A DNA stretch of 64,000 nt from positions 1 through 64,000 of the forward strand of contig CADCEV010000010.1 in the NCBI GenBank assembly GCA_902800525.1. The letters are read 5' to 3'. Both the position numbers and the translations under genes were made by a program. Numbering within the stretch: the first letter of the stretch is position 1; each line of letters starts with the position of its first letter. The notes beneath the pieces were generated by a model. It saw only the letters and a program-made list of their open reading frames with translations, did no database searches and was not told the DNA's origin. Positions 1 to 64,000 of the stretch are shown here, piece after piece. The stretch is from an uncultured Bacteroidales bacterium (lineage in GTDB: Bacteria; Bacteroidota; Bacteroidia; Bacteroidales; Paludibacteraceae).

Positions 1-1
1 C

Positions 2-307
2 CGCACGACCTACAACTACCGCAAGGCGAGCGAACGTAAGTACACCTCCGTCCGTGGCGAACGCACTACGCCGGTGAGCGCAGACGAGATTGCACAGCGC
101 TTGAAATTCAAGACCATCCGTCTCGCAGCACTCGCACGCTCCAAGGATTTGTCGCACATGTCGCAAGACCAAGTGGCGTACAAGGCGGAGAAGAAAGCAC
201 AAGGCGCATCGTTCAAGTACAGCACGTATCTCGGCTGGCTGTTCGGCAAAGGCTATCTGTACTACAACGAGACCACCAAACAAGTTGATTGGCCGGAGGA
301 GTTGTAA
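2..307 (+). CDS. C-terminal fragment of an unknown protein
   Basis: The reading frame is open from the left edge of the window and ends with TAA at 305-307, so at least 101 residues of a longer protein are visible. A GTG at 74 could be read as a start, but nothing marks it as one and the frame continues upstream. The fragment is basic and hydrophilic, with many Lys, Arg, Tyr and Ser, and it ends in an acidic PEEL. I see no signal peptide, membrane segment or known motif. The next gene follows after a 7-base repeat array. I do not recognise the family. The small lipoprotein-like neighbour hints at accessory or phage-like DNA, but that is only a guess. Confidence 0.55.
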   Translation, partial: RTTYNYRKASERKYTSVRGERTTPVSADEIAQRLKFKTIRLAALARSKDLSHMSQDQVAYKAEKKAQGASFKYSTYLGWLFGKGYLYYNETTKQVDWPEEL

Positions 308-368
308 CAATTCACAATGCACAATTAACAATGCACAATTCACAATGCACAATTAACAATGCACAATT
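307..368. repeat. 7-base tandem array between two genes
   Basis: About nine units of seven bases (ACAATTC, ACAATGC, ACAATTA, ACAATGC and so on) fill the whole gap. Four units form a 28-base block that is repeated. The array begins at the stop codon and abuts the ATG at 369. Its units resemble those at 5492, 17872, 46110, 50677 and 61470. Confidence 0.9.
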
Positions 369-572
369 ATGACAAAGCAGCAGATTTACAAGATGGTAGC
401 AACAGTGGCTACCGCCATCGTAACTTGTGTGGCGATTGCACTGGGATTGCAGAGTTGCAACGTGACACGGACGGTGACGACACGGTCGGAGGCATGGCAA
501 CGAGGGGACACCAGCGTGGTCATTCAGACCAAGACCGTCGAGACGTATGACGCCAGCCGGAAGGGGTTGTAG
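369..572 (+). CDS. small lipoprotein-like membrane protein
   Basis: This 67-residue protein has a short basic start, a hydrophobic segment at about residues 9-26 and then LQSC, which resembles a lipobox with Cys at about residue 30. The rest is Thr/Ser-rich and hydrophilic. The first half recalls the short Bacteroides proteins called smalltalk, which have a hydrophobic stretch ending in a Gly-x-x-Ser-Cys-like motif, but this one is about twice their usual length. The ATG lies directly after a tandem array. A terminator hairpin follows the stop codon. The function is unknown. An overlapping frame from 359 to 550 looks like a shadow because it has no hydrophobic segment. Confidence 0.55.
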   Translation: MTKQQIYKMVATVATAIVTCVAIALGLQSCNVTRTVTTRSEAWQRGDTSVVIQTKTVETYDASRKGL

Positions 573-575
573 GAG

Positions 576-595
576 ATCCGCCAAGATTGGCGGAT
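576..595. repeat. dispersed palindrome, copy 1
   Basis: A 7-bp stem (ATCCGCC / GGCGGAT) encloses a 6-base loop. The same 20 bases plus one flanking base on each side recur at 34643-34662. Both copies lie just beyond the end of a plus-strand gene that faces a minus-strand gene. Confidence 0.85.
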
Positions 596-605
596 GAAAA
601 CAAAC

Positions 606-631
606 AAAAAGCGCATTTCGGTGCGCTTTTT
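606..631 (+). terminator. bidirectional intrinsic terminator
   Basis: The stem AAAAAGCGCA / TGCGCTTTTT with a 6-base loop carries T-runs on both strands. It lies between convergent genes ending at 572 and 633 and can serve both. Confidence 0.85.
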
Positions 632-632
632 G

Positions 633-1427
633 TTATAACATCTTGCTGAGTTGCTCGTAATATTTGGGAGAGACGGGGACGGGACGGGATTTGTGAGTGT
701 CCAGTTCGGCTTGGATGAATCCCTCCTTGTCCTTTCTGAGAACCGTGACATGTCGTGGATTGACGAAATACGAGCGTTGGCAACGGATGATACCATGCTT
801 CTCCATCAGTTCCTCAATACCCCGCATCGACTGACGCAAGGAGTACTCTTTGAGTTTATCGCCATCCAGATAAAGGATAGTCACGTAGTTCTCTTTGGCT
901 TCTATATAGAGTAGTACATCGTGCGCGATGACTAATTTGAGTCTGCCGGTGTTGTCGGTGAAGCGTATCAGATCCTCCTCTTTCGCATCTTCCTCATCGG
1001 GTCGGATGACGGCAAAGATCAGTGCGAGGATGATATAGGCAAAGGGTAGGATACTGCTGTTCATGCGGAAGCACTCCGCCAAGGCAGGAAAATAGCCGTA
1101 GTTGCCGTAGATGAGCGCCATGTATAGCGCGGCAAAAGCGGAGAAGATCACCATCTCTCCGAACGACCAGAGGGTATATTGCAACCAACTGAGGCGCAAT
1201 CGGTTCCGATAGACGGTCATAGGGATGCGGCTTGCGCACATGATACCGATCAGAATACACATGAGCATCAGGGTGTTGAAGATCGTCATCTCCCGGTTGG
1301 CATCCAGAAAGCGCACCATCCATGCACTTTTATAGAAGAGGATGAATCCCAGAAAGTAAACGGGCATCGCCAGTACGTGCCACAACATGACTGTCACAGA
1401 CAGCAGAGATTTGGGTATTTTTCGCAT
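633..1427 (-). CDS. membrane-anchored LytTR-family transcription regulator
   Basis: This 264-residue protein has four predicted membrane helices in its first half (about residues 8-30, 48-68, 82-107 and 118-142). A C-terminal LytTR DNA-binding domain covers about residues 160-264. Family signatures include an IEAKENYVTIL-like strand, a SLRQSMRGIEE-like helix and the RCQRSYFVNPRHV stretch typical of LytTR. There is no receiver domain, so the sensor is probably the membrane part itself, as in other Bacteroidota membrane LytTR proteins. No histidine kinase is adjacent. Upstream lie evenly spaced direct repeats (1472-1533) that could be its own operator. The stop codon lies next to a shared terminator. 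The target genes are unknown. Confidence 0.9.
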   Translation of the reverse strand: MRKIPKSLLSVTVMLWHVLAMPVYFLGFILFYKSAWMVRFLDANREMTIFNTLMLMCILIGIMCASRIPMTVYRNRLRLSWLQYTLWSFGEMVIFSAFAALYMALIYGNYGYFPALAECFRMNSSILPFAYIILALIFAVIRPDEEDAKEEDLIRFTDNTGRLKLVIAHDVLLYIEAKENYVTILYLDGDKLKEYSLRQSMRGIEELMEKHGIIRCQRSYFVNPRHVTVLRKDKEGFIQAELDTHKSRPVPVSPKYYEQLSKML

Positions 1428-1471
1428 AATTTAGTCTCCTTTCTTCGTGTGACGAAATCCGGAAAAGCGGA

Positions 1472-1533
1472 ATTTCGTCCCTATATAAGCATTTTCGTCC
1501 CAAAAACGGCTATTTTGTCACATTTTTTCGTCC
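1472..1533. promoter_or_regulatory. spaced direct repeats upstream of the LytTR gene
   Basis: The motif TTTCGTCC (minus strand GGACGAAA) begins at 1473, 1493 and 1526, with a degenerate copy TTTTGTCA at 1513. CGTCC cores are at 1476, 1496 and 1529. The first two intervals are 20 bases, about two DNA turns, as expected for LytTR dimers on direct repeats. The block lies 45-106 bases from the regulator's start and also beside the promoter of the gene at 1605. Operator function is inferred. Confidence 0.45.
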
Positions 1534-1547
1534 CTAATCACAATTAG

Positions 1548-1578
1548 TTGCGTGGGTGGCAAAAAAGCAGTAATTTTG
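1548..1578 (+). promoter_or_regulatory. Bacteroidota-type promoter for the SGNH-like gene
   Basis: TTG at 1548-1550 and TAATTTTG at 1571-1578 are separated by exactly 20 bases. The TTG that opens the longest frame is therefore the -33 box and not a start codon. Translation should begin at ATG 1605. Confidence 0.75.
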
Positions 1579-1604
1579 CATCGATTTTTAAAAAACTAAT
1601 TGCT

Positions 1605-2102
1605 ATGGACAAGACTATTATTATCACTCCCGCGAACGGGGTTCAGTACGATTGGAAAGCGATAGCGGCAAATCCGAGTGGTCTGCACGAGCCCAAGACG
1701 AATTTAGTAGCTTACAAAGCGCTTTATATAAATAAGATTGCACAGGCGCGTGCGTGCGGTCAAGAGCCGGTGCTGGTGAGTTTGCCGATAATGGACGAGA
1801 ACCGTTTCTTTGCGTCGATCACGTGTGGTATGACGATGCAGGAGCGCCGGAACATCCTGTATTGGTTAGGCGGCAATCTGTCTCGGTTGCGTAATATACA
1901 TGAGTTATACAACCTGTGTCTCTTCCGTCTGGCGGCATTGCAGTGCGTCCATATTATTGATATCACCAGTCCTATGCTCGCGAGCGCTCATTACGAGCAA
2001 CTCCTCGAGCAGGACGGTGTGACACTTTCCGCACAGGGTCAAGCGATAGTCGATAATGAGTTATCGACGCTTTTGAGCCGCTTTAGCCTGCTCGCGAGCT
2101 AA
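1605..2102 (+). CDS. SGNH/GDSL hydrolase-like protein lacking catalytic motifs
   Basis: This 165-residue protein resembles the middle and C-terminal part of a family of SGNH/GDSL hydrolases. It has a VLVSLPIMDENRFF-like block, an RRNILYWLGGN-like block and a closing DGVTLSAQGQAIVDNE motif. In active members the last motif reads Asp-Gly-x-His; here the His position is Thr. The N-terminal Gly-Asp-Ser block with the nucleophile is absent. It could be a degraded enzyme or a non-catalytic derivative. ATG 1605 was chosen because the promoter at 1548-1578 excludes earlier starts. Its last 42 bases overlap the end of the convergent yidC. There is no signal peptide. Confidence 0.6.
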   Translation: MDKTIIITPANGVQYDWKAIAANPSGLHEPKTNLVAYKALYINKIAQARACGQEPVLVSLPIMDENRFFASITCGMTMQERRNILYWLGGNLSRLRNIHELYNLCLFRLAALQCVHIIDITSPMLASAHYEQLLEQDGVTLSAQGQAIVDNELSTLLSRFSLLAS

Positions 2103-3971
2103 GTGTTGTTGCTCGCGTTGCATTTTCTCCAAACGCTCCATAAAGCCGGACTTAGGTTTGCCGGCTTTTTTCTTTTTGTTCGCTTCCATCTCCGCGAGCA
2201 TCTTCTCATCATTGAGCGTCCAGCGGAAGATCATGGTCTGGAGGATGGTGAAGAAGAGGGAAACGAGGTAGTAATAGCTCAGACCGGCGGCATAGTCATT
2301 GAAGATGAAGAGGAACATGAGCGGCATAGCGTACATCATGTACTTCATGAACTTCATATTCGGGTCTGTTGCCTGCGATTGCATGGTGATATAGGTGTAT
2401 GCGATGTTGCAGACGGTCATCAAGAGACAGAAGAGGGAGAGGTGGTCTCCGATGAGCGGCAGATTGAATCCCCAATGGAAGACGGCATCGTATGTGGAGA
2501 GGTCATCCGCCCAGAAGAGTGATTTGCCACGGAGTTCGATCGCGGTAGGGAGGAACCAGAACATAGCCATCAGTACGGGGAACTGGAACAACATAGGCAG
2601 ACATCCGCTCATAGGGCTTACGCCGGCTTGCTGGTAGAGTTGCATGGTAGCCTGCTGGCGTTCCTGCATCTTCTCCGCCGGATATTTCTCGTTGATAGCG
2701 TCGATCTGCGGTTTGAGGACGCGCATCTTCGCGCTGGATTTATAGGAAACAAAGACGAAGGGCAGGATGATGAGTTTGATAACGAGCGTCATGAGAAGTA
2801 TGACGATACCGATATGGAGTCCCCAGCCGGTGAAGAGGTCGAACATAGGAATGACGAGGGCCGTGTTGATCCAGCTGACGATCTTCCAACCGAGCGGCAC
2901 GAGTTTGTTGAGATAGAGGCGGTTCTCTTTCTCCACGCCATCATCATAGGCTTTGAGGGTATGGTAATGGTTCGGTCCGAGGTAGAAACGGAAGCCGGTG
3001 GGGTTCTTGCCGGTGAGGTCGAAAGGTACAGAGGTGTGGGTGGTATATTGTTTGATATAGCCCGAGTATTTGCCCTGTACGGAAGATTGGAACTGCGAGG
3101 AAGCGAAGGCATCGTCGGCGATGAGGACGGTAGAGAAGAACTGGTCCTTATATCCGATCCATTTCACGCGCGCGGATTCCTTGGCGTTATCATCCTTGCT
3201 CTCGGAGAGGGTCTCCATGTCTCCACCGACGAGCATATACTGCAACTGCGCATAGCGCTCCTCGAACTTGCGTCCCTGCTCCTGTTGCGGGATGAGTTGG
3301 CGCCATTGCAGTTCCAGCGAATTGACGTTCTGCGCCAGCTCGGTATGCATGTTATGCGGTTCGAGGGCAAGATGCACCATGTAGTTATCCGATATCTCAT
3401 AGACGAAATCGAGCCAAGCGTCCTCCGAGGTGGTAGGCAAGCGGAGGACGGCTTTGTTCGGCTCCTCCGAAGGAACGGGTGTGAAATAGAGGTTCGCGGT
3501 CTGCAAGATCCGGTTGTTGGCGGTGATGAGCGTGAGTCCGAATGAAGCCTCGTCGCCGCGGAAGAGACAAAGCGGGTTGACGCTGTCCCCGCTGGCATGA
3601 TAATCGAGCAGTTCAGCGCGCTCGATGACGCCGCCTAAGGTGGAAAGAGTCAGACGCAGATGTTCGTTCGCCAAGGTGACGAAGTTCTCCTCTCCTTGTG
3701 CCGCGGGAGCAAAAGAGCCGTAAGCGGCTTTGATCCGCTCCTGTTTCGTCTCGGCGGAGACTTCTTCTTTTTGTACCTGATTGGTACCGGCAACGAATTG
3801 CAGCGAATCGCTGATGCGCTGTGCTTCTGCGGCCGCCATACGAGCCAGGTTAATAGAGTCCTGTACGCGTTGGCGCTCGGCTAATTGCTCCTTCGAGGGG
3901 CGATTAAGCATCGAGAAACCAACAATAATTCCGGCTATCAATAAAAAGCCGATCCAAGTGTTTTTATCCAT
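2061..3971 (-). CDS. yidC: membrane protein insertase YidC
   Basis: YidC inserts and folds inner-membrane proteins, alone or with SecYEG. The 636-residue length fits Gram-negative YidC. An N-terminal membrane segment (residues 5-22) is followed by a large periplasmic domain (about 60-360). The conserved C-terminal membrane core starts near residue 365, with the GLHIGIVILLMTLVIKL-type helix and the MSGCLPMLFQFPVLMAMFWF block. The basic tail rich in Lys and Arg (after about residue 600) is the likely ribosome contact. It begins a minus-strand run upstream of which lies the barrel gene at 4009. Its 3' end overlaps the convergent gene at 1605-2102 by 42 bases. Confidence 0.97.
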   Translation of the reverse strand: MDKNTWIGFLLIAGIIVGFSMLNRPSKEQLAERQRVQDSINLARMAAAEAQRISDSLQFVAGTNQVQKEEVSAETKQERIKAAYGSFAPAAQGEENFVTLANEHLRLTLSTLGGVIERAELLDYHASGDSVNPLCLFRGDEASFGLTLITANNRILQTANLYFTPVPSEEPNKAVLRLPTTSEDAWLDFVYEISDNYMVHLALEPHNMHTELAQNVNSLELQWRQLIPQQEQGRKFEERYAQLQYMLVGGDMETLSESKDDNAKESARVKWIGYKDQFFSTVLIADDAFASSQFQSSVQGKYSGYIKQYTTHTSVPFDLTGKNPTGFRFYLGPNHYHTLKAYDDGVEKENRLYLNKLVPLGWKIVSWINTALVIPMFDLFTGWGLHIGIVILLMTLVIKLIILPFVFVSYKSSAKMRVLKPQIDAINEKYPAEKMQERQQATMQLYQQAGVSPMSGCLPMLFQFPVLMAMFWFLPTAIELRGKSLFWADDLSTYDAVFHWGFNLPLIGDHLSLFCLLMTVCNIAYTYITMQSQATDPNMKFMKYMMYAMPLMFLFIFNDYAAGLSYYYLVSLFFTILQTMIFRWTLNDEKMLAEMEANKKKKAGKPKSGFMERLEKMQREQQHLAREQAKAAQKRR

Positions 3972-4008
3972 TTACTTTTTTGTTTTTATATATTGTTTTC
4001 AATTGTTG

Positions 4009-4746
4009 TCATTTCATTTTGCCGAACAGGACGCCGATGTACAACCGCGGACCGCTCGGGGTCATAAAATTGCTCCACCGGACGTTTCCCGCGAGGTTGC
4101 TGTCGGTACGTCCGAAGGGAAGCATATAATCGAGTTTGAGCGTGAGTGCGATGTGGTCAGTCAGTCCGATTTCCACCCCGACATAAGGGTCGAGATAGAA
4201 GAAGGGGGTCTTGATATACGAGGCGTTATAGTTCGTCTCGCTGCCGGAATCGCCATAGGCGACAGGTGACTGATCGGGCACAAAGAGCCGTTTCATGGCA
4301 CCACCTCCGATGCCTGCTCCGGCTAAGGGCCGCACTCTGCCCCAGGGGAGATAGATATCGCACATGGCGCCTCCCCAAGCCGTACGCACGTTCGAACCCG
4401 TGCCGCCGGAGATGACCATGTTGCTGACATATCCCTCGGCACCGAGGTGAATAAAATTGAGTAAGTGTACACGCAGTGTACCTCCTAAACCGTAGCAAAA
4501 ACCGGATCGGGGCAGTTTCATCACATATTCGGGGCTACCCAAACCGGTGTTGCTGAATACTTTGGTCGGGTCGTCGGAGAACAGGTATCCGCCATGCAGG
4601 AGCATGCCCCCGGAAAAGCCGGAGAAGAGGAAAGACCCCCGTCGGCTGTTCTCATTGACGCCGGACGCAGTATTCTCCTGCCCCCGGGCGTAAAGACCCG
4701 GAGACAGGAAGACTAATACGATGAGTATAACGAGTTTTCTTTTCAT
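4009..4746 (-). CDS. outer-membrane beta-barrel protein
   Basis: This 245-residue secreted protein has a signal peptide (MKRKLVILIVLVFLSPGLYA). Alternating Gly-rich and aromatic strands follow and it ends in a strand with LYIGVLFGKMK. That pattern fits a small 8-stranded outer-membrane barrel of the OmpA/OmpX size class. The frame has a TTG one codon earlier, but ATG 4746 overlaps the deoD stop codon as TGATG, which suggests translational coupling. The ligand or role is not known. The coupling to deoD is the only functional hint and could be incidental. Confidence 0.8.
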   Translation of the reverse strand: MKRKLVILIVLVFLSPGLYARGQENTASGVNENSRRGSFLFSGFSGGMLLHGGYLFSDDPTKVFSNTGLGSPEYVMKLPRSGFCYGLGGTLRVHLLNFIHLGAEGYVSNMVISGGTGSNVRTAWGGAMCDIYLPWGRVRPLAGAGIGGGAMKRLFVPDQSPVAYGDSGSETNYNASYIKTPFFYLDPYVGVEIGLTDHIALTLKLDYMLPFGRTDSNLAGNVRWSNFMTPSGPRLYIGVLFGKMK

Positions 4747-5459
4747 CAAATAATATCAAACGCCACGTCCATCATATTGGTGAATGAGTTCTGGCGTTGC
4801 TCTGCGGTGGTTGCTTCTCCGGTGAGAATATGGTCGCTGACGGTGCAGATGACGAGTGCTTTTTTTCCTGCCCGTGCGGCGTTGAGATACAGCGCCGGAG
4901 CTTCCATTTCGTCCGCCAAGACGCCCATCTTGGTCCAATTCGCCTTACGCGGATCTTCGCTATAGAAGATATCGGCGGAATAAACGTTTCCAACATGGTA
5001 GCGATAGCCGAATTTCTCACAGGCATCTACGGCTTTGCGTGCCAGATAGAAGTCCGCGATGGGTGCGAAGTTACCTTGCAGGTTGAACTGGTCGGCATAG
5101 TTACTCTCGGTGCAGCTACCGAGTGCGATAACGATATCGCCGAGGCGCACGTAGTTTTGGCGTGCACCGCACGAACCCACGCGGATGATCGTGTCTACAT
5201 CGTAGAAATTATACAATTCGTAGGTGTAAATACCGATAGAGGGAATACCCATACCGTGTCCCATTACCGTTATTTCCTTACCTTTATACGTGCCTGTATA
5301 GGCGAACATGTTACGAACCTGGTTCACGAGTTTGGGGTTCTCCAGGTAACGCTCTGCCATCAGTTTGGCACGGAGCGGATCACCTGCCATGATGACTGTT
5401 TTTGCAATTTCTCCATACTGCGCACCATTGTGCGGAGTAGGGCAATTTCCTTTTGCCAT
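4746..5459 (-). CDS. deoD: purine-nucleoside phosphorylase, DeoD type
   Basis: This 237-residue enzyme cleaves purine (deoxy)nucleosides with phosphate to give the base and (deoxy)ribose-1-phosphate in the salvage pathway. The length matches hexameric NP-I family enzymes. Visible signatures include the phosphate-binding AGDPLRA near residue 26, VMGHGMGIPS, the GSCGA motif of the NP-I family, the nucleoside-binding DEMEAPALY and the catalytic SDHILTGE segment. The stop overlaps the next ATG. A 7-base array separates it from the end of kdsB. Confidence 0.95.
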   Translation of the reverse strand: MAKGNCPTPHNGAQYGEIAKTVIMAGDPLRAKLMAERYLENPKLVNQVRNMFAYTGTYKGKEITVMGHGMGIPSIGIYTYELYNFYDVDTIIRVGSCGARQNYVRLGDIVIALGSCTESNYADQFNLQGNFAPIADFYLARKAVDACEKFGYRYHVGNVYSADIFYSEDPRKANWTKMGVLADEMEAPALYLNAARAGKKALVICTVSDHILTGEATTAEQRQNSFTNMMDVAFDII

Positions 5460-5491
5460 AATTTGTGTTTTTTTAAAAAAGGTTATTATTT

Positions 5492-5526
5492 CAATTTACA
5501 ATTCACAATTCACAATTCACAATTCT
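5492..5526. repeat. 7-base tandem array between kdsB and deoD
   Basis: Units CAATTTA, CAATTCA (three copies) and CAATTCT run up to the kdsB stop codon. The same unit appears on the opposite strand at 17872. Confidence 0.85.
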
Positions 5527-6272
5527 CAACTGTTTTTGTACCAATAAATGGCTTTTTGCAGATCCTGGGGGGTATCGATGCCGATGGTTTCGGTGTCGGT
5601 AATTCCTACCCGGATCCTGTAGCCGTTTTCGAGCCATCGTAGTTGCTCGAGGCGTTCCTCTATCTCCAGCGGACTTTGCGGCAGTTGGGTAATCTTGGCC
5701 AGCACATCCGCGCGGTATGCGTAGATACCGATGTGGCGGTAATACTTGCCGTTAGAGGCGGCGATCACTTTGCGGGAGAACATTTTCGCCTCGCCGGAAG
5801 CCACGTCCCAATTCACTTTGGGTGTATTCACGTTCTCCAGATCCGCCGGTGTGTCCGCGTCGGTGAAGGGTCTGACCAAGGTGGCTATATCCGTTCCTTC
5901 CCGGTCAAAACACGCCATGAGTGTCTCGATCTGCTCGGGTTGGATGAAGGGTTCGTCTCCCTGTATGTTGATGATGACGGTATCGGAGTCGTTCTGCGTT
6001 CGCCACACCGGCGTGGTAATCGCCTCGTATGCTTCCAGACAGCGGTCGGTACCGCATTTATGATCCTTGCGGGTCATGACCACTTTGCCGCCAAAGGCTT
6101 CGACGGCATCGTAGATCCGTTCGTCATCGGTAGCGACGACCACGGTGGTCAGGGCTTTCGCCGCCTGTTCGTACACACGGCGGATGACGGTCTTTCCGCA
6201 TATGTCCTCCAGCGGTTTGCCGGGGAAGCGGGTAGAAGCATACCGCGCCGGGATAATTCCAATAAATTTCAT
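5526..6272 (-). CDS. kdsB: 3-deoxy-manno-octulosonate cytidylyltransferase
   Basis: KdsB activates Kdo as CMP-Kdo for lipid A-core assembly in the cytoplasm. The 248-residue length is typical. The N-terminal IIPARYASTRFPGKPL is the CTP-binding signature, followed by VVVATDDERI and the metal-binding NIQGDEPFI. The C-terminal half has the conserved HIGIYAYR and the LEQLRWLENG block. It indicates a Gram-negative with Kdo-containing LPS. It lies between mfd and deoD on the minus strand, with repeats on both sides. Confidence 0.96.
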   Translation of the reverse strand: MKFIGIIPARYASTRFPGKPLEDICGKTVIRRVYEQAAKALTTVVVATDDERIYDAVEAFGGKVVMTRKDHKCGTDRCLEAYEAITTPVWRTQNDSDTVIINIQGDEPFIQPEQIETLMACFDREGTDIATLVRPFTDADTPADLENVNTPKVNWDVASGEAKMFSRKVIAASNGKYYRHIGIYAYRADVLAKITQLPQSPLEIEERLEQLRWLENGYRIRVGITDTETIGIDTPQDLQKAIYWYKNS

Positions 6273-6290
6273 AATAGTTTATTTTTTTTT

Positions 6291-6316
6291 CGAGATCACG
6301 AGGTCACGAGATCACG
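6291..6316. repeat. 8-base tandem array next to mfd end
   Basis: Three near-identical units (GATCACGA, GGTCACGA, GATCACGA) lie between kdsB and mfd and overlap the mfd stop region. Confidence 0.7.
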
Positions 6317-9300
6317 ATTTGTTTGCAATTTCTCCGTTTTCTATTTTGGACAGCAGGTTCATCGCACCGGCTATCGTTTTGACGTTCGTAATGGTGACAT
6401 ACCGTCTGCCGGTTTTGATGCCTTTCTTGTCTTTCTCTTCGTGCAGCGTGCATCGTTCGGGGCGCGTGATAGCGTATTGGACGATGTTGCCGAAGGCTTC
6501 GGATTGCCAGTAAGCATCGCGGTTGAGCACCAGATAGAGGGTCATGCGTTCGCCTTTGAGCAGGATCTTCTCTATTCCTAACCGGCAACAGATCCATCTC
6601 AGCCGCACAACGCTCAGTAACTCTTCCGCGGGTTCGGGCAAAGCGCCGAAGCGGTCGATGAGCCGTTTGCGATAGTCCAAGAGCATATCTTCGCTATGCA
6701 GACTGTCCAGTTCGCGATAGAGGGTGATGCGCTCCGACACGTTCTCGATATATTCGTTCGGGAAACAAATCGGCAGGTCGGTTTCCAACTGGCTGTCGTG
6801 GCACCAAACCATTTTCTCATTTGTATATTTACCTTCTGCGATTTGGCTCTCATCGGCACCGAGACCTTCTTCCTCTTTCAGTTCCTCGATTGCTTCGTTC
6901 AGGATCCGCTGATAGGTCTCATAGCCCAAGTCGGCGATGAATCCGGATTGCTCGGAGCCTAACATGTTTCCCGCTCCTCGGATATCGAGGTCCTGCATGG
7001 CGAGATTGAATCCAGCACCTAATTCCGCGAATGTACTGAGTGCCTCGAGACGTCTTCTGGCATCCTCGGTGAGGAGTTCCCGTTCGGGAGCGATAAGGTA
7101 GCAATAGGCTTTTCGGTTGCTTCGTCCCACACGGCCGCGCAGTTGGTGGAGATCCGCCAGACCGTATTGGTTCGCCGAGAAGATGAGGATCGTATTGACG
7201 TTCGGTATATCCACGCCGGATTCGATGATAGTGGTGGAGAGGAGGATATCGTAGTCATAATTGATAAACGCCTCCAGCCGCTCTTCCATCTCTCCGGGCG
7301 GCATTTGTCCGTGGGCGGTGATGATCCTTGCCTCGGGGCATAGTTTCTGTATTCGGCGCTCGATACGCGGTAACATCTCGATGCGGTTGTTGACGATGAA
7401 GATCTGGCCGTTACGTCCCATCTCGAGGTCGATCGCCTCTTTGATGATATCCTCGTCCTCGACGGTGATCAGTTCGGTCTGTACGGGGTACCGGTTAGGC
7501 GGCGGAGTGGTCATGACACTCAGATCGCGTGCGCCCAAGAGGCTGAATTGCAGCGTTCTGGGTATCGGCGTGGCGGTCAGGGTCAGGACGTCCACGTTCG
7601 TACGCAGCGTCTTCAGTTTCTCTTTCGCCGCAACGCCGAATTTCTGCTCCTCGTCAATGATCAGCAGTCCTAAATCATGCCATTTGACGGATTTGCCGAT
7701 CAGTTTGTGGGTGCCGATGAGTATGTCTATTTTGCCGTCTTCCAAGTCGGCTAACAGTTTCTTCACTTCACTGGCGGATTTCAGTCGGCTGAGGTGCTCG
7801 ATCCGCACGGGGAAGTTCTTCATGCGCTCCTTGAAGGTGTTGTAATGTTGCAGTGCGAGTACGGTAGTAGGCACCAGCACCGCCACCTGTTTACCGTCGG
7901 TAGCCACCTTGAACGCCGCGCGCATCGCCACTTCGGTCTTGCCGAAACCGACATCGCCGCAAACGAGCCGGTCCATAGGCATCGGGCTCTCCAGATCGCG
8001 CTTTACATCGGCGGTGGCTTTAGCCTGATCCGGCGTGTCTTCATAGAGGAAGGAAGCCTCCAATTCATGTTGCATGTACCCGTCCGGCGAGTAAGCAAAG
8101 CCTTTCTGCTGTTTGCGTGTAGCGTACAGTTTGATGAGGTCCCGCGCGATCTCTTTTACTTTATCCTTTGTCCGCTCTTTGAGCCGTTCCCACGCTCCGC
8201 TACCCAAGCGTGCGATAGTGGGTTCGGCACCCTCGCGGCCTTTGTATTTGCTGATTCGGTGGAGGTTATGGATGCTGACAAACACATTCGCTCCGTCGCG
8301 GTAGTTGAGTTTGATCATCTCCTGCGGTTTGCCGTTCACGGGCGTAGTAACCAGTCCTCCGAATTTGGCAATACCGTGGTCGGAATGCACGACATAGTCG
8401 CCAATCTGCAGTTGGTTGATCTCCCGCAAGGTGATGATGGCTTTTCCTCTCCGGGCGTTCTCGCTGCTCATGGTCACGCGGTGGTAACGCTCGAAGATCT
8501 GGTGGTCGGTGTAACAGCACACTTTCATCTCATGGTCCACAAAGCCCTCGTGTAAGGTGGCGTTGATGGGGATGAAAACAGCCCCTGTTCCTCTCTCGGA
8601 GAGGACATTGTTCTCCCCTTGGGATGTAAGGATCGCTTCCAGACGGTCCAACTGCTTCTTTTGTTCCGCCAGGATATAGATCACATAGCCGTCCTCCATG
8701 TGTTTTTGCAGATCTTCGGTGAGCAGGTCGAACTGCTTGTGGAAGACCGGTTGCGGAACGATGTCGAACGCAATCCTGCTATGGGTAGCAAAGGTGCTCT
8801 TTTCCGCTATCTCGATCGTTCTTTGTAGAGGGAGGTTTGCGACGGCTCCGGATTGCCCCAAGCCCTCCGATTTATACCTCACCACGGCGAAATCATTGCT
8901 GACCCAAACCGCCTTTTCCGAGAGATAATCCACAATAGTGGATTCCGTCTCTGCCTTGGCGAGTGATGCCGGTGGTGTGCCCACGATCTCCGCTTTCTCC
9001 ACGCGGTTCTTACTGAGCTGGTCCTCGATGTCAAACTCGCGGATGCTGTCTATCTCGTCGCCGAAGAAATCCAGGCGGTAGGGGTTGTCGTGGCTGTAAC
9101 TATAGATATCGACAATGCTTCCTCGGATAGCGAACTGCCCGGGCTGGAAGACAAAATCCACATGCTCAAAGCCCAGTTCCGCCAACCGCCTTCCTAACTC
9201 CGTCTGCTGTATCTCCTGCCCCACAAGGAGGGTCATGCTGCCGGCGGCGAGTTGCTCTTTCGCCGGCACCGTTTCCGCGATGGCTTCCGGACAGGTCACG

Positions 9301-9659
9301 ACGATGAAGTTCTTTCCACCGTTTCGCAAAGCGCTGAGGCATTCGGTTCGTTGTATCTGCGCCGCTTCGTCCACCGCGCGCCTTTTCTGCGCCGCGGGGA
9401 AGAAGAAGACGCTTGGGTCGATATTCTCCGCCGCCTGACCTTTCAATACCCGCAAATCCGCGTAGAGGTACTGCGCCGCCTCCGCATTGTCCATCACGAT
9501 GAACAGCGGTTCGTCGAGTTGCGCCAGCACCATCGCCCGTGCACCGGCACGCAGACCCGTCAGAAGAAGATGTCCCTCCTTCCCTCTGCGCAACTCCTTC
9601 CCGATCAGACCGATCTGAGGATGTTGGCGGAACGCTATTTCCAATTCACCGATTTGCAT
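6312..9659 (-). CDS. mfd: transcription-repair coupling factor Mfd
   Basis: Mfd removes RNA polymerase stalled at DNA lesions and recruits UvrA. The protein has 1115 residues from ATG 9659. Upstream codons in the same frame lie across the promoter at 9690-9720, so they are excluded. An N-terminal UvrB-like region is followed by the RNA polymerase interaction domain (GDYVVHSDHGIAKFGG), then RecG-type helicase motifs: Walker A with GFGKT (Lys 574), the DEEQ box in LLIIDEEQKFG and the TATPIPRTL motif. A C-terminal TRCF domain follows. The length is close to the usual 1100-1150. It is transcribed away from the divergent gene at 9844. Confidence 0.96.
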   Translation of the reverse strand: MQIGELEIAFRQHPQIGLIGKELRRGKEGHLLLTGLRAGARAMVLAQLDEPLFIVMDNAEAAQYLYADLRVLKGQAAENIDPSVFFFPAAQKRRAVDEAAQIQRTECLSALRNGGKNFIVVTCPEAIAETVPAKEQLAAGSMTLLVGQEIQQTELGRRLAELGFEHVDFVFQPGQFAIRGSIVDIYSYSHDNPYRLDFFGDEIDSIREFDIEDQLSKNRVEKAEIVGTPPASLAKAETESTIVDYLSEKAVWVSNDFAVVRYKSEGLGQSGAVANLPLQRTIEIAEKSTFATHSRIAFDIVPQPVFHKQFDLLTEDLQKHMEDGYVIYILAEQKKQLDRLEAILTSQGENNVLSERGTGAVFIPINATLHEGFVDHEMKVCCYTDHQIFERYHRVTMSSENARRGKAIITLREINQLQIGDYVVHSDHGIAKFGGLVTTPVNGKPQEMIKLNYRDGANVFVSIHNLHRISKYKGREGAEPTIARLGSGAWERLKERTKDKVKEIARDLIKLYATRKQQKGFAYSPDGYMQHELEASFLYEDTPDQAKATADVKRDLESPMPMDRLVCGDVGFGKTEVAMRAAFKVATDGKQVAVLVPTTVLALQHYNTFKERMKNFPVRIEHLSRLKSASEVKKLLADLEDGKIDILIGTHKLIGKSVKWHDLGLLIIDEEQKFGVAAKEKLKTLRTNVDVLTLTATPIPRTLQFSLLGARDLSVMTTPPPNRYPVQTELITVEDEDIIKEAIDLEMGRNGQIFIVNNRIEMLPRIERRIQKLCPEARIITAHGQMPPGEMEERLEAFINYDYDILLSTTIIESGVDIPNVNTILIFSANQYGLADLHQLRGRVGRSNRKAYCYLIAPERELLTEDARRRLEALSTFAELGAGFNLAMQDLDIRGAGNMLGSEQSGFIADLGYETYQRILNEAIEELKEEEGLGADESQIAEGKYTNEKMVWCHDSQLETDLPICFPNEYIENVSERITLYRELDSLHSEDMLLDYRKRLIDRFGALPEPAEELLSVVRLRWICCRLGIEKILLKGERMTLYLVLNRDAYWQSEAFGNIVQYAITRPERCTLHEEKDKKGIKTGRRYVTITNVKTIAGAMNLLSKIENGEIANKS

Positions 9660-9689
9660 TTGTTCATTCCCAAAGCCAAATAAAGCGTG

Positions 9690-9720
9690 CAAAGTTACAA
9701 CTTTTTTTTCATATACACAA
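9690..9720 (-). promoter_or_regulatory. mfd promoter
   Basis: On the minus strand TAACTTTG (9697-9690) is preceded by TTG (9720-9718) with 20 bases between. It lies about 30 bases upstream of ATG 9659 and fixes the mfd start. Confidence 0.75.
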
Positions 9721-9790
9721 GCGCGCGGGTACATTATTTTGAAAAAAGTGCGTTTTTGGCGGTTTTTGGGGCGAAAAAAAAGCACCTCTA

Positions 9791-9821
9791 TTGTGTAATT
9801 CGCGAAAAAAGAGTAATTTTG
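9791..9821 (+). promoter_or_regulatory. promoter of the 9844 gene
   Basis: TTG (9791-9793), 20 bases and TAATTTTG (9814-9821) lie just before ATG 9844. The leader would be about 15 bases. Confidence 0.75.
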
Positions 9822-9843
9822 TCGTGCCAAATTGTGTGCATAG

Positions 9844-11079
9844 ATGAAATTTTTGATGCTCATACTGTCCGTGATGAGTTTTTTAGTGGAAACGAAGAAC
9901 TCGGTGAAACCGGAAGGGACATGGCCTTATGACATGGAGGCTGTTTATTCCTGTTCGTACCAGAAGGGGACGTTGCGAAAGGACGACCGCGCCGTGCTCA
10001 CGGTGACCGGTCTGGACGGGGTAAGTATTCAGAAAGTGTGCATTTGGGTTAAGTCGAACAAGCAATCCGGAGCCGGCAAGTATATAGTGACGGCGAATAA
10101 GGAGCAGATTGCGCAGGGGACGATTTCGCATCGGGATCTGACGGGTGACGGTAGCACGTTTGTGTCATGGGATCTCTATTCGGGTGAATGCGCCGATGTG
10201 GATGAACTGAGTGTTATTATCGACGGCACGGAGAACTCGCTTTATATCGAGCAATACGAGATCACCTGGAGCACCGCGGCGCCTCATTCGGTCACACTGA
10301 TGAACGGATATGCCGAATACACGGTGATGACGGAGCGTTCCGGCGGAAGCGGTATTGTTTTGCCGTCGCTGCCCGATACGGCGGAATGGAGGTTTATGGG
10401 ATGGTCGGAGAAAGAGATCCGCGCCACGACGCAAACGCCCACGATCCTTGCGGCGTATTCGAAGTATTTCCCGCGTGAGGACACGTATCTCTGGGCGCTC
10501 TACAAACAGCATTGGTCCCAAGAGCCGGTCTATATGACCGAACCGGTATCGGGTGTCTATCTGTACGTCAACCGGTATCTGCAGACCGCGCTGTCGGGAG
10601 TGCCGGAGAAGGGGATCATGCAACCGGCGGCACTCGATCCCGGCGACGAGGACCAGCACTACGAGATCACCTTTGCCTCCCCGGACACAGCGTATATCCG
10701 TCATGCTGCGACGAACACCCCTATCGGTTACGAGGGCACGCAGTTGGCGGTAAAGGCCTCCCCGTGGCAGGTCTATCACGACGGGGAAGAGACGCTCTTT
10801 TATACCACGGTGAACCAAAAGACCTATGTCTTGTGGCTTAATATACCGGACAGGAGCGGCGATAATTACCATGCCGGCTTACTTGATGCCCCCCTCGGCA
10901 CATCGCCCGTGGCGCTTCAATCGGTACCCGAGCAAGGGAGCGAACCCTTGTATTCCTGCCACCCCGAAAATCCGCAGGGCATAAGCCCCGTGTACACAAG
11001 CGAACAGAGTTATTCGATACCTCTCGGTAGCTACGAATTGCGCATAACTAACGGACAAAAACAACTGATAATCAGATGA
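9844..11079 (+). CDS. secreted modular protein with InlB-type repeat
   Basis: This 411-residue protein has a short hydrophobic N-terminus that looks like a signal peptide. Residues about 30-140 look like a beta-sandwich (YSCSYQKG... VSWDLYSGE ... YIEQYEITW). Residues about 145-220 match the Listeria-Bacteroides InlB B-repeat pattern (WRFMGWSEKEI then YLWALY). The C-terminal half is beta-rich, with YLQTALSG and YHAGLLDA, and it ends in ELRITNGQKQLIIR. The large C10 protease at 56924 uses the same kinds of module. It overlaps the peptidase gene downstream by 4 bases, so the two are probably co-translated. A carbohydrate or matrix-binding role is possible but unproven. Confidence 0.7.
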   Translation: MKFLMLILSVMSFLVETKNSVKPEGTWPYDMEAVYSCSYQKGTLRKDDRAVLTVTGLDGVSIQKVCIWVKSNKQSGAGKYIVTANKEQIAQGTISHRDLTGDGSTFVSWDLYSGECADVDELSVIIDGTENSLYIEQYEITWSTAAPHSVTLMNGYAEYTVMTERSGGSGIVLPSLPDTAEWRFMGWSEKEIRATTQTPTILAAYSKYFPREDTYLWALYKQHWSQEPVYMTEPVSGVYLYVNRYLQTALSGVPEKGIMQPAALDPGDEDQHYEITFASPDTAYIRHAATNTPIGYEGTQLAVKASPWQVYHDGEETLFYTTVNQKTYVLWLNIPDRSGDNYHAGLLDAPLGTSPVALQSVPEQGSEPLYSCHPENPQGISPVYTSEQSYSIPLGSYELRITNGQKQLIIR

Positions 11080-13055
11080 ATATAATACTTGTAATACTTT
11101 CCGTCCTGCCTTCGATTTTAGCAGGAGACTTTACTCCCCAAACGCTCTCGGTAGCAGAGCAGGACAGTATCTTGAACGGCGTTCCCGAACAGCGTTACCG
11201 GCTCGAATACGAGAACGAAGAGCGTATTTTCCGCCGTTCCATGACAGCCGATTGGTATATCGTTGATACGCAGAAGAATACCCGCAAACAACTCGGTGTC
11301 GGCATGAAATTAGGCAAAGTACGTGATGCGGTGATGAGCCCCAACGGGCGGTATATCGCTTTTGCGCAAGGCAACAACCTCTATATCCACAAACTGGATT
11401 TCGGCACGGAGGTGGCGGTGACCAAAGATGCGAACCCCGACATCATCAACGGTATAGCCGACTGGTTGTACGAAGAGGAGTTCGGCACGACGGCGCTGTT
11501 CGCATGGTCGCCGGATTCGAAGCAGTTGGCGTTCGTCAAACTCAATGAGCAGGAGGTGCCGTCTTTCGCATGGCAGCACTACCTCGGCACGGATTATCCC
11601 GCGGCGGACACGCTCCGTTATCCCAAAGCCGGTTACCCGAATGCCAAAGCGTCGGTTTGCGTGTATGATGTAGCTACCAAAGGTATTCTGACGATGCAAG
11701 TGAATACCGAGGAGGACGATGTCTATTTCCCGCGGCTCCAATGGGCGGACGAGGCGCTGATGGTGCTTCGTGTCAACCGGGATCAGACGAAAATGGAGGT
11801 TCTTTCCTGCAACCCCAAATCGACCGTGGCGCACACGCTTTACAAGGAAGAGAGCGACCGCTATTTCGTGGATTACGAGCTCTTTGACCAGTGGCTCTGG
11901 CTCACGGACGGACGGATCATTGCGTTAAGCGAAAAAGACGGATGGCGGAGAGCGTATCTGCTTGACAAACAGGGGTTTGTACAAAAAGCGCTTACCCCGG
12001 AGGGAATGGATGTAACGGCATTGTATGCGTTTAACGAGAAGACCCAGACGCTCTTTTATCAGGCGGCAACCACCCCGTCGGTACGGGATCTGTATGCGTT
12101 ACAACTCAAGAAAGGCGAGATAACGCGTCTCACGGAGAGCGACGGCACTTACAGCGCACGCTTTGCCAAGGACGGCAACAGCGCCGTGGTCTGCTTTCAG
12201 TCGTTCACTACGCCGAACGAGTATTCGTTTTTCTCGAAGAACAAATTCACTCCGTTGAAACAGAATACAGAGGTGCAGGGGGCATGGCGTTCGTACGGAT
12301 TGCCGGAGCCGCAACTGCTCCGCATCCCCAATGCCGAGGGTCAGGAACTGGAAGCGATGCTTCTTCTGCCCGAAAGCCCCCAAGCCAAAGGTTTCCCGCT
12401 GGTTGTCATGCACTATTCCGGTCCTCAGAGCCAGCGCGTTTTGAACCGCTGGCGCAAACGGTTTGAGTATGCGTTGGTGGAAGAGGGGTTTGCGGTGCTG
12501 ATAGTAGATAGCCGCGGCGGCGATTGCCGAGGCAGAGCATGGCGTAACGAGACCTATATGTCGCTTGGTCAGAAAGAGGCGGAAGACCTCATCGCCGCCG
12601 CAAACTATATCGGCAAGCGGGCTGATATTGACGCGGAGCGGATGGCGATCTTAGGTTGGAGTTACGGCGGTTATCAGACGCTTTACACCATGAGTCAGAA
12701 GAACCATCCTTTCAAAGCCGGCGTGGCGATAGCCCCCGTGACGGATTGGAAACTGTATGACACCGGTTACACCGAGCGTTATATGCGTCGTCCGCAAGTC
12801 AATCCAAGGGGCTACGAAGAGGCTTCACTTCTCAACAAAGCAGCGGATTTGAAAGGCGAAGTGCTCATCATCCACGGAACCGCCGACGATAATGTGCACG
12901 TGCAACACACTATGCAATATATTGACGCGCTCGTGCGCGCGAACAAGCAGTTTGAGATGCAACTCTATCCGGATGACAACCATCATCTGCGCAAGGGTAA
13001 CAATGCCGCTCATATGCACACGCGGGTTCTGAAATTTTTACATAACAATCTATAA
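11076..13055 (+). CDS. dipeptidyl peptidase IV family serine peptidase (S9)
   Basis: This 659-residue protein has a signal peptide and the two-domain plan of S9B peptidases. A beta-propeller (about 30-400) is followed by an alpha/beta hydrolase domain. The nucleophile Ser529 lies in GWSYGG, the acid is in HGTADDNVH (Asp604/605) and the base is His636 in DDNHH. The propeller has the paired acidic stretch YEEEF, which in DPP IV holds the substrate N-terminus. It should remove Xaa-Pro dipeptides from peptides in the periplasm or at the surface. It shares an operon with the upstream modular protein (4-base overlap). Confidence 0.92.
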   Translation: MNIILVILSVLPSILAGDFTPQTLSVAEQDSILNGVPEQRYRLEYENEERIFRRSMTADWYIVDTQKNTRKQLGVGMKLGKVRDAVMSPNGRYIAFAQGNNLYIHKLDFGTEVAVTKDANPDIINGIADWLYEEEFGTTALFAWSPDSKQLAFVKLNEQEVPSFAWQHYLGTDYPAADTLRYPKAGYPNAKASVCVYDVATKGILTMQVNTEEDDVYFPRLQWADEALMVLRVNRDQTKMEVLSCNPKSTVAHTLYKEESDRYFVDYELFDQWLWLTDGRIIALSEKDGWRRAYLLDKQGFVQKALTPEGMDVTALYAFNEKTQTLFYQAATTPSVRDLYALQLKKGEITRLTESDGTYSARFAKDGNSAVVCFQSFTTPNEYSFFSKNKFTPLKQNTEVQGAWRSYGLPEPQLLRIPNAEGQELEAMLLLPESPQAKGFPLVVMHYSGPQSQRVLNRWRKRFEYALVEEGFAVLIVDSRGGDCRGRAWRNETYMSLGQKEAEDLIAAANYIGKRADIDAERMAILGWSYGGYQTLYTMSQKNHPFKAGVAIAPVTDWKLYDTGYTERYMRRPQVNPRGYEEASLLNKAADLKGEVLIIHGTADDNVHVQHTMQYIDALVRANKQFEMQLYPDDNHHLRKGNNAAHMHTRVLKFLHNNL

Positions 13056-13091
13056 ATATCAAACTAAAAAAAACAAAATCAATTTAGTACT

Positions 13092-14348
13092 ATGAGTCAA
13101 CAACAACAAAACAATTCACTTCGTATCATGACGATCGTTGCGATGATGTTTCTCTATGCAATGATCTCGTTTGTAACGAACTTAGCAGCTCCGGTGGGTA
13201 AAATCTGGGGGGCTTCTTTTGACGATCCGGCACAAGCGGAGAAAATGGGAATGTTAGGAAACCTCTTTAACTTCCTGGCTTACCTCATTATGGGTATTCC
13301 TGCCGGTAACTTCCTGTCAAAGAACGGTTACAAGAAAACCGCTCTCACCGCTATTTTCTTGGGTTTCTTGGGAATCACGGTGCAATGGATGAGCGGTGTG
13401 TTTAACAGTTTCTATGTCTATCTGGCAGGTGCATTGCTCGGCGGTTTCTGCGTCTGCATGCTCAATACCGTAGTGAACCCGATGTTGAACTTGCTCGGTG
13501 GCGGCGGTAACAGAGGTAACCAGTTGAACCTTGTCGGCGGTACGCTCAACTCCCTTTCCGGCGCGCTGACGCCGATGCTGGTCGGAATGATTGTAGGAGA
13601 GAGCCTTGCGGGCAAGGAGATTGATGATGTCAACGTGGTGCTCTATATCGCAATGGCAGTCTTTGCAATCCTGTATTTAGTGATCCGCCTGACGCCCATC
13701 GCAGAGCCCGAAGGAGCCGGACAGGAAGTAACATACGAACGTACTCCGTGGTCCTTCCGCCATCTGACCCTCGGCGTGATTGCAATCTTCTTTTATGTAG
13801 GTGTGGAGATTGGTATTCCTGCCACTCTCATCTCGTATCTGACGCCGAAAGTAGGTTTCGCCGCTGCCGGTCTCATAGCCGGCCGTTACTGGATCCTGAT
13901 GCTCATCGGCCGTTTTATCGGTTCGGCTATCGGAGGCAAGGTCAGCAGTCGTACGATGGTTATCTGCGTAGCTTCCGCGGCCATCGCATTGATGGTCGCC
14001 GCGATGCTTCTTGGTGACAGCGTGATGTCCAAAACGATCGTTCAAGGTGCTGTGACCGAAATACCGTTAGCCGCTACGCTGATCGTTCTCTGCGGTCTCT
14101 GTACTTCCGTCATGTGGACCTCCATCTTCAATATGGCGACGGAAGGTCTGGGTAAATATACCGCCAAGGCATCGGGTATCTTTATGATGATGGTGTTCGG
14201 CGGCGGCGTTGTGCCGCAGATTCAAAGTATGATTGCGGCGCACGATTGTCTGCTCAGTTATATTGTACCCGTAATCAGCGTGGCGCTTATCCTCTGCTAT
14301 GCGATTTGGGGTAGCAAGAATGTGAACAAAGACATCAAAATAGACTAA
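13092..14348 (+). CDS. MFS sugar transporter of the FucP/GluP type
   Basis: This 418-residue inner-membrane protein has about 12 hydrophobic segments. Its first helices include the NxxxP region MISFVTNLAAPVG, and a central loop carries NPMLNLLGGGGNRGNQLNLVGG. That loop resembles the NxxxN(L/P) region of FHS-family sugar:proton symporters such as FucP, GluP and NagP. It lies 21 bases upstream of a ROK glucokinase, which suggests that it imports a hexose that is then phosphorylated. The exact sugar cannot be read from the sequence. Confidence 0.85.
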   Translation: MSQQQQNNSLRIMTIVAMMFLYAMISFVTNLAAPVGKIWGASFDDPAQAEKMGMLGNLFNFLAYLIMGIPAGNFLSKNGYKKTALTAIFLGFLGITVQWMSGVFNSFYVYLAGALLGGFCVCMLNTVVNPMLNLLGGGGNRGNQLNLVGGTLNSLSGALTPMLVGMIVGESLAGKEIDDVNVVLYIAMAVFAILYLVIRLTPIAEPEGAGQEVTYERTPWSFRHLTLGVIAIFFYVGVEIGIPATLISYLTPKVGFAAAGLIAGRYWILMLIGRFIGSAIGGKVSSRTMVICVASAAIALMVAAMLLGDSVMSKTIVQGAVTEIPLAATLIVLCGLCTSVMWTSIFNMATEGLGKYTAKASGIFMMMVFGGGVVPQIQSMIAAHDCLLSYIVPVISVALILCYAIWGSKNVNKDIKID

Positions 14349-14369
14349 CAACTTAACAGTTTAACAAAC

Positions 14370-15326
14370 ATGAAAAAATACGCTTTAGGCATCGACTTGG
14401 GCGGCACAGGCACCAAGTTCGGTTTGGTTAATGAAGAAGGACAGGTTCTTCGCAGTAATTCACTTCCTACACAGCAGTACCCGGATATAGACGACTACTG
14501 CGATGCACTCTGTGCCGGTCTCAAAAAACTCGTGGAGGACGAGGGTATCGAGATCACGGATGTAGTAGGTATCGGGTGTGGTGCTCCGAACGGTAATTTC
14601 TACTCCGGTTGTATCGAGCAGGCTCCTAACCTCCCGTGGAAAGGAGTAGTGCCGTTCGCTAAACTCATCAGCGAGCGTATGGGTATCAAGTGCACGATCA
14701 CCAATGATGCGAACGCTGCGGCGCAAGGAGAGATGATCTACGGCTCTGCACGCGGAATGAAGAACTTCATCGTCATTACCCTTGGTACAGGCGTCGGTTC
14801 CGGTATCGTCATTGACGGCAAACTGCTGTACGGTCACGACGGATTTGCGGGCGAACTCGGCCACTGCAAGATCGATCATTCCGGCAACGGACGTCTCTGC
14901 GGATGCGGACAAAGAGGCTGTATCGAGGCCTATGCTTCCGCTACCGGCGTAGCGCGTACCGCCAAAGAGATCGTTACCGCTACTACCCAGCCGACGCTCC
15001 TGCGCAATGTGGCGGACATCGATCATATTACCTCCAAAGATGTGTTTGATGCCGCAGAGAAAGGCGATCTGGTAGCGAAGGAGATCTTCGACTACACGGG
15101 TCATCTGCTTGGTCAGAAATTAGCGGACTATGTGCATTTCTCTTCGCCGGAAGCTATCATCCTCTTCGGCGGTCTGACCAAAGCCGGTCATTGGATCATG
15201 GACCCGATCCGTGAAGCGTTTGAGGCGAACTTGATGCCGATCTGGAAGGGTAAGATTCCTGTTTCCATCTCCGTCCTCAAAGACTCCGATGCAGCTATCC
15301 TCGGCGCATCTTCGCTCGCTTGGTAA
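14370..15326 (+). CDS. ROK family glucokinase
   Basis: This 318-residue kinase probably phosphorylates glucose to glucose-6-phosphate. The N-terminal ATP-binding GIDLGGTGTKFGLV motif, the catalytic region ITNDANAAAQGE and the ROK zinc motif are all present. The zinc motif runs from ELGHCKI to CGCGQRGCIEAYAS. The length is usual for ROK kinases. It follows the MFS transporter by 21 bases, so import and phosphorylation are likely co-expressed. It ends in front of a short repeat array. ROK kinases can also act on N-acetylated sugars or mannose, so the glucose assignment is provisional. Confidence 0.9.
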   Translation: MKKYALGIDLGGTGTKFGLVNEEGQVLRSNSLPTQQYPDIDDYCDALCAGLKKLVEDEGIEITDVVGIGCGAPNGNFYSGCIEQAPNLPWKGVVPFAKLISERMGIKCTITNDANAAAQGEMIYGSARGMKNFIVITLGTGVGSGIVIDGKLLYGHDGFAGELGHCKIDHSGNGRLCGCGQRGCIEAYASATGVARTAKEIVTATTQPTLLRNVADIDHITSKDVFDAAEKGDLVAKEIFDYTGHLLGQKLADYVHFSSPEAIILFGGLTKAGHWIMDPIREAFEANLMPIWKGKIPVSISVLKDSDAAILGASSLAW

Positions 15327-15330
15327 GGGG

Positions 15331-15360
15331 TAATTGATAATTGACAATTGAGAATTGAAA
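15331..15360. repeat. 7-base tandem array before the deacetylase
   Basis: Units TAATTGA, TAATTGA, CAATTGA and GAATTGA follow the glucokinase stop. The last unit contains the TTG used as the likely start of the next gene. Confidence 0.75.
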
Positions 15361-16008
15361 ATTATTAAATCCATATTCCAGCGGCTGTACCCTTATGGTA
15401 CATTCACCATCCCATCTGCCTCCCCTAACGGGGAGAGCAGGGGTGGAGCGGTGTATCTCACCTTTGACGACGGACCTATCCCCGAAGTCACGCCCAAAGT
15501 GCTGGAGATCCTCGACCGGTATCGGGTCAAGGCTACTTTCTTTATGGTAGGTGAGAATATCGACAAACATCCCGATATCTTCCGCATGGTTCTGGATGCC
15601 GGTCATGCGGTAGGAAACCACACCTATAATCATATGAAAGGCATCAAAAATTCCTATCCGGAATACCTCTCCAATGTCCGGAAATGGGAAGAAGCATTCC
15701 AAAAGAATGCCCCTCAATCGTTCCATCGTCAATTGTTCCGGCCTCCTTATGGCAAAGCCTGGTTCTGGCAACGCCGTGCGATAGCCCGCAGGGGGTATGA
15801 GCTTGTTTATTGGGACGTCCTGACCCGCGACTATGACCGCACGCGTACCCCGGAGGCGATGCTCGCGCAGATAAAACGTTGTACTCGTCCCGGGTCGATC
15901 ATCAATTTTCACGACTCTCTTAAATCCAACGAACGAATGTTAGCCGTCCTGCCGCTTGCTATCGAGTGGCTCCGGGCACAAGGATATGAATTGAAATGTA
16001 TCAACTGA
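15355..16008 (+). CDS. polysaccharide deacetylase (NodB / CE4 family)
   Basis: This 217-residue protein carries a NodB domain that should remove N- or O-acetyl groups from a glycan. Motif 1 is YLTFDDGP (catalytic and metal Asp), motif 2 is GNHTYNH (metal His pair), motif 3 is LFRPPYG, followed by YWDVLTRDY and a final INFHDS with the catalytic His. No ATG is available before motif 1, so TTG 15355, inside a repeat, is the likely start. Just before motif 1 lies SASPNGESRGG, which is encoded by a GC-rich hairpin repeat and looks like an insertion. It overlaps the following lipoprotein gene by 13 bases. Confidence 0.9.
   Translation: MKIIKSIFQRLYPYGTFTIPSASPNGESRGGAVYLTFDDGPIPEVTPKVLEILDRYRVKATFFMVGENIDKHPDIFRMVLDAGHAVGNHTYNHMKGIKNSYPEYLSNVRKWEEAFQKNAPQSFHRQLFRPPYGKAWFWQRRAIARRGYELVYWDVLTRDYDRTRTPEAMLAQIKRCTRPGSIINFHDSLKSNERMLAVLPLAIEWLRAQGYELKCIN
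15420..15435. repeat. GC-rich hairpin repeat inside the deacetylase gene
   Basis: CTCCCC / GGGGAG with a 4-base loop is flanked by GCTCTCC-like and CACCCCTGC-like sequence on the minus strand. It is in frame and adds about 10 Ser/Pro/Gly-rich residues ahead of the TFDDGP motif. Related repeats are at 39299-39331 and 63377-63410. Confidence 0.6.
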
Positions 16009-17870
16009 AAAAACAATGGTATCTGCTCGCGCTCGCGCTTTTGGCGATCGGGTGCGCCAACAGAGGTATCGGACCGCAAGGCGGGCCGAAAGACACGATT
16101 CCTCCCGTTGCGCTGGTTTCCAATCCGGAGTTGGGAGCGCTCAATTTTGCCGGTAAGCGAGTGGAGATCACCTTCAACGAGTATCTCCAGTTGGCTGATT
16201 TGGGATCCAACCTCCTGATGTCTCCGCCGCAACAAACGCCGCCGGATGTCAAAGCACGAGGCAAAAGGATCATCGTCAATTTTCAGGATACCCTGCGAGA
16301 CAGCACCACTTATACCATTGATTTCGGTGCTGCTATCTGTGATTATACGGAGAAGAACCCGATCCACGGTTTCTCGTTCTATTTCTCTACCGGCGACGAG
16401 ATAGACACGCTTGAGACGCACGGATTCGTGTATGACGCGGAGAACCTGAATCCGCTGCCGGGGATCTTCGTCGGCATCCATTCCAATCAGGATGATTCGG
16501 CGTTTGTCAAGTTCCCCTTTGACCGCATGGCGCGCACGGACTCGGCGGGTCATTTCGTGATCGGGAACATCCATCCGAACACCTATCGTCTCTACGCCGT
16601 GGATGAGATCAGCCGCGATTATCGTCTTACCCCCGGCGAGGCGATGGCATATGCGGACGAGCCTCTGACGATCAATGCCAAGACCGCTCAGGCGGTTACC
16701 AAGTTCGTGCCGGATTCCCTTTCTTTTCTGGCGGATTCGCTCTCGCGTGACACGATGGAGTTTGTGCCGGACACGATGGACGCGCATGCGCACCATATAG
16801 CCGATTCTTTGGCGGAGGAGGCGCTGCTGAAGAGCTCTTCCTTCCTTTTCCTCTTCAGGGACGCACAGCAAAAACTGTACCTCCAGCGCACCTTGCGGGA
16901 TAAGCAACACCTGATCACGCTTCTCTTCTCCTCTGCGCCGGATAGTATGCCGGTGCTTAGGCCGTTAGCTGACAGTCTGAATTACCACATCCATGCTTCT
17001 ACCCGCCGCGATACCGTCACCCTGTGGCTCCTTGACAGCGCTTCGATTAGCCGGGACACACTCCTTATCGAGACCCGTTACCGCCGCACGGACAGTGTGT
17101 TCAACATGGAGTGGTTTACCGATACCCTCCGCGCGGTATGGCGGGCTCCCAAACTGACCGCCAAAGCCAAAGAGGCGCAGGAACGTGAGGCAAGAAACAG
17201 ACGCCTCGAACTCAAAACGAACGCCCGCAAGGGATTTGAACTGTACGACTCCCTGACGCTGACCTGCTCCACACCCCTGGCGCGGATTAACCTCGATTCA
17301 ATCCATCTGATGGAGAAAGTGGACACCACCCTCAAACCCCTTCCGTTCACCCTCATGCCCTATGATACGCTGCCGATGAAACTGACTTTTGTCGCGCCGT
17401 GGAAAGAGGGGGCGAAGTACGTCCTCAAATTAGACAGTGCGGCGCTCACGGATGTATATGGTATCACACATATCGAAGCGGGATATAATCTGGAACTCAA
17501 ACAAAAATCGGACTATTCCACGCTCCGTGTCAAATTAGTGCCGTATCTGCCCAAAGCGCGCCTTCAGCTCCTCAATAAGCAGGATAAGGTGCTCCGCGAA
17601 CTGCCGGCTGATCCCGGAGGCGCTTTCTTTGAGTTCCTCAAACCCGATACCTATTATCTGCGCCTGTATATCGATGAGAACGGAGACGGCAAATGGACTA
17701 CCGGCGATTGGCAGAAACATCGTCAGCCCGAACCGGTCTATTATTTCAACGAATCGATCCAGACCAAATCCAACTGGGATTTTGAGCAGGAGTGGGATCA
17801 CACCGCCTTGCCGCAAACGAAAGCCAAACCTCAAGAACTGATCAAAGCATCGGCGAACAAGAAGAAATAA
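15996..17870 (+). CDS. lipoprotein with N-terminal Ig-like (Big_5) domain
   Basis: This 624-residue protein has a lipoprotein signal peptide with the Cys in LLAIGCANRG. PQGGPKDTIPPVALVSNPE and the following strands to about residue 125 match the Big_5 Ig-like domain common in Bacteroidota surface lipoproteins. A carboxypeptidase-like regulatory fold is suggested at about 140-215 (GFVYDAENLNPLPGIFVGIHS, then DSAGHFVIGNI and YRLYAVDE). The C-terminal half includes a Lys/Arg/Glu-rich helix near residue 385-410 and a final FLKPDTYYLRLYIDENGDGKWTTG segment. The protein resembles a widespread Bacteroidota lipoprotein of unknown function. It is translationally coupled to the deacetylase. Confidence 0.82.
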   Translation: MYQLKKQWYLLALALLAIGCANRGIGPQGGPKDTIPPVALVSNPELGALNFAGKRVEITFNEYLQLADLGSNLLMSPPQQTPPDVKARGKRIIVNFQDTLRDSTTYTIDFGAAICDYTEKNPIHGFSFYFSTGDEIDTLETHGFVYDAENLNPLPGIFVGIHSNQDDSAFVKFPFDRMARTDSAGHFVIGNIHPNTYRLYAVDEISRDYRLTPGEAMAYADEPLTINAKTAQAVTKFVPDSLSFLADSLSRDTMEFVPDTMDAHAHHIADSLAEEALLKSSSFLFLFRDAQQKLYLQRTLRDKQHLITLLFSSAPDSMPVLRPLADSLNYHIHASTRRDTVTLWLLDSASISRDTLLIETRYRRTDSVFNMEWFTDTLRAVWRAPKLTAKAKEAQEREARNRRLELKTNARKGFELYDSLTLTCSTPLARINLDSIHLMEKVDTTLKPLPFTLMPYDTLPMKLTFVAPWKEGAKYVLKLDSAALTDVYGITHIEAGYNLELKQKSDYSTLRVKLVPYLPKARLQLLNKQDKVLRELPADPGGAFFEFLKPDTYYLRLYIDENGDGKWTTGDWQKHRQPEPVYYFNESIQTKSNWDFEQEWDHTALPQTKAKPQELIKASANKKK

Positions 17871-17871
17871 C

Positions 17872-17935
17872 AATTGTGAATTGTGAATTGTGAATTGTGA
17901 ATTGTGAATTGTGAATTGTGAATTGTGAATTGTCA
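17872..17935. repeat. 7-base tandem array before pnuC
   Basis: About nine near-perfect copies of AATTGTG fill the space between the lipoprotein stop codon and the pnuC ATG at 17938. This is the longest clean array in the window. Confidence 0.95.
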
Positions 17936-17937
17936 TC

Positions 17938-18600
17938 ATGCCCAAAAACAAACTATTCGACACCCTGTTTTTGACACTCGGCTTGCTCATCCAAGTCGTC
18001 ACGTTTTTTCTGTCCAACCAACTATCAATTGTCAACTATCAACTATCAATTATCTCCCTCCTTTCCGGCTGTCTCGGTATCTGTTCGGTTTGCCTGGCGT
18101 CGCAAGCCAATATCTTTACCTACCTTTTCGGCTTTGCACAGGTGATCACCTATACTTATCTTTGCTGGAAACAGCGGTTCTACGGGGAGATCGCCATCAA
18201 TGCCTATTATTTCATCACGATGATCTACGGCGTCGTGGTTTGGAAACGCCGCCTTCAATCCGATTCATCCACCGTCACGCCCCGGTCTCTTTCCGGAACA
18301 GTCATCGCGCTTCTGGCGACGGGCATCCTCCTCGGCGCATGGCTCGCAGGGTGGGGACTCGCCTCCTTCACCGATGACACACAGCCGTACCTCGATGCGT
18401 TCACCACGGTGCCGGCGCTGGTGGCACAAGTGCTGATGATCCTCGTCTATCGGGAACATTGGTTCATATGGCTCGCAGTCGATGCCTGCAGCGTGATCCT
18501 CTGGTACCGTGCCGGCGATTATTGTATGGTAGCGCAATACGCTTTCTGGTGCGCTAACTGCCTCTACGGCCTCCGCCGCTGGACTTCGCTTTCCCGGTAA
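17938..18600 (+). CDS. pnuC: nicotinamide riboside transporter PnuC
   Basis: This 220-residue inner-membrane protein has about seven hydrophobic segments. It carries the PnuC signatures LLSGCLGICSVCLASQANIF, FGFAQVITYTYLCW, the YGEIAINAYYFI helix with Asn and Tyr, and WIAVDACSVILW-like and GDYCMVAQYAFW segments near the end. PnuC imports nicotinamide riboside for NAD synthesis by facilitated diffusion. A 7-base repeat tract at 18017-18054 encodes QLSIVNYQLSII between the first two helices, where relatives have a short unrelated loop. nadC elsewhere in the window serves the same cofactor but is not linked. A terminator follows. Confidence 0.9.
   Translation: MPKNKLFDTLFLTLGLLIQVVTFFLSNQLSIVNYQLSIISLLSGCLGICSVCLASQANIFTYLFGFAQVITYTYLCWKQRFYGEIAINAYYFITMIYGVVVWKRRLQSDSSTVTPRSLSGTVIALLATGILLGAWLAGWGLASFTDDTQPYLDAFTTVPALVAQVLMILVYREHWFIWLAVDACSVILWYRAGDYCMVAQYAFWCANCLYGLRRWTSLSR
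18017..18054. repeat. 7-base repeat tract within the pnuC coding region
   Basis: Units ACTATCA, ATTGTCA, ACTATCA, ACTATCA and ATTATCT lie inside pnuC. They encode a loop made of Gln, Leu, Ser, Ile, Asn and Tyr. The same ACTATCA-type unit recurs between genes at 53846-53881. Confidence 0.85.
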
Positions 18601-18635
18601 CTCAATACCAAAATGCTACGAAAATGCGGCAAATC

Positions 18636-18656
18636 GTGCTTTTTGAGCACTTTTTT
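18636..18656 (+). terminator. intrinsic terminator after pnuC
   Basis: GTGCT / AGCAC with a 5-base loop is followed by six T residues. Confidence 0.7.
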
Positions 18657-18666
18657 GCGCTTTTTC

Positions 18667-18697
18667 TTGCATATATGAAAAAAAAGTAGTAATTTTG
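18667..18697 (+). promoter_or_regulatory. promoter of the TlpA-Omp28 operon
   Basis: TTG (18667-18669), 20 bases and TAATTTTG (18690-18697) precede ATG 18730. It probably drives the five genes up to 23678. Confidence 0.78.
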
Positions 18698-18729
18698 CAC
18701 CGCAATTGAAATTATATATTTTTTAACAT

Positions 18730-19200
18730 ATGAAACGTATTGTTATTAGTCTGTTAATAGCCCTTTTCGGGCTGAATTGTAGGGCGGCTTTGCCGGAGGT
18801 GACGTTGCAGGATATAGCGGGAAATGAGGTGTCGATGGCGTCTTTGACGGGAAAAGGAAAACCGGTGATCTTGTCCTTTTTCGCTACTTGGTGCAAACCC
18901 TGTATGCGCGAGTTGAAAGCCATCAGCGAACTCTATCCCGATTGGCAGGAAGAGACGGGCGTGGAGATGTTTATCATCTCCATAGACCAAGCGCAAGACG
19001 TACAGAAAGTGCGTCCGCTGGTGGATGGAAACGGATGGGAATACCATGTTCTGTTGGATCCCAACGGCACCTTCAAACGCGCTATGAATGTACAGAATAT
19101 CCCGCATCTCTTTGTGCTGGACGGCAAAGGAACGATCGTCTTCCAGCAGGCGGGTTATACCGACGGCGAAGAGACCGAGATCGCGAAGTATCTGAAATAA
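18730..19200 (+). CDS. TlpA/ResA-type thioredoxin-like protein
   Basis: This 156-residue exported protein has a signal peptide (residues 1-20) and a thioredoxin fold. The redox motif WCKPC has Cys55 and Cys58 in FFATWCKPCMREL. The cis-Pro loop is at NIPHLFVLDGKG. Such proteins reduce or exchange disulfides in the periplasm. It opens an operon with a barrel and two Omp28-type proteins that also carry Cys-x-x-Cys. This suggests a shared redox or folding role in envelope protein maturation. The stop codon directly abuts the next gene's TTG. Confidence 0.9.
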   Translation: MKRIVISLLIALFGLNCRAALPEVTLQDIAGNEVSMASLTGKGKPVILSFFATWCKPCMRELKAISELYPDWQEETGVEMFIISIDQAQDVQKVRPLVDGNGWEYHVLLDPNGTFKRAMNVQNIPHLFVLDGKGTIVFQQAGYTDGEETEIAKYLK

Positions 19201-20868
19201 TTGAAAAAGCCGATTTACATATTGTTTGCGGTTCTGGCGGCAGCGTGGACAGCATCCGCCAACGATACCGTCTATGTGACCGGTGGTGTTCAGCATGAAG
19301 GTTTGCTGGATTGGAGCCCGGTGATGTACCATAGCAATTCCTATCTCGACCTCTCCCTCCATTGGCAACGGAATGCCGCGGATGACGGGGTGGAGCAGAG
19401 CAGTACGTTCCGGGAACTGCGGGCGAGCACGCGTCTGGAGTTGACCCAATGGCCGATGCTGGGATATGAACCCGATTTCGGAGGATACGGCATGAGCCAC
19501 CTCAGTCTCGAAGCCGCTTTCACGTGGGGTGAGATAACGGTCGGCGATGTGTACGGTCAGTTCGGTACGGGTATGATCCTCAACCTCTATGAGGAGCGGG
19601 CGTTAGGTATCGACGGTGCTTTACGCGGCGCGAAAATCAGAGTACAGCCCTATCGGGGTGTTTCTCTCACTGCCATCGGCGGTAAGCAGCGGCGCTATTG
19701 GAGTTGTTATAAAGATCACGCTTTCGGCTGGAATTATCAGCGGGATGCCACCTTGGGCGGAGACTTGGAATTGAAACTGGAGCAATGGATCCCTGCCATG
19801 CAACAACGGAACATGGGGCTTACTTTCGGAGGAAGCTACGTGTCCAAATACGAGGCGTTCGATTCCATTATCGTGCCCATTGACGGCACGTTGTACCTCT
19901 ATAACCTGCCCCGATGGGTAGGAGCCGGAGAAGTGCGTGCGGAATGGCATATGGGCGGATGGAATATCTATGCCGAATATGCCCGCAAGGCGAATGACCC
20001 CTGTATGGACAACCAATTCAGTTATCGTCCCGGCGAGGCATTGTATATGAGCGCGTCCTATTCGCAGAAAGGTTTCTCGGTTCTGGCACAGGCGAAGCGG
20101 TCGGATAATATGGCTTTCCGTTCCGAGCGGTTAAGAACCGGTATAGCGGGTAGGCTCAATAACCTTCCGGCATTTGCTCCGCAACATACGTATGCCCTGG
20201 CGGGACTATACCCCTATGCCACCCGTTATGCGGACGGCGAATGGGCTTTTCAGGCGGAGATGGTCTATACCTGGAAGCGGAAGACCAAGATGGGCGGACG
20301 GTACGGCACCACCCTCAAACTGAGTGCCGCGCATATACGCGGTTTGGACCAGCCCGGCAGTTGGGGAATAGACCGGAGTGCCCAAGGCGAATACTACACC
20401 GATGTGAATATCGAGCTTAACAAACGGCTCACCAAACGCTGGTGGCTGAACGCCATGCTGATGTATCAGAACTACAACCAAAAGATAGTGGAGGGTTCCG
20501 GCGGATTGATCCGGTCCGGTATCGCTGTTATCGACACGAAAGTGCAGGTGAATACGGATATAACCGTCCGGGGCGAGTTGCAGTACCTCTACTCGCGGGA
20601 TTACCGGGGACAATGGCTCTTCGCTTTATGTGAACTCAGTCTCTACCGCCATTGGATGATCAGCGGGCAATGGACCTATAACGTCGGCGGAACTGCTGAG
20701 GCTACCCGGGAGCATTTCTACACCGCTGCGCTCACCTATACCAACGGGGCGCACCGGGTCAATGCCGGATATACCAAGACCAGAGAGGGGCATAACTGCG
20801 TAGGCGGTGTATGCCGCTATGTGCCGAAACAACAAGGAGTGATGATCAATTATACGTTCTTGTTTTAG
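19201..20868 (+). CDS. DUF6029-like outer-membrane beta-barrel
   Basis: This 555-residue protein starts at TTG, one base after the previous stop. It has a signal peptide ending near residue 21 (AAWTASA). The rest is a run of amphipathic strands rich in Tyr, Trp and Gly, ending in GVMINYTFLF, which fits an outer-membrane barrel C-terminal strand. The GHNCVGGVCRYVP segment shortly before the end is a feature I associate with the Bacteroidales DUF6029 family. The two Cys residues there could form a disulfide made by the TlpA neighbour. The substrate is unknown. Confidence 0.75.
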   Translation: MKKPIYILFAVLAAAWTASANDTVYVTGGVQHEGLLDWSPVMYHSNSYLDLSLHWQRNAADDGVEQSSTFRELRASTRLELTQWPMLGYEPDFGGYGMSHLSLEAAFTWGEITVGDVYGQFGTGMILNLYEERALGIDGALRGAKIRVQPYRGVSLTAIGGKQRRYWSCYKDHAFGWNYQRDATLGGDLELKLEQWIPAMQQRNMGLTFGGSYVSKYEAFDSIIVPIDGTLYLYNLPRWVGAGEVRAEWHMGGWNIYAEYARKANDPCMDNQFSYRPGEALYMSASYSQKGFSVLAQAKRSDNMAFRSERLRTGIAGRLNNLPAFAPQHTYALAGLYPYATRYADGEWAFQAEMVYTWKRKTKMGGRYGTTLKLSAAHIRGLDQPGSWGIDRSAQGEYYTDVNIELNKRLTKRWWLNAMLMYQNYNQKIVEGSGGLIRSGIAVIDTKVQVNTDITVRGELQYLYSRDYRGQWLFALCELSLYRHWMISGQWTYNVGGTAEATREHFYTAALTYTNGAHRVNAGYTKTREGHNCVGGVCRYVPKQQGVMINYTFLF

Positions 20869-20870
20869 AA

Positions 20871-21701
20871 ATGAAGAAAATCTTGTACATAGGGCTGATC
20901 CTGCTGTTTGCGGGATGTGAGGTGATCGGCGAGAACGAACGTCTGATTCCTGTCTCGGGCGAAGGAACGACCGACAGGCGGCATGTGCTCCTGGAGTTCA
21001 CGGGCTTCCGGTGCGTCAATTGTCCGACCGCCGCCCAAACGGCGCAAGCGTTGCATACAATATACGGCGAGAACCTGATTGTCATCGCGTTACATCCCGC
21101 CTCCAACCCCTTCACGCAAGGCAAAGAGGACTATACCTGTCCGGAGGCGGACAGTGTATATCGCTATATGGGCGGCACGGAAACCACGCCTTTCCCTACC
21201 GGAAACATCGATCTGAAGGCGGAGAACGGGACGTATTTCTTCGATGCCGCAGAGTGGTCCCGTCTGGCGGTACAGGCGATGGCGGATTCTGTCGCGCCGG
21301 ATCTAGCCGTGACGCTGCAAACAGATACGACTAACCGCACCGTCAGCATACAGGCTGTCTATACCTCCCCCAAGACGGAGGAAGTGCAAATAGCTTTCTG
21401 GCTCGTGGAGGACAGCATACCCGGTATGCAAGCCATGCCCGACGGATCCGTACAGAAAGACTACCCGCACCGGCATGTGTTGCGCGCTGCTGCGAACGAT
21501 CAAACATGGGGGCAACGTACCCTCATGGACTCCAACATCAGACTCGTAACAGGCGATGTGAACATCCCGCAGCAATGCCGCATAACGCACTGCTCGATCG
21601 TGGCGCTGATGTTTGATACAAAAGATAAACATATATTACAAGCTTATGAAACGAAATTGGATGATTATGACTATCGCTCTAATATGGGCGATGAACGCTA
21701 A
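20871..21701 (+). CDS. Omp28-related lipoprotein
   Basis: This 276-residue protein starts at ATG 20871, two bases after the previous stop, with the lipobox LLFAGCEVIG. An earlier in-frame ATG lies inside the barrel gene and lacks a signal peptide. The first domain resembles a thioredoxin fold with Cys-x-x-Cys in FRCVNCPTA and TTPFPTGNID at the cis-Pro place. The second part is a beta-rich Omp28 C-terminal domain. Omp28 was described as a surface lipoprotein of Porphyromonas; the function is uncertain. The end overlaps the next gene by 56 bases. Confidence 0.82.
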   Translation: MKKILYIGLILLFAGCEVIGENERLIPVSGEGTTDRRHVLLEFTGFRCVNCPTAAQTAQALHTIYGENLIVIALHPASNPFTQGKEDYTCPEADSVYRYMGGTETTPFPTGNIDLKAENGTYFFDAAEWSRLAVQAMADSVAPDLAVTLQTDTTNRTVSIQAVYTSPKTEEVQIAFWLVEDSIPGMQAMPDGSVQKDYPHRHVLRAAANDQTWGQRTLMDSNIRLVTGDVNIPQQCRITHCSIVALMFDTKDKHILQAYETKLDDYDYRSNMGDER

Positions 21702-22203
21702 TGCGCTGATTGTCAGTATTACAGGGCAAGGGGATATCCCTGCTCAGGGAATGGAACTGACGCTGACAGAGGCGGAAGAAGATCCGCTCTCCGGCGAGAA
21801 ACGCATGGAGATCAATGGTACGCTGTTGAGCTCCGGCAAACTGAATGTGACGATCGTTCGCACGGCGGCTGGACTGAACGATGAGTTTTGTTGCGCCGGA
21901 CAATGTACGCCGGGCAACAAAGAACAGCGCGAGGAATTGCAGTTCACGCCGCAAGGTATAGCGAACTGGTTCGTGCATTACACACCGGCACCGGGTTCGG
22001 ACGAGACCGTCGTTTACACCTTCTCCGACGAGAGTGAGACACGTACCCTGACCGTGCATTATACCTATGCCGCACAGGCGATCGAGACCACTACGGCTCC
22101 CGAGACCCCAAAAAACGAGAAGATCCTGCGTGACGGCCGGGTTCTCATCCGCCGCGGCAACGAACTCATCAACCTGCAAGGACAAACAATGAATAATTTT
22201 TAA
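21646..22203 (+). CDS. small secreted protein with a conserved C-terminal tail
   Basis: This 185-residue protein has a signal peptide (MKRNWMIMTIALIWAMNANA) and starts inside the preceding gene at ATG 21646. The mature part is beta-rich, with a CCAGQC cluster near residue 85 and VVYTFSDESETRTLTVHYTY. A short Thr/Pro linker leads to the tail ILRDGRVLIRRGNELINLQGQ. Similar tails end the LRR protein at 40430 and the C10 protease at 56924. They may be a sorting or anchoring motif. The Omp28 context suggests an envelope role. I do not recognise the family. Confidence 0.75.
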   Translation: MKRNWMIMTIALIWAMNANALIVSITGQGDIPAQGMELTLTEAEEDPLSGEKRMEINGTLLSSGKLNVTIVRTAAGLNDEFCCAGQCTPGNKEQREELQFTPQGIANWFVHYTPAPGSDETVVYTFSDESETRTLTVHYTYAAQAIETTTAPETPKNEKILRDGRVLIRRGNELINLQGQTMNNF

Positions 22204-22220
22204 TTTGAATTGATACAACT

Positions 22221-23678
22221 ATGAAGAAAATCTTTTTTGCTCTGACGAGCATCGCTATGCTGGCTCTGACAGCTTGCGAACCTAAGAACCAACCGGTTCC
22301 TCCTACGCCAACTCCTTCCACCGACACGATCGTCAATTTTACGGTACCCAAGAAACACCTCATCGAGGAGTTTACTTCCCAATCCTGCGGCTATTGCCCT
22401 TACGGCATGGATGCGATCCAGCAGTTTATCGGCAATGATACCAACTGGGTGCTGGTGCTCCATCACGCAGGGTATTCGAACGATCATTTCACCATTACCG
22501 GCAGTTCCAATATCGTCTCGTCCTTAGGGGTGAAAGGTGCTCCGAGCATGACGATAGATCGTGCGAAAACACGCATTCCGGAAGGCAGTAAACTGGTCTT
22601 CCATCCGGGCTATCTCCCGCAAACCGACCGCTCCCAGTTCGCTACTACGACCTATGCTACGATGGATATTCTCAATACCTACGATGCGTCCACGCGCGAA
22701 CTGAAAGTAAAGGTGTCGGGTAAGATCGGTAAAAGCGATTACGGAAACCTCAAACTGACCGTTCTCGTGAAGGAATCCGGTATGATCGACAGCCAGCTGG
22801 ACTATTACAACACCTTCCAGGGGTGGCAGGAGTTCATGCACGCAAACGCCGTTCGTGCCTTCCTCTCCGCGCCCAAAGGCAATTCCATCGCGATTATCGA
22901 GGATACCACCCGACACTATGAGATGGAACTGACTACTACCCTCAACACCGCATGGAATGCGAATAACTGTATGGTCGTGGCTTTCCTTTCCGAGGAATTC
23001 CAACCCGTGGTACAGGCTGAGCAGAAACCTGTGGTAGCCGGTACGAAAGGAGGTGCGGATATACAGCACGGCGGTATTACCAAAGTGCCCGTGCCGGACT
23101 ATTATCCCGAACCGGACGCTACACAAGGACCTGCTTCCTATTCCGGTAACGCGTATGAGGAAGTACCTTTGGCATTCGCGCAGTACGAACCATACACCAA
23201 TTACGGATTTAACTTCTGGACGGTTCAGGCATATAGCACTTCAAACACCGTGACGGTGGACAATACCCAATGCGTTCCCTTTGCGATTATCTATATCTTC
23301 ACCGATCTGAACGAGACTACTATTCCTGCCGGCACTTATCCGGTGAACACCTCTTTGCAACCCGGAACCGTTTATGCCGGATTCCGTGATGATGAGCAAT
23401 ATCTCATTGAAGGTAGTACATTCGGCTTTGCATCCCTCTCCTATCTGGAGCAAGGTTATTACACACCGGCGGCGGAATGGCTTATTGCGGATGGCGAGAT
23501 GACGATAGAAGCGGATAAATGGCAACTCACAGGACATGCGCTGAACGGCTCCGAAATCAATCTGAGAGGAACCACTATCCAAATAGCCGGTCGTGCATCC
23601 GCCCCTGTCCGTAAGCATGACAGAAAGGCCGCTCTCATTCCTTCATTCGCGCAACAGGAATCGTTCCTACAATTGTGA
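22221..23678 (+). CDS. Omp28-like lipoprotein with thioredoxin-type Cys pair
   Basis: This 485-residue lipoprotein has its lipobox at LALTACEPKN. A Pro/Thr-rich spacer is followed by an Omp28-type domain with SCGYCPYGMDAI (Cys-x-x-Cys), LVLHHAGYSND and a cis-Pro segment GAPSMTIDR. Residues from about 300 to the end form a second beta-rich domain that is absent from the shorter Omp28 at 20871. It closes the operon. The protein probably acts at the outer membrane together with the TlpA protein. The next gene has its own promoter. Confidence 0.8.
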   Translation: MKKIFFALTSIAMLALTACEPKNQPVPPTPTPSTDTIVNFTVPKKHLIEEFTSQSCGYCPYGMDAIQQFIGNDTNWVLVLHHAGYSNDHFTITGSSNIVSSLGVKGAPSMTIDRAKTRIPEGSKLVFHPGYLPQTDRSQFATTTYATMDILNTYDASTRELKVKVSGKIGKSDYGNLKLTVLVKESGMIDSQLDYYNTFQGWQEFMHANAVRAFLSAPKGNSIAIIEDTTRHYEMELTTTLNTAWNANNCMVVAFLSEEFQPVVQAEQKPVVAGTKGGADIQHGGITKVPVPDYYPEPDATQGPASYSGNAYEEVPLAFAQYEPYTNYGFNFWTVQAYSTSNTVTVDNTQCVPFAIIYIFTDLNETTIPAGTYPVNTSLQPGTVYAGFRDDEQYLIEGSTFGFASLSYLEQGYYTPAAEWLIADGEMTIEADKWQLTGHALNGSEINLRGTTIQIAGRASAPVRKHDRKAALIPSFAQQESFLQL

Positions 23679-23725
23679 ATTGAAAAAGCTTTTTTGAAAC
23701 ATTTTTTAGAAATTTGGAATTTTTA

Positions 23726-23757
23726 TTTGCACATGTCAAATATTTTTTGTACCTTTG
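23726..23757 (+). promoter_or_regulatory. promoter of the clostripain-like gene
   Basis: TTTG (23726-23729), 20 bases and TACCTTTG (23750-23757) lie about 50 bases before ATG 23809. Confidence 0.75.
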
Positions 23758-23808
23758 CACCGCATTACGCAATAAACAACGATTATTAACCCTAAAAACA
23801 CCAAAAAA

Positions 23809-25380
23809 ATGAGGAAAAGTTATTGGATGATTTTGGCAGCGGCGTGCTTCTTCTTCGCCGCATGCAACAAGGACAACACACCAACACCGGCGGGCGAAAA
23901 AGCCAAATACACCGTGCTCGTTTATGCCAATGGCGGGGAGAATCTCGATCATCTCATCGAGGCGGATTTGTGTGACGCGGCTGATTTCCTGAACACGAAA
24001 GACAAGGACTATTCCGTTCGAGCTTGTGTGACGATGAAATACTCGTCCGAAAAGGGATTACAGGCTCAAAGCGATAGTGCACAAGCCGAAATTAAAAAGA
24101 ACTATATTCCCGGTGGGGAAGCCGGATACGTTTATTCCTATGAATTGGCATCCGGATGTATTGATTTCAAAGAGGCGGATGGTACCCTTCAGTACTTGAA
24201 ACTGAATCCGAAATGGACCACGGACAATGCAGCGGCGCAGATGTTCTCCCCCAGCTATATTAGCGAAACACTCAAAGGCGTAGCCAAAGATCTTCCCGCG
24301 GAGAACTATATCCTCATCATTGCGGGACATGCGAATGGCTGGTGTGTGGATGAGGACGGAGAATACCCACAACAGAACAGAGCGCCCATGTCTGCCATGA
24401 CCGATGCTAACTTCAATAATCGTGCCATCACCGCGAAAGAACTCGCGCAAGGTATCCGTTCTTCCGGCGTGAATGTGAAGGCGGTCATCTTCGATTGTTG
24501 TTTGACCAACAGCATCGAGTACCTCTCTGAGTTGACCGATATCCCCGGACTCGAATACACCCTGGCATCCGGACATACCACCAAAGGGGGTAACTACAAA
24601 GAGTTCTTCGAGCAACTCTATGAGGTGACCAACGGCAAAAAGGATCTCAAAACAGCTCTGTGCGACTACGCAGAAGTATATGCCCGCTTGCATAAAGAGG
24701 ATTATAAGCTTCATCCCAACGACTATATGCTGATGAATACGGACTTCGCGGTAGTCGATCTGGCTAAACTGAAAAATGTATGGGCTCCGCTCAAGAAAGT
24801 GGTCGATTTCCTTTGCGAAAACTACAACGCCGCCGATAGCGCCAAATACGAGATCCCTTCACGCGAGGCGTATCAGTACTACAACAAAACACCCAAATAC
24901 GACCTCATGGATTATCTGGCGCTGATGATGGGCAACGGCGGACCCTATGAGACCAATGAGCAGTACAAAGCGCTCTATAACGCACTTGACGACATCATGG
25001 AGACCGCTATCGTTGCGCACGCGTACTCGCTTAATTATGTCGATGAAACCAAGAAACCGAAGGACATCGCAGAGGCTACCATGAGTATGTCTGTCAATAT
25101 AGGCGCCAAGGGATGTCTCCAATATAGTTTCACCCGCATACCCCAATATGGCTACCCCTGCTATGATTACAAAGGCATGGAGTGGTATGTGGATCCCACG
25201 GACAAGGACACTACCTGGTACCAGGAGAATCCGCAATATAACCTCTACAACGATTGGCAGTATAGCGTTGATAAATCCAAATTCCAAGCCAATACCGGTT
25301 GGTACAATTGGGTCAAAAAGAACCCTGTTATGCCCTACAACAATCCTCCTTTCGGAGATGATAAGGACCATAATAATTGA
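23809..25380 (+). CDS. clostripain-like cysteine peptidase (C11), lipoprotein
   Basis: This 523-residue protein has a lipobox in CFFFAACNKDN. The C11 caspase-like fold shows YTVLVYANGGENLD at the start of the domain and the catalytic His174 in IIAGHANGW. The catalytic Cys is probably Cys231 in FDCCLTNSIEY, since family members have Asp-x-Cys. The enzyme should cleave after Arg or Lys at the cell surface or in the periplasm. In PmC11-like enzymes an internal cleavage activates the protein; I cannot place that site. A bidirectional terminator follows at once. Confidence 0.9.
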   Translation: MRKSYWMILAAACFFFAACNKDNTPTPAGEKAKYTVLVYANGGENLDHLIEADLCDAADFLNTKDKDYSVRACVTMKYSSEKGLQAQSDSAQAEIKKNYIPGGEAGYVYSYELASGCIDFKEADGTLQYLKLNPKWTTDNAAAQMFSPSYISETLKGVAKDLPAENYILIIAGHANGWCVDEDGEYPQQNRAPMSAMTDANFNNRAITAKELAQGIRSSGVNVKAVIFDCCLTNSIEYLSELTDIPGLEYTLASGHTTKGGNYKEFFEQLYEVTNGKKDLKTALCDYAEVYARLHKEDYKLHPNDYMLMNTDFAVVDLAKLKNVWAPLKKVVDFLCENYNAADSAKYEIPSREAYQYYNKTPKYDLMDYLALMMGNGGPYETNEQYKALYNALDDIMETAIVAHAYSLNYVDETKKPKDIAEATMSMSVNIGAKGCLQYSFTRIPQYGYPCYDYKGMEWYVDPTDKDTTWYQENPQYNLYNDWQYSVDKSKFQANTGWYNWVKKNPVMPYNNPPFGDDKDHNN

Positions 25381-25383
25381 TCA

Positions 25384-25415
25384 AAGAAAAAGCGCACAAA
25401 AATGCGCTTTTTCTT
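25384..25415 (+). terminator. terminator between the C11 and TamB-like genes
   Basis: A 13-bp stem, AAGAAAAAGCGCA / TGCGCTTTTTCTT, has a 6-base loop. It covers the upstream ATG at 25402, so that ATG cannot be the start of the next gene. The -33 box of the next promoter overlaps its right edge. Confidence 0.85.
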
Positions 25416-25444
25416 GCATATGTGCAAAATTTGTCGTATCTTTG
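25414..25444 (+). promoter_or_regulatory. promoter of the TamB-TamL/SusCD run
   Basis: TTG (25414-25416), 20 bases and TATCTTTG (25437-25444). The transcript would begin only a few bases before the TTG start at 25453, so the leader is very short. Confidence 0.72.
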
Positions 25445-25452
25445 CACCCGAT

Positions 25453-28400
25453 TTGAAGAAAAGCAATCTACTTTGGAAGATCCCACTGGTTCTTTTGGGG
25501 ACAGTAACGGGGTTCGTTTTACTGCTATTAGTGGCAGTTATTGTTGTTGTAGCTACTCCTTCATGCCGCGAGGCGGTGGTGGAAAAAGGAGTAGCTCTCG
25601 CCAATGAGAAAACGGATTTAGATATCGATCTGGGACATCTCTATCTCTCGCCTTTCCATCATTCTCCCATGGTCTTATACCGTGCTTACAAAGGCAAAAC
25701 GGATCTGCCCTTGGGCGTAGAAGTAGATAGCCTCTTTGTGGGACACCGCGGACAGGATACCTTAATCTACGTGCGCGCGTTGCACCTGAAGACCATCGTC
25801 CGGACTTCCGGACGAGAGGACACGGTGCCTTTCAATCCTTTAACCATGCCTATAGAGGTGGAGAAACTGCATCTTCGCCAAGTCACTTTTCATTCGGACA
25901 GCCTGATCGCTGCCGTGGGCTTGGATATTATCGTGGATAGTTTGGATGTTACCTCGCCGGAGTTGATCATCGCAAAAGGGCAATATCCTTTGCACGGGTT
26001 GCGGCTGGAAGGCGCAAATGTGGGCGTTGATTTGCGCAAGCAGGCGAAGAAAGAAGAGCTGAAACAGGAAGAGGCGCCTAAACAGACGCCTATGGCGTTC
26101 GATATACCCGATGGCGAACTGCGAAGAATCCATTTCCAACTCACCCCGTTAGGGATGCATATCAAGGCGAAATCGCTTTCTACCAATACGTTGGTTAATG
26201 TGGGCGGTAATGTGTATGACGCTCGACGCTTGGACGTGGGAGGATTCTCGTTGGAGTTGCCCAAACTCTATCTGCCTTTTGATACAATTGACGGAAGCGC
26301 CTATGTGGATATAGCCAACAGTCTTATCACCAGCAAGGGACTTCATGCACATTCGGAGGAACTGGGAGCGGACGCTAAGTTCAAATCCACCCTCTTTAAC
26401 CTCAAAACGATGCGCGTAGAGACGGAAGGAGAGGCGGATTTTAAGGGCTCGAAAGCTTCGCTTCGTGCATTTTACGACATCGACGATCAGCTCTATGGGG
26501 CGAATGTGGAAATGGAACGCGTTGATTTGTCGCCGTTCCTCAAACGAACGATGAACCTGATACTTGCCGGTTCATTGCAAGCGGAAGGCAAGGGAATCAA
26601 CCCTTCTTCGCCGGCAATGCGGAGCAAAGTGCATCTGTTTCTTAAAGACGCTATCTACGAGCAGATTAACGTCTCCGGCTTGGACTTGGACGCCGCTTTG
26701 GCGAATAAGACCGTAGAGGGTACGCTGCATCTGCCGGTAACGATGCGCAACGAGAGTTTGAAACTGAAAGCGAAGACGGAGCACCGTTTCCGCGTATCGG
26801 AGTTCATGAAGCCGGATCAGATGGCGGTCGATTACCATGCTACGATGCGCCAGGTACAAGCGCAGTTGGCGAAAGAGACCTTGAAAGCGGATGTGCTGAC
26901 GCTTGATTTTGCAACCGATACCGCCACTTCATTGGCTATGGAGACTGCAGGTCTGTCAGTGATCGTGGAGAGCCCGATGCATGTGTTGAAATTAGTGGAC
27001 AAAGCGCAAGCGTTGAAGCATATCCCCACTTCGTTTACCGACCTCAATAACCTCGATACCTTGCGACGCCTGATCCCGAATCTGGCAGCGCGTATTGCGT
27101 TGACCAAAGGAAGTCCGATTCAAGGTATTATTGAGCGAAAGGGCTTGGATATAGACCGTGTAACCTTGGCGTTGAACTCCGACGAGGAGCAGACCACGTT
27201 AGAGCTGGACGCCGCTATGCCCGAGACCGATTCTACCAAATTGCGTCTCCCGGCAACCAAGGCGGCGATGAAAATGACGATGCGCGAAGGTGTCGCTACC
27301 GCTACTCTTACGGCGGATACCAAACTGACCGACGGGGCCGCTTCCATGCACGACCTGCGCACAGATGCTAACCTCTGGCTGGATGTGGAGCGCAAAGGCG
27401 AGGACTTGCATGGCAAAGGATGCTTCACTTTGGATGATCTCACATTCAAGAATATGGACTTTGGTAGCCGTGCGGCAGAGATAGAGATCGCTCCCTCAAA
27501 GCGCTATGCCCACGCCTGGCAGACGGATGTGCGTCTGGATGATATACCTCTTACGATCCTGGACAGCATTGTACGCGTGCCCGGTTTGGCGTTGCAGGGA
27601 GCTATACGAGCTAAAGCGAATATAGACGGTCTGCCTTCCAAAAAGGATATATCCGCCGAGGTCGTTCCGTTAGGCGTGACCGCGCTCTACACGAAGTACG
27701 GCGCGCAACTGAGTCTTGGCGAAGAGCCGATTATCATGGAGCATAACAAGGTGGATCTGAACGGTCTGCCTATCTATGGAGCGGACAGCACGTTCCTGCA
27801 ACTAAACGGCGGTCTGGACTTGAATACGATGCGGTTGGATGTGGTCTTAAAAGCAGACAGTTTCGCGCCGGTTAAGTTGGAAGAAGGCGGACAGATGCCT
27901 GTTTACGGAGACTTGGCGGTGGATATAGACGGAACGGTCTCCGGTCCGCTGGATAGCATTCTGGCGGATGTGGATGTGACGATCTTGCCCAATACCGATA
28001 TCACATATCCTATTGACAAGAAGAACTTGGCACAAGTGAAGCCTTACGGAACGGTCAATGTGCAGTACGGCACTGCCGGGAAGGAACTGAACTTAGGCGG
28101 TCGGATCAATGTGGATAGCGGATTCATTCGTTATTCGCCCAAACTATACCCGATCATGCCGTTCCGTGTGGATTCCGGAAGTCATGTGGATTTCAACGGA
28201 CCGATCAAGAAAACCCGTTTGAATGTAGCCGCCTCGCAGAAAGTGTCCTCCAACGTGCAATCAGCCGGTGAGGAGATGCGGTCGGTGGATTTCATTACCG
28301 GTGTGCGTATCAAAGGAGAATTGGACACGATCGGTTTGGGAGCACTCAATTTCTTCCTCGAGGCGCCGAAGGACGAGACCATCTCGCGTGAGTTGGCTAC

Positions 28401-30243
28401 TATTGATGAAGACGCCCGCGAGGGTCTGGCTACGACCTTGTTGGCTACCGGTGTCTATATGGGCGAGAGTAACGTGGCTGCTAAGAGTGACGGATATGCG
28501 CTCACTACGCTCCTTAACAGTCGTCTCAATGCCGCCGTGACTAACTCCAAAGGCGTCAAGTGGATGGATGTGAACATGACCACCAACAAGAATGAGCATT
28601 CCGAGGCTTCCAAAGATTATAACCTCTCCCTGAGCAAGTCTTTCTTTGATGACAGGCTACGGGTGACCGTGGGCGCCAAATTGGCAAACAACCCCGATAT
28701 GAGCACATCCGGCAATCTGTTCTATAATGTATCGGCGGATTATAAGTTGACCAAAAAGGGCAACCTCTACCTGCGGCTTTTCTCACAGAGCGATTATTCG
28801 AATATCTTTGAAGGAAGCCTTATTAAGTCCGGTTTGGGTCTTCGTTCGATACATGAATGGACCCCGGAGCCGCAGATCATCCATCGCGCGGACTCGTTGC
28901 CGGACGATACGATCTCACGTACATATGGTCTCACGGCGGATGCGAACGTCGTTTATCGCTCCAATAACAGTATTGGCCCGGAGGCGGCGTTGACATCCTC
29001 GGTGCGTAACTTGTTGGGCAAAGGTGAGACGCTCACTATCAAAGGAGAAGGTGCGTATTACTGGGCGTTGCGAGGACGCAAACCCGGCGATCCCAAGAAG
29101 ACGGACAGCTATAAATTAGGTGTCCGCTCGTCCTTGCTCTTCCCTTATCTGCATTGGGCAGGTACAGAAAACCCCTCCGGTGATACGCGGTACATGTTGG
29201 GCTACCAATATGAGAATATAGCCGGCGGATACGGCGCGCACAGGGTCTTTGGATCGCTGACGTATTTCATTCGTACTTCGAAATATGTAACGCACGCATT
29301 CACGCCGTTCTCGCTCTCCGTGGCGTTCATCAATGCCGATACCACCTCTTTTGCGGATTCGAAAAAGAACGCGGCACAGCTCCTGCGAATCTTGGCGAGC
29401 GATGAGTTAATACCGGCTATCAGTTATGATTTTATCTATGACAACTATCGCTCCAAACGCCCTGTGAACACCATGTTTGAGATCGGCGTCAAGGAATCGG
29501 GAAATATCATCAATGGTATATATTGCGCTTTCGGACATAAGTGGAACGAGAAAGACAAACCCTTAGGAAGCCGTTCGTTCTCGCAGTTTGTCAAAGTGCA
29601 TGCCGAGTTGCATAACAAGTTCAATTTTACCGACGATATCTGTATTGCAACGCGTCTCTTTGCGGGTGCAAACATCCCAATTGGTAACTCCGTCTCGGCG
29701 CCCCTGTCGGAAGCGTATTATGCCGGAGGTCCCAACAGTCTGCGTTCGGCGCCGCCGTATTCCTATGGACCGGGTAATTACTACAGCGATAAGTACAGCC
29801 AGAGTTTCTTTCATTCCGGAGATATCAAATTGGAGGCGAACTTCGAGTTCCGTTTCCCGATCTTCTGGAAGATATACGGCGCTACTTTCCTCGACGCCGG
29901 CAATACATGGAACTGGTTCAATACAGCGCAGGTCTTGAAGGATGCCGGACAGGGTGATCTGTTAGAGGCAATAGGAGTTCCGACTGATTATAACGACTGT
30001 CTTTTCAATAATCCCGACCTGCCGAAACAGATTGCTTTGGGAACCGGAGCCGGTCTCCGTCTGGATTTTGAAGGACTTGTTATCCGTCTGGATTTGGGTG
30101 TTGCAATTCACTCGCCTTACCAGACTTATCGATATGACAAAGACGGTAAACCCGATAAGACACAGCCGATCAACACCTATTTCAATATCCCGTCAGGATG
30201 GGATGCGTTGCGGCTGAATTTCGGTATCGGATATCCGTTCTAA
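25453..30243 (+). CDS. TamB translocation module fused to a TamL/Omp85-type barrel
   Basis: This is one unbroken frame of about 1596 residues from TTG 25453; no ATG precedes the membrane helix after the promoter. An inner-membrane anchor (about residues 9-30) is followed by a long AsmA/TamB beta-helical body. The TamB C-terminal (DUF490) domain covers about 760-1136, with SKSFFDDRLRVTVGAKL and YLRLFSQSDY. TamB would normally stop there. Here the chain goes on, from about residue 1157, into a barrel like that of Bacteroidota TamL (BamA/TamA superfamily). It has the L6-type loop GGPNSLRSAPPYSYGPG, then IKLEANFEFRFPIFWK and FLDAGNTWNW, and it ends FGIGYPF. No POTRA domain is visible. The gene probably serves outer-membrane protein or lipid transport. 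SusC follows after 11 bases. Confidence 0.85.
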   Translation: MKKSNLLWKIPLVLLGTVTGFVLLLLVAVIVVVATPSCREAVVEKGVALANEKTDLDIDLGHLYLSPFHHSPMVLYRAYKGKTDLPLGVEVDSLFVGHRGQDTLIYVRALHLKTIVRTSGREDTVPFNPLTMPIEVEKLHLRQVTFHSDSLIAAVGLDIIVDSLDVTSPELIIAKGQYPLHGLRLEGANVGVDLRKQAKKEELKQEEAPKQTPMAFDIPDGELRRIHFQLTPLGMHIKAKSLSTNTLVNVGGNVYDARRLDVGGFSLELPKLYLPFDTIDGSAYVDIANSLITSKGLHAHSEELGADAKFKSTLFNLKTMRVETEGEADFKGSKASLRAFYDIDDQLYGANVEMERVDLSPFLKRTMNLILAGSLQAEGKGINPSSPAMRSKVHLFLKDAIYEQINVSGLDLDAALANKTVEGTLHLPVTMRNESLKLKAKTEHRFRVSEFMKPDQMAVDYHATMRQVQAQLAKETLKADVLTLDFATDTATSLAMETAGLSVIVESPMHVLKLVDKAQALKHIPTSFTDLNNLDTLRRLIPNLAARIALTKGSPIQGIIERKGLDIDRVTLALNSDEEQTTLELDAAMPETDSTKLRLPATKAAMKMTMREGVATATLTADTKLTDGAASMHDLRTDANLWLDVERKGEDLHGKGCFTLDDLTFKNMDFGSRAAEIEIAPSKRYAHAWQTDVRLDDIPLTILDSIVRVPGLALQGAIRAKANIDGLPSKKDISAEVVPLGVTALYTKYGAQLSLGEEPIIMEHNKVDLNGLPIYGADSTFLQLNGGLDLNTMRLDVVLKADSFAPVKLEEGGQMPVYGDLAVDIDGTVSGPLDSILADVDVTILPNTDITYPIDKKNLAQVKPYGTVNVQYGTAGKELNLGGRINVDSGFIRYSPKLYPIMPFRVDSGSHVDFNGPIKKTRLNVAASQKVSSNVQSAGEEMRSVDFITGVRIKGELDTIGLGALNFFLEAPKDETISRELATIDEDAREGLATTLLATGVYMGESNVAAKSDGYALTTLLNSRLNAAVTNSKGVKWMDVNMTTNKNEHSEASKDYNLSLSKSFFDDRLRVTVGAKLANNPDMSTSGNLFYNVSADYKLTKKGNLYLRLFSQSDYSNIFEGSLIKSGLGLRSIHEWTPEPQIIHRADSLPDDTISRTYGLTADANVVYRSNNSIGPEAALTSSVRNLLGKGETLTIKGEGAYYWALRGRKPGDPKKTDSYKLGVRSSLLFPYLHWAGTENPSGDTRYMLGYQYENIAGGYGAHRVFGSLTYFIRTSKYVTHAFTPFSLSVAFINADTTSFADSKKNAAQLLRILASDELIPAISYDFIYDNYRSKRPVNTMFEIGVKESGNIINGIYCAFGHKWNEKDKPLGSRSFSQFVKVHAELHNKFNFTDDICIATRLFAGANIPIGNSVSAPLSEAYYAGGPNSLRSAPPYSYGPGNYYSDKYSQSFFHSGDIKLEANFEFRFPIFWKIYGATFLDAGNTWNWFNTAQVLKDAGQGDLLEAIGVPTDYNDCLFNNPDLPKQIALGTGAGLRLDFEGLVIRLDLGVAIHSPYQTYRYDKDGKPDKTQPINTYFNIPSGWDALRLNFGIGYPF

Positions 30244-30254
30244 CCATTTGAACC

Positions 30255-32906
30255 ATGAGACACACAATATCTATCATCCTTTTATGCTTGCCGCTGTTTC
30301 TTTGTGCCCAGGAGCTGCGGTCTAAGACCGACACCCTGCGTGTGGAGACCTCGCGTCTGGGACACTTGACTAACTCGCTCGATATCTTGAACGGTCATGC
30401 CGCCGGTGTTACGGTGGGACCGAACACTAACCCCGAAGCGATGCTCTCGTCTGTCCGTGTACGCGGTAACCACTCTCTGACAGGCGGCAACGAACCGCTG
30501 GTAATGATTGACGGTATGTCATCTGATCTGAGAACCTTGGCTACTATCTTCCCCGGAGATATTGAGTCTTTTACGATCCACAAAGACGCCGCGCAAACGG
30601 CGCAGTACGGAGCACGTGGAGCAGCAGGTGTCATTGAGGTCAAGACCCGCAGAGGCTTGATCGGTAAGTTTCATGTCCATTATGCCGGCGATGTGGGTGT
30701 CGCTCATGCGGATAAGTTTCTGCCGATGATGACAGCCGATGAGTACCGCGCTATTACGGCTTCCCACGGCATGCATATTGTCGATGGAGGAACGGCTACC
30801 GACTGGCAACGGGCTATCACACGACCGGGCTTTGTGCAGAATCACCACTTGGCGTTAGGAGGCGGTTCGGAGAATGCCAGGTATCGTGCTTCGGTCAGTT
30901 ATAGCCAGAATAACAGTATCATCCGCGAGATGGGCACGCAGAACCTTACCGCCAAGATAGATGTCACCCAGTACGCTTTCTCCAAACGCCTGACATTCGA
31001 TATAGGTATCTTCGGCGCGCTGGGAAAGAACCAATATCTCAACGATGTGCAGAAGACATTTTATTCAGCAGCGGCGTTTAATCCCACCTTGACTTCAGCG
31101 CGTAATCCCGATGGCTCGTACAGCTCTAATCCCGACGCCAGCCAGATCAGTAACCCCCTTTCCCTTTTGGATATAAAGCGCCATAACGAAGCACTGCATT
31201 TCAATACCCATATGCGCGTCACCGGCGATATCGGTTACGGCTTGACTGCCTCTGTGTATGGTAGTTACAGTTACGACGCCGATGATGACAGCCATTTCTA
31301 TCCCACTTATACATCAGGAAAGGTCTATCGCGGAGCCGGTAAGGCTACTATTTGGATCTTTAACGCAAATCTCCATTACGCGCACGATTGGACGAAAATC
31401 CACCATTTTGAGGCGGATCTATTAGGAGAAATGAACGGCAAGGTAGCCTCCGGCTTTCATACTACGATTAGCCGCTTGGCATCCAATGCTTATGGCTATG
31501 ATAACTTGTCTATCGGTGCGTTGCGGCTGTGGGAAGGAACCGGCAGTATGCAGGAGAGGCAGCGAATGCTCTCATTCATGGGACGCGTCAGTTATACGGC
31601 GTTGGATCGCTATACGATCACGCTGGCTGCTCGCGGAGATGGCAGTTCTGTCGCCGCAAAAGGGCATCAGTGGGGATTCTTCCCTTCCGCTAACGTCATT
31701 TGGAATATAAAGAAAGAGGAGTGGATGCAAGAAGCGTATTGGCTCACGGGACTCAAACTGCGTGCAGGGTGGGGTCTGTCCGGTAACTTGGGCGGTATAG
31801 CGGCATACCAGTCCCTGCATCTGATGATGCCCACCGGTATCACAGAAACCGATGGTGTGCCCGATGTGATCCTCGGTCTCGGCAGAAACGCCAACCCCGA
31901 CCTGACCTGGGAAAAGACCCAAACCATCAATGCCGGAATGGAGTGGAGTTTCTGGTATAACCGATTGGTACTCACTGCGGATTATTACTTTTCGCATATC
32001 TACGATATGCTCTATCGCTATACGGTTCCTGTGCCGCCCTTTATCTATGACACGATGCTGGCTAACTTGGGTAAGATGCAGAACCAAGGTGTGGAGGTCG
32101 GTTTAGGTATAGCAGCGGTCAAAACGAAGGACTGGGATGTGAATATAGGCCTGAACCTCACCTGGCAACAAAACAAGCTCCTTTCGCTCAACGGCTACTA
32201 TAAAGGCGAGTACCTCACAGCACCGACCTATACACCTATTGCGGCGGTTTCCGGAGCCGGTCTTCACGGTGGCAACACGGATGTGGTCTATCAGATACCC
32301 GGTTATTCCCTCGGTGTCTTCTATCTGCCCCATTGCACCGGTCTCACCACCGACGAGCACGGAGACCGCTCTTACGAGATTGCAGACCTCAACGGAGACG
32401 GTTATATTGACCTTTCGGACGGCAGCGGAGACAGACGGGTATGCGGACAGGCGACACCGAAAGTGCTACTCGGCAGTAATATATCCTTCCGTTACCGTTC
32501 CTTCGACTTCTCTGTACAACTCAACGGTGCGTTCGGGCACAAGATTTATAATGGAACCGCCCTGAGTTATATGAATATGGGCAGTTTGCCTTCGTATAAC
32601 ATCCTCAAATCCGCTACGGACAAGCAAATCAATGACCTCACCGTTTCTGATTACTGGCTTGAGAACGGCGATTATGTCAATATTGATTATCTCACACTGG
32701 GTTGGACTTATACGCCGTCCAAACCTTCTGCTCTGACCAACCTTCGCGTCTCTGCGTCGGTCAACAACCTGGCTACAATCACAGGCTACTCCGGCCTTAC
32801 GCCTATCATCAACAGCACCGTCATTAACCCGACTCTTGGTGTGGATGACAAGCGTTCTTATCCCGTCAGCCGTACTTATAGTGTTTCCCTTCAAATCCAG
32901 TTCTGA
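30255..32906 (+). CDS. SusC/RagA-family TonB-linked outer-membrane protein
   Basis: This 883-residue protein has a signal peptide ending near LFLCAQ. It has a plug domain with SVRVRGNHSLTGGNEPLVMIDG and SFTIHKDAAQTAQYGARGAAGVIEVKT, and a large barrel. The N-terminal carboxypeptidase-like domain found in most SusC proteins is absent, so it is on the short side. It imports glycans or peptides with its SusD partner, whose ATG shares one base with its stop codon. There is no glycoside hydrolase, sulfatase or SusE/F next to the pair, so the substrate cannot be guessed from context. It follows the TamB-TamL gene closely, probably in one transcript. Confidence 0.92.
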   Translation: MRHTISIILLCLPLFLCAQELRSKTDTLRVETSRLGHLTNSLDILNGHAAGVTVGPNTNPEAMLSSVRVRGNHSLTGGNEPLVMIDGMSSDLRTLATIFPGDIESFTIHKDAAQTAQYGARGAAGVIEVKTRRGLIGKFHVHYAGDVGVAHADKFLPMMTADEYRAITASHGMHIVDGGTATDWQRAITRPGFVQNHHLALGGGSENARYRASVSYSQNNSIIREMGTQNLTAKIDVTQYAFSKRLTFDIGIFGALGKNQYLNDVQKTFYSAAAFNPTLTSARNPDGSYSSNPDASQISNPLSLLDIKRHNEALHFNTHMRVTGDIGYGLTASVYGSYSYDADDDSHFYPTYTSGKVYRGAGKATIWIFNANLHYAHDWTKIHHFEADLLGEMNGKVASGFHTTISRLASNAYGYDNLSIGALRLWEGTGSMQERQRMLSFMGRVSYTALDRYTITLAARGDGSSVAAKGHQWGFFPSANVIWNIKKEEWMQEAYWLTGLKLRAGWGLSGNLGGIAAYQSLHLMMPTGITETDGVPDVILGLGRNANPDLTWEKTQTINAGMEWSFWYNRLVLTADYYFSHIYDMLYRYTVPVPPFIYDTMLANLGKMQNQGVEVGLGIAAVKTKDWDVNIGLNLTWQQNKLLSLNGYYKGEYLTAPTYTPIAAVSGAGLHGGNTDVVYQIPGYSLGVFYLPHCTGLTTDEHGDRSYEIADLNGDGYIDLSDGSGDRRVCGQATPKVLLGSNISFRYRSFDFSVQLNGAFGHKIYNGTALSYMNMGSLPSYNILKSATDKQINDLTVSDYWLENGDYVNIDYLTLGWTYTPSKPSALTNLRVSASVNNLATITGYSGLTPIINSTVINPTLGVDDKRSYPVSRTYSVSLQIQF

Positions 32907-34528
32907 TGAAAACAGCCAAACTGATAATATTGCTTTTGACCCTTGGCGTCACTTCCTGTTCGTTTCTCAACGAAGAGCCGCGTTCCGGTCAGCCGGAGAA
33001 CGTGGTGATCACTACCGATGTTATTCTCCACCGTCAGGCGGTTCTCTCCTTGTATGACCATATTGGTAGCGGAGACGATGGAGCCGGGTTGCAAGGTACT
33101 TATCGTGGTATCTATGACCTCCAGACTTTTGCTTCGAACGAGGCAATCATCCCTATACGCGGAGGCGATTGGTGGGATGGCGGGCTATGGATGGACCTCT
33201 ATGAACATAACTGGGCGGTGGATAATGAGTGCTGTGAAAACGCCTGGCTCTATCTCTACCAACTGGTCGGGCTATGCAATCATTCCTTGCATATGCTGGA
33301 AGAGTACGCTTCGCTCCTTTCCGAAGAACAGCGACGCACGTATGATGGCGAAGTGCGCGCCGTGAGAGCGCTCGCATATGTCTATCTCATTGACCTCTTC
33401 GGACGTGTACCGCTCGTCACACACGATGACATGACCGTACATGAGATCCATCAGTCCGAACGAAGCCGGGTGTTCCAATTCATTTGGTCTGAACTACAGG
33501 CGGTTACGGCCCTTTTGCCCGATGAACGCTCTAACGCCAGAGGACTTTATTACGGACGGATTACACGGCCTGTCGCCCATTTCCTGCTTATGAAAATGGC
33601 GCTGAATGCCGAGGTCTGGACCGATGATGATTGGACCGATGGCGTGCGTCCAGATGGTAAAACAATCCAACTGCTATGTGCGGAAGATAACAAAAAACGC
33701 AATGCCTGGGAAACGGTTATTTTCTATGCGGATCTTATCCTCCAATCCAATGCCCACTATGCCTTATGCAACAGTCAGACCAAATGTTTCGAGGTCTTCA
33801 ACGAGGATGCTACGGAGAATATTTTCACCATCCCCATGAATCCCAATGTGTATAGAAACCGCTTCAAGAACCTCTTCCGCAGTCTTCATTACCAGCATGC
33901 CGGAGCGCTCGGTTACAGTGGTAAGAACGGCTCCTGCGCTACCCTCGAGACGCTGCATGCTTTTGGCTATGGCACCTCCAAACAGGACTGCCGATTTGGG
34001 ATCTCTTTCTTTGCCGGAAGAGTGATGGTCAATAACGAACCTCTTATCCTTTCTACCGGTGATACGCTTGTTTATCAGGCGCTTGCCGTGGAAAAAGACC
34101 TCACCTGTTCGCCCTATGTCACTACAGCAGGAGCGCGTATGCGCAAGTATGTCTTCAATCCGGGCTCTATCTCGGATGGTCAACTAGAGAATAGCGATAT
34201 CGTCCTTTACCGCCTTGCCGATGTCTATCTGATGCAAGCAGAAGCCTTGGTCCGCAACGGACAGAATGGGCAAGACCCCTTTGACCTCGTACGCTTTCGT
34301 GAGCCGACCGCATTGGGTATTGCCGTTCAACCACGTGAAGCAACGCTGGAAAATATCTACTTGGAACGCTGGATAGAACTTGTCTGGGAGGGCTGGCATC
34401 GCCAGGATCAGATCCGCTTTGACAAATACTCCAACCGACCCGATGAACGTTACCTCACCGTCTTTCCGATTCCCGTCAAAGCCATCCAAACCAACCCCAA
34501 CCTCACTCAAAACAAAGGCTATGAATAA
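32906..34528 (+). CDS. SusD/RagB-family nutrient-binding lipoprotein
   Basis: This 540-residue surface lipoprotein has a lipobox at LGVTSCSFL. The SusD fold is mainly helical. It has the N-terminal region ending near YRGIYDLQTFASNEA, the AEVRAVRALAYVYLIDLFGRVPLV-like TPR segment and the C-terminal RLADVYLMQAEALVR, followed by ERWIELVWEGWHRQDQIRF. These last motifs are diagnostic. SusD caps the SusC barrel and captures the ligand. It is translated with susC through a TGATG overlap. Two hairpins and a convergent rpsA follow. Confidence 0.93.
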   Translation: MKTAKLIILLLTLGVTSCSFLNEEPRSGQPENVVITTDVILHRQAVLSLYDHIGSGDDGAGLQGTYRGIYDLQTFASNEAIIPIRGGDWWDGGLWMDLYEHNWAVDNECCENAWLYLYQLVGLCNHSLHMLEEYASLLSEEQRRTYDGEVRAVRALAYVYLIDLFGRVPLVTHDDMTVHEIHQSERSRVFQFIWSELQAVTALLPDERSNARGLYYGRITRPVAHFLLMKMALNAEVWTDDDWTDGVRPDGKTIQLLCAEDNKKRNAWETVIFYADLILQSNAHYALCNSQTKCFEVFNEDATENIFTIPMNPNVYRNRFKNLFRSLHYQHAGALGYSGKNGSCATLETLHAFGYGTSKQDCRFGISFFAGRVMVNNEPLILSTGDTLVYQALAVEKDLTCSPYVTTAGARMRKYVFNPGSISDGQLENSDIVLYRLADVYLMQAEALVRNGQNGQDPFDLVRFREPTALGIAVQPREATLENIYLERWIELVWEGWHRQDQIRFDKYSNRPDERYLTVFPIPVKAIQTNPNLTQNKGYE

Positions 34529-34608
34529 TGGCCTTTGTTTTCTTCTGTTTATTGATTTGATTTTAGTTGGGCGGAGAGAGAGGCGATGATGAAACCAGGG
34601 AAAAAGAA

Positions 34609-34637
34609 GAGGGTGTGCCGATGATGGACACACCCTC
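34609..34637 (-). terminator. rpsA terminator
   Basis: The 9-bp stem GAGGGTGTG / CACACCCTC is followed on the minus strand by TTCTTTTTCCC. It ends transcription from rpsA and may also stop SusD read-through. Confidence 0.7.
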
Positions 34638-34642
34638 CGGGG

Positions 34643-34662
34643 ATCCGCCAAGATTGGCGGAT
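34643..34662. repeat. dispersed palindrome, copy 2
   Basis: It is identical to the 20 bases at 576-595 and again lies at a convergent junction beside a terminator hairpin. Confidence 0.85.
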
Positions 34663-34674
34663 GGATTGCGCGGA

Positions 34675-36477
34675 TTACTCAGCGTCTTCTTTCTTAGCGG
34701 CTTTCTTAGCGGCTTTTTTAGGAGCTGCTTCTGCTTCCATGGAAGCTTTGAGCTCAGCGAGAGCAGAGAGGTCACCGAGAGTGGTCTTCTCTACTTTCGG
34801 CAGATCAAGCTGCGGTTCAGCTGCTTTAGCCGGTTTTTGTGCTTTAGCCGGAGCCTCTTTGCGCTCCTCCCAAGTGCGGAGGTGGCTAACGAGGATACGT
34901 TTCGCATCGCGGTTGAACTCGATTACCTTGAACGGCAGAGTGTCGCCAACAGCAACCGGCGATTTGTCTTCCTTCTGGAGGTGACGTGTTGTGCAGAATG
35001 CCTCAACGCCCTCTTCCAGACAAACAACAGCTCCCTTGTCGGTCAGCTCAACTACTTTACCGTCAACAACGGTGTCCACACCGAACTTAGCCTCGAGTTC
35101 CTCCCAAGGATTCTCCTCGAGTTGCTTGTGACCCAGGCTCAGACGGCGGTTAGCTACGTCGATGTCGAGCACAACTACCTCGATTTGAGCACCGATCTGG
35201 GTGAACTCATTCGGGTGTTTGATCTTCTTGGTCCAGCTGAGGTCGGAGATGTGGATGAGTCCGTCAACGCCTTCCTCGATCTCAACGAAGACACCGAAGT
35301 TGGTGAAGTTGCGAACTTTAGCCCAGTGACGGGTACCCACAGCGTACTTGGTCTCCACGTTAGCCCAAGGATCGTCTTTGAGTTGCTTGATACCAAGGCT
35401 CATCTTGCGCTCAGCGCGGTCGAGCGTGAGGATAACAGCATCTACCTCGTCGCCCACTTTCAAGAAGTCGTTAGCGGAACGGAGGTGCTGGCTCCAACTC
35501 ATCTCGGAAACGTGAACAAGACCCTCAACGCCCTCTGCGATCTCAACGAATGCTCCGTAATCAGCCATAACGACTACCTTACCGTGAACCTTGTCACCGA
35601 CTTTGAGGTTCGGATCGAGTGCATCCCAAGGATGCGGAGCGAGTTGTTTCAGACCGAGCGCGATACGTTTCTTATCCTCATCGAAGTCAAGGATAACCAC
35701 GTTGATCTTTTGGTCGAGTTGCAGGAGCTCGTGCGGATCATTTACGCGGCCCCAGCTGAGGTCGGTAATATGAATGAGACCGTCCACACCACCGAGGTCG
35801 ATGAATACGCCATAGTTGGTGATGTTCTTAACGGTACCCTCGAGTACCTGACCCTTCTCGAGCTTGCCGACGATCTCAGCCTTTTGAGCCTCGAGTTCAG
35901 CCTCGATAAGTGCTTTGTGAGAAACAACGACGTTACGGAACTCAGGGTTCAGTTTAACGATCTTGAACTCCATCGTCTTACCAACGAGGATGTCGTAATC
36001 GCGAACCGGCTTCACGTCGATCTGGCTACCCGGGAGGAATGCTTCCATACCGAGAACGTCCACGATCATGCCGCCTTTCGAACGCCATTTGATGTAACCG
36101 GTAACGATCTCACCAGCGTTGTAAGCCTCGTTAACGCGGTCCCAAGCGCGAGCAGTACGAGCCTCTTTGTGCGAGAGTACGAGCTGACCCTTCTTGTCCT
36201 CCTGGGACTGAATGTACACCTCTACTTTGTCGCCCACTTTGAGCTCAGGGTTGTAACGGAACTCAGCTGCCGGAACGATACCGTCCGACTTGTAGCCAAC
36301 GTTAACAACTACCTCACGTTTGTTGATGGAAATAACGGTACCCTCAACTACCTCGTTGTCCTTGATAGCTGCAAGAGTGTCGTTGTACTTTTGAATTTCT
36401 GCTTCGTTTTGTTTGCCTTGCTTTTGTGCTTCATAGGCATCCCAGTCGAAGTTCTGGAGAGAAAGATTTTCTGCCAT
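34675..36477 (-). CDS. rpsA: 30S ribosomal protein S1
   Basis: This 600-residue protein has six S1 (OB-fold) repeats. Each has a block like GVFIDLGGVDGLIHITDLSW, AFVEIAEGVEGLVHVSEMSW or GVFVEIEEGVDGLIHISDLSW, spaced by about 85 residues. An Ala/Lys-rich tail follows the last repeat (residues 540-600). S1 binds mRNA at the ribosome and helps initiation, which matters in Bacteroidota because Shine-Dalgarno sites are weak there. The promoter overlaps that of the divergent gene at 36682. A long open frame on the opposite strand (34567-36489) is a shadow of biased codon use. Confidence 0.97.
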   Translation of the reverse strand: MAENLSLQNFDWDAYEAQKQGKQNEAEIQKYNDTLAAIKDNEVVEGTVISINKREVVVNVGYKSDGIVPAAEFRYNPELKVGDKVEVYIQSQEDKKGQLVLSHKEARTARAWDRVNEAYNAGEIVTGYIKWRSKGGMIVDVLGMEAFLPGSQIDVKPVRDYDILVGKTMEFKIVKLNPEFRNVVVSHKALIEAELEAQKAEIVGKLEKGQVLEGTVKNITNYGVFIDLGGVDGLIHITDLSWGRVNDPHELLQLDQKINVVILDFDEDKKRIALGLKQLAPHPWDALDPNLKVGDKVHGKVVVMADYGAFVEIAEGVEGLVHVSEMSWSQHLRSANDFLKVGDEVDAVILTLDRAERKMSLGIKQLKDDPWANVETKYAVGTRHWAKVRNFTNFGVFVEIEEGVDGLIHISDLSWTKKIKHPNEFTQIGAQIEVVVLDIDVANRRLSLGHKQLEENPWEELEAKFGVDTVVDGKVVELTDKGAVVCLEEGVEAFCTTRHLQKEDKSPVAVGDTLPFKVIEFNRDAKRILVSHLRTWEERKEAPAKAQKPAKAAEPQLDLPKVEKTTLGDLSALAELKASMEAEAAPKKAAKKAAKKEDAE

Positions 36478-36502
36478 TGTGGTAGATAAGTGTGCTACGC
36501 AC

Positions 36503-36542
36503 GTTAAGCCGTTAAGCTGTTAAAATGTTAAAGCGTTAAGTG
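36503..36542. repeat. 8-base tandem array in the rpsA leader
   Basis: Units GTTAAGCC, GTTAAGCT, GTTAAAAT, GTTAAAGC and GTTAAGTG lie between the rpsA promoter and its start codon, so they are in the 5' untranslated region. Confidence 0.8.
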
Positions 36543-36595
36543 CCCAGCACGTTAAAAATTAAACATGTTAGCCTTTTTCATTGCGAAAAAGCGTG

Positions 36596-36626
36596 CAAAA
36601 TTACAAAAATATTTTGATATATGCAA
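36596..36626 (-). promoter_or_regulatory. rpsA promoter
   Basis: On the minus strand TTG (36626-36624), 20 bases and TAATTTTG (36603-36596). The leader is about 110 bases and carries the 8-base array. Confidence 0.75.
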
Positions 36627-36643
36627 ATTTTTTAGTAACTTTG
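36614..36643 (+). promoter_or_regulatory. promoter of the EF-hand-like gene, interleaved with the rpsA promoter
   Basis: TTG (36614-36616), 19 bases and TAACTTTG (36636-36643). Its -33 box lies inside the rpsA promoter spacer, and the rpsA -33 box lies inside this spacer. Confidence 0.7.
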
Positions 36644-36681
36644 CAGCGTTTTTTTGAAAAAAAGATTAAAATTGACATATT

Positions 36682-38325
36682 ATGGCTAATTACAAATGGA
36701 GTTTTGCGAATGTGGGTGGTGTGACCCGCGTACGCATTCAGACGGCGGAGGATATCCGCCATTTGGGAGAGTTAGACAAGAAAATGTGGACCGTGCTTTC
36801 GTGCCCGGTCAACGGTCTTGAGATTAGCAGTGAGTCGCTGGGGCTGATGGATACCGACGGCGACGGCAAACTGCGTGTGAAAGAGGTGATAGCTACAGCC
36901 GAGTGGCTCTGCGCGACCATCAAAGATCCGCAGACGCTCTTCGAGAAGAAAGACGAACTGGCGGTGGACAATATCGCTGACGAGGCAATCAAGGCGGTAG
37001 CGGAGAAATTAGCGACAAACGGTGTGGTAAACTTAGCGGCTGTGCAGGCTGCGATTGATGCGGTGACCATTGAGGAAAAGGCCGTTCCGGCGGCTCCGTT
37101 GGAGGCTGATGTGATGGCGGCATACAAGGAGAAAAGTGCTGAATATACCGCTTACTACGAGCTGGAGAAGTTGCAGAAACTCGGTCTGGCTACGATCCCT
37201 GAGGAGACGCCGAAACCCGGAATGAAGGAAGAGGATTTCCTGAAAATGGGTGCGCAGATAGCAGAGTGGGAGGCGGCGAAAGGCGAGGCGGAGAAAGCCA
37301 ATGCCGATGCGTTAGCTGCTGCGAAAGCGGAGTATATGCCGTTGCGTAAGTTGCTGCTCATTCACCGCGATTTCTATCGTCTGTTGCGTAACTTCATTAC
37401 GTTCGAAGATTTCTATGACCGCGACCCGGAGACCGTTGCTTCGTTCGAGGCAGGTACACTCATTATTGATCAACGCGCGTGCCACCTGTGTATGCGCGTG
37501 AATGACCTGCCCAAACACGATGTGCAGGCTCCGTTGAGCGGCATTTACCTGCTGTACTGCAACTGCGAGAGCAAGAAACTCGGCAAATCCATGCAGATCG
37601 TAGCCGCTATGACGCAAGGCGAAATCAAGAACCTGAGCGTCGGCAAGAACGGTATTTTCTATGACAACGAGGGCAACGACTACGATGCTTCGGTATTCAA
37701 AATCATCGATAACCCGATCTCTATCCGTCAGGCGTTCTGGACTCCTTACCGCAAACTCAGCGACTGGATCGAGGCAAAAATCAACAAGTCCGCGGCGGAG
37801 AAAGATGCGGCTGTGATGAGCGACGTGACTTCCAAGATCGAGGCCAAAGCAGAAGGCAAAGCAGAGGCGGAAAAACCGGCATTCGATATCGCCAAGTTCG
37901 CCGGTATCTTTGCTGCCATCGGTATGGCTTTAGGCATGATCGGTACCGCTTTGGCATCGGTGGCCAAAGGAATGAGCGGCTTCACATGGTGGCAGTTGCT
38001 GATCGTGTTCGTATGTATTCTGCTGGTTATCAGCGGTCCGAGCATGATCATGGCGTGGATGAAACTGCGTCGTCGTAACTTGGCTCCGGTGCTCAATGCC
38101 AACGGCTGGGCAGTTAACTCCGATGCGATGATCTCGGTACTCTTCGGCCGTACGCTGACCGAACAAGCGGTCTTCCCGATCGTTAAAGCTCCCCAGTTGA
38201 AAGTCGGCATGGCAGGTTGGAAAAAATGGCTTATCGGAATTTGTTTAACTCTCTTATTGATAGCAATTATATGCGTGGTATTACATCTCTGTGGCTTTTG
38301 CTCCTGCTGCTCCTGCTGCCAGTAA
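36682..38325 (+). CDS. membrane protein with EF-hand-like motif and Cys-rich tail
   Basis: This 547-residue protein has no signal peptide. Near residue 58 is an EF-hand-like calcium loop, [12 protein letters not shown]. The middle is helical, with Ala/Glu/Lys-rich stretches (about 90-220). A CHLCMRV motif lies near residue 265 and YLLYCNCES near 295. The C-terminus has three hydrophobic segments (about 400-430, 435-460 and 512-535), and it ends in [12 protein letters not shown] recognise it only as a Bacteroidota protein of unknown function. The end overlaps the M23 endopeptidase gene by 55 bases, which suggests linked expression. Confidence 0.8.
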
Positions 38326-39293
38326 ATGCGCAGGACCAGTTGGCGGTACCGAGTGTGCCGTTGGACAGTGCAGCGGTGGATAGCGAAGGCGATGAGCTGG
38401 AGGAATTGGACGATCTGGATGTGCGTGCATCCCAGTTGCCGGAGTGTCTGGCAGGTCTTTTCTCCCATGACACGCTGATTCTGGGCTGCGAGATGGATGT
38501 GCTGCCGGCTAAGATTGTAGTCCGCACAAAAGAAGGCGATGTGATGTATAAATTAGCGCCGCAGTTCATGTTGGGTGACAGTACGCTGTTCACCCAACAC
38601 CCTGCGGACAGCGCGTACCATCATATCTGGACGGACGAGCGCGTGAACCCGTATGGCACGATGTTCGACAGCCTCCGCGACGATGTGCATATTCCGATGT
38701 CGGGCTTTGTGTTGCCGGCTCCGGGCTATGTGACCAGCTCGTACGGCTGGCGTCGGTACAGGATGCACAAAGGAACGGATGTCAAAGTGCAAGTGGGCGA
38801 TTCGATCCGTTCGGCTTGGAGCGGTCAGGTTCGTATCGTGGGCTGGGATCCGCGCGGATACGGATATTACGTGGTGATCCGTCATGATAACGGTCTGGAG
38901 ACGATCTACGGTCACCTCAGCCGTCCGTTGGTGGACGAGTATGAACGTGTTCCGGCGGGCTATGTGATCGGTTTGGGCGGCAACACAGGTCGTTCTACCG
39001 GAAGTCACTTGCACCTCGAGATCCGTTATCTGGGTGAGGCTATGGATCCTGCCAAGTTCATTGATTTTACATCCGGTCAGCTCAAACACAAGGATGAGTA
39101 TGTGATCGGAATCAAGGCGATGAAACAGGCGCGCGCCGAGCAGGCTGCCATGAAGTGGCACAAGGTTAAATCCGGCGATACCTTGTCCGGCATCGCGAAG
39201 AAATACGGTACTTCGGTCAGAACTATTTGCCGCCTCAATAACATCAAGGAAACCAAACTCCTCCAAATCGGGCAGAAGCTGAGAGTGAGGTAG
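38271..39293 (+). CDS. M23 peptidoglycan endopeptidase with LysM domain
   Basis: This 340-residue exported protein starts at ATG 38271, the first Met that gives a clean signal peptide ([20 protein letters not shown]). It begins inside the upstream gene. The LytM domain (about 150-265) has all zinc ligands: His166 and Asp170 in MHKGTD, and His246 and His248 in SHLHLE. The C-terminal LysM (about 297-340, [18 protein letters not shown]) binds peptidoglycan. It should cut peptide cross-links in the periplasm. A strong terminator follows; beyond it the AT-rich island begins. Confidence 0.93.
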
Positions 39294-39309
39294 AAAAGCC
39301 TAACCCCAA

Positions 39310-39338
39310 CCCCTTCCTAAAAAGGAAGGGGCTTTTTT
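39310..39338 (+). terminator. terminator after the M23 gene, built from a dispersed repeat
   Basis: CCCCTTCC / GGAAGGGG with a short loop is followed by seven T residues. The preceding AGCCTAACCCC sequence also precedes the hairpin inside thrS (63377-63410), so this is one copy of a dispersed repeat. Confidence 0.85.
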
Positions 39339-39400
39339 TATTCATCCAGCACGAACGTATTCTAATGGATGAAAGTCCCCCTATCGTGTTAAGCTTCAAA

Positions 39401-39526
39401 CTATAGGTATAATTCGAAAGTGAGCTCCTCATCGGAACTCACTTTCTCCTGCTTTGATATTGCTTTATGTGCATCCAAATATTTAGATTTCGCTTGTGTG
39501 AACTTTTCTTTTACAAAGTAGTTCAT
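39401..39526 (-). CDS. 41-residue small protein coupled to the HNH gene
   Basis: The ATG at 39526 overlaps the HNH stop codon as TAATG, and a 41-codon frame runs to TAG at 39401. The peptide starts MNYFVKEKFTQAKSKYLDAH and ends in EELTFELYL. It is highly charged, with a basic first half and an acidic end, and it has no signal or membrane segment. The overlap and amino-acid composition suggest a real gene, perhaps a partner of the HNH protein. A hairpin at 39417-39445 lies within it. I know no homologue. Confidence 0.45.
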   Translation of the reverse strand: MNYFVKEKFTQAKSKYLDAHKAISKQEKVSSDEELTFELYL

Positions 39527-40422
39527 TAATTACCTTTCTTGCTTATTAGAAATGGATTCATGTTAGATAAACTATATGGGAGAATGTTGTCATCTTTTTC
39601 ATTTAGGGGAGATACTCCCCCATTTTCTTTCAACCATTCAATATACCCCGAGATATTAGGATCTGATATACAAATGGCATATTCAATACCGGCAATTTCC
39701 ATGATGAAATAAATCTCCGCTTTTATATCTTCTTCTGATATTTTCTCGTATTCTCTGCAAAACAGCATCATTTTATGGATTATTTCCTGATATCGTCCAG
39801 AAAATCTGTTATGTCTAATCGTACCTTCCGATTGTGTTCTACGTTGATAATATTGCCATATTTTTTTATTACTATTCCCATAACGAGCATATTCACGTAG
39901 ATTTTTTAGTATGTCATTTTCTTTACCAAGCAAATCAGTAACGCAATCATCATAATTTTCTTCTCCCATGTTATATAGAAAAAATTCATAAGCGCACTTT
40001 GCCAAGAAACGAGACATTATAGAGGATGGGTATTCTGGTTCAGATATTTTTAAATTCACGAAACTTTTGATATTACCATTTTTTATCTGCTCAAATATTT
40101 CTTTATCATCAAAAGAAATGGCTATCTTGTCCTCTTTTGTTTCAAAAGTGCACTCTACGTATTTGTTTATTTCGGGAATATATATATTATCCTTAACCAA
40201 TTTATCTTTCTTATTACGAATCTCATTGCGAAATCGTAATGAAATAAAATAAGGTTGAGAAAGTAATACTTGTTCTATCTTTTTACCGAAATAGTTATTA
40301 CATTCGTCACAGACATACCCACGAGGTATAATGTGATGCTTATTTCCTAATGACTCCGGAATAATATGTTCCACGCTTGTTGATAAAGAAGAATCTTTAT
40401 GACAAAATATACATGTGTTCAT
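39526..40422 (-). CDS. HNH endonuclease-like protein
   Basis: This 298-residue protein opens with the zinc and metal motif of HNH nucleases: Cys4-x-x-Cys7, then Glu18-His19 in VEHIIPESLG, then Cys38-x-x-Cys41-Asn42 in VCDECNNYFG. The rest (about 60-298) is Lys/Asn/Ile-rich with no motif I recognise. Codon use is much more AT-rich than in the flanking core genes, which suggests transfer. It lies 7 bases downstream of the LRR gene and is coupled to a 41-residue gene. It could act in phage or plasmid defence or in mobile-element biology. Confidence 0.8.
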   Translation of the reverse strand: MNTCIFCHKDSSLSTSVEHIIPESLGNKHHIIPRGYVCDECNNYFGKKIEQVLLSQPYFISLRFRNEIRNKKDKLVKDNIYIPEINKYVECTFETKEDKIAISFDDKEIFEQIKNGNIKSFVNLKISEPEYPSSIMSRFLAKCAYEFFLYNMGEENYDDCVTDLLGKENDILKNLREYARYGNSNKKIWQYYQRRTQSEGTIRHNRFSGRYQEIIHKMMLFCREYEKISEEDIKAEIYFIMEIAGIEYAICISDPNISGYIEWLKENGGVSPLNEKDDNILPYSLSNMNPFLISKKGN

Positions 40423-40429
40423 GAGAAAT

Positions 40430-41191
40430 TTAATGTATTCTATTTCCTAGTAGATTATATTTTATTCCATCTTTAATTATATAGAGGTGTCCATTTTCTA
40501 TTGCAATATTAGATTCATTACCTTTTTTAGTCAAATTTACAGAAGTAGGAATTTCGCTATCTTCTATTATATTGAAATATCCCCAATGTCCTGCATTTTT
40601 ATATGCAGAAGTCGCTCCTTGTGGAACATGCAAGTTGATATTATGTAATTGGGCTTCCATATCTCCACTTAAATAAAAGACATAATATCCTAATGAAGGG
40701 GGAGTTAATCCTTCACAATACACATCTTTCAAATGATAAGGATATTGGAAAGCATTTGTACTAATAGATTTAAGACTAGCGGGAAGACGCAATTCTGTCA
40801 CTGAGCACGGATCAGCAAAAGCTTTTTGTCCGATACTTTCTAAACTATCTCCAAACACAATATACCTGATACCTGTATTTGAAAAAGCCCAACTGTCTAT
40901 AAATTTAATAGTGTTAGGTAAATACACAGTGTCTAATTTACCTGCGTGCATAAATGCATATGCGCCTATTCCAGTAACAGGATATTTTTTACCGCTAAAT
41001 TCAATGGAATCAGCTATATAAATAGTAGAATCAATGTTTTTATAATTCTTATTGGGATTTTGGTATGCCATGTATGTAACATAATAAGTAGAATCCAATG
41101 AATTTAATTGATAGCGAATCTTATCACCCGAATAGCATTTAGATGAAATAAGATACAAGAGGATGGCGATGATTAAAAAAGATTTTTTCAT
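40430..41191 (-). CDS. secreted leucine-rich repeat protein of the BspA type
   Basis: This 253-residue protein has a signal peptide (MKKSFLIIAILLYLISSKCYS). Residues about 60-200 hold LRR_5 (BspA/TpLRR) repeats, seen as VTGIGAYAFMHAGKLDTVYLPNT-, FIDSWAFSNTG- and SIGQKAFADPCSVTELRLPAS-type units. The C-terminus IENGHLYIIKDGIKYNLLGN is the same tail type as in the genes at 21646 and 56924. BspA proteins usually bind host or microbial surfaces. Its place in one operon with a nuclease is unusual. The region upstream contains a structured element. Confidence 0.85.
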   Translation of the reverse strand: MKKSFLIIAILLYLISSKCYSGDKIRYQLNSLDSTYYVTYMAYQNPNKNYKNIDSTIYIADSIEFSGKKYPVTGIGAYAFMHAGKLDTVYLPNTIKFIDSWAFSNTGIRYIVFGDSLESIGQKAFADPCSVTELRLPASLKSISTNAFQYPYHLKDVYCEGLTPPSLGYYVFYLSGDMEAQLHNINLHVPQGATSAYKNAGHWGYFNIIEDSEIPTSVNLTKKGNESNIAIENGHLYIIKDGIKYNLLGNRIH

Positions 41192-41244
41192 AACAATTGC
41201 AATTATATTTTTTGTGTTGCCCCTGTCACAAATATTTAATACAA

Positions 41245-41445
41245 AAGCGTGAGGCTACTATGCTACACACTCTGTAAGAGGGTACTAGGAAAACCTTTAG
41301 ACAAGTATGCAGATAGAAACTTCACGCTAATACGCGAAGCCTATTCGCAGAACTCTCGTCTAAGAAAGATTCCTAGTTTTTCTTACAAAGAGTAAAGCAA
41401 ACGCTTCTTTTATTCTAATATGTATAAGCACAACGCTTTGCGCTT
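41245..41445 (-). ncRNA. candidate rod-shaped structured RNA upstream of the LRR gene
   Basis: Read on the minus strand, the 290-base gap can form a hairpin (41445-41426, AAGCGCAA / TTGTGCTT) and then one long imperfect rod from 41406 to 41245. Helices in order are AAGCGT/ACGCTT, ACTCT-GTAAGA/TCTTAC-AGAGT (2-base bulge), ACTAGGAA/TTCCTAGT, TTAGAC/GTCTAA, TGC..ATAG/CTAT..GCA and CTTCGCG/CGTGAAG with a 6-base loop. A TATATTTG box (41460-41453) lies just upstream. It could be a 6S-like or other regulatory RNA, a structured leader, or a DNA-level site. No coding frame fits the gap. Confidence 0.4.
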
Positions 41446-41452
41446 GTTCTTG

Positions 41453-41460
41453 CAAATATA
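41453..41460 (-). promoter_or_regulatory. possible promoter -7 box
   Basis: TATATTTG on the minus strand matches TAnnTTTG. No TTG occurs at the usual 20-base distance, so the call is weak. Confidence 0.3.
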
Positions 41461-41481
41461 ATGTCGTGCAAGTGACGGTAT

Positions 41482-41988
41482 CTATTCGTGTTCAAACAAG
41501 TTGTAAAACTCAACCGCTGTCATAAATTTATACTTAGGACTTGACAAGAATATCCTTTTTAATTCATTGATATGAGGTGGCGTTAATTTGGCGGAACTGA
41601 ATAAAAGGTATAATGTGGGATTTATATGAAACTCTTCATCCTCTATTAAATCCCTTGAACCCGACAATTTATTATCAATATCTCCTTTTGATATATTCTT
41701 AATTTTGTCTATCCTAAACTTGGCTTCTGCCAGAAAAATCTTATTCTTATAGATACAAAGCAAAAAATCCGTCGATGCCTTTATATCCGTTTTATTTGCC
41801 TTTGCCAAATGGATTTGTACATCATCCAAAGCTACTGCTTTTTGCTCGTCTGAGAATAAATTCTCGCTATCTGTACAACCTTCTCTTTTTAATAAAGAGT
41901 GTAGCCCGATAATATCCCCAGCCTGCAAACCCTTTATACGGACACCTTCGGGTGAAACTATGGTATATTTAGTCGTTGTCTGTTCCAT
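41482..41988 (-). CDS. PD-(D/E)xK-like protein paired with an ATPase
   Basis: This 168-residue cytoplasmic protein starts at ATG 41988, inside the ATPase gene, with a 20-base overlap. Residues 70-95 show a strand-turn-strand with Asp74 and Glu88-Ala-Lys90 (STDFLLCIYKNKIFLAEAK). That matches the Asp ... Glu-x-Lys core of PD-(D/E)xK nucleases. An upstream Glu or Gln could complete the site. The rest has no motif I know. The ATPase plus nuclease-like pairing is typical of several phage-defence systems. It lies in an AT-rich island. The nuclease assignment is an inference from one motif. Confidence 0.6.
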   Translation of the reverse strand: MEQTTTKYTIVSPEGVRIKGLQAGDIIGLHSLLKREGCTDSENLFSDEQKAVALDDVQIHLAKANKTDIKASTDFLLCIYKNKIFLAEAKFRIDKIKNISKGDIDNKLSGSRDLIEDEEFHINPTLYLLFSSAKLTPPHINELKRIFLSSPKYKFMTAVEFYNLFEHE

Positions 41989-43261
41989 ACTTGTCAATAA
42001 GTTCAAAGGACTTATTAAACGACTCAAATATAGGTTCTATGTCTTGACCTAATGAGCGATAGTTATAACTAAATGGTTTCTCTGCATCTTCTTCGCTTAA
42101 ATAATATGACAAGGAAGAAAGACATTCCTCTTTAGTTGCAATATATTTTATAGCACTTACAAAATCTGTACTATGAGAGGCAATAAAGAACTTAGTACCG
42201 ATATGCTTATGGATGAGCACTATTATTCGTGCGTATTCAACAATCCATTGAGGATGCAAATGCGCTTCCGGTTCATCAATAATCAATAATGTATTCTTAT
42301 CTATAAAGCCATTATTTAATAGGATTTGTAAGATAGAGAAAGATTTGATACCGGTAGCACTTTCTAATAAATTGAACACTTTCCCGTCATTTCGTTTGTA
42401 TAACAGAGGTGAATTTAATGAGTCTATATCATATGTTGCCTCTCCTCCTATTTTTTCGCTAATCTTACTTATAAATTCACTATTTGTATTTGCAGGAATA
42501 AGGGGCTCTCGTAATAATTCATACAAGTCTTTCCAGTATTCTACAGATGGTTGAGTAGCTAAGACTCCCACTGTCATCGGAGTGTCAATATATGCAATAC
42601 GACGAACTGTATTTAATACAGGCAAGTATTTCACTTTCCTTTCTCCAAAGAAAGGCATCCCGTATTCTGAAATAACTACATTAGGCATCAACTCGCGCAT
42701 TTTATTTTCTACAAACGCTTGATAAGGAGCATATGCGCGTTCGGTTATCATTTGTTCTTCCGTATCAAATAATTGCTGTGCATTTGCAATCAAATCAGAC
42801 ATTAACTCTGAAATAGATTTATCGGTTTTCTTTTCCAAAACATCATTTTGAATGATGTGACTTATACGGGAAACAAATTGGATATTGGTTGATTCCTTGG
42901 ATAATTTATCCAATAGATCTTTATAGGCATTAAGTGCGTTCACTAAAACCTTCCTGCGCTCTTTTTCATTGGATGCTGAAAAATATTCAAAATAATATGC
43001 AATATGTTGGTCTGGCAAATAGTTTCGCAATTCACGATCCAACACCTCAACAACATTCAAAATAGAATTAAAAGCCTTTGAGAACTGCAATTTTACAACT
43101 GATTCATAGTCATTAGCATATTTAATAGCATAATATAGCAAACGAGAAATAGTACTCTTTCCAGAACTATTCACTCCGGACAAAATAGTAATGCCATTAA
43201 GAGCAATATCTGCGTTTTTTACAGCTCTAAGATCTTTAATTGATATTTCAATATCTTTCAT
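41969..43261 (-). CDS. AAA/ABC-type ATPase of the OLD-like class
   Basis: This 430-residue protein starts at ATG 43261, since the promoter at 43280-43310 excludes the TTG at 43282. Walker A is GVNSSGKST (Gly29-Thr37). Walker B is LLIIDEPEAHLHP with Asp329 and Glu330, and FFIASHSTDF serves as the H-loop. The central helical region (about 60-230) fits a coiled-coil or lid insert. This is the layout of AAA_15/AAA_21 ATPases found in OLD, Septu and PARIS-type defence systems, but there is no TOPRIM domain. It overlaps the nuclease-like gene and must act with it. Function is inferred. Confidence 0.85.
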   Translation of the reverse strand: MKDIEISIKDLRAVKNADIALNGITILSGVNSSGKSTISRLLYYAIKYANDYESVVKLQFSKAFNSILNVVEVLDRELRNYLPDQHIAYYFEYFSASNEKERRKVLVNALNAYKDLLDKLSKESTNIQFVSRISHIIQNDVLEKKTDKSISELMSDLIANAQQLFDTEEQMITERAYAPYQAFVENKMRELMPNVVISEYGMPFFGERKVKYLPVLNTVRRIAYIDTPMTVGVLATQPSVEYWKDLYELLREPLIPANTNSEFISKISEKIGGEATYDIDSLNSPLLYKRNDGKVFNLLESATGIKSFSILQILLNNGFIDKNTLLIIDEPEAHLHPQWIVEYARIIVLIHKHIGTKFFIASHSTDFVSAIKYIATKEECLSSLSYYLSEEDAEKPFSYNYRSLGQDIEPIFESFNKSFELIDKYGTDND

Positions 43262-43279
43262 GTCTAACAATTTTGCGTG

Positions 43280-43310
43280 CAAAATTACTATTTTTTTTTG
43301 ACATATGCAA
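43280..43310 (-). promoter_or_regulatory. promoter of the ATPase/nuclease-like pair
   Basis: On the minus strand TTG (43310-43308), 20 bases and TAATTTTG (43287-43280), about 20 bases upstream of ATG 43261. The match to the host promoter form suggests that the island is expressed. Confidence 0.75.
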
Positions 43311-43377
43311 GTATTTAGATAGAATTCATCGGATTTTTTCTGTTTTTGTGCTGATTTTGGTAACTATTCAGCCGCGT

Positions 43378-43848
43378 TTATTCATGGTGATAGGGTTCGC
43401 CCCGAAGAATGGTCATCGCACGGTAGATCTGCTCAATCGCCATGAGGCGAATCATCTGATGGGAAAAAGTCATCTGCGAAAGCGATAACTTGCCGTTGGC
43501 ACGCTGATAAACCTCTTTGCTGAAACCGTACGGACCGCCGATAACGAGCGTCAAGTCCTTGCCGGAAGACATTTTCTTTTGCAGGAAGTCAGCGAACTCG
43601 ACAGACCGGTATTCGCGGCCGTGTTCGTCCAGCAAGATCACATCCATCGCTGGCGTGAGCGCACGGAGAATGAGTTCGCCCTCGGCGGACTTAATCTGGT
43701 CCACGGTCAGCGATTTGGCATTCTTGAGGTCGGGAATGACCGCAAACTCAAACGGTACATAATGGCTCAGCCGCTGCTTATAATCACTAATGAGCGACGA
43801 GAGCCGCTCATCGGTGGTTTTGCCAACTACAAGAAGGGTGATCTTCAT
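43378..43848 (-). CDS. rlmH: 23S rRNA pseudouridine-1915 N3-methyltransferase RlmH
   Basis: RlmH is a SPOUT enzyme that methylates pseudouridine 1915 in helix 69 of 23S rRNA. The 156-residue length is typical. The start MKITLLVVGKT, VILLDEHGREYRSVEFA, the cofactor-binding knot LVIGGPYGFS and the end LSLSQMTFSHQMIRLMAIEQIYRAMTIL are all family marks. The usual C-terminal GEPYHH is present. It follows a lipoprotein gene by three bases. Confidence 0.97.
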   Translation of the reverse strand: MKITLLVVGKTTDERLSSLISDYKQRLSHYVPFEFAVIPDLKNAKSLTVDQIKSAEGELILRALTPAMDVILLDEHGREYRSVEFADFLQKKMSSGKDLTLVIGGPYGFSKEVYQRANGKLSLSQMTFSHQMIRLMAIEQIYRAMTILRGEPYHHE

Positions 43849-43851
43849 GCC

Positions 43852-44787
43852 TTACGGGTAAATTTTAGCCGGCATTTCCGCGCTCGGAATGAGGTTGGTG
43901 ATATTCGCCGAATCGGTGTCACGGAAATAGTATTGGCATGAATCGCCTGTCCAGACAAAGCGATAGACGGTGGTCTGCCTGAAACTGCCATCATAGCCGC
44001 TGATGGCGGTGTAATAGGTGTGACCTTCCTGGAAAGCTTCCGAGGACTGAAGTCCATCGTTCTTCACCGCATAGACACCGTATTTGACATCCGCTTTTTC
44101 CGGCTTCAAGAACCGCTCCATGGACCAAAGGACGTAGTAAAGAAGCACTTCGCCGGGGGTGAAAATGGAATCTTCCGCCAAGGTCGTACTGTCGCGTGTG
44201 GTGGTGATATAGGGGAAATGCTCGTATATCTTTCCGGTTGAATCGACAGGGTAGATATAATCCCATTTGCCTTTGATGCGGTATTCGAAATGTACATCCA
44301 TCTTACTGTCCCCCAATGTCCGGATATTGGTCAGATTGAGCGGCCCGGCAGGTTTCATCTCTACCGGGTCAACAGGGAAGGCAAACACCCAGTAATCCGT
44401 GTCAGGAATCAAACCGGTGAAGAAATGATTCACATCTCCGTATTGCAGTGAGTGGCTGGAGAAAGGCGCTACGTTGAACTCCTTTGAACGTAGCAGACCG
44501 TTGCGCCAGAACAGGTATTGGGCATAAGCGCTATCCAACGCCAACTGCATGAATTGCTTGGAGTTATAGACGGGGTTGTAGTCCTCCCACGGCTCGCAGA
44601 TAGCGATCAGGTAGTACGCGTCTTTGTTCGTTGAGAAATCGCACTCCACAAAGCCCGCGGAGACATTCTTGATAGACATTTTCACTTCTACGCCCTCTTT
44701 TTCCCATCTTGCTTCGGAGGAACAAGAGCACAGAATGCTTATTATCAGGCTCAAAAACAAGAGCCCTTTGGGATGATTATTGCTCAT
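43852..44787 (-). CDS. lipoprotein of unknown function
   Basis: This 311-residue protein has a lipobox in SILCSCSSEA. Strand-rich segments with VEVKMSIKNVSAGFVECDFS and LIPDTDYWVFAF suggest a fibronectin type III-like first half. The second half has HFEYRIKGKWDYIYPVDS and a C-terminal HTYYTAISGYDGS. It is placed between the hydrolase lipoprotein (11-base overlap) and rlmH (3 bases). No family was recognised and no catalytic motif seen. Confidence 0.75.
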   Translation of the reverse strand: MSNNHPKGLLFLSLIISILCSCSSEARWEKEGVEVKMSIKNVSAGFVECDFSTNKDAYYLIAICEPWEDYNPVYNSKQFMQLALDSAYAQYLFWRNGLLRSKEFNVAPFSSHSLQYGDVNHFFTGLIPDTDYWVFAFPVDPVEMKPAGPLNLTNIRTLGDSKMDVHFEYRIKGKWDYIYPVDSTGKIYEHFPYITTTRDSTTLAEDSIFTPGEVLLYYVLWSMERFLKPEKADVKYGVYAVKNDGLQSSEAFQEGHTYYTAISGYDGSFRQTTVYRFVWTGDSCQYYFRDTDSANITNLIPSAEMPAKIYP

Positions 44788-46108
44788 ATTTCTTCCTTTC
44801 TTCTTCTTCCTGGATTAACAAGTTTTGTACGGCAACGATAAACCGCAGACAGGTCATCACATGTCCGCCGTAGTGCCCGAAGTTATAGGTGATATTCGCC
44901 TCTTTCCATTTGGATTTGGCGCGTGTGGCGTTGGTGTAAGGAACGGTCTCATCGTCCATCGAGTGCATGATATAGACCGATGCTTCGGGTTCCCAGTTTT
45001 GCGCGACAATGGAGTTGGCGGTCATGGCTTTGTACAACTCGGCTACCTTGTCGGATTTCTGCATCATGGCCTCGTCCGTCAGCAGTTCGTGCGTCACTTT
45101 GGTGCCTATTAACTGGTTAATCTGTGCAGAAGTAAATTTCTTGCTGTTGATCCAATCGTCCATGTGGTCGCATAGCCGGGGTTTCATCATGTCGGAGAGT
45201 TCCATCTTCAGTTTGTTGCCCTTGATCATACCTTGCAGCACTAACGGAACGGCTACCGGATAGCCGGCTGTGTCGGTGTTCACAAAGCGCTCGTACGTGG
45301 CTTTGACGTCATACGGACCGCCGCCGGCAAACACGCGGTGAAGGCTGATAAAATCCAACGAACTGTCGTCGAAATACTCCGTTTCGATCAGGTGTTGTAC
45401 CGCCATCGTGTTGGCACCGCCTTGGCTGTAACCCATCAAATCCAACTTGGGATCTTCCGGCAAACGGTCAATCGCATCCAGCCATGGCCGAACCGCCAGA
45501 TACATGTCCACCACATTGCGTGCGGTCATGTCCATTACCAGATAAGGATGCACTTCGTTGGCGGTGATGCCGTAACCCATATAATCCGGAATGATCAGCC
45601 CATAACCCAGATTAACCAGCACGCCTTCCAGCGAGAAACAGTTACTCGGTGCTTCGGCGTTGGAGCAAACGGTGTAATGGCTCACGAGGATCATTCGTTT
45701 CGGGTGACCTTTTTTCGGCAGCATCACTTTGCCCGAAAGGGTGATCGGATTCCAGTCGTTGTCATAACTGGGATATGTGCCGACAATTTCGATGATGTCG
45801 TTCTGATTGCTCCATTTGAGCAGTTCCTGCAGGAACCCGGCTCCTGTTGTTCCGGTCGTCTTGCGGATCGAACGGCCGTCATTCGGCTCTTCGCCTTTCC
45901 ATTCGTTCACACGGGTCCCGTCCGGCAGATAGCAGTCGTTCGGCAGACCTTGCGACAGATTGCGTTCGTTCTGACCGATCACTTGGAACTTCAGGCCTTT
46001 CGCGCCCTCAATGTTCGTGAAATCCACGTACTCATCCTTGCGGAACTGACAACTGCTTATCGTCCCCGCGAGGATCAGCAATAATATATATTGGAATCTA
46101 CTTTTCAT
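44777..46108 (-). CDS. secreted alpha/beta hydrolase (lipase-like), lipoprotein
   Basis: This 443-residue protein has a lipobox in GTISSCQFRK. The hydrolase fold shows LIIPDYMGYGI, the nucleophile elbow GYSQGGANT, and an Asp and His near the end in MHSMDDETVPY and YGGHVM. The whole layout resembles secretory lipases and cephalosporin-C deacetylase-like esterases that have a long cap. The substrate is not evident. It is coupled to the following lipoprotein gene. Its ATG is next to a 7-base array. Confidence 0.82.
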   Translation of the reverse strand: MKSRFQYILLLILAGTISSCQFRKDEYVDFTNIEGAKGLKFQVIGQNERNLSQGLPNDCYLPDGTRVNEWKGEEPNDGRSIRKTTGTTGAGFLQELLKWSNQNDIIEIVGTYPSYDNDWNPITLSGKVMLPKKGHPKRMILVSHYTVCSNAEAPSNCFSLEGVLVNLGYGLIIPDYMGYGITANEVHPYLVMDMTARNVVDMYLAVRPWLDAIDRLPEDPKLDLMGYSQGGANTMAVQHLIETEYFDDSSLDFISLHRVFAGGGPYDVKATYERFVNTDTAGYPVAVPLVLQGMIKGNKLKMELSDMMKPRLCDHMDDWINSKKFTSAQINQLIGTKVTHELLTDEAMMQKSDKVAELYKAMTANSIVAQNWEPEASVYIMHSMDDETVPYTNATRAKSKWKEANITYNFGHYGGHVMTCLRFIVAVQNLLIQEEEERKKYEQ

Positions 46109-46109
46109 A

Positions 46110-46141
46110 ATTGTGAATTGTGAATTGTGAATTGTGAATTG
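46110..46141. repeat. 7-base tandem array
   Basis: Four to five AATTGTG units fill the gap between the hydrolase start and the barrel stop codon. Confidence 0.9.
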
Positions 46142-46804
46142 TCAAAATCTCGCTCCGATACTCAGGTTAAACATTCTGGATTTGAGCATATAAATCGCAT
46201 TAGCGTTCTTGAGCGCGTACATGCCACCGTAGTCGAACGCCACGAAATAGCGTTTGTAGTTTGCGCTGATGCCCACTAACGTGAAGTTCACCGCTGTTCC
46301 GAGCGCTGTATGTTTGCCGCGACCGTCCGTCTCGGTTCCGCCGTTGATGTCCAAACCAATACCCAAACCCGAGTAGATATTCACATTCTCGTGGTGAAAA
46401 TACGTGAACCGCACTGTGGGCATAATCACCGCGTTGTAGAAATAGTTGCGTTCGTCGCGCGCCAACTCTTTTCCTTTGCCGTCACGCGTCACTTTGTCCC
46501 AACCCACTTCGCTCATGTCAAACATGCCGCCGAGCGAAAACCAGTAGTTGAAACGATACTGGTACTCTAACCATAAATGCTGGTTGTGGCGGTAACGCTC
46601 TTTGTACTCAAATGTGGAACTCTCCGGCATGGTCGAAACAATGGAAGTCGGGTTATGCCACACCAAACTCTCAAACAACTGATCGCCCCAGCCCACACGC
46701 AACTCATGGGGCATGTACTGCCGATCTTCTTTCGTCTCCGCGAACAAACTGAAGCCTGTTACACAGAAGAGCATCAAGAGGATTATAATTCGTCTAATTT
46801 CCAT
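46142..46804 (-). CDS. outer-membrane beta-barrel protein
   Basis: This protein has about 220 residues from ATG 46804, which gives the signal peptide MEIRRIIILLMLFCVTGFSLFA. An earlier ATG at 46825 would leave almost no leader after the promoter. The mature chain has alternating aromatic strands (HLWLEYQYRFNYWFSLGG, FTYFHHENVNIYSGLGIGL) and ends in FNLSIGARF, a typical barrel closing strand with a terminal Phe. The function is unknown. It may form an operon with the hydrolase and lipoprotein downstream. Confidence 0.8.
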   Translation of the reverse strand: MEIRRIIILLMLFCVTGFSLFAETKEDRQYMPHELRVGWGDQLFESLVWHNPTSIVSTMPESSTFEYKERYRHNQHLWLEYQYRFNYWFSLGGMFDMSEVGWDKVTRDGKGKELARDERNYFYNAVIMPTVRFTYFHHENVNIYSGLGIGLDINGGTETDGRGKHTALGTAVNFTLVGISANYKRYFVAFDYGGMYALKNANAIYMLKSRMFNLSIGARF

Positions 46805-46833
46805 TTTTGGAATAATTATTTTCATTTCGTGTG

Positions 46834-46864
46834 CAAAAGTACAAAAAATTTTGCATATATGCAA
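46834..46864 (-). promoter_or_regulatory. promoter of the barrel gene
   Basis: On the minus strand TTG (46864-46862), 20 bases and TACTTTTG (46841-46834). Confidence 0.75.
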
Positions 46865-46881
46865 ATAAATTGCGAAAAAAC

Positions 46882-46912
46882 TTGTTTATGTCAAAAAAAA
46901 TGTGTATTTTTG
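46882..46912 (+). promoter_or_regulatory. nadC promoter
   Basis: TTG (46882-46884), 20 bases and TATTTTTG (46905-46912) lie about 20 bases before ATG 46932. It excludes the upstream in-frame start at 46902. Confidence 0.75.
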
Positions 46913-46931
46913 CACAAAATTTTTAATCATT

Positions 46932-47798
46932 ATGGAAAAACAAGAACTTCGCAAGCTCATTGCTATTTGGTTTGAAGAGGATATCCGCGACGGTGATCAT
47001 ACCTCGCTCAGTTGTATTCCGGCTACTCAGATGGGTTGCCAGCAGTTGATCATCAAAGATACCGGCGTGTTGGCAGGTGTCGAAGTGGCGAAAGAGATTA
47101 TCAACTATTTTGATCCCGAATGCCGCGTGGAGCAGTTCCTGCACGATGGCGACCATGTGAAGCCCGGCGATGTGGCTTTCAAAGTCTATGGCAAGGAACT
47201 GAGCCTCCTGCAGATCGAGCGTACCATGCTCAATATCATGCAGCGGATGTCCGGCGTGGCAACTACGGCGCATAAGTATCAATCCCTCATTGAGGACACC
47301 GGTTGCCATGTGCTGGATACGCGTAAGACGACTCCGGGCTTGCGCTATCTGGAGAAAGAAGCGGTAGCCCTTGGTGGCGGTATGAACCACCGTATCGGTC
47401 TCTTCGATATGATCCTCCTCAAGGATAACCACGTGGATTTCGCCGGCGGTATCACCAACGCCCTCACGCGTGCACGCGATTATTGTAAGGAGAAGGGCAA
47501 ATCCCTCAAGATCGAGATCGAGGTGCGTAATTTCGAGGAGATCAACGAAGCCCTTGCTACGAACATCCCTGATCGTATCATGCTCGATAACTTCACGCCC
47601 GAAAAAACCCGAGAGGCAGTCGTTCTCATCCGCGAATGGGAGAAGAAGGCCGGCCGTCATATGGAGATCGAGTCCTCCGGCGGCATCACCATAGACACTA
47701 TCCGTTCCTATGCCGAGCAAGGTGTTGACTTCGTCTCTGTCGGAGCTCTCACCCACAGCTACAAATCCCTCGACATGTCCTTCAAGGCGGTCAAGTAG
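46932..47798 (+). CDS. nadC: nicotinate-nucleotide pyrophosphorylase (carboxylating)
   Basis: NadC converts quinolinate and PRPP to nicotinate mononucleotide with release of CO2, in de novo NAD synthesis. The 288-residue length is typical. Motifs include EEDIRDGDHTS, ERTMLNIMQRMSGVAT, the quinolinate and PRPP site in DTRKTTPGLR, GGGMNHRIGLFDMILLKDNH, the IEIEVRN strand and ESSGGI. The start at ATG 46932 is set by the promoter. nadA and nadB are not nearby. Confidence 0.97.
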   Translation: MEKQELRKLIAIWFEEDIRDGDHTSLSCIPATQMGCQQLIIKDTGVLAGVEVAKEIINYFDPECRVEQFLHDGDHVKPGDVAFKVYGKELSLLQIERTMLNIMQRMSGVATTAHKYQSLIEDTGCHVLDTRKTTPGLRYLEKEAVALGGGMNHRIGLFDMILLKDNHVDFAGGITNALTRARDYCKEKGKSLKIEIEVRNFEEINEALATNIPDRIMLDNFTPEKTREAVVLIREWEKKAGRHMEIESSGGITIDTIRSYAEQGVDFVSVGALTHSYKSLDMSFKAVK

Positions 47799-47891
47799 CC
47801 AAATCAGACTGGCGAGACACTAACGAGAGAGAATCGGATCGGAGGCAAATAGGAGGCTTGTCAGAGGCAATTCGGGGTTATATGGCTGTTT

Positions 47892-49067
47892 TTAATGTTT
47901 AGTCAGCCACTTTTTAGGATTCAGTTTCGTGCCATCGGGTAAAATGGGTTGCTGTAATACAGTGACCCATTTTGGTCTCCCTGCACTGCCGTCCTGCGAA
48001 CGGTATTCATAACTGTTCGGGCACGCATTTTCGGGGTCAAAGCCTTCTTTCTTTTGAACCAAACCGGTACTCCAAGCCTCGGGATTAAGCACTCCTTCAT
48101 CCCAGGTCGTATAAGCCCAAACGGTCTCGCCCCACCATCGCCAAGGACGCGATAGCCAGACTTGTTCCTTGCGAGGTTTGGTTTGGTTGATATCAAGGTC
48201 GGTGGTTGTAACTCCGTTCTTTGTATGTGTAGCGGTAACCTTAACATGGGAAAGTTCCAATTCCTCCTCCGTCGCCAGACGAATATGGCACTTATAAAAC
48301 AGCATTCCTCTGGCAGGCTGTGTCTCGCTTCCGCTTCGTCCGGCGGCAATATAACATTTATCGCCTTTCTCTCCGTTGATATTTGCCACAATAGTAGCTC
48401 GGTCAACGGCCATTTTCATGCCACCGAAGATAAAATCTACACCACCTTTCAGTTCGCCGCCTTCCCAATAGATAGACGCACCGTTCTCGCCGTAAAGCAC
48501 ATCCTGTCTGCCCACAGCGCAGCAGTTCTTGAGGTGTGCATTCGTGGCTTTCTCCGTAAATGAGATCGCAGAAGCACGTTCGCGGTATTTCTTTTTCTGC
48601 ACTTCTTTTGACCCCGCTTCTTTAGGACGAACCGGCATTTCGTGCGCCGTGTATTCCGGCAGAATATACAAACTGTCAGCCGCCTCTTTCTCGCTTATAT
48701 AGAGATTAAACGAGTTCTCAAAAATGATGTTTTCCGCGTAGAAATCCGGTGCATCTACCAGCACGGAAGCATTCCAAAGCCGCGATCTCGAACCGCCGTA
48801 ATTGGTTTTGCCCATGGATTTATACTGATATCCATGCCCGTAGTACCATGTGATCTTCGCACGGTCTTTCTTGTCGGCGCATTTCATTTTGAGTCCCGGC
48901 ACGTCGATGGTTAACTCTTCCTGATACGTCCCTGATTCAATGAGAATGGTTGTTTTCTCACCCCGCGCTTCATAAACCGTCCGTGCGCTATCCACTGCCG
49001 CCTGCACACGCTGTCCTGCCTCTACATGCAAAACCAAAGCTAATATACTTGCTACAAAGATATTCAT
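47892..49067 (-). CDS. pectinesterase (CE8 family)
   Basis: This 391-residue exported protein has a short signal peptide. It carries a right-handed beta-helix pectin methylesterase domain, with the active-site region AVGRQDVLYGENGAS, the family motif GGVDFIFGG that contains the second catalytic Asp, and the LSRPWRWWGE segment with the substrate-binding Arg and Trp. The ATGs and lengths match single-domain CE8 enzymes. It should remove methyl esters from pectin in the periplasm or outside. No pectate lyase or SusCD pair is adjacent, so it is an isolated pectin gene here. Confidence 0.92.
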   Translation of the reverse strand: MNIFVASILALVLHVEAGQRVQAAVDSARTVYEARGEKTTILIESGTYQEELTIDVPGLKMKCADKKDRAKITWYYGHGYQYKSMGKTNYGGSRSRLWNASVLVDAPDFYAENIIFENSFNLYISEKEAADSLYILPEYTAHEMPVRPKEAGSKEVQKKKYRERASAISFTEKATNAHLKNCCAVGRQDVLYGENGASIYWEGGELKGGVDFIFGGMKMAVDRATIVANINGEKGDKCYIAAGRSGSETQPARGMLFYKCHIRLATEEELELSHVKVTATHTKNGVTTTDLDINQTKPRKEQVWLSRPWRWWGETVWAYTTWDEGVLNPEAWSTGLVQKKEGFDPENACPNSYEYRSQDGSAGRPKWVTVLQQPILPDGTKLNPKKWLTKH

Positions 49068-49253
49068 TTAATTATCAATTACTTCCATTTGGCAGTTCTT
49101 GCAATCGAACCGAAGCGCCAGCACTTTGCCCGTACGGAGACGCAAGAAACGCGGCTCCTTGTCTTTGGGATAAGGATTCGTCTTGCGGCAATGCCCGAGT
49201 TCAAACAGCAGGCAGTATTTGCACGTCATCAGAGGATGGTTTGTCGTCTCCAT
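49068..49253 (-). CDS. detached zinc-finger tail of a U32 peptidase-like protein
   Basis: This 61-residue frame has two Cys-x-x-Cys pairs: TCKYC with a following GHC, and FDCKNCQ. Bacteroidota U32 proteins usually end in the same elements (KYC...ELG.C, then FDC.NCQM) on the same chain. Here the frame is shifted by one position from the U32 gene and overlaps its end by 25 bases. The intervening stretch of about 60 residues found in relatives is missing. It may be a separate small protein or the product of a frameshift plus deletion. Confidence 0.6.
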   Translation of the reverse strand: METTNHPLMTCKYCLLFELGHCRKTNPYPKDKEPRFLRLRTGKVLALRFDCKNCQMEVIDN

Positions 49254-50692
49254 TCGTTTAATATACTAATAGGTATAAAATAGGGTTTGCTTTCAATCTG
49301 CACATTACGAGCGATGTACGGTGTGTCACCCAATTTGGCGAGTTGTGTACGGATCGTTTCAAGGGCTTTCGCTTCGTTCTTGGCGGGCTCTTTGGCATAA
49401 GCAAAAGTCTGTCGGAAAGTTTGCGAGTTTGAAGTGGTTTGATAGGTCAACTCAAATCCCTCCTCTGTTTCGCGGAAAAGTATATCCACAGGTATTCGTC
49501 GTTCGCTCTTCAAACTCTTTGTGAACTCAACGTCAAGATTTCGGAATAAAGGCACATCGGTATTTCGGAAAATAGTAAGCTCTTTATTGATCTTCACCCA
49601 ATTTCCTTCCACACCGTTCACCGAGAAGCCTTCGCTGCCAATGGTCAGACCATCTCCGTTATGCAACACAATGCCCTCTTTGAGCCGCACACGAAGTGTG
49701 TTTCCGCGCACTTCTATTACTTTGCCGATATATTCTCCGGTCGATTTAGGGGTGTTCCAATTCGCCAAAGGACGCGTCCGCCCGTGCAGAAAATAATCCG
49801 TCGCTCCGCGATGAAACGTCTTCTCCGGGTCTGGTACAAACGTACGTTTGTAGACCGCTGCGCTGTAAGACTGATTCGCTATAAGACGATCTATTTTCTC
49901 CCGATAATACGCCGTGATATTTGTCACATAATCCGCATCTTTGAGGCGGCCTTCTATCTTAAAAGTCGTTACACCGGCGTCAATGAGTTCGCTCAAATAC
50001 GCACTTCGGTCCAGATCCTGCAATGACAACAAATATCGCTGATGAATCGGCTCTCCATGCTCGTCCAATACTTCATTCATGGATTCGTCCAGCAGGTCAT
50101 ACGCCATGCGGCAGAACTGCGCACAAGCTCCTCTGTTGGCACTTCGTCCGGCGAGTACTTCGGATATATAGCACCGCCCGGAATAACTCACGCACAAAGC
50201 GCCGTGTACAAACGCCTCTAACTCTATATCGGGCACCGCTTCATGGATTGCACGTATCTCATCAATGCCTAATTCGCGTGCTAAGACCACACGCTTGAAG
50301 CCCAAATCGCGCAAATGAGCCACCTGTTCCGGTGTTCGGTTGTCGCATTGCGTCGAAGCATGCAGACGAATAGGCGGCAGGTCAAAATCCAAAAGATGCA
50401 GGTCCTGAATGATGAGCGCATCAACACCTATCTTATACAACTCGTGCGCGAGCGCGACCGCCTGCGGGTATTCGTCGTCATGGAGCAGGGTATTGAGCGT
50501 CACCAACACTTGTACGCCGTACGAATGTGCATACCGAACTACTTCCGCCAAGTCCTCAATACTGTTTCCTGCCGCTTGACGCGCACCGAAAGCCGGCGGA
50601 CCGATATAAATAGCATCCGCTCCAGCCTGTATAGCCGCTTTCGCAACTTCTTTGTCGCGAGCCGGTGATAATATGCACAATTTACAATTCAC
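49229..50692 (-). CDS. U32 family protein (RlhA/TrhP-type RNA hydroxylation)
   Basis: This 487-residue protein belongs to the U32 collagenase-like family, whose bacterial members hydroxylate rRNA (RlhA) or tRNA (TrhP). Signs are the start ILSPARDKEVAKAAIQAGADAIYIG, RLHASTQCDNRTPEQV, the Cys-rich cluster LCVSYSGRCYISEVLAGRSANRGACAQFCR-like region around residue 175-205, and FKIEGRLKDADYV. Cys residues there bind iron-sulfur in relatives. Its start TTG 50692 and first residues NCKLC are encoded by a tandem repeat, so a later start is possible. The C-terminal zinc-finger tail is split off at 49253. Confidence 0.85.
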   Translation of the reverse strand: MNCKLCILSPARDKEVAKAAIQAGADAIYIGPPAFGARQAAGNSIEDLAEVVRYAHSYGVQVLVTLNTLLHDDEYPQAVALAHELYKIGVDALIIQDLHLLDFDLPPIRLHASTQCDNRTPEQVAHLRDLGFKRVVLARELGIDEIRAIHEAVPDIELEAFVHGALCVSYSGRCYISEVLAGRSANRGACAQFCRMAYDLLDESMNEVLDEHGEPIHQRYLLSLQDLDRSAYLSELIDAGVTTFKIEGRLKDADYVTNITAYYREKIDRLIANQSYSAAVYKRTFVPDPEKTFHRGATDYFLHGRTRPLANWNTPKSTGEYIGKVIEVRGNTLRVRLKEGIVLHNGDGLTIGSEGFSVNGVEGNWVKINKELTIFRNTDVPLFRNLDVEFTKSLKSERRIPVDILFRETEEGFELTYQTTSNSQTFRQTFAYAKEPAKNEAKALETIRTQLAKLGDTPYIARNVQIESKPYFIPISILNEWRRQTIL

Positions 50693-50711
50693 AATTTACA
50701 ATTTACAATTT
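50677..50711. repeat. 7-base tandem array overlapping the U32 start
   Basis: Units CAATTTA, CAATTCA, CAATTTA and CAATTTA lie across the U32 start region and reach the end of the SpoU gene. Confidence 0.85.
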
Positions 50712-51239
50712 TCTCATCGCCTCGCTCAGCCGGTACATCACAATACCCGCTGTTACCGATACGTTCATGGAATGCTTCGTGCCGTATTGGGGTATTTCGA
50801 TACATTGGGTGCAAAGATCCACCACTTCCTGCTGTACACCGAAAACCTCGTGTCCTAAAACGACAGCAACCTTTGTACTTTGTACTTCCTTTGCCGCCTC
50901 TTCAAGCGTCATAGAATCATGTGCTTGCTCTACGGCATATACGGTATAACCTTCTTTCTGAAGGGCTTTCACCGCCTCAATGGTGTCCTGGTAATAGCTC
51001 CAGTTCACGCTCTCTTCGGCGCCTAAAGCAGTCTTGTGCAACTCCTGATTTGGCGGGCAACAACAAATACCGCACAACACCACGCGCTCAATACGCATGG
51101 CATCGGCTGTACGAAAAACGGCGCCCACATTATGCTGGCTCCGCACATTATCCAACACCACCACCAACGGCAGTTTGTCCGCTTCCTTAAACTCCTCTAT
51201 GTTCATTCGACCCATTTCGGCCGTGGTCAGTTTTTTCAT
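50703..51239 (-). CDS. SpoU-family RNA 2'-O-methyltransferase
   Basis: This 178-residue SPOUT enzyme has the three SpoU motifs: LDNVRSQHNVGAVFRTADA with the conserved Asn and Arg, then VVLGHEVFGV, and the knot IPQYGTKHSMNVSVTAGIVMYR. It has no N-terminal substrate domain, so it belongs with small TrmH/TrmL-like enzymes. The exact tRNA or rRNA target cannot be told. It overlaps rimM by 4 bases, which places it in an RNA-maturation operon. Confidence 0.92.
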   Translation of the reverse strand: MKKLTTAEMGRMNIEEFKEADKLPLVVVLDNVRSQHNVGAVFRTADAMRIERVVLCGICCCPPNQELHKTALGAEESVNWSYYQDTIEAVKALQKEGYTVYAVEQAHDSMTLEEAAKEVQSTKVAVVLGHEVFGVQQEVVDLCTQCIEIPQYGTKHSMNVSVTAGIVMYRLSEAMRKL

Positions 51240-51640
51240 AATGCAAAGGGTAAATGTACGCGCAAGACGCGTTGCTCTTCGTCTATATCCAGAATAAAAT
51301 CTTCGTGCAGAGGCATCATTCGTCCGTCCTCAAGGGTCGCAAGGGTATTGATCGTACTCTCATCCACCGCCTCAATTACGCCGATGGTGGTCCATTCGCC
51401 CTCTGCGCCTTCGTCCAGAACCGTATATCCCACTAAATCCTGCCATGTTAATTGTCCGTCCTCCTCTTCTTGCAGGTCACTGCGGAGCAGAAAACCCTCT
51501 TCACCGATGAGTTCGGAGATGTTCTCGGTTTTAAATGGCACAAACAACCCGTCGCGCAGTACGAAGACGAACGGCGGCAGGTCTTTATAATGTGTCCGGC
51601 GGATGATGCCGATGGAAATCAAGTCGTTTGGGGTGATCAT
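51236..51640 (-). CDS. rimM: ribosome maturation factor RimM, compact form
   Basis: RimM assists 16S rRNA processing and binds ribosomal protein S19. The protein has 134 residues; relatives are usually about 165-180. The C-terminal PRC-barrel is intact (VGYTVLDEGAEGEWTTIGVI, STINTLATLEDGRMMPLHEDF and a final LRVHLPF). The N-terminal domain is shortened: the usual HGIHGEL region after the first strand is reduced to THYKDLPPFVFVL. The frame is clean and its neighbours overlap by 4 bases on each side, so this looks like a real compact protein. Confidence 0.8.
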   Translation of the reverse strand: MITPNDLISIGIIRRTHYKDLPPFVFVLRDGLFVPFKTENISELIGEEGFLLRSDLQEEEDGQLTWQDLVGYTVLDEGAEGEWTTIGVIEAVDESTINTLATLEDGRMMPLHEDFILDIDEEQRVLRVHLPFAL

Positions 51641-52131
51641 TGGCGTTGTGATATTTCCAGTTTACCTCCGTTATTAAATACTTTCAGAGGCCGCAATGCC
51701 TCTTTGCTGATTCCTTTCTGCGGCAGGGCGTAGCCGCTGGCTATCTCGTATTCTTCGCCGCATTCGGGGCATTCGGCATGAATACCGTCCATGAAACAAG
51801 GGCTCTTTTTACCTCTGCCGGCGCAATAAGGGCAAGCTAAATCAAACGCCACATATCCGGCGAGACTCACATACGCCACCACGCCTCCGTAGCCCCATTG
51901 GTCCATTACCGTCGTCGGCAGCATGAATTTGCCGTTTTCGTAGTAACCGTCTTTGTCCACGGTGACGCAGGCATTCAGGTTCTCCGGCAGAAAATCCACA
52001 AACACCGTCCGGGTGTCAATTGCAATCCGGACAGGGTAAGCCGGTACGCTGCTCATAAAAGTAGAGCCTTCGCAGGATGTGAAGACCCAGAGCGTCAGCG
52101 CGCAGAATGTTATTAGTCCGAAACGCTGCAT
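51637..52131 (-). CDS. lipoprotein with two Cys-x-x-Cys pairs
   Basis: This 164-residue lipoprotein has a lipobox in FTSCEGS. The C-terminal half has ACPYCAGRG and, after an acidic turn, ECPECGEEYEIASGYALPQKG. The arrangement recalls Rieske-like folds seen in Bacteroides lipoproteins, with the His ligands replaced by Cys, so it may bind zinc or iron. The N-terminal half has VRIAIDTRTVFVDFLPEN and YGGVVAYVSLAGYVAFDLACP, consistent with that fold. It overlaps rimM and the FKBP gene. The function is unknown. Confidence 0.72.
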   Translation of the reverse strand: MQRFGLITFCALTLWVFTSCEGSTFMSSVPAYPVRIAIDTRTVFVDFLPENLNACVTVDKDGYYENGKFMLPTTVMDQWGYGGVVAYVSLAGYVAFDLACPYCAGRGKKSPCFMDGIHAECPECGEEYEIASGYALPQKGISKEALRPLKVFNNGGKLEISQRQ

Positions 52132-52637
52132 AGATGTACGGTGTAAATGAGAGTAGAATAGGGCGGAATAAAGGCCTGCGAGCCTTCCACACCGAAACCT
52201 TCCGCATTACCATAATCGTTGGTCCGGTATTTCTCCTGGTCATAGCCCAAATATGCCGGGATATAGAACTCTATATCTCCGTTGTTATGGATCTTGCGGC
52301 AACCCTCAATGAAGCCGGCGATGATGCCTTGCGTCGCAAAATTGAACGCCACGTTGTTACCGGCATCCACCTGGTAGCCGTTGATCAGTTTGAGCGTGTA
52401 GTCGCAAACAATCGTACTGGTGGTGTTAGGCCGCGCGTCCTGCGGAGTCGGGTCTGCGATGATCTTGTATTGCAAGCCCGTAGAGGACACTTTGACGCCC
52501 TCTTTGCTCTTGTTGGCATTCAGCCAAATCTCGTTTTGCACTTTCCAATCCGCCCATTTGTTCTCCTTGCATCCGCTCAGAAAGAATGAACATACGGCGA
52601 TTGATACAATGGTCAATATCTTTATCTTGCTATCCAT
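52113..52637 (-). CDS. FKBP-type peptidyl-prolyl isomerase, lipoprotein
   Basis: This 174-residue protein has a lipobox in FFLSGCKEN. The FKBP domain covers about residues 45-172, with STGLQYKIIADPTP, VCDYTLKLINGYQVDAG, the GIIAGFIEGC motif and an FIPAYLGYD-like and IPPYSTLIYTVHL end. It helps fold envelope proteins. Relatives in gliding bacteria are known as GldI, but no gliding genes are here. It overlaps the EnvC-like gene by 16 bases. Confidence 0.88.
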   Translation of the reverse strand: MDSKIKILTIVSIAVCSFFLSGCKENKWADWKVQNEIWLNANKSKEGVKVSSTGLQYKIIADPTPQDARPNTTSTIVCDYTLKLINGYQVDAGNNVAFNFATQGIIAGFIEGCRKIHNNGDIEFYIPAYLGYDQEKYRTNDYGNAEGFGVEGSQAFIPPYSTLIYTVHLCSVSD

Positions 52638-53800
52638 AATTCGGGATTTAGAATGTTCTTGTCTTTGTATATCTGGAAATACAGTTCCGTTTTCTGGTCT
52701 TGTTCGGCATCGGTGTAGATAGTACCGATAGCCTCTTTGGTATCTACTTTGTCGCCTTGTTTGACGTTCAGTTTGCTGAGGTTCGAATAGACCGTCCGGT
52801 AGTTTCCGTGCTGAATGATCACGGCATACGTACCGCCTACCATGAAGCAGCTGGTCACTTCGCCTTTATATACCGCACGTGCTTTGGCTCCCGCGGTCGT
52901 CTGGAGGTAAATACCCTTGTTGTCAATCGTTACCTGCGAATAAACAGGGTGTTGCTGTTTGCCGTAATGACCGCTGATCATACCTTTCTCCACCGGCCAA
53001 GGCAACCGCCCTTTGTTCTCCTCAAAGCCGCCGGCTATCAGTTTCTGCTCTTTGGTCAGCGTGGTCTTCGATGCTTTCTCCGTCTGTTTGCGGATCATGT
53101 CGTCGATCTTCTTATTCAGCTCATTGACTTTCTTTTGCTGCTGTTTGAGTTGTTTACTCAGGTCTTTCTCTTTGGACTTGAGTTGGTTCAGCATGTTTTT
53201 CTGTTTGCGTTCGTCGCGTTTCAGGTTTTCCTGCTCTTTCTTGCGCGAAGTGAGCGCATTCTGTTTGTTGCTCTTGTTGGCGGCTAACAGGTTATTCTGG
53301 TTATCAATCTCCGCCTGAGTGTTCTCAATGCGCCGTACTTGCTCCTGACGGTAGTGAGCAAACTCCTGCAAATAGCGGGCACGACGGGCTAATTGCTGAA
53401 AACTCTTGCTGCTCAGCAGGAACAACAGCGGCGATTGTTGCATCCGCGCGTAATGGGTCTGACGAATCATCTCTGCATAATCGGCTTTGTAACCGCTCAG
53501 AACAACCTGCAACGAGTCGCGCGTCACTCCTAATTGCCGCATCTCCACCTCCAAAGCCGTGATCTCGCGGTCCAAGGTGTTGATCAGTTTCTTTTGGTTT
53601 TTGATGTTCTGACCTAACAACTGCAACTTATTGAGCGTGGCGTTCTCGTCACGTTTGGTCTGTTTGAGCATCTGGTTCGTCTGTTCGATCTCTTCTTGCA
53701 GTTTCTTCTGTTTCTTCTGCAAGTCCTTCACGCTCTCCGCCGCCCAAACAGGCAACACCATCATCGCTGCCAATAGTACTATGTACTTATACCCTTTCAA
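52622..53800 (-). CDS. EnvC-like murein hydrolase activator with degenerate LytM domain
   Basis: This 392-residue exported protein has a signal peptide and a long coiled coil (about 22-260) with repeated Lys/Gln/Glu heptads. A C-terminal LytM domain (about 270-392) follows. The zinc ligands are missing: where active enzymes have His-x-x-x-Asp it reads NKGIYL, and the HxH motif is replaced by TELYFQI. That matches EnvC, which activates amidases and does not cut itself. The dut-TPR-DUF4292-EnvC order is a familiar Bacteroidota gene run. Confidence 0.9.
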   Translation of the reverse strand: MKGYKYIVLLAAMMVLPVWAAESVKDLQKKQKKLQEEIEQTNQMLKQTKRDENATLNKLQLLGQNIKNQKKLINTLDREITALEVEMRQLGVTRDSLQVVLSGYKADYAEMIRQTHYARMQQSPLLFLLSSKSFQQLARRARYLQEFAHYRQEQVRRIENTQAEIDNQNNLLAANKSNKQNALTSRKKEQENLKRDERKQKNMLNQLKSKEKDLSKQLKQQQKKVNELNKKIDDMIRKQTEKASKTTLTKEQKLIAGGFEENKGRLPWPVEKGMISGHYGKQQHPVYSQVTIDNKGIYLQTTAGAKARAVYKGEVTSCFMVGGTYAVIIQHGNYRTVYSNLSKLNVKQGDKVDTKEAIGTIYTDAEQDQKTELYFQIYKDKNILNPELWIAR

Positions 53801-53805
53801 CTTAT

Positions 53806-53881
53806 AAACCTATAAACTTATAAACTTTTAACTTATAAACTTCTATCAACTATCAACTCTCAACTATCAACTCTCAACTAT
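53806..53881. repeat. two tandem arrays between DUF4292 and EnvC-like genes
   Basis: On the left are units of the form ATAAACTT (8 bases). On the right are ACTATCA and ACTCTCA-type 7-base units. Together they fill the gap. Confidence 0.8.
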
Positions 53882-53882
53882 C

Positions 53883-54446
53883 TTACAGCCACTTACTCAC
53901 ATCAATCTTCGTATATCGGTTGACGTCCAAGCCCACCATGCGTAGCGGCAGGTCTAATTTGCGCGGCACATAATCAATCACCAATTCAATTGTCTCGTCT
54001 TCAAAGGCATATAGCAATCGGCCTTTCTTGTCGCCGGTGGGCAACTCCGCAGAACAGACCTCCTGCAATATATCCCAATTCAACTGAGGTTGCAGTTTGC
54101 GGTTCAGTTCTGCAAAAGTGGCTTCTGCGTACTGACCATGTATCTTGTCAAAGCCCCTCACTACCAAAGGAGTTGCTTCAACGCGCATCATCTCCATGCC
54201 GAAGAGCGGCATGACGCTGATGATGATCATCGAGTCGCGTACTGTCTGCATCGTCACGGTAGCCGACAACTTGTCGCCGTTTCGGCTGATCGTTGCGCGG
54301 GCACCTTGTATCAGGCAGGTATGCCAAGCCGGAGGAGCCTCTACTACAGGCTCTTCCACTACGGGCGTCACGGCTTTCTTCTTTGCCCCGCAACTTACTA
54401 ACATCGCCGCCGCCAATATAATCACTATATACTTATAACTATTCAT
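53883..54446 (-). CDS. DUF4292 lipoprotein
   Basis: This 187-residue lipoprotein has a lipobox at AMLVSCGAKKK and a Pro/Val/Glu-rich linker. The body fits DUF4292: GARATISRNGDKLSATVTMQTVRDSMIIISV, LFGMEMMRVEATP, then VVRGFDKIHGQY and a C-terminal RKLDLPLRMVGLDVNRY. The fold resembles LolA/LolB-like outer-membrane lipoprotein carriers, so a role in envelope lipid or lipoprotein handling is possible. It lies between the TPR and EnvC-like genes, with repeats on each side. Confidence 0.85.
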   Translation of the reverse strand: MNSYKYIVIILAAAMLVSCGAKKKAVTPVVEEPVVEAPPAWHTCLIQGARATISRNGDKLSATVTMQTVRDSMIIISVMPLFGMEMMRVEATPLVVRGFDKIHGQYAEATFAELNRKLQPQLNWDILQEVCSAELPTGDKKGRLLYAFEDETIELVIDYVPRKLDLPLRMVGLDVNRYTKIDVSKWL

Positions 54447-54464
54447 TGAATTAAAGGATGGTTC

Positions 54465-54535
54465 GTTGAAAATCGTAAATTAAATTAAATCGTCAATCAA
54501 TCGTAAATCGTCAATCGTCCAATCGTCAATAAAAA
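54465..54535. repeat. TCGTCAA/TCGTAAA repeat tract
   Basis: Short AATCGT units (TCGTAAA, TCGTCAA, TCGTCCAA) repeat irregularly between the TPR and DUF4292 genes. Confidence 0.75.
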
Positions 54536-55441
54536 TCATTTCTCAATTTCCCTAATGTGTCTCTCTATCTCCTCTCTCGTTTCCGCCGGTGCATTCCACA
54601 ACGCGCGTTTGAGGTAAAAGAGCGCCAACTCATCCTGTCCTTGCAGGTGCATGATCCATGCGTACGTATCTAAAAAAACAGGGTTGTTCGGTTGCTCACG
54701 GATCGTGATCTCACTCATTCGCTCAGCGCGTTTGAGGTCGCCGCCATGTGTCGCCAAATGGTACGCATAGTTATTGAGCAGCATCAGGTTGTACGGATCC
54801 AAAGCTAAAATGCGGTCGTACATGGCGTATAACGCTTTGGGCTTTGCTTTCGTTTTCTCCATCAACTCCAAGCGGAAAAGCAGAAAACGCATATTCGTCG
54901 GGTCGGTCTCCAAGTATCGGTCGATCTCCTTAATGGCTTTCTTGGTGTCGCCTTGCGCCGCATAAATCTGGTATCGAGAAATAGCACTCATGGCGTTGTA
55001 ACCCGACCGCTGGTCAATTTCGTCCTGTATGAGCAAGGCTTTCTTCCACTGGCTATCCGCCAAATAGAACCGTTTGAGTTGCTCCAACAGATCTTCGCTG
55101 GCTGTCCCTTTTGGTTGTACCGAATAGGCTTTCTCGAAGGTCTTGTAAGCGTTCTCCATTTGCCCGAGACCTTGATAGATCACACCTAAGAAATAGAGCG
55201 TCTGACCGTCTTCCGGTTTGATCATTGTGCAGAACTCCAACAACGCATACGCGTCTGCATAGCGTTCTTCGGTGATGGCCTGTTTCGCGGCGTACCAGTA
55301 GTACTTAAACTGCGCCTCCTGCTCCACACTTAAACCCTCCGCCTGCGGTTTCTTCGCAGCGAACAGTATACTCGGGATAAACAAGATGAGCACAAATCCC
55401 CACCGGTTTATATTTCTTATCGTTTTACGCAGTAAAACCAT
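54536..55441 (-). CDS. TPR-repeat protein with N-terminal membrane segment
   Basis: This 301-residue protein has a signal anchor or signal peptide at residues 13-28. It carries at least five tetratricopeptide units from about residue 45 to 290, such as ADAYALLEFCTMIKP, MENAYKTFEKAYSVQP, TKKAIKEIDRYLETDP and ELALFYLKRALWNAP. TPRs are protein-binding scaffolds. In Bacteroidota this gene is commonly found between dut and the DUF4292 lipoprotein, which suggests a shared envelope role. Confidence 0.88.
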   Translation of the reverse strand: MVLLRKTIRNINRWGFVLILFIPSILFAAKKPQAEGLSVEQEAQFKYYWYAAKQAITEERYADAYALLEFCTMIKPEDGQTLYFLGVIYQGLGQMENAYKTFEKAYSVQPKGTASEDLLEQLKRFYLADSQWKKALLIQDEIDQRSGYNAMSAISRYQIYAAQGDTKKAIKEIDRYLETDPTNMRFLLFRLELMEKTKAKPKALYAMYDRILALDPYNLMLLNNYAYHLATHGGDLKRAERMSEITIREQPNNPVFLDTYAWIMHLQGQDELALFYLKRALWNAPAETREEIERHIREIEK

Positions 55442-55472
55442 TTTAACGTTTTAACATTTTAACGTCGAAATT

Positions 55473-55907
55473 TTAATTTCGACCGCTATGCCCGAAACCT
55501 CCTGCTCCGCGTTCGGTCTCGCTCAGTTCTGTCACTTCCACTACCTCCGGTGTCTCGTGTCTGGCGATCACCATTTGGCAAACGCGTTCGCCCGGCTCAA
55601 TGGTCTGCGGTTCTCCGCTGAGGTTAATGAGTATAACTCCCACTTCGCCGCGGTAGTCCGCATCAATCGTTCCCGGAGTGTTCAGTACGGTCAACCCCCG
55701 TTTGAGTGCCAAACCGCTTCGGGGACGGATCTGTGCTTCGTAACCCGCCGGCAACTCTATAAACAGTCCGGTTGGTATAAGCCGTCTTTCCATCGGTTGA
55801 AGCGTGATCGCCTCACTGATATTGCACCGTATATCCATTCCGGCCGCCTGTGCACTCTCGTATTTCGGCAGCGGATTAGTACTCTTATTAATAATCTTTA
55901 TTTTCAT
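55473..55907 (-). CDS. dut: deoxyuridine triphosphate nucleotidohydrolase (dUTPase)
   Basis: This 144-residue homotrimeric enzyme converts dUTP to dUMP and pyrophosphate, keeping uracil out of DNA. All five motifs are present: [20 protein letters not shown], the [17 protein letters not shown] uracil-binding hairpin, ERVCQMV and the C-terminal [12 protein letters not shown] arm. It heads the dut-TPR-DUF4292-EnvC run. Upstream is a repeat tract. Confidence 0.97.
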
Positions 55908-55910
55908 AAT

Positions 55911-56028
55911 AATTGACGATTTGACAATTTACGATTTGACGATTGATTGACGATTGAGTTCAATTGTACAATTTATTAAATCGAATAATAATTTGTACCT
56001 CGTCAATCGTCCAATCGTCAATCTCAAA
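55911..56028. repeat. inverted array of GACGATTG units
   Basis: The left part has GACGATTG-type units (55916-55960). The right part has CGTCAATCG-type units (56000-56024) in the opposite orientation. Between them GTACAATTT and AATTTGTAC form an inner inverted pair. The tract could fold into a cruciform or hairpin between two minus-strand genes. Confidence 0.7.
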
Positions 56029-56917
56029 ATCGTTTCTCCACTAACACTCTCAGCCCGTCTTCCACGATGCGGATATGAATATCTTTCTCCATCTCCACCG
56101 GGTCTCCGTCCAAATGGAACGGCGCCACACTCTCGCGTTCCAAGGTGATCTCCTTTGCACGGATCGTGTCCATGAAATGGCTTCCGTCAATACTTCCCGC
56201 AAACAGTCGCAGAGCCAGCGATGCGCTACCTAAGAGGGCATGTTCGGACATCAGCATAATATCCATCTTGCCGTCCTGAATACTGGCTTTGGGAGCTATC
56301 AGCGCATCGTTTCCCCATTGATTCGCGTTCGCAAAAGTGATCAGGAACGCTTTGTGCGTCACGTCTATACCGTCGCCCACCAAGTGGTACGTCTGCGGCT
56401 GATAGGAGAACACATCGCGGACGATGTTCTGCACATACGTCATGAAGCCGCGTTTGCTGCTTCCCGCGAAGTGATCTGCTATCAACGCATCAAAACCTGT
56501 GCCACACGTGCTGACAAAGAATTTTCCGTTCGCCAAACCGTAATCTACGCTGATTGGCTCGGAGTGATTGATCATCTCTATCGCTTTGTTGGGTCGGGTA
56601 GGGATATTCAGATGATTAGCGAACCCGTTTCCGCTACCCATCGGGATGATACCCAAAGCCGTTTGAGTGTCTCTCAAACCGCGGGCTACTTCGTTCACGG
56701 TTCCGTCTCCGCCTACTGCCACCACGGCCTCAAAACCCATACGGGCATACTGATGCGCCATCTCTGTCGCATGACCCGCATACTCCGTAAAGGCGATGTT
56801 CGGCAACCACTGTTCGCTGTCCAACAGCTGCATAATCAACTTCGGCAGTTTGCGTTTGGCGCTCTGCGACTCCTTATTACCCGATACAGGGTTGATGATA
56901 AAAGCGATATTCTTCAT
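56024..56917 (-). CDS. diacylglycerol kinase-like lipid kinase
   Basis: This 297-residue protein has the DAGK catalytic domain: FIINPVSGNK at the start, the nucleotide-binding GGDGTVNEVARGL, IIPMGSGNGFANHL and a C-terminal HLDGDPVEMEKDIHIRI with the second domain. It phosphorylates diacylglycerol or a related lipid in the cytoplasmic leaflet, as in YegS and DgkB. The exact substrate is open. It lies six bases downstream of the C10 protease frame but is probably a separate unit. Confidence 0.9.
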   Translation of the reverse strand: MKNIAFIINPVSGNKESQSAKRKLPKLIMQLLDSEQWLPNIAFTEYAGHATEMAHQYARMGFEAVVAVGGDGTVNEVARGLRDTQTALGIIPMGSGNGFANHLNIPTRPNKAIEMINHSEPISVDYGLANGKFFVSTCGTGFDALIADHFAGSSKRGFMTYVQNIVRDVFSYQPQTYHLVGDGIDVTHKAFLITFANANQWGNDALIAPKASIQDGKMDIMLMSEHALLGSASLALRLFAGSIDGSHFMDTIRAKEITLERESVAPFHLDGDPVEMEKDIHIRIVEDGLRVLVEKRF

Positions 56918-56923
56918 AATATA

Positions 56924-59900
56924 TTATTGAACGCGCGCGCCCGTGAGCGTATATACGGCTCCGCCGCGGATGATCACAATCTGTCCATTGATAATTGCCT
57001 TCACAGCCACCGGCTCATTTTGAGACGCATCCTCTACCGATGTTCCGCTGCCGTGGCAGGTCACCGTCGATGTGTAATAGGTCGTGCTGCTGCTACCGCC
57101 GCCGCAAGTGATAGTGACGGAATTTACATAGATAGAGTTCGTCGTACAGCTGACTTCAAACGATACCTTGCCGGAAGCTTTTTCAAAGGCAAACTCCAAG
57201 TCACGAAGTTCGGTACCGCCTGTTTTGGAAACGTTTTTACTCGATTCTACATCACCTACAATTACCTTAATAGAACCGACTCCCTTCTGCGCATTGGTAC
57301 AATAATTAACCACTACCTTGCTGACTTTCTCAAAGGACGACTTGGTGGTCGCACCTGCTCCGGTGCTTGTCGTGGTCACTTGTACGCCTTGTCCGGAGAC
57401 TAATTGACTGCCATCTTGATCACTGGTCCATGATTTAGTGGCATCTACCCAACTCTTCGAAGTAAAGGTATAAGTGGTATTTTCCGGTTCTTCGCCTTCG
57501 CTTTTTTCCGTCTTACTATAGATAGCGTAGTAGTCCTGATCTATGGTGGCGGTGAAGTCGGTTACGTAGGTCGGTTTCTCGGTGTTGGCTTCCGGCAGTT
57601 CTTCGGTGAACCAGCCGACAAACGTATAGTCGGTACAATCAGCACTCGGATCTGCCGGCTTCTCTGCCTTGTTGCCTGCATAGACATCCTGCGTCTTGAT
57701 CATATTGCCGTTGCTATAGAACCGAATGGTGTATTTCGGTAATGCTTCAAAGATCACGCTGATAGTACTTGCGCCTTCACTCTTCTTTGCATAAGTCACG
57801 GTCTTGGCATTTTGGTCTATCGTTACACCCTCGGTCATGCCCGTTTGGGTGATCTCTTTGAAGCGATAGCCCTCAGCCGGACTTGCCGTTACAGTGATCG
57901 TCACAGCTCCGCCGCAGGTGCTCAGTTCGCCGATGTAATCCAAACTGAACGAACCGTTCTCTGCTGTTCCCTTGCTCACGGTCACTGTGCTTGTACACGG
58001 CGTGCAATTCGGCGAAGTGGTATAATATGTAGTGCTGCTCGATCCGCCAGCAGACCATGTGAATGTAATGGCATCCAGATACATAGCGCCGCTGTTCGAA
58101 CAAACGCCCACATAGCTGTAATCGCCATCAATCACCAGTTCGGTACTTGTTCCGCAAGCAATCGTCCCGAGCAATTCGCCCGAAGCATTGCCGTATAAGT
58201 CTGTCGCGTCTGAATAGGCACTATTCTTGCCATATACATTCAATGTACGCCCACTGGTGGTGTTGCTATTCCACGAAACGGTAACTTTTGTAATCTTTCC
58301 GCCGGATTTGGTGGTTACAATGCCTGAGTTGCTATTATTAGAACGCAACTGGATAGCATCATTGCCGCCTGCGCTGTTTCCTGCATATACAGCATCCGAG
58401 TTAACCGTTTTTCCGCTCCAGTTAGAATAATTAGTACCAGTAACACCGGTAGTTGCACGTGTTAACTCATCATCAACTGTTTCTCCGCCGCCTTCGCCTT
58501 CTTCTGTGTAGCTATAAGCTGCAAAGTAGTCTTGATTCTTGGTAGCCGTGAAGCTCGTTGCATAACTCGGCTTCTCGGTCACATCTTGAGCTAATTCGTC
58601 ATTCAGCCATCCGCCGAAGGTATAATCCTCGCAAGCCGAAGGAGTAGCCGGAACATTCGGCTGCTGACCTTGTTTTACGCTCTGAGCCGTGCCTATTAAC
58701 GCTCCGTTGTTATAGAAACGGATCGTGTAAGTGGGCAGAGCGGTGATGGTGATCTCGTAAGTGGCGGTCTTGCCTTCATAAGTAACCGTCACGGTCTGTT
58801 TGCCCGTAGCACTCATATCCGGCGTCGAAACGCTGGTCGGAACAACCACCTTGCTGTCGCAACCGTCATAATTAGCAGTAACAACTAATCCGCCGTAGTT
58901 AAACGTCTCACCTTCCGTGAACTCTTTCTGTGCATCGTTCGTGTCCAGGGTAATACCCGTCAACTCGCCGACGCACGGCGGCGTACAACTCGTCGTGTAG
59001 TCGCTATAGCTTGCTCCGCCGCCGCAGGTGATTGTAATGGAATTGACATAAATCGAGTTGGTCGTACAATTCACCACGAGAGTTGCTGTTCCGCTAACAC
59101 CTTCAAACTCAAACTCCAAATCGCGAAGCGATGTGCCTCCTGTGCTGGTCACGTCTTGCGACACTTTGGTCGAACCGATGGTTACATCTATACTTCCTGC
59201 GCCTTTGCTTGCGTTGGTACAATAGTTAACTACGGCTTTTGTCACTCCGCTGAACGATTGGCTGGTGGACGCACCTGCGCCTGTTGCGCCGGTCGTTACT
59301 TGTACGCCTTGGTTTGTAGTGTATTGGTTGCCATCACTTGTACCTGTCCATGTACCGGTGCTTTCTGCCCAACTCTTGGAAGTGAACGTATATGTCTTTA
59401 CTTCACTTTCGCCGCCTTCGCCTTTGGTAGCAAACACAGCGTAGAAAATCGTACCTTTATTTGCTGCATCTCCGTCTTTCACAAAAGCCGGAGCAGTTGT
59501 TGCGCTGCTATAGTCCTCCGTTGCACACCAGCCTACAAACACTTTTCCGTCACATTCGATTTCTGGGGTCGCGGTCGGCAGGACATACTTGTCGGAAGAG
59601 GTTAGGGTAGTGGCAAAAGTTGTGCCATTAGCTACCCACGTAACCTGTTTGCCACCATACACCAAAATCTCTACATCGCCTATTACTTGTGCAATCGCGA
59701 AAGCACCGTTGGATGCGTTGTAGGTGAAACCTGTTCCGTAAGCGAGCGCATTACCTCCCATCGTGACATCCCAGCAGGCTGCATCGGCCAGCGTGTAACC
59801 ACTTGCGGGCATAATGGTCAGGTTCAGCGCTGCGTTCTTGGCGATCATGCCCTCATCCTTATCCGGGTCGCTGTTTTCGCCTAACAGCTCGTATTTGTAC

Positions 59901-61474
59901 CGGTTCTTGGTCCAAACAGCGGTGATGGTCAGGTCATTCGCCGCATCGCCGGTGATAGCCGAAGCTTTGACGGTCAGCGTCTTGTTGTCAGAACTCAATG
60001 TATAATGAGTGTTCTTTGTCAGTGTCGTGCTGCCCAGTTTGACGGTCAAAGAGGTGAAATCGTAGGTCTCGTCTGTCGGAGTGATGGTTGCGGTCAACTC
60101 TTTGCTGTTCTCCGCCACTTGTGCGCTCGGGGCGATGGTACAGCCCGTGCCGTTTACCACTACCGTGTGTCCGGTGATGTTCGGCTCAATACCGATGATC
60201 ACATCCTGGTCTTCCGAGAAATCATAGCTTCCGCCACCGGCACCGCCGCTGCCCGGAGTTAATTGGGACAACAGATAGTAACCGTCATTGCTGCCTGACC
60301 AGCCCCAGTTGAAGTGGAAATAGCCGGCATCGTCATAGCCGTCGCAGACGAAACTGTGTCCGCCGCCATCACCTGCTCCGGCGTACATGATCGGACGTTT
60401 CTTGTCCAACTCCGTCTTGATCATATTCTCCCAGTCGGTATCCGACCATTTCTTGTAAATATTAGAATAGCCGTCGCGCATGTAACCGATGGCTTTTTTA
60501 TAGCCGAAGAACATATAGAGAGCGTTCTGGGCGCATTCGCCTTCGCTGTCCGACCAATCCCAATCCGCATAGTTGACCGTGTACGTACCCGAACCATCTT
60601 CGTTATCTCCTCCGTACATCATGTCGGTCGCTACACCGCAGTGATACATCAGCGTAGAAATAGCAGTTTTCTGCGCTTGTGTATCGCTGGTGTAGTGTTT
60701 CTTCTTCATGTTGGCCCAATCGTACGTGGTGGCTCCGAAATTGGCGGTCAACTCTCCTTCATACACAATATACGTTCCTGTAATATTACCATTAGAATCG
60801 TATTTCTGTTGAATAGGCTGATAAGTGCGGCTACCGGTTCCTTTTACAGGCCATTTCCAGTAGTTCATCACTTGCGCCATCGCGGTCGCTACACAGCCGG
60901 TATAGGCTTTGGTCTTACCCGAACCCGGACACAAGTCGTTATACGGAGCGTCTTGGTCCCATTGCGTCTGGATCAGCGGACCTACCACGGCATCGCCCTT
61001 CGCTTTGCGGGCACCTTTGCGCAACGACTTCCATTCCGCGGAGGTCTCTTCACCGGCGGTCACACCATCTTTTTCCAACTGAACGATGAAACGGTCGTAT
61101 TTGACCAGCCATCTTTGAATGTTGGAAGGCATCTCCTCCGTACGGAATGTACCCGTGTTCGAATACGCCAGAATAGGACGTACTACATCGTTGGCTGCTA
61201 CCATTACCCATCCTTCGCCATCAGCATTCTCATATACGTAATACTGGTTTTCCTCTGCCTTGGCGGCTTTTTTCAAAACCATCCGTTTGGCAGGGCTCTT
61301 CTTGATAGAGGAGGAAGAAGAGGCTACGTTCATAAAATGGTTTGCTACAAGTGCGGCGTCTTCCTGCGACACCCGCTCTGCCCAAACCATACTTACAGCC
61401 ATTACGCTGCATACCACGCACGCTAACATCCTGCGTGCCCATGAAGAAACTCTGTGTTTCACGACTTTGTGCAT
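56924..61474 (-). CDS. large C10 (streptopain-like) cysteine protease with binding modules
   Basis: The protein has 1516 residues from ATG 61474; the frame continues upstream but only through a 7-base repeat array. A signal peptide and an inhibitory propeptide (VSQEDAALVANHFMN... WVMVAANDVVRPILAYS) precede the protease. Catalytic Cys194 is in TGCVATAMAQVM and His373 in GGGHSFVCDGY. After about residue 440 come Ig-like and InlB-type repeats (IRFYNNGALIGTAQ, FGGW). Two copies of a roughly 125-residue beta-sandwich start with TYTFTSKSW and end with TNSIYVNS-x-TITCGGG, and a third related module lies between. The tail INGQIVIIRGGAVYTLTG resembles those at 21646 and 40430. It is likely a secreted surface protease. 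Confidence 0.9.
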   Translation of the reverse strand: MHKVVKHRVSSWARRMLACVVCSVMAVSMVWAERVSQEDAALVANHFMNVASSSSSIKKSPAKRMVLKKAAKAEENQYYVYENADGEGWVMVAANDVVRPILAYSNTGTFRTEEMPSNIQRWLVKYDRFIVQLEKDGVTAGEETSAEWKSLRKGARKAKGDAVVGPLIQTQWDQDAPYNDLCPGSGKTKAYTGCVATAMAQVMNYWKWPVKGTGSRTYQPIQQKYDSNGNITGTYIVYEGELTANFGATTYDWANMKKKHYTSDTQAQKTAISTLMYHCGVATDMMYGGDNEDGSGTYTVNYADWDWSDSEGECAQNALYMFFGYKKAIGYMRDGYSNIYKKWSDTDWENMIKTELDKKRPIMYAGAGDGGGHSFVCDGYDDAGYFHFNWGWSGSNDGYYLLSQLTPGSGGAGGGSYDFSEDQDVIIGIEPNITGHTVVVNGTGCTIAPSAQVAENSKELTATITPTDETYDFTSLTVKLGSTTLTKNTHYTLSSDNKTLTVKASAITGDAANDLTITAVWTKNRYKYELLGENSDPDKDEGMIAKNAALNLTIMPASGYTLADAACWDVTMGGNALAYGTGFTYNASNGAFAIAQVIGDVEILVYGGKQVTWVANGTTFATTLTSSDKYVLPTATPEIECDGKVFVGWCATEDYSSATTAPAFVKDGDAANKGTIFYAVFATKGEGGESEVKTYTFTSKSWAESTGTWTGTSDGNQYTTNQGVQVTTGATGAGASTSQSFSGVTKAVVNYCTNASKGAGSIDVTIGSTKVSQDVTSTGGTSLRDLEFEFEGVSGTATLVVNCTTNSIYVNSITITCGGGASYSDYTTSCTPPCVGELTGITLDTNDAQKEFTEGETFNYGGLVVTANYDGCDSKVVVPTSVSTPDMSATGKQTVTVTYEGKTATYEITITALPTYTIRFYNNGALIGTAQSVKQGQQPNVPATPSACEDYTFGGWLNDELAQDVTEKPSYATSFTATKNQDYFAAYSYTEEGEGGGETVDDELTRATTGVTGTNYSNWSGKTVNSDAVYAGNSAGGNDAIQLRSNNSNSGIVTTKSGGKITKVTVSWNSNTTSGRTLNVYGKNSAYSDATDLYGNASGELLGTIACGTSTELVIDGDYSYVGVCSNSGAMYLDAITFTWSAGGSSSTTYYTTSPNCTPCTSTVTVSKGTAENGSFSLDYIGELSTCGGAVTITVTASPAEGYRFKEITQTGMTEGVTIDQNAKTVTYAKKSEGASTISVIFEALPKYTIRFYSNGNMIKTQDVYAGNKAEKPADPSADCTDYTFVGWFTEELPEANTEKPTYVTDFTATIDQDYYAIYSKTEKSEGEEPENTTYTFTSKSWVDATKSWTSDQDGSQLVSGQGVQVTTTSTGAGATTKSSFEKVSKVVVNYCTNAQKGVGSIKVIVGDVESSKNVSKTGGTELRDLEFAFEKASGKVSFEVSCTTNSIYVNSVTITCGGGSSSTTYYTSTVTCHGSGTSVEDASQNEPVAVKAIINGQIVIIRGGAVYTLTGARVQ

Positions 61475-61552
61475 TGTGAATTGTGAATTGTTAATTGTGC
61501 ATTGTGCATTGTGCATTGTGCATTGTGCATTGTGCATTGTGCATTGTGCATT
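61470..61552. repeat. 7-base tandem array between thrS and the C10 gene
   Basis: About eight units of GTGCATT adjoin units GTGAATT, GTGAATT and GTTAATT. The array reaches from the protease start to the thrS stop. Confidence 0.92.
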
Positions 61553-63533
61553 AGTACGCGCTCATCTGCTCGCGTACCGTATTATTGATGAAATCTGCGA
61601 ACTCTTGAATTGTCATCGAGCCTTTCTCCTCAGCGCCTTGCTGACGAACGGAAACCAAGCCTTGCTCAGCCTCTTTCTCGCCCACAATCAGCATGTAAGG
61701 AATACGTTTCAGCTCGTTGTCACGGATCTTACGACCGAGTTTCTCGTTACGGTCATCTACAATCACGCGTACATCCTGTTGCTCAAGGATCTCTTTCACT
61801 TTCCATGCGTACTCGTTGCTCTTCTCCGAAATCGGCAGTACAACCGCTTGATCCGGCGTCAGCCACAACGGGAACTTACCTGCGGTATGCTCAATCAGCA
61901 CGGCTACGAAACGCTCCATCGAACCGAACGGCGCACGGTGGATCATCACCGGACGGTGTTTCTGGTTGTCCTCACCCGTATATTCGAGTTCAAAGCGCTC
62001 CGGCAGGTTGTAATCCACCTGAATAGTTCCGAGTTGCCAACGACGACCGAGGGCATCCTTTACCATGAAGTCCAACTTCGGACCATAGAACGCAGCCTCT
62101 CCGGTCTCCTCGCGGGCAGGCAGGTTCATCTCCTTGCATGCCTCGCGGATAGCGTTCTCTGCGTGCTCCCAGACCTCGTCTGAACCCACGTATTTCTCGT
62201 GATTGTTCGGGTCACGAAGCGAAATCTGTGCCTCGTAGTTCTCGAAGTTCAATGCCTTGAAGATGATATTGATGATCTCCATCACGCGGATGAACTCCTG
62301 TTTAACCTGGTCCTGACGGCAGAAGATATGTGCATCGTCCTGCGTGAACGAACGGACACGCGTTAATCCGTGCAGCTCGCCGCTCTGCTCGTAACGATAA
62401 ACGGTTCCGAACTCTGCGCAGCGGAACGGCAGGTCTTTGTACGAACGCGGGCTGTTCTTGTAGATCGCACAGTGGTGAGGGCAGTTCATCGGCTTGAGCA
62501 TATACACCTCGCCTTCCTCCGGCGTTGTAATCGGCTGGAACGAGTCCTTGCCGTAGTGATCCCAGTGGCCCGAAGTCATATACAGCTGCTTGCTTCCGAT
62601 ATGCGGAGTGATCACCTGCTGATAGCCGTAACGCTTCTGGATCTTCTTCAGGAAATCCTCCAGACGCAAACGGAGCGCCGTTCCTTTCGGCAACCAGATA
62701 GGCAGACCTTTACCCACCATGTCGCTGAACATGAACAACTCCAACTCCTTGCCGATCTTTCTATGGTCACGTTTCTTCGCCTCCTCAAGCAGCGTCAGAT
62801 ACTCATCCAACATCGCTTTCTTCGGGAACGAAATACCGTATATACGCGTCATCATCGGCCTTTTCTCATCGCCGCGCCAATAAGCCGCCGAACAAGAAAG
62901 TACCTTTACCGCCTTGATCGGCTCCGTGCTCAACAAGTGCGGACCTTTGCACAAATCGGTAAAATTACCTTGCGTATAAGTGCTGATCTTGCCGTCCTCT
63001 AACTCGCTGATCAACTCGCATTTATAACTCTGTCCCTTGTCGCCGAATGCTTTCAGCGCGTCCTCTTTGGAGATAGCGTTCTTCACTACCGCCTCTTTCT
63101 TCGCACGCAATTCCATCATCTTGTTCTCGATGGCAGCAAAACAGGTGTCGTTGATCACTACACCCTGTGGCGGCATAACGTCATAATAGAATCCGTTCTC
63201 GATAGCAGGACCGATACCGAACTGAATACCCGGATACAACTCCTGCAATGCCTCCGCCATCAAGTGACTCGATGTGTGCCAGAAAGCGTGTTTTGCTTCC
63301 GCATCCTCCCATTTATGAAGCTTGATTTCGAAGTCTTCGCCTAACGGAGTATTTAACTCAACGATTGTGAATTCCTCCCTTCCTTTCAGGGAAGGGTCGG
63401 GGTTAGGCTTTCTGATACTTGCGCACAAAATGTCCTGTGCTAAACGACTGCTGATGGACTCAGCTACTTGTAACGGCGTCACGCCGTTTTCATACTCACG
63501 GACGCCTCCGTCCGGAAAAGTAATTTTAATCAT
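61551..63533 (-). CDS. thrS: threonyl-tRNA synthetase
   Basis: This 660-residue class II synthetase charges tRNA-Thr. The N-terminal TGS domain (1-72) is followed by the editing domain with [14 protein letters not shown] and YWRGD. The catalytic core has motif 1 near [25 protein letters not shown] with zinc Cys and His, motif 2 [13 protein letters not shown] and [17 protein letters not shown], and motif 3 [11 protein letters not shown]. An anticodon-binding domain ends the protein. The TGS domain holds an extra 13 or so residues (about 41-54, [14 protein letters not shown]) encoded by a dispersed hairpin repeat. Relatives have only a short turn there. Confidence 0.97.
63377..63410. repeat. 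GC-rich hairpin repeat inside thrS
   Basis: CCCTTCC / GGGAAGGG with a short loop, followed by TCGGGGTTAGGCTT. On the minus strand the order AGCCTAACCCC, then hairpin, equals that of the terminator repeat at 39299-39331. It lies in frame within the TGS domain. Confidence 0.8.
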
Positions 63534-63629
63534 ATTAAATAAACCTACAAATGTTTATGCTCTTCCGACTCACAACTGTCTTCTGAGCAAATATGGTGTG
63601 TTGTTGTGATATTCTTTTAAAAAAGCCTG

Positions 63630-63660
63630 CAAATTTACAAAAAAAAATGCACATACGCAA
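63630..63660 (-). promoter_or_regulatory. thrS promoter
   Basis: On the minus strand TTG (63660-63658), 20 bases and TAAATTTG (63637-63630). The leader before ATG 63533 is about 90 bases, long enough to hold a regulatory structure, though I see no T-box-like element. Confidence 0.72.
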
Positions 63661-63696
63661 ATAAAAGTGCATTTTTTTTGAAAAAAAAGCGATTTA

Positions 63697-64000
63697 TCAA
63701 TTATCAAAGCTCCATTTGATGCCCAAACACGGGTTGCACATGAACCCGGCGCCGATGAAGTTGTAACTGAATTCGATCTCCGTTCCCACATGCAGGTTCG
63801 GGCACTTGAACCACCGCCCCACATTGTACCAAATCTGCGGCTCGGTCAGCAGCACAAAAGACTGCTGATTCGGGTCGGTAATAGTTCCGTTTTTGTAGTC
63901 CGGCACGCATAACTTCTGACCCCATATATCTAAAAATCCGCAGAAACGCAAGCCCGGAGCAGTACAGAAATCCTCGCAACCCCATACAAACGTGAACTGC
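63697..64000 (-). CDS. DUF5020-like outer-membrane protein, C-terminal fragment
   Basis: The frame is open to the right edge and ends at 63697, giving about 100 visible residues. Strands such as QFTFVWGCEDF, LRFCGFLDIWGQK, VLLTEPQIWYNVGRWF and the end NPCLGIKWSFDN fit the C-terminal part of DUF5020-type barrels of Bacteroidales, similar to nucleoside-channel Tsx folds. The internal ATGs or TTGs (63951, 63985) are not real starts. The start codon lies outside the window. Confidence 0.72.
   Translation of the reverse strand, partial: QFTFVWGCEDFCTAPGLRFCGFLDIWGQKLCVPDYKNGTITDPNQQSFVLLTEPQIWYNVGRWFKCPNLHVGTEIEFSYNFIGAGFMCNPCLGIKWSFDN

Follow-up and report, generated by a model that had tools for sequence, protein, structure and literature searches.

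A fused tamB2–tamL2 gene in Paludibacteraceae and its candidate role as a single-chain TAM

A single intact reading frame in the genome of an uncultured member of the Paludibacteraceae encodes a TamB-type protein joined to a TamL-type outer-membrane barrel, and the fusion was confirmed as real. The window analysed is a stretch of 64,000 nucleotides from a genome of 2.39 Mb in 33 contigs. A single-chain TAM is the best explanation of this gene (probability about 0.68): it has the same parts as other TAMs in a new covalent architecture, from which two defining features of TamL, the lipoprotein signal and the POTRA domains, are gone. To our knowledge, it is very unusual for one chain to combine a helix for the inner membrane with a barrel for the outer membrane.

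Architecture of the fused protein

The coordinates of the features are given in Table 1, with residues numbered from the ATG at 25402; subtracting 17 gives the numbering of the original prediction. The frame is uninterrupted to the stop codon at 30241–30243 from either this ATG or the TTG at 25453. The TTG was favoured because the ATG lies within a terminator-like hairpin and because homologues have an annotatable methionine start near 25453. On these sequence grounds 25453, from which a single frame of about 1596 residues had originally been read, is more likely to be the true start and is preferred here. A hairpin scan listed a one-strand stem at 25390..25415, with 6 hits in total, close to the 4.5 (sd 2.5) of shuffled sequences. 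The −7 promoter consensus of Bacteroidota is TAnnTTTG. A promoter dedicated to the fused gene may lie just 5′ of the TTG start (25390–25444, the hairpin followed by a −7-type element), and the position of the putative element so near to the TTG hints at a very short leader.

Table 1. Positions in the window of the fused gene, its 5′ signals and the parts of the encoded protein
Feature	Position	Strand	Residues	Basis or remark
Terminator-like hairpin, ATG 25402 inside	25390..25415	.		Sequence reading; 3′ of upstream C11-peptidase gene
Putative −7 element, TATCTTTG	25437..25444	+		Read from sequence; fits TAnnTTTG by eye
Fused tamB2–tamL2 gene	25453..30243	+	1596 aa from TTG; 1613 aa from ATG 25402	
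N-terminal hydrophobic helix	25477..25554	+	26–51	AlphaFold2 helix 9–34 of protein begun at 25453
TamB-type beta-taco body	25564..28374	+	about 55–991	hhalign to TamB2; AlphaFold2 strands
TamB C-terminal domain	28375..28860	+	992–1153	AlphaFold2 model residues 579–740; alignment to TamB2 C-termini
Linker, TamB last strand to barrel strand 1	28861..28920	+	20 residues	Alignment of fused proteins
16-stranded TamL-type Omp85 barrel, no POTRA or lipobox	28921..30240	+	1174–1613	Pfam, NCBIfam, AlphaFold2, Foldseek, tree
Loop L6 motif, GGPNSLRSAPPYSYGPG	29725..29775	+	conserved Arg1448	Alignments
C-terminal FGIGYPF	30220..30240	+		Invariant in 16 fused proteins (alignment A1)

AlphaFold2 was applied to two parts of the chain and gave six strands of the TamB C-terminal domain followed by the 16-stranded C-terminal barrel that had been anticipated. 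The N-terminal half (mean pLDDT 82) consisted of a long helix at 26–51, a second helix directly after it and then a run of beta-strands, and the first helix is a putative AsmA/TamB-type inner-membrane anchor. The model of residues 414–1613 (mean pLDDT 77, pTM 0.45, with the lowest confidence in the C-terminal domain) continued with further taco-type strands, the helices of the C-terminal domain (992–1048), its six beta-strands (1056–1153, model residues 643–740, with low to middling pLDDT), the linker and 16 main strands at 1174–1610 (model residues 761–1197), counting strands of at least eight residues and disregarding two shorter ones within the last loop. In ten-residue blocks, pLDDT was 37–62 in the later helices and first four strands of the C-terminal domain and 50–53 in the linker. 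The last strand of the domain (1140–1153) ends at W1153, which is the residue 1136 near which the TamB part had been proposed to end, and the sequence motifs quoted in that proposal are present in the protein. Of the alignments used for folding, A2 drew on 33 of 37 fused loci prepared, together with 12 TamL2 barrels, and A3 on 28; the 37 did not include L038, L048, L051 and L059, which are truncated or interrupted, or L065, where the genes are separate. Among known structures searched with Foldseek, the modelled barrel matched the TamA barrel 8us4 with a TM-score by target of 0.69 and BamA barrels with 0.63.

Profile comparisons recovered the barrel over cut-off in the window protein, while the other expected match, to TamB PF04357, was silent there. 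The Omp85 family PF01103 matched residues 1394–1612 with 52.7 bits (cut-off 24) and was found in 17 of 17 fused proteins at E≤0.01; a match to OprB fell below threshold. PF04357 gave no match on the window protein at E up to 1, with matches in two of 16 and three of 17 fused proteins (overlapping sets, best E 5.2e-20) and in all 13 TamB2 relatives. The part before the linker aligned with TamB2 in hhalign from the membrane helix to the last strand, with probability 100, E 4.4e-85 and 21 % identity. No significant match was found in a profile search against the sequences of solved structures, in which TamA was the best hit (E 0.13). Fused proteins fall into two size classes, of about 1600 and about 1525 aa, the latter lacking profile columns about 410–472.

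A further reading is that the N-terminal segment is a signal peptide that is cleaved off, which would leave a barrel in the outer membrane with a long taco free in the periplasm and nothing to anchor the protein in the inner membrane. Signal peptides and membrane anchors are alike by sequence, but in the model the long N-terminal helix runs straight into the second helix, and TamB2 homology extends through the N-terminus. DUF748 was matched by seven of 13 and AsmA by five of 13 TamB2 proteins at E≤0.01, and DUF748 at the N-terminus of two of 17 fused members, both below the curated cut-off. The absence of an inner-membrane anchor is considered unlikely.

The POTRA domains had been proposed to be dispensed with, and this is supported. 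Pfam POTRA models matched none of 17 fused proteins at E≤0.01 and none of 16 at E≤0.1, whereas all 11 N-termini of separate TamL2 proteins matched PF07244 at E≤1 (best 1.8e-12). The fused family gave no match to TamL2 N-termini in hhalign (probability 0.2), and NCBIfam NF052279 (lipo_TamL) scored 315.5 bits, below its 400-bit cut-off, over profile positions 332–747 of 747, which is the barrel only. In these profile and alignment comparisons, the N-terminal part of TamL2, which holds the lipoprotein signal, is missing from the fused chain. The arginine of loop L6, described as retained, was found in every motif of 57 fused, 10 standalone TamL, seven other TamB-adjacent and 43 TamL2 barrels. The motif around it differs by group, with VRGW typical of standalone TamL, IRAF of TamL2 and LRAS, LRAA, MRSA or LRSA of the fused proteins. 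By this alignment the LRSA of the window protein is not peculiar to it but one of the forms usual in the fused group.

The two halves are connected by a linker of 3–22 residues (median 13) in 58 fused proteins, a few of them identical. A lost stop codon at the join had been raised as a concern. Direct reading of 28800–28980 found no stop, and the same open join is present in independent assemblies of other species. The chain might be translated as one and then cut at the linker by a periplasmic protease, giving TamB2 and a POTRA-less TamL2. The linkers do vary in both length and sequence, but no common cleavage site is apparent where those of the fused proteins are aligned, and in two of the 58 proteins linkers of 3 (L009) and 5 (L037) residues by alignment leave little space for one. 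Moreover, the cut halves would be without POTRA docking and so without any known docking surface. Cleavage at the linker is judged about as improbable as the loss of the anchor.

Origin, distribution and selection

Phylogenetic trees were reconstructed separately for the two halves. Of 128 barrels extracted, 117 remained once 11 identical ones were removed, and 63 of these entered the barrel tree; the tree of the TamB C-terminal region had 50 rows. In the barrel tree all 26 rows from fused proteins group as a single clade (100/99) within the TamL2 barrels whose genes adjoin tamB2; next to it lies L065, a Prevotellaceae assembly in which the two frames are separate but overlap. The TamB tree likewise places its 24 fused rows in a single clade (100/100) within TamB2, and this clade groups with L065, L067, L068 and L072 (93/98, not starred). 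Both halves are thus independently one clade inside TamB2/TamL2, and a single fusion event is the simplest reading of the trees. Separate TamB and TamL genes are present elsewhere in the window's genome, indicating that the fused chain is an extra TAM. Membership of the main TAM was ruled out by the trees together with these separate genes, and by its sequence relationships the fused gene is placed as a derivative of the second pair, TamB2/TamL2. The GTDB family of the window was also sampled for TamL genes adjacent to TamB (L120, L122, L126 and L131), but an origin from these was rejected, as they branch elsewhere in the trees. In two other families, the fused genes (G405, G588; G521 = L115, L113; L114) branch from within the group of the window's genus, for which horizontal transfer is the simplest reading. 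Among the separate pairs, a four-base gene overlap was found in seven of the 28 with a start assigned; starts were set by a crude script that left 11 of 39 unassigned and was clearly wrong for L103.

A scan of the genus found matches to the fused profile at E≤1e-100 in 99 of 151 genomes. The barrel was included in the match in 97 of these, and in 93 of the 97 the frame stayed open for 1366 codons or more. Frames were shorter in G024, G252, G1123 and G319, only N-terminal pieces were present in G1103 and G1119, and one stop lay inside the match in 10 of 100 barrel-bearing match rows. Three genomes (G301, G311 and G321) had two barrel-bearing matches each, on different contigs. In a family sample of 300, the genomes with a match, contig-edge pieces included, numbered 79 in the window's genus and five in three other genera (G048, G081; G049; G080, G161), all with scores far above those of separate genes. 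The fusion was found in five of 393 genomes of an order sample and one of 395 of a phylum sample, the latter being the window's own genome; genomes without a match in the genus, family, order and phylum scans were itemised in part only. Outside the genus, the fusion is rare.

A pattern scan of one genome per species matched at least 595 stretches; at least 492 of these passed confirmation, and the 80 best were retained as loci. Of these best 80, 41 encode the barrel in the same frame as the C-terminal part of TamB and 39 in a separate frame, which is the comparison of fused with separate genes called for by the original prediction. Among the 41, L051 is broken further upstream, L038, L048 and L059 start at a contig edge and L027 runs off the 3′ edge. 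Named relatives among the matches listed are mostly gut and rumen assemblies labelled 'Paludibacteraceae' or 'Bacteroidales'.

Comparison of the window gene with a 95 % identical relative gave a dN/dS of 0.077 (dN 0.022, dS 0.283), and the values across the join (0.018/0.322) indicate a constraint similar to that on the whole gene. A decaying or functionless relic is highly unlikely, given that purifying selection acts on the join as well as on each half, and given a C-terminus and L6 arginine that are invariant in alignment A1; the gene is nevertheless dispensable, as 52 of 151 genus genomes had no match at E≤1e-100, including G011 and G014, which are 98 % complete. Mis-assembly was ruled out by orthologues with the same join, and an assembly or base-call artefact joining two genes has a negligible probability, since, although the named fused loci are metagenome assemblies, many genomes of the genus carry the fused open frame, the same join occurs in many species at about 30–95 % identity from different studies and hosts, and the low dN/dS speaks against it.

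A companion protein and the neighbouring genes

The fused gene is accompanied in most of the genus by a gene for a companion protein of about 250 residues, with a signal-like N-terminus and, in most members, a C-terminal FGVQK(N/S)F. Matches to models of small outer-membrane barrels were weak (OMP_b-brl_2 in seven of 13 members at E≤1, best 7e-4), and the companion is a putative outer-membrane protein. Among the 151 genus genomes, 92 have both genes, seven the fusion only, four the companion only and 48 neither (Fisher P=6e-27, a value that ignores ancestry and linkage). The companion gene lies directly upstream of the fused gene on the same strand in 70 genomes, with match spacing of −20 to 76 nt. 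In a one-query test it was found in 10 of 14 fused genomes, weakly in G588 (E 2.5e-4), with no hit in G048, G080, G405 and G521, and in none of 10 non-fusion genomes. In the fetched flanks of the best 80 of at least 492 loci, it was present at 23 of 41 fused-lineage loci and none of 39 separate-pair loci; at the other 18 fused-lineage loci it was absent from the fetched flanks, some of which were cut by contig ends. The companion is retained even when unlinked, as in the window's genome, where an intact ORF lies not upstream of the fused gene but at G000:C3:180691-181467 (L143:2692-3468).

Other neighbours were less constant. At 30255–34528 of the window, a TonB-dependent receptor gene (Pfam) starts 11 nt past the fused stop and is followed by a gene that looks SusD-like. 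A conserved operon with this receptor was not supported, as it is absent from the ORF clusters common to at least four of 36 fused loci. Of 37 sequences compared (the window and 36 loci), 14 have a gene of the Na+/H+ exchanger family (L025:6745-8229) close to the fused gene.

Relation to known systems and proposed mechanism

The closest known system is the TamB2–TamL2 operon named in Flavobacterium johnsoniae, in which the start of the second gene precedes the stop of the first (PMC12045153). As described there, tamB2 and tamL2 can both be deleted and lie in a genome with an essential TamB/TamL, the pair occurs in 20 of 30 species surveyed, and the authors' account of it offers no insight into its function. 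The fused gene resembles this pair in F. johnsoniae and other Bacteroidota in having the same two proteins in the same order beside a separate TamB/TamL. However, TamL2 of F. johnsoniae is described as a separate lipoprotein with three POTRA domains, whereas the fused protein is one chain with neither lipobox nor POTRA (PMC12045153). In the cryo-EM structure reported for E. coli TamAB, the first strand of TamA is hydrogen-bonded to the last strand of TamB, the POTRA domains of TamA are further docking surfaces and deletion of POTRA2 was lethal in the test strain (PMC12800296). The E. coli complex shares the taco and the Omp85 barrel, and its paired strands are those joined here, but it is described as non-covalent, POTRA-docked and seen in hybrid and non-hybrid states, while a covalent join may make the hybrid permanent (PMC12800296). 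In a model from Borrelia burgdorferi, six C-terminal strands of TamB complete the BamA barrel at strand 1 (PMC13382580); unlike the fused chain, this involves two separate proteins, and its BamA carries five POTRA domains. PlpD-type Omp85 proteins likewise have a barrel fused to an N-terminal periplasmic domain, but this is patatin-like and one POTRA is kept, in contrast to the TamB-type domain and absent POTRA of the fused chain (PMC11116518). As worded in PMC11116518, Omp85 proteins have at least one POTRA domain, and none was found in the fused chain; PMC4104836 mentions a 'noNterm' group of Omp85 proteins that lack any N-terminal extension. No TamB–Omp85 fusion was reported among the matches listed from the open-access literature, as judged from titles and the starts of abstracts, with subscription papers and preprints outside its scope, and the words 'fused' and 'fusion' are absent from the main texts of PMC12045153, PMC4494059 and PMC13382580.

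In the proposed mechanism, the fused gene would have arisen by in-frame fusion of an ancestral tamB2–tamL2 operon, the genes of which still overlap or abut in many relatives, and TamL2 would have lost its POTRA domains and its lipoprotein signal, so that the last beta-strand of TamB2 runs through a short linker into strand 1 of the barrel. The N-terminal helix would be the anchor in the inner membrane, the beta-taco would span the periplasm and the barrel would lie in the outer membrane, so that the chain could be a working covalent conduit from inner to outer membrane. Because the linker has only 3–22 residues, and because the same strands are paired in E. coli TamAB, the last TamB strand and barrel strand 1 are likely to pair as an intramolecular hairpin, which would be a built-in TamA–TamB hybrid barrel. 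Since docking is covalent, there would be no need for the POTRA domains through which TamB docks in two-piece TAMs; the join would replace POTRA docking and fix, or strongly favour, the hybrid state.

The taco may carry phospholipid, feed an outer-membrane protein to the barrel, or both, making the chain a lipid conduit, an OMP insertase or a combination of the two, and the small companion is the best candidate for its client or for an accessory partner. A permanently occupied strand 1 would hinder classic substrate capture there, which counts against a simple insertase. That the join fixes the hybrid barrel, with the C-terminal strands of TamB a permanent part of the outer-membrane wall and the conduit dedicated to or regulated by the co-inherited companion, is a tentative proposal that may well prove incorrect.

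The fused gene bears on how TAMs work, namely whether pairing of TamA strand 1 with the last strand of TamB is the working state and what purpose the POTRA domains serve. It is a natural experiment in which evolution joined the paired strands and discarded the POTRA domains. Permanent occupation of strand 1, if true, would favour either lipid carriage or a gate located on the other side. A TAM encoded by one gene would be a simpler object for structural work and for assays of lipid transfer and OMP assembly, and the companion is a first candidate client for TamB2/TamL2.
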